DNA from: Planctomycetia bacterium
GTDB taxonomy: Bacteria > Planctomycetota > Planctomycetia > Pirellulales > UBA1268
Assembly: GCA_009922585.1 (NCBI GenBank)
Contig: RFVE01000008.1
Coordinates: 1 to 32,529, forward strand
Length of the DNA: 32,529 nt
Direction of reading: 5' to 3'
The notes beneath the pieces are model-generated. The model was not told where the DNA came from. It worked only from the letters and a program-made list of their open reading frames with translations, and made no database searches. Below are positions 1 to 32,529 of the stretch, one piece after another. Each line of letters opens with the position of its first letter. The stretch's first letter is position 1. Both the position numbers and the translations under genes were made by a program.

Positions 1-743
1 ATGGCCGTAGGGCGGTCGGCAAATGCCTGGAACTGCTTTGCTACGGCAAGCAAAAACCACTGAAACACCAGCGCGATGCTGCCCGCCCAGAGGCCGACCA
101 GGGCGAAAATTGGTAGCTCGTGCCATGCCCGAAATCCGTCGAGGATCATGGGCAACTCGAGAACCGGCCCGTGAAATAGCCGGCAGACCCAGTCGGCAAT
201 GGCGCAGGCAAGAATCGTCTCGAAGCAGTTGTGGGCATGAAACGGCTGCCTGAGAAGTTCGAAAGAGAACACGACCCCGGCAAGTGGGGCGTTGAAGGCG
301 GCGGCCAGTCCGGCGGCGGCACCAAGTTCAACTGCCCGGCGGCGGTAGTAGACGAGTTTTGGTCCGTACTGCCGGAGAATCAGGGCCGACATAGCTCCAA
401 TCTGCACGCTCGGCCCTTCACGGCCCAGCGGCATGCCTGAGGAAAGGCCGCAGAAGCCAGCCAGGAACTTGACCCAGAGAATCCGGAAGGCCCTGCGGCC
501 GCTAACGGCTCGGTGCGCTTCAAGCACCGCCGCGATTCCGCTGCCTTCGGCTTCAGGGGCATAGCGATGCACCAGAAACACTGCAGCAGCCGCCAGCAGG
601 CCACAGATGATGACCACGCCGGCCTGGGCGAGTAGCCCCTGGTCAGTGGCCAGCACCGCCAGCTCTGCCCTGGTCTCCTCAGCCAGATTCATCACTGCAT
701 GGAAGGCGACTGCGATCAGACCGGCAGTCGCTCCGATCACCAT
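1..743 (-). CDS. ClC-family chloride channel/transporter, C-terminus cut by window edge
   Basis: Integral membrane protein moving chloride (possibly another anion) across the cytoplasmic membrane. Reading the minus strand from an ATG at 743 gives 247 residues open to the left edge. ClC hallmarks appear in order: GSGI (about 67-70), GREGPSVQIGA with the gating glutamate at E109, and AAAFNAPLAGVLFSFE (147-162). The second of the two glutamates that ClC-ec1 carries after this last motif (E203, the internal proton glutamate) is leucine here (L163), which is more like channels than H+/Cl- exchangers. The frame stays open upstream to a stop near 900, with a TTG at 794 as an alternative start. No convincing Shine-Dalgarno sequence marks either start. 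The gene is divergent from the CAX antiporter. Family assignment is firm; start and transport mode are not. Confidence 0.9.
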   Translation of the reverse strand, partial: MVIGATAGLIAVAFHAVMNLAEETRAELAVLATDQGLLAQAGVVIICGLLAAAAVFLVHRYAPEAEGSGIAAVLEAHRAVSGRRAFRILWVKFLAGFCGLSSGMPLGREGPSVQIGAMSALILRQYGPKLVYYRRRAVELGAAAGLAAAFNAPLAGVVFSFELLRQPFHAHNCFETILACAIADWVCRLFHGPVLELPMILDGFRAWHELPIFALVGLWAGSIALVFQWFLLAVAKQFQAFADRPTA

Positions 744-970
744 CGTGCCAAAGGCCCGCCAATGCGGTCGAGTAACAGCTCCCGGGGGCGACAATAAAAA
801 ACACTGAGCGGTTTTGGGCTTGCCGGTTGCCGCATCCTGCGTCGGCAGGCCGTTTCCGCCGTCTGCCAGCCCACCGTAGCCAGATGATGGCAGGGACTAT
901 TCAGCCTGCCCCGCCACCTCTCAAATCTAAATGCCCGCAGGTTCGTTCATGTTTTGTATGCTGCAGCACC

Positions 971-2035
971 ATGATGATGCGTTGGCTGCTGTTGGTGGTT
1001 CCTGTCGCCCTCACGCTGCGATTTTTTGAGGCAAAGCCCCTGCTGGTGTTCGCCACGTCGTTGCTGGCGATTGTGCCTCTGGTCGAATTGATGGGTAGTG
1101 CGACCGAGCGGCTGGCTCATCGGCTGGGGTCCGTAATTGGAGGGCTGATCAACACGACCCTCAGCAATGCCCCGGAGCTCATCATCGGCGTTGTCGCCCT
1201 GCACAATGGCCTTGGCCGGGTGGTCAAGGCGTCACTAACGGGTTCTATTCTGGTCAACCTGCTCGTCGGCCTGGGCTGCGCGCTCGTCGTGGGGGGGCTC
1301 CGCTACGGCACCCGGTTGTTTGATCGCAGCCGCCTGCGAACGACGGGGCTAGAGGGCACCCGGGACTTATCGCTGGAACTTTCGGTGATCCTGTTGGTCC
1401 TCTACGCCGGCAACGTGTTGGTCAACATCTTTGGTCATCAGGATGAGAGCCTGACCCCGGAAGCCGATGTCGGGGAAGGGCAGCCGACTGCGTTCGTTCG
1501 CAGCCTCGCCATGCTGGCAGTCGGGGGCATCCTGTTGGCGTTCGTGAGTGACGCCTTGTCCGAGTCACTTGGTCCAACCGCCAAGTCACTCGGTCTTTCC
1601 GACACCTTTAGCGGGATTGTGTTGCTCGGTGGGGTGGGCGGTATCGGCGAAGTACTCACTGCCGTCCGGTTTGCCCGGCAGGGAAAACAAGAGCTGGTGA
1701 TGGCGGCGACTGTTGGCTCAACTATTCAGATGGTGCTGCTGGTGGCACCGCTTCTGGTCTTCACCGGCGTGGTGATTGGGGAACCGATGAACCTGGCCTT
1801 TTCAGTCTTCGAGGTAGTGGCCATCGTGCTGGCGATTGTGATCGCCCGCGAGGTGATGAATGCTGGGCAGGCCAACTGGATGGAGGGCTTGGTCCTCTTG
1901 GCGACCTACCTGATTCTGGCAATCGGGTTCTATCATCTGCCCGATGGCGTGGTTGCCCGCGACCGAATGGCAGCCGAAGGGGAGATCGTCGTCCCGCTGC
2001 TCGACCCAGCCCCGGCTACCACGCCCGAACAATGA
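971..2035 (+). CDS. CAX-type Ca2+/H+ (cation/proton) antiporter
   Basis: Membrane antiporter of the CaCA superfamily, expected to export Ca2+ in exchange for protons. The protein has about ten hydrophobic segments. The c-1 repeat reads GGLINTTLSNAPELIIG followed by VVKASLTGSILVN, close to the bacterial CAX consensus GNAPELI / GSILGN. The c-2 repeat reads GGVGGIGEVLTAV followed by AATVGSTIQMVLLVAP. Its conserved glutamate is present, but the usual GNAAEH is changed to GGIGEV. I chose the ATG at 971 (354 residues, the usual size). The frame opens further upstream (TTG at 827), but that extension is Pro/Cys/Arg-rich and unlike the family. No clear ribosome-binding site is visible. It is convergent with the trehalose operon. 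Confidence 0.88.
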   Translation: MMMRWLLLVVPVALTLRFFEAKPLLVFATSLLAIVPLVELMGSATERLAHRLGSVIGGLINTTLSNAPELIIGVVALHNGLGRVVKASLTGSILVNLLVGLGCALVVGGLRYGTRLFDRSRLRTTGLEGTRDLSLELSVILLVLYAGNVLVNIFGHQDESLTPEADVGEGQPTAFVRSLAMLAVGGILLAFVSDALSESLGPTAKSLGLSDTFSGIVLLGGVGGIGEVLTAVRFARQGKQELVMAATVGSTIQMVLLVAPLLVFTGVVIGEPMNLAFSVFEVVAIVLAIVIAREVMNAGQANWMEGLVLLATYLILAIGFYHLPDGVVARDRMAAEGEIVVPLLDPAPATTPEQ

Positions 2036-2097
2036 AGGCCAGCCGGACGCCGGCGCTTTCCGTGAAACAGCCACCGGGAGCGGAAGCGACCGGAGCG

Positions 2098-4668
2098 TCA
2101 GGCCGACGAAAGTGTCAGGGCATTTTCGATGAGGCCAATATGGGAGTAGGCCTGCGGATGGTTGCCGAGCGTTCGCTGAAGAAGCGGGTCATACTGCTCG
2201 GGCAGCAGGCCCTCGGGACCGGCTAGTTCCAGCATCGATTCAAACAACGCCTCAGCATCATCCCGTCGGCCCGCCTTGTAGAGGGCATCGACAAGCCAGC
2301 TGGCGCAGATAAAAAAGCCTCCTTCCCGTCCCGGCAAGCCATCGTCGGCAAGGTAGCGGAAAACGGTCGGCCCCATTCGCAGTCGCTTTTCAATCGCATC
2401 GACCGTGGCGAGAAATTTCGGGTCGGTGCAGTCGACCAGACCACTCAGCCCAATCATGAGCGAGGCCGCATCAAGATCATCACCGCCGTAGGCGGCGGTG
2501 TAGGCCTCAGCCGAGGGATGCCAGGCCTTTTCAAGGATGTCGTCAGCAATTGTCTGCCGCAGCTGTTCCCAGGCTGGCCGCTGTCGGTCAAGAAACCGTT
2601 CAGAGATCCGAATCCCTCGATCAACCGCCAGCCAGCACATCACCTTTGAATGAACATGATGCCGCCGCGGTTTGCGGATTTCCCAGATGCCGTGGTCGGG
2701 CTCGTGCCAACGGGCTTCCACCGCACCGACCATCGCCTCCACCAGCCGCCAGTGCTCACTCGACACCGGGGCCTCGGCCAGCAGCAGTTGCCAGACCAGC
2801 TCGGCGATTGGGCCGAAGACGTCAAGCTGCACCTGGCCGCGGGCAGCATTGCCGACCCGTACCGGGCGAGAACCGGCGTATCCAGCCAGTTCGGCAATCT
2901 CGGCCTCAGCGCCGACCTCATGGCCGGTGACGGTATACAGCGGCATCAGCCTCTCGGGGGCCGCTGCCCGGTCGATCACGAGGAGCATCCAGTCGAGAAA
3001 GGCCATTGCTTCTGTGAAAGAGCCCAGTTTGACGAGCGACGATGCCGACATGGCGGCATCCCGGAGCCAGCAGTAACGATAGTCCCAGTTGCGGATGCCA
3101 CCGAGATGCTCTGGCAGGCTGGTGGTGGCGGCAGCGGCGATGCCACCGGTTGGTGCAAAGCAGAGCCCTTTCAGCACCAGCGCACTCCGACGGACCATCG
3201 GCCCCTCCCGCTTGGGCAGATGCAGTCGCTCAGCCCATGACTCCCAGTAGGACTTCGTCAGGCGGTATCGCTCCTGCGGGGAAATTGCCTGCTGTTCCCG
3301 TAGTGAACCTGTGCCATAGCGAAGCTCCAGTCGGAGCGGCTCGCCTCGCAGGGTTACCGTACCGATTGCCGTCTGGTGGGGGCCTTCTTCCTGCAGTTCC
3401 CACTTGACTCCGGGTGCCCGGAGGACGATCGGATCGATTGTGTCATCAATCTCCAGGCCGTCTTCACGAATCAGCAGCCGGGTTGGTAGCCGTCCAAAGT
3501 CGAGCCGGGGGGCGAAGGTGATTCGCACTTCGCCCCGGCCCTCGACCTGTCGAATCAGATCGGTGCGGCCCGCCCGCTGGGTTGGCTTGCCTGCGGAACA
3601 GTCGAGAAAGTCGGTTACCGACAGTTTCGACCAGCTGGTCTTCAGCACGAGCGAATTTCCGTCGTACAGTTGCTGGGGCCGGTCCTCCGATTCTTGAGCT
3701 GGCTCGATGGTGAAGTGCCCTGCTGCCGGGCCGCCGAGCAGTTCGGCGAACAGGGCCGGCCCGTCGACCCGTGGGGCACACATCCAGCAGACCCGTCCGC
3801 CCGGGGCGATGAGGGCCAGCACCCGGCCGTCAGAGAGCATCGCATGCCGTTCGATCGGTACGGCATCGGCTCCTGCCAGGTAGGCCTCGCGGGCGCTGGC
3901 AAGACGCGCCAATCGGCGGGCCACCTCGGTGGGGTCGCTTATTCGGTAGGTCGCCGTGCTTGACCCGGCGCCGACTTTCACTGAGACGTCAGGACCGTGC
4001 AGCCTGACAAAGGCATCTTCGTCGGTGACATCATCCCCGAAGTAGACGACCGCCGTCGCACCGACACGGTGCCGGAGGGCGTCGATGCAGTCTCCTTTCG
4101 AGGTATGCATGACGGCCAATTCCAGCACCTTCTTGCCCGATTTGACCTGAACCTCATTCCAGCTGGCTGCTCCCCCAAGGAGTTCCTTTACAGCCTCATC
4201 TGCCACGGCGTCATCAACATTGCGGTAATGGAAAGCTACGGAGGCAGGCTTTGGCTCGATGTGGAACCGTCCGTCACGGGCAGCAATTCGATGCATCTCA
4301 TCGAGCACCTGCTGCCGCAGGGCGATCTGCTGTTTTGTCAGGGTCCGCACAAAGTCTTGGTCGAACTCGCTGCCGTGTGAGCCGACCAGCATGATTTGAC
4401 CATCGAGCGCACTCAGGTTTGCCAAATCGGAAAGCGACCGCCCGGAGATGACGGCACAGTGGGTTCCAGAGAGGCTGGCAAGAGCCCGGAGAGCAATGAT
4501 GGACTCGCGGACAGGCCGGGCGTCTTCGGGATTGGCCACGATCGGTGAGAGTGTGCCGTCATAGTCGGTGGCCACCAGCAGAATCGGAACGCGGGCGATG
4601 GCCTCGAGGGCAAGGTCGAGATCGTCCACTGGCATGAGGATCGGTGCAGGGGATTCATTCCCGGTCAA
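2098..4668 (-). CDS. otsB: Fusion protein: trehalose-6-phosphate phosphatase (OtsB) plus GH15 glycosidase
   Basis: An 856-residue two-domain enzyme. Residues 20-265 are a HAD-type trehalose-6-phosphate phosphatase: DYDGT at 35-39, SGR at 75-77 and GDDVTDED at 211-218. Residues from about 270 to the end are a complete GH15 (glucoamylase/trehalase) module: the N-terminal beta domain (PIERHAMLSDGRVLALIAPG), NWDYRYCWLRD at 527-537, WEIR with the likely general acid E663, and LLPEQYDP with the likely general base E824. The phosphatase removes phosphate from trehalose 6-phosphate. The GH15 part may hydrolyse trehalose (some mycobacterial GH15 enzymes do) or alpha-glucans; sequence alone does not say which. 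The TTG start at 4668 overlaps the otsA stop (TTGA) and has GGAG seven bases upstream, so translation is probably coupled. An ATG at 4635 is an alternative start. Confidence 0.93.
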   Translation of the reverse strand: MTGNESPAPILMPVDDLDLALEAIARVPILLVATDYDGTLSPIVANPEDARPVRESIIALRALASLSGTHCAVISGRSLSDLANLSALDGQIMLVGSHGSEFDQDFVRTLTKQQIALRQQVLDEMHRIAARDGRFHIEPKPASVAFHYRNVDDAVADEAVKELLGGAASWNEVQVKSGKKVLELAVMHTSKGDCIDALRHRVGATAVVYFGDDVTDEDAFVRLHGPDVSVKVGAGSSTATYRISDPTEVARRLARLASAREAYLAGADAVPIERHAMLSDGRVLALIAPGGRVCWMCAPRVDGPALFAELLGGPAAGHFTIEPAQESEDRPQQLYDGNSLVLKTSWSKLSVTDFLDCSAGKPTQRAGRTDLIRQVEGRGEVRITFAPRLDFGRLPTRLLIREDGLEIDDTIDPIVLRAPGVKWELQEEGPHQTAIGTVTLRGEPLRLELRYGTGSLREQQAISPQERYRLTKSYWESWAERLHLPKREGPMVRRSALVLKGLCFAPTGGIAAAATTSLPEHLGGIRNWDYRYCWLRDAAMSASSLVKLGSFTEAMAFLDWMLLVIDRAAAPERLMPLYTVTGHEVGAEAEIAELAGYAGSRPVRVGNAARGQVQLDVFGPIAELVWQLLLAEAPVSSEHWRLVEAMVGAVEARWHEPDHGIWEIRKPRRHHVHSKVMCWLAVDRGIRISERFLDRQRPAWEQLRQTIADDILEKAWHPSAEAYTAAYGGDDLDAASLMIGLSGLVDCTDPKFLATVDAIEKRLRMGPTVFRYLADDGLPGREGGFFICASWLVDALYKAGRRDDAEALFESMLELAGPEGLLPEQYDPLLQRTLGNHPQAYSHIGLIENALTLSSA

Positions 4669-6134
4669 GAGCGGTCTCCAGCAAGAGTGGTGGCGGGAGG
4701 AAAAGAGGTGACAGGTTGAGGTTGGTCAGCGGTGAGCGCCTGGGTGAAATCAGCCGCCCAAGTGAATACCGTTCGCTTGCGAACCCGTTGCCGCAGGCTT
4801 CGCATTCGGCGAACCTGTTCGGCCCGAGGCATGGCGATAGCGCGTTCAATAATCGCCGCCATGCCGTCAATGTCATGCGGGTTGACCATCACCGCACGGT
4901 CAAGTTCGACGGCCGAACCGGTGAACTCGGACAGCACAAGCACGCCGGTGTCATCACGGCGACTGGCGACATACTCTTTCGCCACGAGGTTCATGCCGTC
5001 GCGAAAGGGCGTCACCAGCATTACGTCGGCAGCCAGATAATAAGCCACCAACTCCTCAATCGGCAGGCTGCGGCGAAGGTAGTGCACCGGAACTGCACCG
5101 ACCTTGCCGAATTCACCATTGATATGGCCGACCAGCTTCTCGATTCGGTCACGAACCTCGATGTACTCATCGACGCTTTCTCGTGAAGGGACGCTTACCT
5201 GGACAAGCACGAGGTCATCGACGGTATGACGTCCATTCTTGAAGATCTCGTAGACGGCCCGCAGCCGCTGATCGATGCCCTTGGTGTAGTCAAGCCGGTC
5301 GACCCCCAGCATGATCGTCCGGTGCTCGCCGAGATCAGCCCGAATTTCCTGAGACCGTGCGATGACGGCTGGATCGCTGGCGAGTGACACAATTCGTTGA
5401 TAGTCAATCGAAATTGGATAGTCACGGGCCAGCACCCGCCTGCCGTTGACGTTGATTGCATGTCCACTACCACGATGAATCGTGTAGCGGTTGACCAGCC
5501 GCACGAAGTTCTGCGCGCCGTGCCGAGTCTGGAAACCGATCACATCGGCTCCCAGCATGCCCTCAAGGATGCGCTGCCGCCACGGCAGTTGGGCAAAGAG
5601 TTCGACCGGCGGAAAAGGGATGTGCAGAAAAAAGCCGATGCGAACATCGGGCCGCATCTCCCGGAGCATGCCGGGCACCAGTTGCAGATGATAGTCCTGC
5701 ACCAGCACATGACCATGAGGAGCTGCCTCACGGGCAGCCACCTCGGCGAAGCGGTGGTTGACGGCGACATACGGAGCCCACCAGGCGCGGTTGTACTGCG
5801 GGGTCTGGCAGGCATCGTGATAAAGGGGCCAGAGCGTGCTGTTGGAAAACCCCTCATAGTAATCCCTGACCTCTTCTTCCGAGAGGCTCACGGGCACGTT
5901 GAACAGGCCTTCGTGCTCAAAAGAATTGAGGCTTGGTTCCGCGCTACCAGCCCAGCCAATCCAGACCCCCTTGTGCTCTCGCAGAATTGGCATCAGGGCA
6001 GAGACCAGTCCCCCGGGGCTCGTCTCCCAGCCGCCGCCAGCCGCCGCGCGATGGACTGGGAGACGGTTGGCGATGACCACAAGGTCGCCGCGTTCGTGGC
6101 TGACAAGCATTGGGGCTCCTGCGGGCAGGCTCAA
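4665..6134 (-). CDS. otsA: Alpha,alpha-trehalose-6-phosphate synthase (GT20)
   Basis: Cytoplasmic GT20 glycosyltransferase that joins a nucleotide-activated glucose (normally UDP-glucose) to glucose 6-phosphate, giving trehalose 6-phosphate for the next gene. Family motifs are all present: VIANRLPV, GGWETSPGGLVSAL (glucose-6-phosphate/UDP loop), WIGW, QDYHLQLVP, FFLHIPFPP, GVDRLDYTKGID and PFRDGMNLVAKEYVA. Length (481-489 residues) is normal. There are two credible starts. A TTG at 6134 has AAGGAG five bases upstream, and an ATG at 6110 has AGGAG five bases upstream. The AAGGAG before the TTG can pair with the CTCCTT that overlaps it. It is the first gene of an operon with the OtsB-GH15 fusion, and the gene pair is divergent from the GroES-like gene. 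Confidence 0.96.
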   Translation of the reverse strand: MSLPAGAPMLVSHERGDLVVIANRLPVHRAAAGGGWETSPGGLVSALMPILREHKGVWIGWAGSAEPSLNSFEHEGLFNVPVSLSEEEVRDYYEGFSNSTLWPLYHDACQTPQYNRAWWAPYVAVNHRFAEVAAREAAPHGHVLVQDYHLQLVPGMLREMRPDVRIGFFLHIPFPPVELFAQLPWRQRILEGMLGADVIGFQTRHGAQNFVRLVNRYTIHRGSGHAINVNGRRVLARDYPISIDYQRIVSLASDPAVIARSQEIRADLGEHRTIMLGVDRLDYTKGIDQRLRAVYEIFKNGRHTVDDLVLVQVSVPSRESVDEYIEVRDRIEKLVGHINGEFGKVGAVPVHYLRRSLPIEELVAYYLAADVMLVTPFRDGMNLVAKEYVASRRDDTGVLVLSEFTGSAVELDRAVMVNPHDIDGMAAIIERAIAMPRAEQVRRMRSLRQRVRKRTVFTWAADFTQALTADQPQPVTSFPPATTLAGDRS

Positions 6135-6367
6135 GGAGACTCCTTTTCAAAACGACTTTGCGAGCCTTTTCGGGCTGCTCGCAGGTCCTGCGGGTGATCC
6201 ACCTTCAGCTGCAGGAAGTCCAGAGTATACACGAAGGAAACAGATGATCGCAGCGATGATCCGGAGCCGACAGCAGTCGCTAGTCGGCTGGACCGAGGTG
6301 ACGTACAACGATGACGGAGGCAGCGTGCCCGGTAACCGCCGTCTGCCACCGGCAATGAAGCAACAAT

Positions 6368-6375
6368 GAGGTGAT
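6368..6375 (+). promoter_or_regulatory. Strong ribosome-binding site fixing the GroES-like start
   Basis: GAGGTGAT matches the anti-Shine-Dalgarno end of 16S rRNA at eight positions and lies four bases before the GTG at 6380. It overlaps the other in-frame GTG at 6371, which argues against that upstream start. Confidence 0.6.
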
Positions 6376-6379
6376 TTGG

Positions 6380-6718
6380 GTGAATGAATTTGTTGAGCCG
6401 CTGGGCATGCGGGTGCTGATCCGCAAGGATGAAAGTCGTAACCAGACCCGGGGAGGCATTGTGCTCCCCGATCAGGCTGAGATTCCGACGATTACCGGTC
6501 GAGTAGTCGAGGTGAGCCTGCAGGTGGAGCGTGACGCCGACTTCCCGATCGAGAAGTACGACAAGGTTCTCTTTCACCCCCGGAACTCAATTCCGGTCGA
6601 CTTTGAGCAGAACAACCTGCTCTACGTGGTGCCGATTGAAGATGTCGTAGCAGTGTTCCGCCGGCACGACGCAGGTACGCCGCAGCGTCGTGGCAAGGCA
6701 GACCCAGACACCGAATAG
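6380..6718 (+). CDS. GroES-like co-chaperonin (Cpn10 family), stand-alone
   Basis: Small beta-barrel protein of the Cpn10 family, which caps GroEL rings during ATP-dependent folding. Diagnostic parts are PLGMRVLIRKDE at the N-terminus, a mobile-loop region ending in TRGGIVLPDQAE, then GRVVEVS, and KYDKVLFHP near the barrel closure. The C-terminus carries a polar tail (RRHDAGTPQRRGKADPDTE) beyond the usual length. I start at the GTG at 6380 (112 residues), because GAGGTGAT at 6368-6375 is a strong ribosome-binding sequence just upstream. A GTG at 6371 lies inside that sequence. There is no groEL in the window, so this is probably an additional GroES paralogue, as multi-copy chaperonin genes are known in planctomycetes. 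Its partner cannot be inferred from here. Confidence 0.85.
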   Translation: MNEFVEPLGMRVLIRKDESRNQTRGGIVLPDQAEIPTITGRVVEVSLQVERDADFPIEKYDKVLFHPRNSIPVDFEQNNLLYVVPIEDVVAVFRRHDAGTPQRRGKADPDTE

Positions 6719-6745
6719 ATTTCCAGCACGGTCAGCAAAAATCAG

Positions 6746-6835
6746 CGGAGAGGACGGGATTCGAACCCGTGGACCAGCTTTTGACCGGTCACGTCTTTAG
6801 CAAAGACGCGCATTCGACCACTCTGCCACCTCTCC
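6746..6835 (-). tRNA. tRNA-Ser, anticodon GCT
   Basis: A 90-base tRNA on the minus strand. The acceptor stem GGAGAGG/CCTCTCC is perfect with discriminator G at 6746. The anticodon arm is CGTCT-TTGCTAA-AGACG, giving anticodon GCT for AGC/AGT serine codons. A long variable arm, typical of class II tRNAs, follows. The T arm contains GGTTCGAATCC. CCA is not encoded. It lies between two plus-strand genes and is transcribed against them. Confidence 0.97.
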
Positions 6836-6981
6836 CTCGCGGCGAACAAAATTCTCTGGGAAGCCCTCGAGGGGTTCTCTGATTCCTTTTCTCGCAGCGG
6901 AATCCCTCTGGACGAAGGACTCAATGATTCATCATTCTGAGTCAGACCCGCTTCGTATGCAAGGAGGTTCCAAGCTAAGCC

Positions 6982-8298
6982 GTGGAAAAGCCCTGCCCGC
7001 TCCGTCTGCTGCTCCTTCGGTTCTGTCTGTCTGGCTGGAGTTGTCTGCCGTTTCTGATGCAGCCGGCGGCTTCCACTGCCGCTGAACGGCTTCACGCCCG
7101 CTCCACCATCAAGGCCAGCGAAGCTGCCGAGCACATCGCCGCCCTTGCCGATGATGCTTTTGAGGGCCGCGAAGGAGGCCGCCGTGGCGGTCGGGCGGCC
7201 GGGGGATATGTTGAGCAGGCGATAGCTCCATTGGGATTGCTACCCGTTGGTGATAACGGCGGTTATTTCCAGTCGTTTGCCAGCAGTCATGGCACGCTGC
7301 GGAATGTGCTGGCTCTGTTGCCGGGGAGTGACCCGGCCTGTGGTGACGAATTGGTCGTCATCGGAGGGCACTATGATCACGTCGGCTACGGCAATGCCCG
7401 CAACAGCTTCGGTCCATTCGGATTTGTCCACAATGGGGCTGACGACAATGCTTCAGGAGTTGCTGGCGTCATTGAAATCGCCGAAGCACTGGCCGGTCTA
7501 CCACAGCCACCACGACGATCGATTCTGATCGCCTTTTGGGACGGAGAGGAACAGGGGTTGCTCGGCTCGAAGCATTTTCTCGGGAATCGTCCAGCGGCTT
7601 TACGGGGCCAGCAGATTGTGTTCTCAATCAATCTCGACATGATTGGCCGGCTTAGGCAGCGGCTCGAAGTCTTCGGCACGCGTTCAGCAGTAGGGCTCGA
7701 GGAATTGGTGACCCGGGCGAATAATCTCCCCGGGCAGAATCCTCTGCCATTGGCATTTGACTGGAAGGTCGAAGCCGATTCAGACCACTACTCGTTTCTC
7801 CGGCGGGGCATCCCAACACTGATGTTTCATACCGGGTTGCACGATGACTACCATCGGCCCAGCGACGACGTCCACCTGGTCAATCTTGCTGGTCTCGAGC
7901 CGGTGGTCCGCCTCACCCTTGCAGCACTTCTTGAAGTTGCTGATAGCCCGGAGAAACGGCTTGAATTTCGAAGTCGCTGCCTGAATGAATCGAATGCCAG
8001 CCGTTCCAGGCTTGAAGCAGCAGCATTTCTGCCGCCTGGTAGCACGAGCCGCTGGGGAATCGGCACCCGGTTCGATGATGCGAATCCAACCATCCCGGTT
8101 GTGGTTGCGGTGAGGGTTGCCTCACCCGCGGCCCGAGGTGGCCTGCAAATCAAGGACCGAATCCTTGCCATTAACGACCAATCACTTCGTGATCAGCAAG
8201 ATATGGTCAGTCGTCTCAGCGATGTACCGCCGGGTGGCATTGTTGAAGTGACGGTAGCGAGAGAAGGGCGAGTGTTGTCACTCAGTTGGCAGGAGTAA
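6982..8298 (+). CDS. Secreted M28-family zinc peptidase with C-terminal PDZ domain
   Basis: Predicted exported metallopeptidase (438 residues). A hydrophobic N-terminus (residues 7-30) looks like a signal peptide. The M28 domain covers about 45-325, with the full set of likely zinc ligands and catalytic residues: H130 in GGHYDHVG, D154 in GADDNASG, E189/E190 in DGEEQGLLGS, D219 in NLDMIG and H291 in DDYHRPSDD. M28 enzymes are aminopeptidases or carboxypeptidases; the exact specificity is not readable here. Residues about 355-438 resemble a PDZ domain (VASPAARGGLQIKDRILAIN), probably for binding substrate or partner C-termini. GTG at 6982 is the first start after an in-frame TAA at 6976. AAGGAGG at 6961-6967 lies 14 bases upstream, a little far. 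No operon partner is obvious. Confidence 0.9.
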   Translation: MEKPCPLRLLLLRFCLSGWSCLPFLMQPAASTAAERLHARSTIKASEAAEHIAALADDAFEGREGGRRGGRAAGGYVEQAIAPLGLLPVGDNGGYFQSFASSHGTLRNVLALLPGSDPACGDELVVIGGHYDHVGYGNARNSFGPFGFVHNGADDNASGVAGVIEIAEALAGLPQPPRRSILIAFWDGEEQGLLGSKHFLGNRPAALRGQQIVFSINLDMIGRLRQRLEVFGTRSAVGLEELVTRANNLPGQNPLPLAFDWKVEADSDHYSFLRRGIPTLMFHTGLHDDYHRPSDDVHLVNLAGLEPVVRLTLAALLEVADSPEKRLEFRSRCLNESNASRSRLEAAAFLPPGSTSRWGIGTRFDDANPTIPVVVAVRVASPAARGGLQIKDRILAINDQSLRDQQDMVSRLSDVPPGGIVEVTVAREGRVLSLSWQE

Positions 8299-8365
8299 CC
8301 ATCCCCGCGGGCCATTATTTTCGAAAGTAGACAATTCGCTGAAAGGCTTGAGCGAACGACAGCGA

Positions 8366-8785
8366 TTAGTCGTCGTCTTCGTCCTCCCACTCGTCTTCAT
8401 CGTCATCCTCCCACTCATCACCTTCTTCCTCTTCGTCCTCGTATTCCTCCTCGTCGCCCTCCTCTTCATCCCCCTCGTCTTCTTCTTCGTACTCTTCGTC
8501 TTCGACCTCTTCCCACTCCTCTTCTTCACTCTCTTCGCCGTCGTCGTCTTCTTCGTCTTCGTACTCTTCGTCTTCGTACTCTTCGTCCTCGTACTCCTCG
8601 TCGTCATCCTCCCAGTCCTCGTCCTCGTCATCGTCTTCGGCGACGATGCTTGTGACGGGGTCATTCAGTTCGGGGGTCGCGTCGAAGAGGTCGTCCGCCG
8701 ACAGCAACTCTGGAAGTTCGTTCCAACAAAAAACATCCGCCCGCGAAACATCTTGCGGCTCGCTGGGGTTCAGAACAATCGTCAC
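8366..8785 (-). CDS. Small unrecognised protein with a very long acidic (Asp/Glu) tail
   Basis: A 139-residue protein that I do not recognise. The first 50 residues form a short mixed segment (TIVLNPSEPQDVSRADVF...). The remaining roughly 90 residues are almost entirely D and E with interspersed Y, W and G. They include three consecutive copies of a five-residue YEDEE unit, encoded by a 15-base repeat around 8560-8605. The GTG start at 8785 is supported by AGGAG eight bases upstream. The frame is open further to a TTG at 9010, but that stretch lacks a ribosome-binding site and overlaps terminator-like hairpins. Highly acidic tails occur in histone or ribosome chaperones, DNA mimics and RNA polymerase delta subunits, but nothing here selects one of these. 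Low-complexity sequence makes the exact tail length prone to assembly error. Confidence 0.6.
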   Translation of the reverse strand: MTIVLNPSEPQDVSRADVFCWNELPELLSADDLFDATPELNDPVTSIVAEDDDEDEDWEDDDEEYEDEEYEDEEYEDEEDDDGEESEEEEWEEVEDEEYEEEDEGDEEEGDEEEYEDEEEEGDEWEDDDEDEWEDEDDD

Positions 8786-8882
8786 TGCTTCGTCTCCTGG
8801 AGTCGATTCATGAGGTCGATCGTGGGAAGGAATACCGTCAGTATTGTGGTCGATGGCTAGTGGTCCAGCCAAGTCCCGAGTC

Positions 8883-8911
8883 AAAAAAATTGTCGGCCCG
8901 ATGAGGGGACT
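8883..8911 (-). terminator. Candidate intrinsic terminator after scpB, minus strand
   Basis: On the minus strand GTCCCC-TCATC-GGGCCGAC can form a bulged stem and is followed by AA and seven T residues (8889-8883). It lies about 250 bases downstream of the scpB stop and 100 bases upstream of the acidic-tail gene, so it could separate the two transcripts. The stem is short and has a two-base bulge. Confidence 0.4.
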
Positions 8912-8976
8912 CCGGAGCTCAGCGGTGGTCTTGCCACTTCGGCCTGACCACAGCCTGCACCTAAAGACACAACCCA

Positions 8977-9001
8977 CCGACAGTTGCTTGTCGGCTTTTT
9001 T
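8977..9001 (+). terminator. Candidate intrinsic terminator, plus strand, with no plus-strand gene before it
   Basis: CCGACA (8977-8982) and TGTCGG (8989-8994) form a perfect six-pair hairpin followed by C and six T residues (8996-9001). It reads on the plus strand, where the nearest upstream gene (the M28 peptidase) ends 680 bases away. Just upstream, 8925-8951 folds as GTGGTC-TT-GCC-loop-GGC-CT-GACCAC. This could be the 3' end of an unannotated small or antisense RNA; see findings. Confidence 0.5.
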
Positions 9002-9162
9002 GGCCAACAACTTGCGTACTGTTCAAAGACAAGGAAGCTGCGGGGGCCGTTTAGCCGCGGTCTTGTCCCGCCCATGACGGACCGTTTTGTTCGGCCACCG
9101 TAGGACGGCCCGGCAATATGCCAACGGCACCGCGGCCGTGCAACTCCCCTCAGCAAAAATTC

Positions 9163-9726
9163 TCAGTCCGGGTTTTTCCGGCCTGGGGGAACCAGGCTGA
9201 TCGCTTCAACCGCTGGCAGATCTTCAATTCGGCCAAGGCCGAAAATTCTGAGGAAATACCGGCTCGTGACGTAGACATTGGGACGGCCGAGTTCGTCGCT
9301 GCGACCGCCGACGGCGATCAGGTCACGGTCGAGCAGCTGGCGAAGCATTTCCTCGGAGCCGACTCCGCGAATTGACTCGATCTCAGGCCGGGTGACCGGC
9401 TGGCGGTAGGCGACGATCGCCAGCGTTTCCAGAGCAGCATTCGAAAGCCGATTTTCAGCTGGATATTCGAGCGCACGTTTGATCCATGGGCCGAACTGCG
9501 GCCGTGATAATAGCTGGTAACCACCAGCGAGGTGTTCGATTCGAAATGCCGCTCCGGCCGCATCGAGGAGCTGGTTGAGGTCCTGCAAGAGCGTTCGGGC
9601 CCGTGTTGCATCCGGCAACCGGGACAATTTCGCCAACCGCCTGATTGGGAGTGGTTCGCGGGCGACAAAGAGGGCTGCCTCAAGCCGGGCCATTTCCTCA
9701 GTCCGGCGGTGCTCGCCGATAACCAT
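9163..9726 (-). CDS. scpB: Segregation and condensation protein B (ScpB)
   Basis: Winged-helix kleisin-associated subunit of the SMC-ScpA-ScpB condensin that compacts and segregates the chromosome. It aligns with ScpB from its first helix (MARLEAALFVARE) through GGYQLLSRP, SNAALETLAIVAYRQPVTRPEIESIRGV (the most conserved block, two winged-helix domains), ELGRPNVYVTSRYFLRIFGL and EDLPAV at the end. I place the start at ATG 9726 (187 residues), which matches B. subtilis ScpB (197). ATG 9693 is also possible. The frame runs upstream to a GTG at 9990, but that 88-residue extension is Arg/Pro-rich with no sign of a domain. No ribosome-binding site is clear for any start. scpA and smc are not in the window. 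Confidence 0.9.
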   Translation of the reverse strand: MVIGEHRRTEEMARLEAALFVAREPLPIRRLAKLSRLPDATRARTLLQDLNQLLDAAGAAFRIEHLAGGYQLLSRPQFGPWIKRALEYPAENRLSNAALETLAIVAYRQPVTRPEIESIRGVGSEEMLRQLLDRDLIAVGGRSDELGRPNVYVTSRYFLRIFGLGRIEDLPAVEAISLVPPGRKNPD

Positions 9727-10047
9727 TGCAGTGCTTTTGGAAGGGCTTCGACGCCACTGGCCAACGGCAAGCCTGCGCAGCGGGCAGGGCCGCGGTGGCC
9801 AGTCTGCCTGAAAGCAAGTCTGGCCTACTCGGAACGCAGCCCGCTGTCCGGTCATTCGCCGCCTCCGCCGCCTGAGCAACTGGAGGTAGTGCAAACGGCG
9901 ACGGGTGTGGGCGGATGGCATGGGAAAGCCGTTCGGAAGAACGTTTAGAGGCCGGTCCGGGAAGACAGCCCCACCCAGACCCGAGGTCACTGTGATTCAG
10001 ATCGCCGTCGTAGCTTTGCCGGAGGCTGTTGGCATGGACGTGGCGGG
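9727..10047. other. Gap between scpB and the next gene
   Basis: Apart from the Arg/Pro-rich upstream extension of the scpB frame (to 9990), I see no supported gene, RNA or repeat here. It probably contains the scpB promoter, but no convincing -35/-10 pair stands out. Confidence 0.4.
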
Positions 10048-10644
10048 CTACCTCCTGAAGGCCTGCTCACCGAACGACGGTGTTCTGGTGCTGAGGCGTT
10101 GATGCCAGCGGCTGACTTGTTCCACAAGCTGCGTGAGTGTTTCGGTCTCTGTGGCTCCGTTTGCGTGAAAGAGCCGCTGGAGTTGACCCTCGGCATCGAC
10201 CGCCAACCGGCAGCTGCCGCGAACTGATCGGCTGCCATCGCTGGCAGGCTCGATCAGCAGTTTGCGGACCCCGGCTGCCGCCAACTGCTGACGCAATGCG
10301 GATGCCCGATCAAAACCGAGTGGTTGCCGAGCGGGTCGGGGTTGCTGCTGCTGGAGCATGGCGATGTCCGTTTGAGCCGGTTCGATCGATGTTGCCGGCT
10401 GCGGTGGGCTGGAGGCAGCACGGTCGGCCAGCAACGGGCCTGCGGGTGCAGCAGCAAATTCGACAGCTCGATCAGGCTCTTCTGCTTCAGCTGACAGGGC
10501 CAGAGACTCAATCAGATCGATAGCCGGATTGAGCACAATATTGCTCATGGCATTCCGGAGTTCCGGCGGAAGTTTGTGGGAGAACATCGCGATCGTTGGC
10601 ACGATGATCATGCAGGCAAACATCAGTAGCGAGCGAAATCTCAT
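10048..10644 (-). CDS. Unrecognised membrane-anchored or secreted protein
   Basis: A 198-residue protein of unknown function starting at ATG 10644. Residues 4-20 (RSLLMFACMIIVPTIAM) form one hydrophobic segment, either an uncleaved anchor or a signal peptide. The middle (about 50-110) is Ala/Pro/Gln-rich and probably disordered. The C-terminal 90 residues look folded: LRQQLAAAGVRKLLIEPASD, then GSCRLAVDAEGQLQRLFHANG, then a helix ending in SRWHQRL. It reads in the same direction as the HEAT-like protein upstream and scpB downstream, with gaps of 118 and over 300 bases, so an operon is not certain. I could not place it in a family. Confidence 0.6.
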   Translation of the reverse strand: MRFRSLLMFACMIIVPTIAMFSHKLPPELRNAMSNIVLNPAIDLIESLALSAEAEEPDRAVEFAAAPAGPLLADRAASSPPQPATSIEPAQTDIAMLQQQQPRPARQPLGFDRASALRQQLAAAGVRKLLIEPASDGSRSVRGSCRLAVDAEGQLQRLFHANGATETETLTQLVEQVSRWHQRLSTRTPSFGEQAFRR

Positions 10645-10762
10645 CGGGTGACCGGGGGGGGCGGCGAGTGGGCAACGGGATCAAGCCGGACAGTAGCGGG
10701 CCGGGCGGTGCGGAACAACGTGAACAGAACGATCTGTAGTGGCCATTTTCCCCGCAGTTCGC

Positions 10763-11881
10763 TCAGTTTTCCCCGCCCGCCGACTCGCTGAGCAACACCG
10801 ACCGGAGCCAGAAGTCAACCGGTACCTGCCGCACCCCCAGCGGCAGCCGCCAGGTTACGAGGGTTCCGCGCGGTAGCTGATTGGCAGAGAGGGCAAAACT
10901 GGCTGTAATCGTCAGGCCTTGGTTGTTCCGCGAGACCACTCGGTGATCCGAGGCGGTGACCACCCTGCCGGTGGGCAGGAGCAGGTGTGGTTGTCGGTCG
11001 GCAAGCCAGGCGCGGTGTGAGGCGAGCGCTTCGGAAGGTTCAGGGAACCGGGCGGAAAGTTTGACCTGACAGGTTGCTGTGGCCAGTTCGCCTGGTTTGA
11101 TGGACCAGCCCCGGCATTGCACTGAGAGTCCGGCAAGGCTTCGGCTGGGGCCCGGTTCGTTGGTGGTGGGCGGTAGGCCCCCGCGGGTCATCTGCAACGG
11201 CAACATGAACTGGTGCTCGAAACCTGGCAGCCAGCATTCAACCGTGCCCCGGAGGCTGTTGAGTTTCATGACAGCCGGAGGGGCTGGGCCAAGCCGAATT
11301 GGCAGATCGATCCAGTGCCTTCCCGCGATCAGAAGTGGCTCGACTGTCCCCTGCCGGCCGAGTATCGGTACCGCTTCGCCTGCCGTGCCTTCGGCTACCA
11401 CCGAGACCAGCGGCAGCCGCAACAGCACCGGTTCAAGTGGCGGTCGCCATTGCAGTCGTACCAGAATCCGGTAACCCGAAACACCAAGCCGATCGACCCG
11501 CCGGACGGCCAGGCTGAATGGCCCTGCCGCAGTCGCCGAAAGGGGCAAATTCTCGGGCGGAAGTTCCAGCATGCGGTTGCTGGCCGTGCGTGCAATCGCC
11601 TCGGCAATCAGCGGCAGCCGGAAGGCAGCCTCGCCCGTCGCCACTGGGATGGCCTGCTCAATTGCTGGCAAGGCCTCCGGGCCGATGGCAAGCAGCCCTT
11701 CCACCGCAGCATCACGGACGGACAGTTTTCCGTCGGTCAACTGCCGAATCAACACTGCTGAATCCTCCGCCGGCGCGGCTACGGCCTGTAGTTCAGGCAG
11801 ACCTGGCAGCACAAGCAGCAATACCACGCTGGCAGCCCGCCGCAGCCTCGATCGAAAGTGGGGCATTCGAGTGTGGTTCAT
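10763..11881 (-). CDS. Unrecognised secreted protein with a HEAT-like N-terminal segment
   Basis: A 372-residue exported protein of unknown function. Starting at ATG 11881, residues about 6-32 (RSRLRRAASVVLLLVLPG... ending AVAA) form a typical signal peptide. An ATG at 11866 would also keep it. Residues about 38-75 (AVLIRQLTDGKLSVRDAAVEGLLAIGPEALPAI) resemble one or two HEAT repeats. The rest is beta-rich (IDLPIRLGP, TRGGLPP, VTWRLPLGVRQVPVDFWL) without a motif I recognise. The frame continues upstream to 12097, but that extension would run into the divergent glycosyltransferase gene and carries no domain. Probably periplasmic; the role is unknown. Confidence 0.65.
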   Translation of the reverse strand: MNHTRMPHFRSRLRRAASVVLLLVLPGLPELQAVAAPAEDSAVLIRQLTDGKLSVRDAAVEGLLAIGPEALPAIEQAIPVATGEAAFRLPLIAEAIARTASNRMLELPPENLPLSATAAGPFSLAVRRVDRLGVSGYRILVRLQWRPPLEPVLLRLPLVSVVAEGTAGEAVPILGRQGTVEPLLIAGRHWIDLPIRLGPAPPAVMKLNSLRGTVECWLPGFEHQFMLPLQMTRGGLPPTTNEPGPSRSLAGLSVQCRGWSIKPGELATATCQVKLSARFPEPSEALASHRAWLADRQPHLLLPTGRVVTASDHRVVSRNNQGLTITASFALSANQLPRGTLVTWRLPLGVRQVPVDFWLRSVLLSESAGGEN

Positions 11882-12035
11882 GAAGGCTGGCCGGGAAATC
11901 TTTCGGATTGTGTGAGCAAAGCCCCTCAGCGATCGGCTTTCGTGAGAGCGACTTCTGCTGGCGGGAAGAGTATTATCGTAGGTGAAAGAGTCGATTGTCG
12001 ACTGTCCTCCAGGATCGTTGGGCCCGCAGAAACGC

Positions 12036-12326
12036 ATGGCAACAATCGCAATTAGTCTGTGTGGAGAGGGCCGCGGGCATGCCACCCGGATTGCCACGCT
12101 GATTGAGCATCTCGAGCGACGGCATGACGTCCGGGTCTACTGCTCGGATGACGGGTATCGGTTTTTGCGGCAGCGGTTTCCCGTCGGCCATCCCCGGGTG
12201 AGCGTTCACGAGATTCCAGGCATCGTCTTTCAGTACAGCGGTGGTCGTCTTGACGTGCCCAGCATTTTCTGTTGGCCTATGAGCTTGACGCTCTGCCCTG
12301 GACCTTGCGTTGGAATGCCTGGCTGA
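12036..12326 (+). pseudogene. Glycosyltransferase (MJ1255/VC2487-like), N-terminal fragment of a broken gene
   Basis: ATG 12036 begins MATIAISLCGEGRGHATR, the glycine-rich nucleotide-sugar site of GT-B transferases of the kind often annotated MJ1255/VC2487. It continues with HEIPGIVFQYSGGRLDV at 12213-12263, then changes into unrelated sequence and stops at 12326. The C-terminal half continues in another frame (next entry). In this family 60-70 residues normally separate GRLD from the (D)HQHFL motif. Here they are adjacent, so an out-of-frame internal deletion of roughly 200 bases, or an equivalent assembly error, best explains it. The size is an estimate from memory of the family. The gene is divergent from the HEAT-like secreted protein. 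Confidence 0.75.
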
Positions 12327-12958
12327 TGAGCCACGCAGTCTGGATGTATGTCACCGGTGCAGCTGAGACGGTTGTTTCGGCCTTCTTCCGGCCCCCGCTG
12401 CGCCGCGGCTGGGAACACGTCCAGCAGGTAGGTCCATTGCTGCGGCGCGAAATCGTGCAGGCCGAGCCAACTGACGGAGGCTTTGTGCTGAGTTACCTTC
12501 GGCGGCATACCCCGTTCAGCGCGATTGAAACACTCGCCCAGTGCGGCTTGCCGGTGAAGGTCTATGGCCTGGGTGCCCGTGACCCCATTGGTCCACTTTC
12601 GTTTCAGCCGATTGACGATCGTCAGTTTGCTGCTGACCTTGCTGGCTGCCGGGCGGTTATTTCGGCGGCTGGCAACCAGCTGATTGGCGAGGCAATTCAT
12701 CTTGGTAAACCGCTGCTGGTTCTGCCTGAACGGGCCCATGGCGAACAGTCGATGAACAGCCATTTTCTGCGGGCAATGGGCTGCGGTGACTTTGTGCACC
12801 TGGAAGATGTGACGGTCGGTGATGTGCGAGGATTCCTTTCAGATCTTGATCGTTATGCTGCTCCACTGGCCAATTTGATTGGCACCATGGATGGGACGCC
12901 TCAAGTGCTCGCACTTATTGAGCACTGGCTGAGCCAGCGTCTCAGCGAAGCCGCCTGA
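12272..12958 (+). pseudogene. Glycosyltransferase (MJ1255/VC2487-like), C-terminal fragment of the same broken gene
   Basis: This frame reads QHFLLAYELDALPW from about 12261. It continues through a membrane-apposed helix segment (AWLMSHAVWMYVTGAAETVVSAFF) to the donor-binding block SAAGNQLIGEAIHLGKPLLVLPERAHGEQSMNSHFL near 12660-12770, and ends at 12958. Codon use and conservation remain normal, so decay is either very recent or only apparent. A TTG at 12272 would be the nearest start but has no ribosome-binding site, and the product would lack the nucleotide-sugar loop of the N-terminal fragment. It is convergent with rdgB, whose stop lies only 12 bases away. Confidence 0.8.
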
Positions 12959-12970
12959 CGCTTCCGCTGG

Positions 12971-13597
12971 TCAGCTGTCCTGATGGAGAAGCTGAACAAT
13001 TGCTGGCAGGAGTCTGCGGATCGCTCGACCCCGATGACTGATGAAGGCTTTCACTGCTGGGGCGAGTTGACCGAATGTGCGGTGGTATTCCGGGATGAGA
13101 AAGTAGGGGTCATACCCGAACCCGCCACCTCCGGAGGCAGCCTCTGTGATTCGGCCACAGCAGCGGCCAGAGCTGGTGGCCCGAATCGTTCCTGTCGGAT
13201 CAGCCAAGGCAGCATGGCATGCGTAGTGGGCTGTCCGAGCCGGACCGGGGACGTTCTCCAACTGTTTCAGCAGCAAAACATTGTTGGTCGTATCCGTCGA
13301 ATCGGGCCCGGAGAATCTCGCTGAGAAGACCCCTGGGGCGCCTCCGAGAGCATCGACCACCAATCCGCTGTCCTCCCCCAGAACCCACTGGCCGAGAACG
13401 CGGGCCTGCTGGCTCGCCTTGAGCGCCGCATTTTCGGCAAAGGTCGTGCCTGTCTCGGCGACTTCCACCGCCTCTGAAAAGTCGCTGAGTGACCGACAGC
13501 TGATGCCATACGGCTCAAGCAGTAATGACAACTCACGTTTTTTGCCGGCATTGGTGGTACCAAGCACCAGAATTGGACAGGTTGGACTGGTCATCAT
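12971..13597 (-). CDS. rdgB: RdgB/HAM1 non-canonical purine NTP pyrophosphatase
   Basis: Cytoplasmic house-cleaning enzyme that hydrolyses dITP, ITP and XTP to monophosphates, keeping deaminated purines out of DNA and RNA. The 208-residue protein has the family motifs: VLGTTNAGKKREL (nucleotide binding), GTTFAENAALKA, GEDSGLVVDALGGAPGVFSARF, GGGGFGYDPYFLIPEY and a C-terminal FISHRGRAIRRL close to the usual SHRxxAL. ATG 13597 or the adjacent 13594 is preferred over a TTG at 13624, as the nucleotide loop then lies near the N-terminus. No clear ribosome-binding site is present. It sits downstream of the secreted unknown at 13651-14718 in the same direction, 53 bases apart. Confidence 0.94.
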   Translation of the reverse strand: MMTSPTCPILVLGTTNAGKKRELSLLLEPYGISCRSLSDFSEAVEVAETGTTFAENAALKASQQARVLGQWVLGEDSGLVVDALGGAPGVFSARFSGPDSTDTTNNVLLLKQLENVPGPARTAHYACHAALADPTGTIRATSSGRCCGRITEAASGGGGFGYDPYFLIPEYHRTFGQLAPAVKAFISHRGRAIRRLLPAIVQLLHQDS

Positions 13598-13650
13598 GAC
13601 GTTTGCTGGGCCAGGCTCGAACAATCGCTGCGGTTGCCCACTTGCGACTG

Positions 13651-14718
13651 CTACCGCCGGCCAATCGGCAACTGTGGTACTGCGATGGGCCGCGGCTGTA
13701 CGTCGAGCAGAATACCCTCGATTCGCCGGGGAAGAATCGTGCCAGCTGCCAGCTTTTCTGGATCGGGGCCGAGGGCGGCCGTGATGCGGACCAGTTCCGG
13801 GTGTGGCTGCGTTGAGCCGTCCTGCTGTTCGATGACGAGTTGGGAGAGGCTGCCGACGCAGACCATACTCGACTCACGATCATGAAACTCCCAGGCCTGC
13901 CAGCCCTGCTGCCGCAGGGCCTCGGTCAGACGGTGGGCTTTTTCTGCTGCTTCGACCAGGCGACTCTCGAATTCGGACTCCTCGCCCCCACTGGCTTCCT
14001 GATCGGTAAAGGTCCCAACTCCGGTGAAAGTAGCCACCCGCACGCTATAGTTGCCCCGGCATTCCAGCAGGCTGTGTTCGACATCGCTGTTGATTTCGAG
14101 GACGAACTCATCGAGCTGCGGACGGTTGAAGTAGTCCTCCGGCAACAGTGGGTTAGGGATCATGAAGGCGAGTCGCATCGGCCCCTTCCCTGCCTGTTTA
14201 TCGAGGCCGATCATCCGACGGAAGTCTGCGTAAGCACGGCTTTTCCCCTGCTCGCCGGTGAGTGTCTCAGGCTGCAGGCTTTTGATTGATGCAAGGGTCT
14301 TCTGTGCACGACTGTCGTCGCACGAAGCGAAATCACCCACCATTACCGCGACCTCAACAACCTGCTGGGCGTTGGCATATCGCATTCGCTTAGGGCTGCC
14401 GTCAGGATTGAGCCCGAGTCCCCGCTGTGCACCGGTGAAATCGAAGGCCTGTTCGTGGGTGTAGGCCTGCATTTTGAAGCGTCCGCGGAGCTCCTGCACC
14501 AGCCGGCGGGCATCATCTCGGGCTCCGGTACCCCGAAATGTTGTGGCCAGTACCAGCCAGGGACCGTCCCTTTCCGACAGCGGAAACATCGCCTCCGGGT
14601 CGATCTTCTGCTTGGTGAACCAGGTAGTCGGTAGCCAACCGCTCTGGGCCTGAGCAGGATTTAGCCAGCCGCCGGCTATGATCCCAGACAGGAGGAGAAT
14701 CAGATGCCAAAGCGGCAT
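13651..14718 (-). CDS. Unrecognised secreted protein
   Basis: A 355-residue exported protein when started at ATG 14718. Residues 1-22 (MPLWHLILLLSGIIAGGWLN, then PAQAQS) form a signal peptide with a plausible AQA cleavage site. The frame is open to a TTG at 14850. The residues before 14718 are Arg/Pro-rich (PRRRPR), so a slightly longer start that adds positive charges is possible. The mature part contains WLVLATTFRGTGARDDARRLVQELR, which resembles a small alpha-beta segment that handles file- or component-like repeats, a central PNPLLPEDYFNRPQLDEFV segment, and a second alpha-beta segment (AEKAHRLTEALRQQGWQAWEFHDRESSMVCVGS) reminiscent of SPOR-like folds. Family and function are not recognised. 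Confidence 0.65.
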   Translation of the reverse strand: MPLWHLILLLSGIIAGGWLNPAQAQSGWLPTTWFTKQKIDPEAMFPLSERDGPWLVLATTFRGTGARDDARRLVQELRGRFKMQAYTHEQAFDFTGAQRGLGLNPDGSPKRMRYANAQQVVEVAVMVGDFASCDDSRAQKTLASIKSLQPETLTGEQGKSRAYADFRRMIGLDKQAGKGPMRLAFMIPNPLLPEDYFNRPQLDEFVLEINSDVEHSLLECRGNYSVRVATFTGVGTFTDQEASGGEESEFESRLVEAAEKAHRLTEALRQQGWQAWEFHDRESSMVCVGSLSQLVIEQQDGSTQPHPELVRITAALGPDPEKLAAGTILPRRIEGILLDVQPRPIAVPQLPIGRR

Positions 14719-14933
14719 TCGTGGGCGGCGTCGTGGCACGGCAGTGACGTCAGAAGGAGGAGTCTTGGCCGGGTGAATGATGCGGGACGATAGCAGTCTG
14801 GTGACCTGCAAACGAGAGGAGTTTTGTGGCTTCCGAGTACCCACTGCCAATACCGGAAGAAGTAATCCGGGTAAGATGAGGAAGGTGGCCAGCGTTTATC
14901 CGCGGCCTGATGTGGCTATTGAGAGGCGGCAGT

Positions 14934-15383
14934 ATGGAGCCAGCACGACCCACCCCTGTCGCTGAACGTGATAGTTGTCGCCAAACGGCAGTGGGGCTTG
15001 TAAAAATCGCACTGCTGGTCGGCTGGCTTGCCCTGCTGACGTTGCCTCCACTGGTGCTTTGGAGTACCAGAGACCGCTGGTTAGCCGATCTCGATCAGCC
15101 TGCCGTCCAGGCACACTGGGACCAATTCCGCTCTGATATGAAGGCCCAGTCAGATCGGAGTGGACCAGTGCAACACAAGGTGCCCAAGAGCGATGAGCCG
15201 CCGCTACGGGTCTGGTTGCGCGACTACTTTGGGCTGGCTGTGGCTGCCTGGGGCGTGCTCGGGACGACACTCTACATCTTCATGAGCTTCGTCATCCTGG
15301 GGCTCATAAGTCCCGCAGCGAAAGTCTCTCGTCCCCTACTTTCCCAGGAGAAGCCGGGCGGTAACTGCGACGCTGACAAATAG
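14934..15383 (+). CDS. Unrecognised small protein with two membrane segments
   Basis: A 149-residue protein, ATG 14934, with AGAGG seven bases upstream; an ATG at 14910 adds eight residues. Two strongly hydrophobic helices are separated by a charged stretch of about 60 residues: helix 1 near 23-43 (VKIALLVGWLALLTLPPLVLW) and helix 2 near 100-128 (FGLAVAAWGVLGTTLYIFMSFVILGLI). Helix 1 ends before WSTRDRW, placing the polar loop on one side of the membrane. No domain is recognised. The last 48 bases overlap, on the opposite strand, a short frame that also encodes a membrane helix (15336-15430). Confidence 0.55.
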   Translation: MEPARPTPVAERDSCRQTAVGLVKIALLVGWLALLTLPPLVLWSTRDRWLADLDQPAVQAHWDQFRSDMKAQSDRSGPVQHKVPKSDEPPLRVWLRDYFGLAVAAWGVLGTTLYIFMSFVILGLISPAAKVSRPLLSQEKPGGNCDADK

Positions 15384-15430
15384 TATCAGCGTGATTCCGA
15401 GCACACCAAGTAATGAGAACACGACACAAC
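15336..15430 (-). pseudogene. Possible remnant or frameshifted C-terminus of a small membrane protein
   Basis: On the minus strand, a frame closed by TAG at 15338-15336 reads VVFSLLGVLGITLILF and then SVAVTARLLLGK, a convincing membrane helix followed by a basic end. The frame has a stop just upstream and only a 28-residue ORF from a GTG. The next frame over is open from ATG 15609 with a hydrophilic reading (TLPEGEWADWPDRDSGGEVP...). One surplus base near 15430 would join both into a protein of about 85-90 residues, read downstream of the XRE regulator. This is inference; the helix could also be chance. Confidence 0.3.
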
Positions 15431-15553
15431 TCTCTTTCCAACCAGACCATCGACTCGAGCCTCAAGCTCTTCTGGTCGGATCGTAGCAGAGGGACTTCGC
15501 CACCGCTATCGCGATCAGGCCAGTCGGCCCACTCGCCTTCCGGCAGTGTCTGA

Positions 15554-16210
15554 TCAGCGGCCAAACAAGTCGTCTGAAACAGGGTGTTGCGCCACCCGCC
15601 CAACGTCATCGAGTGTTCGCCGCTGTCCCACGGTGTGCCAGGGGGTGACGTCAGCCAGTTCTGGCATGATTTCCAGGATCTGCTCGATCAGTTGGCGAAT
15701 CAGGCGAGTGGCCTGCCCCTCATTGCCGACCTGTTCCCTGATGGCTGCAGCTGTTTTCATCAATTTGACCATCCGCGACCGCGCCAGCACCGGTCCCGAG
15801 AGTTGGCCTTCGCCCTCCTCAAGCAGGTCGGACAGCGGCACTTCAAGAACGTGTTGCCACTTCAGCAAATCACTAATCCGTAGATCGGCGTCAGGCTGCT
15901 CCTGCCGCCGGATGACAGCTATCTCGATTCCCAGCCGCCGGGCGACATTTCGCAGGGTCACACCTTGCTGCTGGCGGACTTCGGCAATCCGGTGAAGCCG
16001 CCGGGACCGCGAGCGTCTCGGTCCGGGGTTCCCGCCGGCAGCCCGTCGCCGGATTCCCCGGGAGGGCTGTGACTGGGCTGCCCGGCAGTCGGCCTCGGCA
16101 CGGGCAACGTCGGAATAGGAGGTGTCGGCAACAGCAAGGGGATTCTCATATGAGTCCCCGTGTTCGTCGTACTCCCCGTGGCGATCGACTCGATAAGGAA
16201 CCGTGGCCAT
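15554..16210 (-). CDS. XRE-type helix-turn-helix DNA-binding regulator
   Basis: A 218-residue protein. Residues about 72-130 form an XRE-like helix-turn-helix: RRLHRIAEVRQQQGVTLRNVARRLGI, a recognition region IAVIRRQEQPDADLRISDLL, then KWQHVLEVPLSDLLEE, which matches the typical final helix of lambda-repressor-like domains. It follows an N-terminal, probably disordered, segment ending in a basic patch (PRRSRSRR). The C-terminal 85 residues are helical (RSRMVKLMKTAAAIREQ, RLIRQLIEQILEIMPEL) and probably mediate oligomerisation. The start ATG 16210 is fixed by GAGGAGGAG at 16225-16217, six bases upstream. Predicted transcription regulator; targets are unknown. The gene-free region upstream contains a large inverted repeat. 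Confidence 0.82.
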   Translation of the reverse strand: MATVPYRVDRHGEYDEHGDSYENPLAVADTSYSDVARAEADCRAAQSQPSRGIRRRAAGGNPGPRRSRSRRLHRIAEVRQQQGVTLRNVARRLGIEIAVIRRQEQPDADLRISDLLKWQHVLEVPLSDLLEEGEGQLSGPVLARSRMVKLMKTAAAIREQVGNEGQATRLIRQLIEQILEIMPELADVTPWHTVGQRRTLDDVGRVAQHPVSDDLFGR

Positions 16211-16686
16211 CGTTCTCTCCTCCTCGTGAGCGGAACCGGTGAAATCTCCACTGAGACCCCCCGGCGACATCCGTAGCCAACTCGTTTTCCACTCACTCCA
16301 CTTCGGTCACTGCGCAGCATCGGCAGCGATCAGACCGAATGGAATCGTGAGCGTCAGAAGAGTCGGCTTTGGTTGCTCACCAGATCGGACCATGCCTTGC
16401 CCGCACGTCCGGCTGATGAAACGATACCCTCGCCGCAGTGTCGAGAAAAGTGGCAATCTCACATGGGATTTGAAGAACCACTTTTCCCGGCGGCGAGTCA
16501 ATCGTTGCTGCGGTGTCTTTGCTGTGCCCCTTCTACGGAGGCCGACCGCAAACCGTTCGCGGCTCTCTGAAATTTTCCCCGCGAGGGCCGGTTTCCTGCC
16601 GGGACGACACCGGCTGACCGCTATAGTAAGGCGGACAGTTGGTACTGCGGCGCGACTGTTCCGTGGCCAGCCGCATGGAGAGACCC
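16211..16686. other. Gene-free divergent region between the XRE regulator and ygfZ-like gene
   Basis: No coding frame here is convincing. Besides the ribosome-binding sites at both ends it holds a nine-pair inverted repeat at 16445-16486 (listed separately) and a six-pair one, GCCGGT (16587-16592) with ACCGGC (16609-16614), followed by CTATAGT at about 16620, which could be a -10 element for the ygfZ-like gene. No good -35 sequence is visible. Confidence 0.4.
16445..16486. repeat. Nine-base-pair inverted repeat with internal second stem
   Basis: GAAAAGTGG (16445-16453) and CCACTTTTC (16478-16486) are perfect complements separated by 24 bases. The spacer contains CAATC and GATT, which extend the fold. 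It lies between the XRE regulator and the ygfZ-like gene and could be an RNA hairpin or a protein-binding site. Confidence 0.45.
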
Positions 16687-17673
16687 ATGTCCTCATCAGA
16701 TTCTCATCCGCCGGCCGAACATGGTTTCTGCTGGGCTGATCTTGGCCGCCACGAACAACTGCTGGTCACTGGTGCTGATGCCGTCACCTTCATCGAGAAC
16801 TTCACGACTGCCAAGGTGAGTGATCTGCTCCCAGGCGCTGGCTGTGAGGGATTTTTCTGCGATGCCCGTGGTTGGGTGATCGACCTGGTGCTCATCCGCC
16901 GAACGAACGACGGGCTCGTGCTTCGGATGGAGCCTGGCCGAGCGGCACACCTGCGGAGCCATCTTGACCGCTACCACATTCGGGAAGATCTCGAGTTGCT
17001 TGATCAAAGCGAGGGGCTGCGGAGCCTGCTGGTCAGCGGGGCACCAGCCGCTCACTGGCTGGAGAAACATTTCGATCAGAGTCTGCCCGCTGCTCCAGCG
17101 AATTTTGCCGAAGGGTTGCTTACTGCCGCGGCTGGGGCCGCCCCAGTGCCGGCGCGGTTGACTTTGATCGACTGGTACGGACCGGGTGGATTCTTGGTGG
17201 AGACAACGGCGGGTGAGCAGCTGGCGGCTGCATTTACCGCAGCCGGGCTGCCGCAGGCAGCGACCGGGACGGTGCTTGCTCGGCGTCTGCGCCGCGGCTG
17301 GCCGCTGGCAGAGGACATCCCAGAGAAGACGCTGCCCCAGGAACTTGGCCTCGATGGCCGCGCGATCTGTTTCAGCAAGGGCTGCTATCTCGGGCAAGAG
17401 ACGGTGGCCCGGCTCGATGCACTCGGCCACGTCAACCGGCAACTGATGCTGCTGGCTGTTGCCGGCGAGGAGCCGGTCGCTCTGGGGGCAGCTGTTGTCA
17501 GTGGTGATACTCAGGTAGCAGTGGTCACCTCGGCAGCTGCAGCGACAGATGATGCTGGCTGGCTTGCCCTAGCAATCCTGCCGCTGAAGGTTGCTGCTGA
17601 ACAGTCACTGACAGTAGCCGGCCGGTCGGCCGAGGTCCTACGGTTCACCACAGCGGAGGTCAGTTCCGAATGA
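16687..17673 (+). CDS. ygfZ: YgfZ/GcvT-like folate-binding protein
   Basis: Homologue of YgfZ (IBA57/CAF17), a tetrahydrofolate-binding protein that helps assemble or repair certain [4Fe-4S] clusters. The decisive motif is K-G-C-Y-x-G-Q-E at residues 231-238 (SKGCYLGQETVARLDALGHV), with the signature cysteine C233. The N-terminal part matches the GcvT fold (LLVTGADAVTFIENFTTAKV, then GFFCDARGWVIDLVLI). ATG 16687 gives 328 residues with GGAG six bases upstream; ATG 16675 is an alternative. The stop overlaps the start of the Nudix gene (ATGA at 17670-17673), so the pair is translationally coupled. Confidence 0.9.
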   Translation: MSSSDSHPPAEHGFCWADLGRHEQLLVTGADAVTFIENFTTAKVSDLLPGAGCEGFFCDARGWVIDLVLIRRTNDGLVLRMEPGRAAHLRSHLDRYHIREDLELLDQSEGLRSLLVSGAPAAHWLEKHFDQSLPAAPANFAEGLLTAAAGAAPVPARLTLIDWYGPGGFLVETTAGEQLAAAFTAAGLPQAATGTVLARRLRRGWPLAEDIPEKTLPQELGLDGRAICFSKGCYLGQETVARLDALGHVNRQLMLLAVAGEEPVALGAAVVSGDTQVAVVTSAAAATDDAGWLALAILPLKVAAEQSLTVAGRSAEVLRFTTAEVSSE

Positions 17674-18230
17674 GCGGTGCAGAACCAAAATCAAGTCATG
17701 AATCCGAAGCTGTTGCGTTGCTTGAGACCAGCCGGTTTCGGGTTCTTCGTGTACACGAGGTTTGCCGCGACGGCAGCCTCCGGCCGCGGGAGGTAATCGA
17801 GCATCCCGGCAGTGTGGCAATCGTGCCCCTCGTCGATAAGGATCATGTCTGCCTAATTGAGGTCTTTCGGCGGGCGGTCGGCTGCAGCCTGCTCGAAATT
17901 CCGGCTGGTACGCTTGATCGGGTCGAGTCGCTTGAGGAAGCCGCGGCCCGGGAACTGGCAGAGGAGACCGGCTATCGGGCAGCGTCTCTTGAGCCCATTG
18001 GTGGCCTCTGGATGTCGCCGGGTATTCTTCGGGAACGAATGCACCTGTTCGTTGCCAGCGGTTTGCAACCTGGCCCGCAGGCACTCGAACCGGGTGAGAT
18101 CATTCAGCCGCGTGTGGTGGCCTGGCCAGAGGCGGTGGCAATGTGCCGGGATGGCCGGATTGAAGATGCTAAGACAGTCGCAGCCCTGCTGCTCACGGCC
18201 CAGCGGCGGCAGCCGTCGTTGCTTGGCTGA
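17670..18230 (+). CDS. Nudix hydrolase, ADP-ribose pyrophosphatase-like
   Basis: A 186-residue cytoplasmic Nudix hydrolase. The Nudix box is complete: G80, E86, R94, E95, E98, E99 and G101 in the GTLDRVESLEEAAARELAEE region, binding the divalent metals that cut a nucleoside diphosphate linked to another moiety. The upstream VIEHPGSVAIVPL and VCLIEVFRRAVG strands, and the pattern LLEIPAGTLD just before the box, are typical of ADP-ribose/ADP-sugar pyrophosphatases. Substrate choice is inferred from this subfamily resemblance only. It begins inside the ygfZ stop (ATGA overlap) and its last 38 bases overlap the convergent flippase gene. Confidence 0.9.
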   Translation: MSGAEPKSSHESEAVALLETSRFRVLRVHEVCRDGSLRPREVIEHPGSVAIVPLVDKDHVCLIEVFRRAVGCSLLEIPAGTLDRVESLEEAAARELAEETGYRAASLEPIGGLWMSPGILRERMHLFVASGLQPGPQALEPGEIIQPRVVAWPEAVAMCRDGRIEDAKTVAALLLTAQRRQPSLLG

Positions 18231-18555
18231 CAGATCGTTTTGGCGTGCGGCGATCGAGAAGAAATAGTCCGCCGCCGATCAGGCCCGTCACAATGGTGGC
18301 GAAGAACCAGAGCAGCCCGATCGCCACAGCCTGCTCCTTGCCGATACCCCAAGGAGCCAGCAGGAGGGCCATGCCTCCTTCACGGACACCGACACCGTTG
18401 ATGCTCAACGGCAAGACCATCGCCAATGAAATCAGGGGTACAACCGAAAACCAGATGCCCAGACCAAGTGAGACCCCAATTCCCCGGGCCAGTAAGGCGA
18501 CTGAAACAGATGCACCAATCTGGACGATCAGGCTCCAGCCGATCGCCTGGGTCAT
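18193..18555 (-). pseudogene. YbhN/AglD-type flippase-like protein, C-terminal fragment
   Basis: This frame encodes the last helices of an LPG-synthase-TM/YbhN-type integral membrane protein. It includes the conserved block VVPLISLAMVLPLSINGVGVREGGMALLL and ends in a basic tail at 18193. Upstream of the nominal ATG at 18555 the same frame reads sensibly as LHRLRQFLSQLLPYQQRPHL back to about 18617, showing that it is the continuation of the N-terminal fragment (next entry) after a one-base frame change, not a separate gene. Its 3' end overlaps the convergent Nudix gene by 38 bases. Confidence 0.8.
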
Positions 18556-19166
18556 CAGGTGGGGCCGCTGCTGATAGGGAAGAAGTTGGCTGAGGAACTG
18601 TCGCAGCCGATGCAGGCTAGCAGGGCCAGCCCGACCGCGAAGGTGGCCGCTGGCACCAACGCGAACTTGATGGCCAGCAGTGCTGCTCCCGCCAGCACGC
18701 CGAGCGCCGAAACACCGGCGAGCCGGTCGGCCAGAATAGTGCAGCCGGCCAGCAGTCGGCCCCGGGTCGTCTCAGACAAACGGTAAGCTTTGATCACGTC
18801 CCCGCCAATCGATGAAGGCAGGCACAAGTTGAAGAAGACCCCTTCAAAAAACTTCCAAACGAACGCGGCGGTGGAATGTTGAAAGCCGATCGGGCGGGCG
18901 AGAGCCGACCAGCGGATGCCGGCGATTACCTGAATGCCGACTGCGGTGATGACGCCGACCGTGAACCAACGCCAGTCAAGCGATTTCAACAGGGTGAGCA
19001 GGGAAGGCCAATCGATACCGCGGAGCACGAAAGCGACCAGCCCAAGCGTGGCGGCAATCCGTAAGGCAACCCCGACCCGGCCCGCCAACAGTGAGCGGCC
19101 TAAACGTGGCTTGACGGGTTGGCTGGGGAGAGCTGGCAGAGGCGAGTTATCGGATCGCGGTGGCAT
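18555..19166 (-). pseudogene. YbhN/AglD-type flippase-like protein, N-terminal fragment
   Basis: N-terminal two thirds of the same protein, which in intact relatives has about 310-330 residues and belongs to the UPF0104 / LPG synthetase transmembrane family, involved in lipid or lipid-linked substrate handling. Helices include VGVALRIAATLGLVAFVLRG and FTVGVITAVGIQVIAGIRWSAL. The family block FFEGVFFNLCLPSSIGGDVIKAYRLS is intact. After AVGLALLAC (about 18620) the reading turns to nonsense and stops at 18555. Restoring one base near 18615-18625 joins the two fragments. ATG 19166 is preferred; a GTG at 19220 is possible. No slippery heptamer for programmed frameshifting is visible at the junction. 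Confidence 0.82.
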
Positions 19167-19241
19167 GGCGGTCGTGGCAACGGGTAGCCGAGCCCACCGT
19201 GGGCGTATTCGGACCACCACTCATCTGTTTCGGGCAAACAG

Positions 19242-20330
19242 GTGGTACTGTATCAAATGCTGGACGTCGAGCCCCGACCGTCCGCGGGACAGTCGCTGGA
19301 ATTGATGATATTCGGATTTGCACCAATGCTCTGGGAATGGCTCACGATCGGGTCTGTCGGGTTGCTGTTACTCGATCTGGCGGCGGTCGGATTTCTCGTG
19401 GTTTTTGGTGCGAATGTAGGGAGCTTTCTCAATGTCGTTGCCTATCGTGTGCCGCAGGGTATGTCGGTCGTCTTTGGCGGCTCACACTGCCCCGTCTGCG
19501 ACCGGGCAATCAGGCCCTGGCACAATCTGCCAGTTGTTGGCTGGCTGATGCTCGGAGGGCGATGTCGGGACTGTTTGGTCCCAATCCCCGTTCGCTATCC
19601 ATTAGTCGAGGCGTCGGCGGCGATCGTCATCGGGGGGGTTTCTTCGGTCGAACTCTTATCGGGTGGCATTAATTTGCCGGCTGGCAATGAGGTGAGCCGG
19701 GAAATCTGGTGGCGTGGTGTCGACAGCCTTTTGATGCAGCCCAACTGGAGACTGGTGGCAATCTGCTTGCTGCACCTTTCGGGCCTGGCGACACTGCTGG
19801 CCTGGTCGCTGATTGAACTTGATCGCCAGCGGCTTCCGAGGGGGTGGTGGCTGGGCTCGTTCGTCCTGCTGTTGGCCTTGCAGATGGCAGCTCCCTGGCT
19901 GCAGCCGGTGGGTCCTTTGGGGGATTGGCTGGATCGCGTGACCACTGGGCCTCCACCCGCCTGGCAGGCTGCGGTTCTCGTGGGCCTGACTGGAATCCTC
20001 GCCGGCGGGCTGCTGGGAGTGGTCCTGAAGAAACTGCAACTCACGGGCAATCTGGCGGGGCAGGGGCTGGCCCTGGTCGGTGGACTCTGCGGCTGGCGGG
20101 CAACCGTGACGACCGCGGTGCTGTGGACTGCCGCGGCTGTCCTACGGCGTGTGGCGGCAACTGGCATGAGTTGGAAGCTGCCCTCAGAGAGGGACGACTG
20201 GCTGGTGACCCCCCGGCTGTTGCTAGCCGACCTTGTGGTTGCCCTGACGCTCCAACTGCTCTCCTGGCGGTGGCTGGATGGATTTGCCCGCGGCCTGCTT
20301 GAACGGCTGGTGCTGATACTTGAGTGGTGA
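19242..20330 (+). CDS. Prepilin peptidase (A24/PilD) homologue lacking the catalytic aspartates
   Basis: Polytopic membrane protein (362 residues from GTG 19242; ATG 19305 is an equally likely start) related to prepilin leader peptidase/N-methyltransferase. The N-terminal PilD half is well conserved: GANVGSFLNVVAYRVP, the four-cysteine cluster C83/C86 and C108/C111 (CPVC...CRDC), and the YPLVEASAA segment. The C-terminal half is degenerate. Where active enzymes have ID(x)4-5LPD this protein has IELDRQRLPR (E192 replaces Asp). Where they have GxGDxK it has GNLAGQGLALVGG (261-275), with no Asp. Either the aspartyl protease activity is lost or the gene has another role. No pilin genes lie nearby. 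It is divergent from the flippase. Confidence 0.8.
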   Translation: MVLYQMLDVEPRPSAGQSLELMIFGFAPMLWEWLTIGSVGLLLLDLAAVGFLVVFGANVGSFLNVVAYRVPQGMSVVFGGSHCPVCDRAIRPWHNLPVVGWLMLGGRCRDCLVPIPVRYPLVEASAAIVIGGVSSVELLSGGINLPAGNEVSREIWWRGVDSLLMQPNWRLVAICLLHLSGLATLLAWSLIELDRQRLPRGWWLGSFVLLLALQMAAPWLQPVGPLGDWLDRVTTGPPPAWQAAVLVGLTGILAGGLLGVVLKKLQLTGNLAGQGLALVGGLCGWRATVTTAVLWTAAAVLRRVAATGMSWKLPSERDDWLVTPRLLLADLVVALTLQLLSWRWLDGFARGLLERLVLILEW

Positions 20331-20342
20331 CCAGGGCAATAT

Positions 20343-22808
20343 TTACTCGGTCAGCCGCTGTAACCCTCCGTGCGCAAGTACAAAGCTGCGGGTTCGCAAG
20401 GCCCCGTCGAAGCGGACAACGCCGATGGCCCGTGGTCCACTGCCGCTGATACGCTCAAGAGTGCCTGGCCCGTAGGTCTCGTGAGCGACGCGTTCACCGG
20501 TCTGTAGAACAGGCGGTTCTGCCGGGGCGCCAAGCTCTGAAGCCAGGCGGATGGCCAGGTCAGCTGCCTTCCGCTTTCGCCCTGGTGGTTTTTGTGCCGG
20601 CGGCGGATCTGCTGCCGGCCTCTCGCCATCGACTTCGAGGACGAGGCCATCGGGACGTTCCAGTCGATGAGCTGGCGCAGGATTCGGCTGTTCAACCGGC
20701 AGGTCATCGACCGCATCGGGATGGCTCTCGAAGCAGTCGGCGAAGGGATCGGTCGGATCGGCATGCCAGTCAGCATCATCAAAGGAGGTGTCAGCCTGCC
20801 CCAACGCCGGGGCTTCGGGGCCTGTCAGCAGGGTTTCTTCCCCAAGCATTTCGGTGAGAAAAATGCTCGGGGCTGAGATGCGGCGGCTGCCGCGGTAGTC
20901 ACGGATGCGGGCAGCGCTGGCATGCACCTCCTGCTGGCCGCGGGTGATGCCGACAAAGACCAGTCGCCGTTCCTCTTCAAGCTGGTTGTCGTCATCAAGG
21001 CTCCGCTCATGCGGCAGGATGCCGTCCTCCAGGGCGACCATGTAGACAACAGGAAATTCCAGCCCCTTGCAGGCATGAAAGGTCATCAGCGCTATTTGAT
21101 TACCGGCTGGATCCCAGATGTCGGTGTCGGCCACCAGTGCGGTCTGTTCCAGAAACTGCCCCAGCGGGTCATCGTCGGGCAGCACCGCGGTAAAGGACTC
21201 ATCCACCTGTCGAGCTGCAGTCACCAGTTCTTCGACGTTGGCAAGCCGTTCGTCCCCCTCTTCCTCTTTTTCAGCCGCGAGCAAGTCGCGATAGCCGGTC
21301 TGGTCAAGAATCGCCTCGACCAAGGGGGCGACCGCACCATTGCTCCGTTGCTGCAGCCGCTGCAGGCTTTCGACCAGTTCTCCAAACTGGCTGTAGGCCT
21401 TTATGGCCCGTTTCGAGAGGCCGGGCACTGCCACCGCCTGCCGGGTCGCTTCCAGCCGGGACAACCCCTGCTGTTCAGCCCAGGCTGCTAGCCGGTCGAG
21501 GGACTGCTTGCCGATGCCTCGCGGCGGCACATTGACAATGCGAAGGAGGGCCTCATCGTCGCGAGGGTTTTTCAGCAGTCGTAGCCAGGCCACTACGTCG
21601 CGGACTTCGCGCCGTTTGAAGAATTCAAGCCCACGGATCAGCTGGTAGGGCAGTTGCCGGTTCCGTAGGGCGACCTCGAGTGACCGAGAAAGGGCGTTCG
21701 TGCGAAACAGGATGCAGAAGTCACGGGGCTGCCGGCTGCCAGCGCTGACCGCTGCGGCAATTTCGTCGGCGATTCGATCGGCCTCGTCGTGGCTGCTGCT
21801 GTCGAGCACGATCCGCACCTGTGGCCCGGGCTCGGCATTGGTTACCAACCGCTTCGGCTTGCGGCGGCTGTTGTGGGCAATGACCCGATCAGCGGTGCCG
21901 AGAATGTTGGAGGTGCTGCGATAGTTCTGTTCGAGGGTGACCACCGTGGCGGCGGGATAGTCACGTTCAAACTCAAGAATGTTGCGGATGCTCGCCCCGC
22001 GCCAGCCGTAGATTGCCTGGTCGGGATCGCCGGTGACTGCCAGGTTCTGATGATCCAGAGACAACCCCCGAAGGATGCAGTACTGGACCGCGTTGGTGTC
22101 CTGATATTCATCGACCAGCATCCAGCGGTAGCGAGCGTCGAGCTGGCGGCGGAGATCAGGGTTGTCGAGCAGCAGGCGTGCGATATGAACAAGCAGGTCG
22201 TCGAAATCGACTGAGTTGGCCTCGAGCAGCATCTCTTGATAGAGCGGCCAGACCTTGCCAACCACCTCATCCGCTGGCCGGCCCCAGCGGGGTTCGAAGG
22301 TTTCCGGGGTGACCAGGTCGTTCTTGGCACGACTGATGGTACCGGCGATGCGGCCGATCGGGGTGTGCGTCAGTGACAGCCCGAGTCGCTTGGCGGCCCG
22401 CTTCAAAACCGAATGCGAGTCATCAGGATCAAGAATTGAATAGTCGCTGGTAAGCCCCACAAGCCGGGCCTGAGATCGCAACAGCCGGGCGGCAAAGCGG
22501 TGAAAGGTGCCCATCTCGACCGGTTGGGGGCCGACCAGATCGGTTACCCGCCGCCGCATTTCGTCGGCTGCCTTGTTGGTGAAAGTGAGCGCAACAATCT
22601 GGTGGGCGGGCACGCCCTCCTGAATCAGATTGGCGACCCGGTGGGTGACGACGCGAGTCTTACCGCTGCCGGGGCCTGCTAGCACCAGCAGCGGTCCCTC
22701 GACGTGGGCTGCCGCCTGCCGCTGGCTGGGATTCAGGGAATCGAGAGAAATTCGCCGCACGGAACCGAAATACTGTCGGTTGAAGAGAACTGGTAACTGG
22801 CTCGCCAC
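20343..22808 (-). CDS. UvrD/PcrA-type ATP-dependent DNA helicase (SF1)
   Basis: An 821-residue 3'-5' SF1A helicase. All helicase motifs are visible: NPSQRQAA (Q motif), GPGSGKT at 45-51 (Walker A), TFTNKAADEM (Ia), LVDEYQDTN (II), VTGDPDQAIYGWRGA (III), EQNYRSTSNIL (IV), MTFHACKGLEFPVVYM (V) and RRLVFVGITRGQQEV (VI, with TRG instead of the usual TRA). The C-terminal 55 residues (GERVAHETYGPGTLERI...GVVRFDG) form the Tudor-like domain that binds RNA polymerase in PcrA/UvrD. A Pro/Glu-rich linker precedes it. This suits roles in repair, replication restart and transcription-coupled repair. Start: GTG 22808, or GTG 22760 nearer the Q motif; neither has a clear ribosome-binding site. Confidence 0.95.
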   Translation of the reverse strand: MASQLPVLFNRQYFGSVRRISLDSLNPSQRQAAAHVEGPLLVLAGPGSGKTRVVTHRVANLIQEGVPAHQIVALTFTNKAADEMRRRVTDLVGPQPVEMGTFHRFAARLLRSQARLVGLTSDYSILDPDDSHSVLKRAAKRLGLSLTHTPIGRIAGTISRAKNDLVTPETFEPRWGRPADEVVGKVWPLYQEMLLEANSVDFDDLLVHIARLLLDNPDLRRQLDARYRWMLVDEYQDTNAVQYCILRGLSLDHQNLAVTGDPDQAIYGWRGASIRNILEFERDYPAATVVTLEQNYRSTSNILGTADRVIAHNSRRKPKRLVTNAEPGPQVRIVLDSSSHDEADRIADEIAAAVSAGSRQPRDFCILFRTNALSRSLEVALRNRQLPYQLIRGLEFFKRREVRDVVAWLRLLKNPRDDEALLRIVNVPPRGIGKQSLDRLAAWAEQQGLSRLEATRQAVAVPGLSKRAIKAYSQFGELVESLQRLQQRSNGAVAPLVEAILDQTGYRDLLAAEKEEEGDERLANVEELVTAARQVDESFTAVLPDDDPLGQFLEQTALVADTDIWDPAGNQIALMTFHACKGLEFPVVYMVALEDGILPHERSLDDDNQLEEERRLVFVGITRGQQEVHASAARIRDYRGSRRISAPSIFLTEMLGEETLLTGPEAPALGQADTSFDDADWHADPTDPFADCFESHPDAVDDLPVEQPNPAPAHRLERPDGLVLEVDGERPAADPPPAQKPPGRKRKAADLAIRLASELGAPAEPPVLQTGERVAHETYGPGTLERISGSGPRAIGVVRFDGALRTRSFVLAHGGLQRLTE

Positions 22809-22850
22809 AGGCGGCTACGACTCAGCGTGTGCCAGCTGCCGGAACGCTGG

Positions 22851-22881
22851 TTGACCCTAAGTTGTGAGAATTGAGTATATT
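22851..22881 (+). promoter_or_regulatory. Candidate sigma-70-type promoter for the alpha-CTD-like gene
   Basis: TTGACC at 22851-22856 and TATATT at 22876-22881 resemble -35 and -10 boxes with a 19-base spacer (slightly long). The only downstream plus-strand gene begins at 23033, giving a leader of about 145 bases that contains a strong hairpin. Confidence 0.35.
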
Positions 22882-22896
22882 CCGCGGTAGCCACGA

Positions 22897-22917
22897 GCGG
22901 GACATCGAGTGTCTCGC
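22897..22917 (+). other. Stable hairpin in the leader of the alpha-CTD-like gene
   Basis: GCGGGACA (22897-22904), loop TCGAG, TGTCTCGC (22910-22917): eight base pairs including one G-U. No T-run follows, so it is not a terminator. It falls right after the candidate promoter and may stabilise the transcript or bind a regulator. Confidence 0.4.
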
Positions 22918-23032
22918 ATGATTGGTCGGCGACGGCAGGTAGGCCGCCGCCTGTGATTCGCGGGCTTCCCCCGGCACAGGATCCGGGAGACCCGGTTCAT
23001 TTCACCACCCATTGCAGCACGGGAGGGACCCC

Positions 23033-23335
23033 ATGCCCAGGATTGCCTACAAGAGCCTGACGAAATCGGATGAGCTCGCGGAAAAGCTCGAAATGAGCAC
23101 CGCCGAAATCGGACTGTCGGTCCGGACGACGAACTGCCTGGAAGAGAAAGGCATTTTCACGGTGCACGATCTGCTCAATTGCACCAGGGCCGATTTGTTG
23201 AGCATCTCCAACTTCGGTGAAAAGACGCTTGAGGAGGTCTACAAGGCCCTCGAAAAAATTGGTTTTTTTCGCAAGCAGGCGTCCGCCGACGATATCGTGG
23301 TGACCAGGAAAGAGATTGCCTCCGACCTGCCGTAA
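23033..23335 (+). CDS. Free-standing RNA polymerase alpha-CTD-like protein
   Basis: A 100-residue protein that is essentially one RpoA C-terminal domain plus a short tail. It aligns with alpha-CTD from ELAEKLEMSTAEIGLSVRTTNCL through DLLSISNFGEKTLEEVYKALEKIGF. Residues equivalent to those with which E. coli alpha contacts UP-element DNA and the promoter backbone are kept: R31 (R265), N34 (N268), C35 (C269), G62 (G296), K64 (K298) and E68 (E302), with T65 for S299. The polymerase-assembly domain is absent. Such solitary alpha-CTD-like proteins occur in planctomycetes. The ATG at 23033 is fixed by GGGAGGG at 23021-23027. It probably binds AT-rich DNA or sigma/activators; the role is inferred. 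Confidence 0.88.
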   Translation: MPRIAYKSLTKSDELAEKLEMSTAEIGLSVRTTNCLEEKGIFTVHDLLNCTRADLLSISNFGEKTLEEVYKALEKIGFFRKQASADDIVVTRKEIASDLP

Positions 23336-23411
23336 CGAGCGGTGGAAGGGCCATGGCAAGCTTGTTTCACGGACGGCTGGGCCTCGGAACGGGTGACTGG
23401 GAGAAGCGGGC

Positions 23412-24755
23412 GTGAGGCTGCCCATCTTTTTCAGCAAGAAACGAGGTGAGCGCCGCACGGGTTCGCCGGCCTGGGGGTCGTTCGGTGAGGGATTTTTCTA
23501 TGCCAGTCTCCTTACTGCCGGGCTGTTTGTTGGTGGGCTGATGCTCACCGGCGTGGCCGTTCCCGAGTGGCGGATCAACAACCATTTCACAGAGGTCGAG
23601 GGGCGGCTGGTAGGGAAGGGCCTCGCCCGTCGCACCACGACCGACCTGTTCGGTATCCGGCGGCAGTCGTGGCGGCCGGCGGTGCTGCTAGAGTTTCATG
23701 CGGATGGGGAGTCTGTCCGTGCCTGGCACACAAGTGGTTGGGGTGAGGCGACCACTGACCGCAGCCTTGCCCTGCGGCAACTGGATGGCTGGCGGCTGGG
23801 GCAATCGATTCGGTGCTGGTATGACCCAGAGCGGATCGAAACGGTTGTGCTGAAACGTGGTTACAGCTGGTGGTTGTGGCTGCTGACGCTGTTGCTGCCC
23901 GGAGCGTTGGTCGTGTTTGGAGCAACCGGACTTGCCCAGGCAGCCAGTGCCTGGGGGCGGTCTGAGGAGCGTCAGGCTGCGGAGATCGGTCAGCTGCTCA
24001 GCCCGCTCGTCCGGTCATCACCCGATGAGGAGGGCTTTCCAACAGTACCTGCCTGCGCCGACCTGATGAATTCACCCGGTACCATCCAACGGTTTCGGTT
24101 GCCGACTGAAAGCCCTGAGGCCTGGTCGTTGCTTGGAGCTGGTCTGTTTGCTTTGCTCTGGAATGCGGTTGTCATCGTACTTGCGGTGGCGGCCGGTTTC
24201 GATCTGGCTGGTGGTCGGACCGACTGGTGGCTGTTCGGGTTGCTGGCCCCTTTCGGTCTTATTGGCTTGGCAGCGATTGGCCTTTTTCTGCGTCGGTTAC
24301 TGCTGGCAACTGCCATTGGACCGACCCACCTCGAGATTTCTGACCATCCCTTGCGGCCAGGGGGCACCTATGGTGTTCATCTCTCTCAAGGAGGGGCCGT
24401 TTCATTCCGGCGGCTTGAACTGGTGTTGGAGTTGGAGGAACAGGCGACCTTTCGTCAGGGCACCGATGTCCGGACTGAAAAACAGGTGGTCTGGCGAGAG
24501 TTGATGTGTTGTTGGGATCGGCTTGAGCCGGTCCCCGGCAGGCCGTTTGAGGCAACCCTTCAGTTCAAAGTGCCGGCTCGGGCCATGCACTCATTTCGTT
24601 CACTCCACAACGCTGTTGGTTGGCGGTTGGTGCTTCGTGGCATCCCTGATCGTTGGCCAGCCTTTCTGCGGGTCTTCCCACTCGTGATCGTTCCAGCTGG
24701 CCCTGATGCTGCTGCGGCCGTCGTTCGCCAGCCACTGCGAGAGGTGGTGTCATGA
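23412..24755 (+). CDS. Membrane protein with DUF3592-like and arrestin-like parts
   Basis: A 447-residue protein starting at GTG 23412 (GGGAG nine bases upstream). Predicted order: one helix (about 30-50), an extracytoplasmic DUF3592-like beta domain (WRPAVLLEFHADGESVRAW, then IRCWYDPERIETVVLKRGY), a second helix (about 158-180), a linker, two more helices (near 240-265 and 273-295), then a C-terminal beta domain (HPLRPGGTYGVHLSQGG, FRRLELVLELEEQATF, WRLVLRGIPDRWPAFLRVFPLVIVP) that looks arrestin-like (Spo0M-like). DUF3592 has no assigned activity. The stop overlaps the next start (ATGA at 24752-24755). Operon with the soluble arrestin-like protein and the P-loop ATPase. Domain naming is by eye. 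Confidence 0.75.
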   Translation: MRLPIFFSKKRGERRTGSPAWGSFGEGFFYASLLTAGLFVGGLMLTGVAVPEWRINNHFTEVEGRLVGKGLARRTTTDLFGIRRQSWRPAVLLEFHADGESVRAWHTSGWGEATTDRSLALRQLDGWRLGQSIRCWYDPERIETVVLKRGYSWWLWLLTLLLPGALVVFGATGLAQAASAWGRSEERQAAEIGQLLSPLVRSSPDEEGFPTVPACADLMNSPGTIQRFRLPTESPEAWSLLGAGLFALLWNAVVIVLAVAAGFDLAGGRTDWWLFGLLAPFGLIGLAAIGLFLRRLLLATAIGPTHLEISDHPLRPGGTYGVHLSQGGAVSFRRLELVLELEEQATFRQGTDVRTEKQVVWRELMCCWDRLEPVPGRPFEATLQFKVPARAMHSFRSLHNAVGWRLVLRGIPDRWPAFLRVFPLVIVPAGPDAAAAVVRQPLREVVS

Positions 24756-25228
24756 CTGAGCGGGCAGCTGCCGGTGAGGCCTCAGCGACGGCCACACTAC
24801 CCCGGGTAACCGTTTCTTTTGCGTCTGACCAAGCCGAGTATGCCCCCGGTGACATGCTTGAGACGAGCTACCGGGTTGCTGCGATTGATCCGGCAACCAT
24901 CACCACCGTTGAGCGTTCGGTTGTCTGGTACACCGAAGGAAAGGGAGAAGAGGATTTTGGCGTTGTCTTCTTTGATCGACTGCTTGCTGGAAGCTCAGAC
25001 GCTATGAGCGATGAGCCGACTGCTTCAGCCGCAGTCGATTGGCCAAGTGGCAGCTTCAGCATTCGATTGCCATCCAGTCCACTTTCGTACGAGGGCTTGA
25101 TCGTCAAAATTCGATGGTGCATCCGGGTGCGTCTGTTTTTCTCAAGTGGTCGAGACTTTGTGTCAGAACATGTCTTCTTTCTGGGCGATATTCCCGTCGC
25201 CCGGCCGCTGAGGCATGCTGTCTCATGA
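24752..25228 (+). CDS. Soluble arrestin-like beta-sandwich protein
   Basis: A 158-residue protein with no signal peptide. The pattern is that of one arrestin-type half: EYAPGDMLETSYRV (first strands), TTVERSVVWYTEGKGEEDFGVVFF, then FSIRLPSSPLSYEGLIVKIRWCIRVRLFF with the typical LPxSPxSYxG turn, and HVFFLGDIPVA at the end. It matches the style of the C-terminal domain of the upstream protein, suggesting the two pair or share ancestry. Start and stop are both in ATGA overlaps (24752-24755 and 25225-25228), so the three genes are translated as a unit. The function of bacterial arrestin-like proteins of this size is largely unknown. Confidence 0.72.
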   Translation: MTERAAAGEASATATLPRVTVSFASDQAEYAPGDMLETSYRVAAIDPATITTVERSVVWYTEGKGEEDFGVVFFDRLLAGSSDAMSDEPTASAAVDWPSGSFSIRLPSSPLSYEGLIVKIRWCIRVRLFFSSGRDFVSEHVFFLGDIPVARPLRHAVS

Positions 25229-25854
25229 CAGATCGCAGGCTGTGGATCAACCCATTTGCGACCCGCTACACCCGTCCAGGGGTGATTGCCTGGCAGCCAA
25301 CGCCCGACTCACCTGAGGCGTTGATTGAACGACTCGACCGGGTCGGCGGCCGGGGGCTGATCTGCGGCCCACATGGCAGTGGCAAGTCAACGCTGTTGCG
25401 GCATCTGATGGCGGCAGCGGCCGGCCGTGGTTGGAAAACACGGGTGATTGCCCTCAGGTCGAGGGCTGACCTCGGACCTGCTCTGGGGGCAATCGTCGCA
25501 GCTGCTGGCCATGGACACTGGCTTGGGATAGACAGTTGGGAAAAGCTCGGGTCCGCTGGTCGACTGCTTGTCCCGCTCGCTGCGCGGCGTGGTGGCCGGA
25601 TCGTCGTGACAACCCACCAGCCACACGATGGTTGGCCGATTCTGCTGAATCTGCAGCCCGATGCGCCGACCTTCCGCCGGCTGGTGGGTGGCCTGCTCTC
25701 GCGGGTTGATAGCCAGGGCACGATGGCCGCCGAGTTTGCTCCTGACCAGCTTGACGCAATCTTCCAGCGGCATCGGGGCAACCTGCGGGAAGCATTCTTC
25801 GAACTCTACGATCACTTCGAGCGAGTCACGCGGCCGCTGATTGGTGAGGTCTGA
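25225..25854 (+). CDS. Small P-loop ATPase
   Basis: A 209-residue NTPase starting at ATG 25225, inside the stop of the previous gene. Walker A is GPHGSGKST at 48-56. A hydrophobic strand ending in D103 (GHWLGIDSWEKLG) is the likely Walker B, and RIVVTTHQ (125-132) ends in a sensor-like residue. The C-terminal half (PTFRRLVGGLLSR, LDAIFQRHRGNLREAFFELYDHFER) is helical and has the flavour of ATPase lid domains of the STAND/AAA kind. The frame is open upstream to 25039, but this simply overlaps the previous gene. It may power or switch the two upstream arrestin-like proteins. A hairpin with T-run follows at 25883. Confidence 0.8.
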   Translation: MTDRRLWINPFATRYTRPGVIAWQPTPDSPEALIERLDRVGGRGLICGPHGSGKSTLLRHLMAAAAGRGWKTRVIALRSRADLGPALGAIVAAAGHGHWLGIDSWEKLGSAGRLLVPLAARRGGRIVVTTHQPHDGWPILLNLQPDAPTFRRLVGGLLSRVDSQGTMAAEFAPDQLDAIFQRHRGNLREAFFELYDHFERVTRPLIGEV

Positions 25855-25882
25855 ACGAGCTTCCGAGGATTCGCTTGCTCCG

Positions 25883-25904
25883 TTGCCTTGCGAGGCAAAA
25901 TTTT
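25883..25904 (+). terminator. Candidate intrinsic terminator of the three-gene arrestin/ATPase operon
   Basis: TTGCCT (25883-25888), loop TGCG, AGGCAA (25893-25898), then AATTTT. The six-pair stem is perfect but AT-containing and the T-run is short. It stands 29 bases after the ATPase stop codon. Confidence 0.45.
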
Positions 25905-25987
25905 GTGTGGCCGCCAGCAGCCACTCGCGCCGACCAGGAAAGCCCGTCCGGTTGCAACGGCTGAATGGTGTGTGACGACTATGCCCG

Positions 25988-26006
25988 CTGAAAAAAGATT
26001 TTTCAG
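25988..26006. repeat. AT-rich perfect inverted repeat upstream of the secreted Cys/Pro/Gln-rich protein
   Basis: CTGAAAAA, spacer AGA, TTTTTCAG: eight perfectly complementary bases on each side, 120 bases before the start at 26126. It could be an operator or upstream promoter element. The rest of the 25905-26125 gap shows no certain promoter; CCTAGG at about 26051 is only a short palindrome. Confidence 0.4.
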
Positions 26007-26125
26007 GAAGTGAAATCCATTTTTTTCGAGGCGGTGCCGTCGGACAGCAACCTAGGTTTAGGGGTGTCGACGTGAGAACCCGGCTTGTTTGCCTGATCCG
26101 TCGATCCTGAATCAAGGAGAGTGTG

Positions 26126-26640
26126 ATGCGTTCGCGGCGAGTTTCAATTGGTGCTCTGCTGGTTGCCGGAGCGGTTTGCAGCGTACCTGCGGTCGCGCAG
26201 GCGCAGTGCTGCCTGTCGGGCCTGTTCTCCGGAACTGGCTGCGGCTGTTTCAAAAAAGCCGCTCCCGCCTATGCGGTTGCCCCGGTGCCAGCTCCGCCAC
26301 CTGTCGCTGCTGTCGCGGCACCAGTTGCAGCAGCACCACCGCAGCCGGTCATGGTGCCGGTGCAGCAGGTGAGCTATGTGCCCGAGACGACGTATCAGAC
26401 CCAGTACAAATGCGTGCCGGTTACCTGTTACCGGCCATCCTGTGAAATTGATCCCTGCACTGGCTGTGCGGTTGAATGTGTTGAGTTGGTAACGAACTAT
26501 GTGCAGCAGCCGGTCAGTGTTCCCGTCACGCAGTACCGGGCGGTCTACACCACCAAGTACGTTCAGATGCAGCCAGGCGGCAATCCGCAGGCCTATACAG
26601 GGGCAGCGGTTGTGCCGCCCTGCCCCTCAGACGACACCCC
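26126..26640 (+). pseudogene. Secreted Cys-rich protein, N-terminal part of a frameshifted gene
   Basis: ATG 26126 is set by AAGGAG at 26114-26119. It encodes a clear signal peptide (RRVSIGALLVAGAVCSVPAVAQA) followed by a Cys cluster, an Ala/Pro-rich linker and a repeat-like region (TTYQTQYKCVPVTCYRPSC, then ELVTNYVQQPVSVPVTQYRAVYTTKYV) resembling the YTV-type motifs of planctomycete cell-surface proteins (from memory, to be checked). Around 26615-26640 (reading VVPPCPSDD) the sense moves to the neighbouring frame. In the original frame, reading continues to a stop at 26923 but becomes atypical (MGCCRHSSVTVSSDPAACTT). One surplus base in this stretch would explain it. Probably an exported structural protein. 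Confidence 0.75.
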
Positions 26641-27353
26641 AGGCATGGGGTGCTGCCGGCACAGCAGCGTCACCGTCAGTTCCGACCCAGCAGCCTGTAC
26701 TACCGCCAGCAACTGGTGGCAGCACCTATCAGCAACAGATCGTTCCGCAGAGCGGCACCTATGCTGCCCCGCAGGCACCGGTTCAGCCACAGCCGACCAG
26801 TCCACCTACGCTTGCTCCGACGCCCTCGCTGAGGCCTATTCCGGAGCTTTCGCAGCAGCCTGCCAGCGAGCAACCGCAGCAACTGTCTGGTGCAAATGGT
26901 GCGGATTCGCCTGCCACCACTGACCTGCGCGATCCCGGGACCAAGGGAACCAGCACCGCGCCCCAGCAACGTGGCCCGGCGGTGACACCGCCTCCTTCGC
27001 TGCGGCCGATTCCACCCGCGACCAGTGGTCCGACAAGCAGTAGCCGCAGTTCTTATGGAACCCCCTTGCGGGGCGACAGCGGCATGCCGGTCCTTCCTGG
27101 AAATGGACCGAGCAGTTCAACTCGGGCGTTCCCCAAGCTGCTGGAACCGACCGGCCACACCACCTCTTGGCGTCCTACCCGAGTTTCACACCCGGCCGGG
27201 CAAGCCGCGGTGAACGGACTGTCTGGTCAGCAGGCAACGCATCATCCGCCGATTTGGCAGCCGGCGTTCACGCAGGCCCCTGCTGGTCCGTATGCTCAGG
27301 GATGGCAACCGTCTTATCCGACGGCCGCACTTCCCACTCGTTCCCAGCAGTAG
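26640..27353 (+). pseudogene. Secreted protein, Pro/Gln/Ser-rich C-terminal part of the same frameshifted gene
   Basis: The second frame carries a consistent low-complexity C-terminus: TTPQAWGAAG, PTQQPVLPPATGGSTYQQQ, then two PSLRPIPE/PSLRPIPP-like repeats near 26820-26835 and 26993-27015, and a Trp/Pro/His-rich end (HHPPIWQPAFTQAPAGPYAQ). It stops at 27353. Joined to the N-terminal part, the protein would be about 409 residues. There is no plausible own start with a ribosome-binding site, which supports the joined reading. PolX begins 6 bases after the stop. Confidence 0.72.
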
Positions 27354-27358
27354 CTGCC

Positions 27359-29125
27359 GTGACCAACGCTGAGATCGCCGCCGTCTTTGATCATGTCGCC
27401 GATCTCTTGGAGTACCAGGGGGGCAATGTCTTCCGGGTGCGGGCTTACCGAAATGCTGCTCGCCTGGTGAAGGGAACGGTGGAGCCCTTGGCGAAAATCT
27501 GCCAATCGGCCGACCGGTCCCTCACCGATCTTGAGGGCATCGGTAGTGATCTGGCGGCAAAAATCGAGACACTGCTAAGCGGCCAGCCGCTTCCCCTCCT
27601 CAAGCAGCTTGAGTCAGAGGTGCCGCAAGTTGCCTTTGATCTGATGCGGGTGCCAGGTTTGGGCCCGAAGAAGGCAAAGCTGTTGGTTGATTCCCTGACG
27701 ATCGAATCTCTTGATGATCTCGCTGATGCCTGCCGGGAGGAACGTGTACGCGATCTCAAGGGCTTTGGTGCCAAGACGGAGGCGACCATTCTTGCCAATC
27801 TGGCCTTTGCTCAGGATCCGGAGCACAACCGGCTGCTCTGGAACGAAGCCGATGAGATTGTGCAGGAACTGCTCGTTTGGATGCGGCAATGTCCGGCAGC
27901 CCAACGAGTTGAAGCAGCTGGCAGTTGGCGGCGGGGCCGCGAGACGGTTGGTGACATCGACCTGCTTGCTGAAAGCAATGAGCCGACCCTGGTGATGGAC
28001 CGGCTGGTCGCGTGGGAGTCAGCGGGTGATGTGATGCTGCGGGGAGAGACCAAAACGAGCATCCGTGGCCCCCGAGATGTGCAGATTGATCTGAGGGTGG
28101 TCCGCCGCGAGTCATTCGGGGCGGCCTGGCAGTATTTCACCGGGTCCAAGGAACACAATGTGCGGCTCCGGAGCCGGGCTCGTGATCGGGGGCTGTCGAT
28201 CAACGAGTACGGGGTGACCCAGCTTGACGGAGGTGCTGTGGCTTCGGCCGGCGCGACCGAGGAAGAGATCTACGCAGCGGTCGGCCTCCCCTGGATTCCA
28301 CCGGAGCTCCGCGAGGGCCGGGGCGAGATCGAACGCGCCGAGGCTGACAGACTGCCTGAACTGATCACCCTTGATGACATTCGTGGTGATCTCCACATGC
28401 ACACCACCGCAACCGACGGTGAGGCAACACTCTCCGAGATGGCCGCAGCGGCTATTGAGCGTGGGCTTTCCTACATTGCGATCACCGATCACAGCAAGCG
28501 GGTGACGATGGCCCATGGACTTGATGCGAGACGGCTTCGCAAGCAGTGGCGGGAGATCGACAAGCTCAATGAATCACTCGCCAGTGGCGGCAAGCCACCG
28601 GTCGTTGTTTTCAAGGGGATCGAGGTCGATATGCTTGAGAAGGGCGGTCTTGATCTGCCGGATGATCTACTGGCTGAGGCCGACTGGGTTGTGGCCAGCC
28701 TGCACTACGGGCAGCAGCAGTCCCGCGAGCGGATCACTTCCCGGATTCTCGAAGCAATTCACCATCCGGCAGTCTCCTGCATCGGTCATCCCACAGGCAG
28801 GCTCATCAATCGCCGCCCTGCCTACGAGGTTGATATGCAGCAGGTCATTGAGGCAGCAGCAGTCACCGGCACCTGTCTTGAGATCAATGCCAACCCTTGG
28901 CGGCTCGACCTTGACGATGTTCTCGCTGCCGCGGCCAAGCGAGCCGGGGTCACGCTGGCAATCTCGACCGATGCCCACTCGACGCGGGGGCTCGACCTGA
29001 TGCAGTGCGGTGTCATCCAAGCCCGCCGGGCCGGCCTGGAGGCCAAGGACGTGGCGAATACAAGAACACTGACCGGATTTCGCCGACTGTTGGCAAAGAA
29101 GCGAGCGGCCTCCAATTCAAGCTGA
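27359..29125 (+). CDS. polX: DNA polymerase X family protein with PHP domain
   Basis: A 588-residue bacterial PolX. The N-terminus has a helix-hairpin-helix (8-kDa-like) domain (YQGGNVFRVRAYRNAARLV, LEGIGSDLAAKI), a second HhH (VPGLGPKKAKLL, LKGFGAKTEATI), the polymerase palm with AGSWRRGRETVGDIDLL (metal-binding D199 and D201) and VQIDLRVV (third Asp), then a PHP domain from about 340: DLHMHTTATDGE (D344, H346, H348), AITDHSK, GIEVDML, SLHYG, IGHPTG and STDAHS. The PHP domain supplies 3'-5' exonuclease/phosphodiesterase activity in relatives. Role: gap filling in base-excision or end-joining repair. GTG 27359 fits the family length. The frame is open to 27167 only because it overlaps the preceding gene. 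It is convergent with the FGE gene. Confidence 0.95.
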   Translation: MTNAEIAAVFDHVADLLEYQGGNVFRVRAYRNAARLVKGTVEPLAKICQSADRSLTDLEGIGSDLAAKIETLLSGQPLPLLKQLESEVPQVAFDLMRVPGLGPKKAKLLVDSLTIESLDDLADACREERVRDLKGFGAKTEATILANLAFAQDPEHNRLLWNEADEIVQELLVWMRQCPAAQRVEAAGSWRRGRETVGDIDLLAESNEPTLVMDRLVAWESAGDVMLRGETKTSIRGPRDVQIDLRVVRRESFGAAWQYFTGSKEHNVRLRSRARDRGLSINEYGVTQLDGGAVASAGATEEEIYAAVGLPWIPPELREGRGEIERAEADRLPELITLDDIRGDLHMHTTATDGEATLSEMAAAAIERGLSYIAITDHSKRVTMAHGLDARRLRKQWREIDKLNESLASGGKPPVVVFKGIEVDMLEKGGLDLPDDLLAEADWVVASLHYGQQQSRERITSRILEAIHHPAVSCIGHPTGRLINRRPAYEVDMQQVIEAAAVTGTCLEINANPWRLDLDDVLAAAAKRAGVTLAISTDAHSTRGLDLMQCGVIQARRAGLEAKDVANTRTLTGFRRLLAKKRAASNSS

Positions 29126-29134
29126 CCGGTCGGC

Positions 29135-30319
29135 CTACTCGGCATCCCGGACGCAGCGAAACCCAACATGGTTGCAGCCGGAAGAGACCTCACCCTTGCC
29201 TCGAGTGCCCAGGATATACCGCGAGCAGTACTGCTCGGTGCAGAGAAACGATCCCCCACGCTGGACCCGTTTGGGAATGCCTGGCTCCTGGGGATCAAAA
29301 CTGGTAGGGGGGCCTCTGGGATCATCCGTCTGCAGCCGGCCGGCAACCTGTTCGGCATAGGTGTCAGGCCGGTACCAGTCAGCACACCACTCCCAGACGT
29401 TCCCTGAAACGTCATAGAGCCCGTAGCCATTGGCAGGAAACTGACCTACCGGGGCGATGCCGGCAAAACCATCTTCCGCGGTGTTTTCCACCGGGAATTG
29501 TCCCTGCCAGGTATTGGCCATCCACCGGCTCTCAGGCCGAAACTCATCGCCCCACGGATAGAGACTGCCCGCCAGTCCACCACGGGCGGCAAACTCCCAT
29601 TCAGCCTCGGTTGGTATCCGTTTGCCCGCCCAGGTGGCATAGGCTTCAGCATCTTCGAACGCTACATGGACGACCGGGAAGTCTTCATGCCCCTCGATCG
29701 AAGATTCTGGGCCGAGCGGATGCCGCCAATTCGCGCCAGGCACGTACCGCCACCACTGGAGGTGATTGCCGAGTGGAACAGGTGTGCTTGGTGGTGTGAA
29801 GACGATCGAGCCGGCTACCAGGTTTTCCGGCGGTGCGCCTGGAAAATCTTCTGGCCGCGGAGGTTTTTCGGCCACGGTGACATAGTCCGTCTCTTCAACA
29901 AATGCCGCGAACTGCCGGTTGGTCACCTCGGTGGCGTCGATCCAGAAGCCCTTTACCGTCACTGGGTGAATGGGACGACTGTCGGCCATTGGCTGATTAC
30001 CACCGTGAGGTAGCCCGCGTGGGTCGACGCAGCCAATTGAGAATCGACCGCCCGGGATCCAGACCATCCCCGCCGCCGGTTTTCCAGGCGGCGAATTTTT
30101 CGCCGGGACGGTCGGGCCGAAGCTACCACCAACCTGCGTGTTCGCGGGAGCGGTTGTTCGTCCACCCGGGGGACGGATTGCCAGCCGCGCAAGTCCCCAG
30201 AGCAGAACAGCTGCGACCGCACCAAGACCGATGATCGCGACGGGTGAACGAAGCAAACCGCCACCTTGAGATTGACGGGCTGCAGCGGTTCGATGCTTTG
30301 ACTGACGGGAATGGTTCAT
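29135..30319 (-). CDS. Membrane-anchored formylglycine-generating enzyme (FGE/SUMF1 family)
   Basis: A 394-residue protein from ATG 30319. A basic N-terminus is followed by one membrane helix (about 24-46: SPVAIIGLGAVAAVLLWGLARL), a Pro-rich linker and a complete FGE-sulfatase domain: MVWIPGGRFSIG, VKGFWIDATEVTNRQFAAFV, FPVVHVAFEDAEAYATWAGKR, PTEAEWEFAARGG, YDVSGNVWEWCADWY, RGGSFLCTEQYCSRY and GFRC. The two copper-binding/catalytic cysteines of true FGE are kept with the correct spacing (C360 and C365), so it probably converts a cysteine of sulfatases to formylglycine rather than being one of the many inactive relatives. The start overlaps the stop of the CHAD gene (ATGA at 30319-30316). No sulfatase gene is in the window. 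Confidence 0.88.
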   Translation of the reverse strand: MNHSRQSKHRTAAARQSQGGGLLRSPVAIIGLGAVAAVLLWGLARLAIRPPGGRTTAPANTQVGGSFGPTVPAKNSPPGKPAAGMVWIPGGRFSIGCVDPRGLPHGGNQPMADSRPIHPVTVKGFWIDATEVTNRQFAAFVEETDYVTVAEKPPRPEDFPGAPPENLVAGSIVFTPPSTPVPLGNHLQWWRYVPGANWRHPLGPESSIEGHEDFPVVHVAFEDAEAYATWAGKRIPTEAEWEFAARGGLAGSLYPWGDEFRPESRWMANTWQGQFPVENTAEDGFAGIAPVGQFPANGYGLYDVSGNVWEWCADWYRPDTYAEQVAGRLQTDDPRGPPTSFDPQEPGIPKRVQRGGSFLCTEQYCSRYILGTRGKGEVSSGCNHVGFRCVRDAE

Positions 30320-31317
30320 GATTGCAAAGCGTCTCGAAAGAGCGTCCTTAGTTTTTTTCGGCGACCAGTGGTCCACCAGCTGTCAAATCGACGGTGGGCC
30401 AGTCGGGCCAACTGACGCTCTTCCCGGCGGAGTGTATCAACCAACAAAATTGTCGCGGGGTCGAGAGATTCTCGGGTTAGTTCAGTAAATCGATCAGCAG
30501 CTGCCGCATGATCGGTGAAGTCACCAAGCGCTTCCTGTATTTTTTTCAGCCGTTTGAGGCACCGCTTTCGAGGTTGAGGAGCGAGGACATCAGCGAAAAG
30601 GTCGAGGCTGTATCGCAGCCGCTTGCCCAGAATCCGAAACTGGTGAAGTTGCTCTGCTTTTCGGAACGGGCCGGCGGTGGCAAAAAATCTCCGGCCGAGG
30701 CGTCGCAGTCGTTTGCGGGCAAATTCACCGTAGCGTTTCTGGCTGCCGAGTCCGATTGTTGTGAGAAACTGCTCCTGTCGGACCGGCCACTCCCAGGCCA
30801 GGAGTTCAGCCTGACAGTCACGAATCGGTCCTCGACTGCCGATCTGTTGGTCGCTGAGCAGGCCGATCAAACGTTCTGGAGGGCTGTTGACCAGAGGATC
30901 TTCGCCGGCGGTCGGCCACTGTTGCCGAAGTCGGTCAATCAGTACATCGAGATCGCGTGCTTCGCCAGCTGCCCGCCTGACCCGTCGCAGCCGCCGCTGG
31001 AAACGCCGGCGATTCCGGGGAGATACGAGCGGTGCGAAGGCGGCTAGAGCGGCCAGTGAACGGCGGGTCGCCACCCGCAGGCGGTGCACGGCTTCCGGGT
31101 CCGCCAGCGGATCACCCGCCTCTCCGATCTCCTGCCAAACTCCTGCGAGCTCTGCACGCAGCTTTGTGACTGCGACCGTGCCTGCAGGCAGACGCCCAAG
31201 ATCTCTGCCGGGGCTGGCAGCAGTTGCTTCGGCAGTTAAGAGCATGCCGCTACCGCGAACACCCCCTCTTCCACCGGAACAATCGCCGTGAGCTTTTCGT
31301 CCGGTTCGTGTGCTCAT
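30316..31317 (-). CDS. CHAD-domain protein (predicted polyphosphate-binding)
   Basis: A 333-residue protein built around an all-helical CHAD domain. The His/Arg-rich motifs are clear: AVHRLRVATRRSLAAL, LRRVRRAAGEARDLDVL, LHQFRILGKRLRYSLDLF and LKKIQEALGDFTDHAAA. These form the basic surface that binds inorganic polyphosphate in characterised CHAD proteins. The first 45 residues are Gly/Arg/Ser-rich and probably flexible. ATG 31317 is fixed by GGAGG eight bases upstream; the frame extends to 31365 without a better signal. It lies 99 bases after rpoC in the same direction, and its stop overlaps the FGE start, so it is coupled to that gene. No ygiF/CYTH partner is attached. Confidence 0.88.
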   Translation of the reverse strand: MSTRTGRKAHGDCSGGRGGVRGSGMLLTAEATAASPGRDLGRLPAGTVAVTKLRAELAGVWQEIGEAGDPLADPEAVHRLRVATRRSLAALAAFAPLVSPRNRRRFQRRLRRVRRAAGEARDLDVLIDRLRQQWPTAGEDPLVNSPPERLIGLLSDQQIGSRGPIRDCQAELLAWEWPVRQEQFLTTIGLGSQKRYGEFARKRLRRLGRRFFATAGPFRKAEQLHQFRILGKRLRYSLDLFADVLAPQPRKRCLKRLKKIQEALGDFTDHAAAADRFTELTRESLDPATILLVDTLRREERQLARLAHRRFDSWWTTGRRKKLRTLFRDALQS

Positions 31318-31416
31318 CGAGTTGTCCTCCCAGCAGTCTGATTCCCGGCTGGTGGCTTCAGGCACGAACTGAGCTGAACTCAGCCTCGCTGCAAGAGAAC
31401 AAAACTCCCCGCCTGC

Positions 31417-32529
31417 TCAGAGGCCTTCGCTCGACTCTTCCGAGGCTTCCGGCGTGTCACCAAAAATCTCCAGTCCCGGGCTGTCACTGGCCAGCATTTC
31501 TGCTTCAGCTGCCAGATCCTCAGCGGTTGGCTCGGCCGCCTCCAACAGTGGGAAGTCTCGGGCGAGCAGATCTTCTCGATCAATCCGCAGGGCTTCGAGA
31601 GCCTCTGGGCGAACCCGCACTTCGGATGACTGGAATGTATTGAAACCAGTTCCAGCGGGAATCAGGTGGCCGAGAATGACGTTCTCCTTGAGTCCAACCA
31701 GATTGTCGAGTTTGCCAGCGAGGGCCGCCTCGGTCAGGACCTTTGTTGTCTCCTGGAAGCTCGCTGCCGAAATGAAGCTGGAACTCTGCACGCTTGCCTT
31801 TGTGATGCCCAGGAGCTGGGTGCTGGCGGTAGCTGGCTTTGGCTTACTGCCTTTGGCCGGAGTGCCACCAAGCGCCTCGATGGTCTCATTGGTCTGAGTA
31901 AGCACGTCCTTTGGCACGATACTGCCGACCTCAAACTCGCTGTCGCCCTTGTCGGTAATCCGCAGGCAGCCGGAAAGCCGCTCGTTGGCCTGTCGGAACT
32001 CATGCTTGTCGAGCATGCTCCCTGGAAGCAAGTTGGTGTCGCCGACGGTGTCAATTCGAACCTTCCGCAACATCTGAGAGACAATGATCTCAATGTGTTT
32101 GTCATCGATTTCCACCCGCTGGCTGCGGTAGACGTTTTGAATTTCGCGGACGAGGTAGCGCTGAACCTCTTCCTCACCCGAAATTCGAAGAATGTCGTGT
32201 GGCACCAGGGGGCCATCAACCAGTGCCTCACCCGCCCGCACGATGTCGCCAGCGTGGACACGCATGTGCTTACCGTGCGTGATCAGGTGCTCGCGTTCCA
32301 GACCTGATTCGTTCCGGACGATGATCGTCCGTTTGCCACGGCGTTTTTCTCCGCTGACCTCAACCTTCCCGTCGATTTCTGCCATGATCGCCGGATCCTT
32401 CGGCTTACGGGCCTCAAAGATCTCGGTGACTCGGGGCAGACCGCCGGTGATATCCTGCGTTCCGCTGGCTTCACGGGGCGTCTTGGCAAGCACATGACCG
32501 GCCGCGACCTTTTCGCCAACCTCCACCTC
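31417..32529 (-). CDS. rpoC: DNA-directed RNA polymerase beta' subunit, C-terminal part (cut by window edge)
   Basis: The C-terminal 370 residues of RpoC, open to the right edge. Recognisable blocks are GEKVAAGHVLAKTPREASGTQDITGGLPRVTEIFEAR (trigger-loop-proximal conserved region), the beta'-jaw-side insert, VEIDDKHIEIIVSQMLRKV, ASFQETTKVLTEAALAGKLDNLVGLKENVILGHLIPAGTG and the typical end near TFQSSEVRV. After the usual family end comes an acidic extension of about 55 residues (PTAEDLAAEAEMLASDS...ASEESSEGL). The upstream part (and rpoB) must lie beyond the window. CHAD and FGE follow in the same direction. No terminator hairpin is evident between rpoC and CHAD, so read-through is possible. 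Confidence 0.97.
   Translation of the reverse strand, partial: EVEVGEKVAAGHVLAKTPREASGTQDITGGLPRVTEIFEARKPKDPAIMAEIDGKVEVSGEKRRGKRTIIVRNESGLEREHLITHGKHMRVHAGDIVRAGEALVDGPLVPHDILRISGEEEVQRYLVREIQNVYRSQRVEIDDKHIEIIVSQMLRKVRIDTVGDTNLLPGSMLDKHEFRQANERLSGCLRITDKGDSEFEVGSIVPKDVLTQTNETIEALGGTPAKGSKPKPATASTQLLGITKASVQSSSFISAASFQETTKVLTEAALAGKLDNLVGLKENVILGHLIPAGTGFNTFQSSEVRVRPEALEALRIDREDLLARDFPLLEAAEPTAEDLAAEAEMLASDSPGLEIFGDTPEASEESSEGL

Follow-up and report, generated by a model that had tools for sequence, protein, structure and literature searches.

A probable split arrestin anchored in the membrane and its partner AAA+ ATPase, encoded by a conserved three-gene module of Planctomycetota

Three consecutive genes of a Planctomycetia bacterium, named here MEM, ARR and ATP, very probably encode an arrestin divided between two proteins and a partner AAA+ ATPase. 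They are located in the window, that is, the whole stretch of 32,529 nucleotides of DNA that was analysed, and their features are displayed in Table 1. The composition of the module, the assignment of the lobes, the fold classes, the linkage and the co-occurrence of the genes were computed and are well supported. Concerning function, the reading that we favour, with a probability of about 0.45, is an alpha-arrestin adaptor, split and tethered to the membrane, in which the AAA+ partner would switch either the assembly or the binding of cargo.

Gene layout and the two arrestin lobes

The MEM-ARR-ATP module is present as a single copy in the source genome. The first-pass annotation had described the three genes as coupled by two ATGA overlaps, and both junctions are indeed present and retained among relatives. 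The retention of the -4 overlaps (24/34 loci for the first junction and 11/29 for the second) is far beyond chance. The likely terminator that had been placed after the trio is no better than expected by chance, since the region contains five terminator-like sites and shuffled sequences contain 4.3 +/- 2.5. Promoter and terminator scans of the region gave no signal over chance.

Table 1. Features of the three-gene module (window coordinates) and of two related loci
Feature	Position	Strand	Remarks
MEM ORF	23412..24755	+	GTG start, 447 aa; four-helix membrane protein with DUF3592 and a putative arrestin C-lobe at the C-terminus
MEM basic motif KKRGERRTG (aa 9-17)	23436..23462	+	Predicted cytoplasmic N-terminus, nearly invariant in the order
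DUF3592 domain (MEM aa 83-151)	23658..23864	+	Predicted extracytoplasmic, between TM1 and TM2
MEM TM3-TM4 and putative arrestin C-lobe (aa 235-430)	24114..24701	+	Part common to single-chain arrestins
ATGA overlap, MEM stop/ARR start	24752..24755	+	-4 overlap kept in 24/34 loci; 32/61 of the GTDB trios listed
ARR ORF	24752..25228	+	158 aa; soluble protein, putative arrestin N-lobe
ATGA overlap, ARR stop/ATP start	25225..25228	+	-4 overlap kept in 11/29 loci; 20/61 of the GTDB trios listed
ATP ORF	25225..25854	+	209 aa; minimal AAA+ ATPase
ATP NPF motif (aa 9-11)	25249..25257	+	Invariant, 28/28
Walker A GPHGSGKS (ATP aa 48-55)	25366..25389	+	G48, G51, G53 and K54 in 28/28
Walker B D103-S-W-E106 (ATP)	25531..25542	+	Asp invariant; D+1 is G/S/T, not Glu
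His131 at the sensor-1 position (ATP)	25615..25617	+	Invariant, 28/28
Sensor-2 Arg188, lid motif G-(N/D)-L-R (ATP)	25786..25788	+	28/28
Terminator-like hairpin, T-rich tail	25883..25898	+	Not above shuffle expectation
Two-gene relative, DE-Walker-B ATPase then single-chain arrestin	L187 5464-6222, 6271-7344		
Two-gene relative, DE-Walker-B ATPase then single-chain arrestin	L188 5510-6178, 6162-7199		

Two neighbouring genes should also be mentioned. A gap of about 76 bases separates the trio from a co-directional gene on its upstream side (23012-23335), which encodes a stand-alone RNA polymerase alpha C-terminal-domain protein of 107 aa (PF03118, E = 1.9e-19); the family of this protein was present in 23 of the loci collected. 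Downstream, the gene for a secreted Cys/Pro-rich protein (26123-27353) follows the trio in most Pirellulales loci, and its family has 28 members and no Pfam match. In the window its frame is apparently broken, as a single relative of 384-399 aa is matched by two frames that overlap each other (26123-26923 and 26499-27353), which is either an assembly error or a real frameshift.

The AlphaFold2 model of MEM (pLDDT 82) presents four long helices (residues 19-57, 153-180, 235-266 and 272-302) and a C-terminal beta sandwich, which agrees with the earlier description of an arrestin-like sandwich embedded in a four-helix membrane protein. Foldseek/VIA comparison of this model placed the arrestin fold in the sandwich, with ARRDC3 as the best superposition (VIA Z 12.3, 137 aligned residues, rmsd 3.2), followed by VPS26B (Z 12.2), the Ric1-Rgp1 entry 9ayr_B (Z 11.5) and Spo0M (5cl2_A, Z 11.3). 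ARR has no match in Pfam or NCBIfam. Its profile was compared with the PDB, and all 13 matches up to an E-value of 5 were arrestin-superfamily chains, the best being TXNIP (E = 0.004), together with ARRDC3, a VPS26-like protein and beta-arrestin.

The relationship between both proteins was given by a group of single-chain arrestins, typically of about 320-370 aa, found in seven genomes (G043, G056, G078, G082, G103, G128 and G156). In these proteins, an N-lobe that resembles ARR is followed by two helices which, judging by the sequence, span the membrane, and then by a C-lobe resembling that of MEM. The three of them that were tested matched Arrestin_N over the Pfam gathering score (best 3e-14), two of the three also matched Arrestin_C (best 8e-13) and one the Spo0M model (3.5e-11), likewise over the gathering score. 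In the PDB, the single-chain arrestins match TXNIP and ARRDC3 with E-values of about 1e-9. Pfam Arrestin or Spo0M (PF07070) matches were found in these single-chain relatives only, and MEM, ARR and ATP themselves have none. When profiles were aligned with hhalign, ARR mapped to the single-chain N-lobe (columns 7-136, probability 98.8, E = 4e-17) and MEM residues 254-431 mapped to the two helices and the C-lobe (columns 179-357, probability 99.4, E = 5e-21).

This mapping indicates that a single arrestin is divided into two complementary halves, one being ARR and the other the end of MEM. On the basis of these sequence profiles, ARR is assigned as a predicted arrestin N-lobe, and the last two helices of MEM with the sandwich as a predicted C-lobe. 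The direct comparison of the MEM and ARR profiles was not significant because each of them maps to a different half of the single-chain relatives. The earlier statement that two of the products share an arrestin-like sandwich is right about the arrestin relationship of both, but it missed that they are complementary lobes. Both lobes are found in one protein in the single-chain relatives and in G228 (L166), where a single ORF, located just before ATP, encodes MEM and ARR as a fusion. In the trio of the window they are on separate proteins, and it is therefore classified as a split variant and not as a typical arrestin.

The DUF3592 domain and the conservation of the module

The N-terminal half of MEM contains a DUF3592 domain (PF12158) over the Pfam gathering score (31.8 versus 25.3 bits). 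This is the likeness of MEM to other DUF3592 proteins, from which it differs in that the domain is optional. It was cleanly lost in five loci (L071, L072, L073, L074 and L098) belonging to five genera of the same family, which keep TM1, TM2, the basic N-terminus, the C-lobe, ARR and ATP, and it is duplicated in G228 and G235. Within the order, K9, K10, R11, G12, R14, T16 and G17 of the basic motif are each conserved at 90% or more, and the motif is mostly retained in the variants without DUF3592. The TM1-DUF3592-TM2 half also resembled the beta subunits of BK channels (Foldseek E = 8e-7, VIA Z 9.9), which was taken as a lead only; the identification of MEM residues 1-190 (window 23412-23980) as such a subunit was rejected due to a VIA rmsd of 7.6 and no sequence support.

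The predicted topology of MEM, in which TM1 and TM2 flank an extracytoplasmic domain and the conserved basic N-terminus is on the cytoplasmic side, would fit a transmembrane signalling function, in which DUF3592 senses the periplasm and the helices relay the signal to the arrestin lobes and the AAA+ protein as cytoplasmic output. The presence of DUF3592 in most members, and its duplication in some, is consistent with this. However, the loss of the domain in five genera that retained the rest indicates that it is accessory and weakens a pure periplasmic sensor model, the single-chain relatives are entirely devoid of it, and no output domain (DNA-binding, kinase or cyclase) was found. Signalling is thus considered unlikely.

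Concerning the distribution of the module, the three genes are often adjacent elsewhere, as the earlier reading of the trio as one unit demanded. In 38 relatives drawn from the genus, the family and the order (Pirellulales), MEM and a strong match to ATP occur either together or not at all, and neither occurs in G007, G019, G023 and G028. The order MEM-ARR-ATP is adjacent in 30 of the 33 relatives that could be evaluated and is split in G027, G031 and G036; G012 and G021 were not evaluable, as their loci break at contig ends. In GTDB contigs, 60 of the 61 complete trios among the matches listed share the gene order, although these trios partly repeat the relatives just described. A complete trio is also present in the culturable Botrimarina colliarenosi Pla108 (L233). 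The best 80 loci among the matches listed are nearly all labelled as groups of Planctomycetota, a few are labelled only as "bacterium", and one trio (L254) is labelled Lentisphaeria.

In a sample of 199 Planctomycetota genomes (ATP presence threshold, E below 1e-30), ATP was found in 18 genomes and ARR in 27, and none of the 18 carriers of ATP lacks ARR or the MEM arrestin half. The hypergeometric probability of the ATP/ARR co-occurrence is 3e-19, a value that ignores phylogeny and serves as a guide only. The families f18, f27, f33, f36 and f73 include carriers and non-carriers, which differ for the whole set. The trio is adjacent in 12/15 carriers from outside the order. In Pirellulales it is near-universal and has a stable chromosomal context between housekeeping genes, being flanked by UvrD, alpha-CTD-like and PolX genes, whereas outside the order no neighbour besides the trio genes is generally shared, and the neighbours were set aside as a guide to function. 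Since the flanking genes differ there, the adjacency is not mere chromosomal inertia. Mirror-tree analysis was discarded as evidence of linkage because the correlations among MEM, ARR and ATP are no higher than those with neighbouring housekeeping genes, and the control genes correlate equally or better.

ATP is apart from MEM-ARR in six genomes, the three split relatives already named and G062, G174 and G231, which belong to one genus and in which MEM and ARR still overlap (-4) but ATP is encoded at a different locus. For GTDB loci whose ATP does not adjoin ARR, a search of 11 genomes recovered ARR elsewhere in all 11. Judging from the few genomes with ATP at a separate locus, the three genes need not always form one transcription unit. 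The first-pass annotation had read the three products as what looks like one membrane-bound, nucleotide-controlled complex. Synteny, overlaps, the fusion of MEM with ARR, co-occurrence and a second, independent arrangement of the genes (described below) uphold a conserved membrane-anchored unit with a nucleotide-binding partner, which may form a physical complex under nucleotide control, but not a trio that always forms one locus.

Several variant loci were also observed. In G062, G174 and G231 (L159, L161 and L163) the ATP start overlaps (-4) an upstream conserved gene of 249 aa, which by eye is metallo-beta-lactamase-like and a possible second partner, and this gene is preceded by another conserved gene of 278-314 aa. 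Divergent MEM-ARR pairs with no recognisable ATP gene are found in G136 (L183) and G048 (L184); the ATPase may have been lost or be unrecognisable in these genomes. Diverged second copies are present in G024 (L096, a short MEM of 241 aa with ARR and ATP) and G031 (L097, MEM-ARR).

A function in the envelope or in cell shape has also to be considered, in which MEM-ARR would scaffold cytoskeletal or division proteins at the membrane and the ATPase would remodel the scaffold. The single-chain relatives match Spo0M, for which interactions with proteins of the cytoskeleton and of cell division have been reported in B. subtilis (PMC5325327), and the secreted Cys/Pro-rich protein is conserved after the trio in most Pirellulales. 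Nevertheless, the neighbouring genes are not shared beyond the order and nothing connects the module directly with a division protein, which leaves a scaffold role doubtful.

The ATPase and its second pairing with arrestins

The ATP model (pLDDT 93.6) shows an ASCE core with a C-terminal helical lid. Its best structural match is RFC (Z 14.0 over 183 residues), and it also matches DnaA, RuvB and Orc1/Cdc6; in the family libraries it gives P-loop matches below threshold only. The small ATPase with a Walker A, a likely Walker B and a helical C-terminus that had been recognised at first is confirmed by GPHGSGKS, Asp103 and the lid. The first reading overlooked the AAA+ identity, the atypical Walker B, the two-lobe split and the dispensability of DUF3592.

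Residue conservation was counted over 28 sequences from across the phylum. The Walker B aspartate is followed by G in 23 of them, by S in 4 and by T in 1, and so the sequence departs from the hhhhDE pattern. Due to the lack of the usual glutamate, ATP is classified as an AAA+ fold with an atypical Walker B, which suggests slow hydrolysis or a switch. R121, considered as a possible arginine finger, is conserved in 21/27. ATP shares with the AAA+ clamp-loader/initiator group the core and lid, the Walker A and the sensor-2 Arg in G-(D/N)-x-R. On the other hand, it differs from RFC, DnaA, RuvB and Orc1/Cdc6 in being a stand-alone protein of 209 aa that lacks both a DNA-binding domain and a collar domain, and from this group in lacking the D+1 Glu and in having the invariant sensor-1 His and the N-terminal NPF.

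The second gene arrangement is provided by the single-chain arrestins. In G056 and G082 an ATPase gene is directly upstream of the single-chain arrestin gene. This ATPase is homologous to ATP from end to end (profile probability 98.6) and has a canonical DE Walker B. It was found in 4/199 genomes, all of them with a single-chain arrestin, either as the complete pair or as a fragment beside the arrestin (G103) or on another contig (G156). The single-chain arrestins of G043, G078 and G128 have no recognisable ATP partner. That ATPase and arrestin are paired in two gene orders is the best indication that they are functionally linked.

These data bear on the possibility that ATP is an independent AAA+ enzyme of the clamp-loader or initiator type merely located beside a membrane arrestin. 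Its best structural matches and its unlinked position in several genomes are in favour, but it co-occurs with ARR in 18/18 genomes, ARR is present in all 11 split genomes, a homologous ATPase is independently paired with single-chain arrestins, its gene then coming first, and ATP adds no DNA-binding domain to its AAA+ core and lid. We regard independence as quite improbable. ATP as a clamp loader was rejected, the support being the fold match only.

Finally, small P-loop ATPases next to uncharacterised membrane proteins are common in conflict systems, but an anti-phage or other conflict function is highly improbable here, since in PADLOC ATP matched Mads models solely over the Walker A region and not over the full protein, ARR has no match in phages and MEM none in plasmids (for which a mobile-element origin was also rejected), and the module is near-universal in Pirellulales in a stable context among housekeeping genes.

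Proposed mechanism and relation to known systems

According to the favoured adaptor reading, MEM would hold the arrestin C-lobe at the cytoplasmic face of the membrane, behind TM3-TM4, and the ARR N-lobe, produced from the overlapping next gene, would dock on it to form a two-lobed arrestin at the membrane. ATP may then bind the rebuilt arrestin as an ATP-dependent switch that would either open and close the lobes or load and unload the N-lobe. This switch could hold or release the cytoplasmic tail of a membrane-protein client, which is the biological role that we infer, and DUF3592, outside the membrane, would be an optional add-on. An arrestin fold is by itself no proof of cargo binding, and the mechanism taken as a whole is proposed tentatively, at somewhat less than even odds.

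Among the described families, the closest comparison is with the alpha-arrestins (TXNIP, ARRDC3; PF00339/PF02752), whose two lobes were mapped through the bacterial single-chain relatives. The trio differs from them in carrying the lobes on two proteins, one with four transmembrane helices, and in having a dedicated AAA+ protein. We know of no other arrestin split over two proteins with membrane helices and a dedicated AAA+ ATPase. VPS26/retromer and Rgp1 subunits also superpose on the MEM C-lobe and are arrestin-fold subunits of membrane-associated complexes. The similarity is one of fold only, as the trio has no VPS35/VPS29 partner that could be seen, is membrane-integral and has an AAA+ partner. 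In bacteria, Spo0M (PF07070) is a described arrestin-clan family consisting of a single protein (PMC2515105, PMC5325327). Its likeness to the module is the bacterial arrestin fold, in which 5cl2_A superposes on MEM as given above. To our knowledge, Spo0M has neither membrane helices nor an ATPase partner.

The first-pass annotation considered the trio an undescribed system, and the searches agree with it. In the open-access literature no paper with both DUF3592 and arrestin and no description of such a system were found, and the literature on arrestins and planctomycetes, by its titles and the beginnings of its abstracts, did not lead to such proteins. Of the trio, the family libraries that were searched give a name only to DUF3592 and, in generic terms, to P-loop ATPases. 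Within the open-access literature, an arrestin that is split, integral to the membrane and provided with its own AAA+ ATPase appears to be new, and the whole system appears undescribed.

In eukaryotes, arrestins have a central part as adaptors in the fate of membrane proteins, and a split arrestin built into the membrane together with an AAA+ protein gives a concrete handle on arrestin roles outside eukaryotes. Planctomycetota are known for their unusual internal membranes. With three genes, one of them encoding an ATPase with motifs that can be mutated at single points, the question is directly testable. It is a rather unlikely possibility that an ATP-switched bacterial arrestin adaptor captures and releases membrane-protein clients at the membrane of Planctomycetota. 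If true, this would be a new kind of bacterial machine for handling membrane proteins, parallel to alpha-arrestin/VPS26 sorting and provided with an AAA+ partner.
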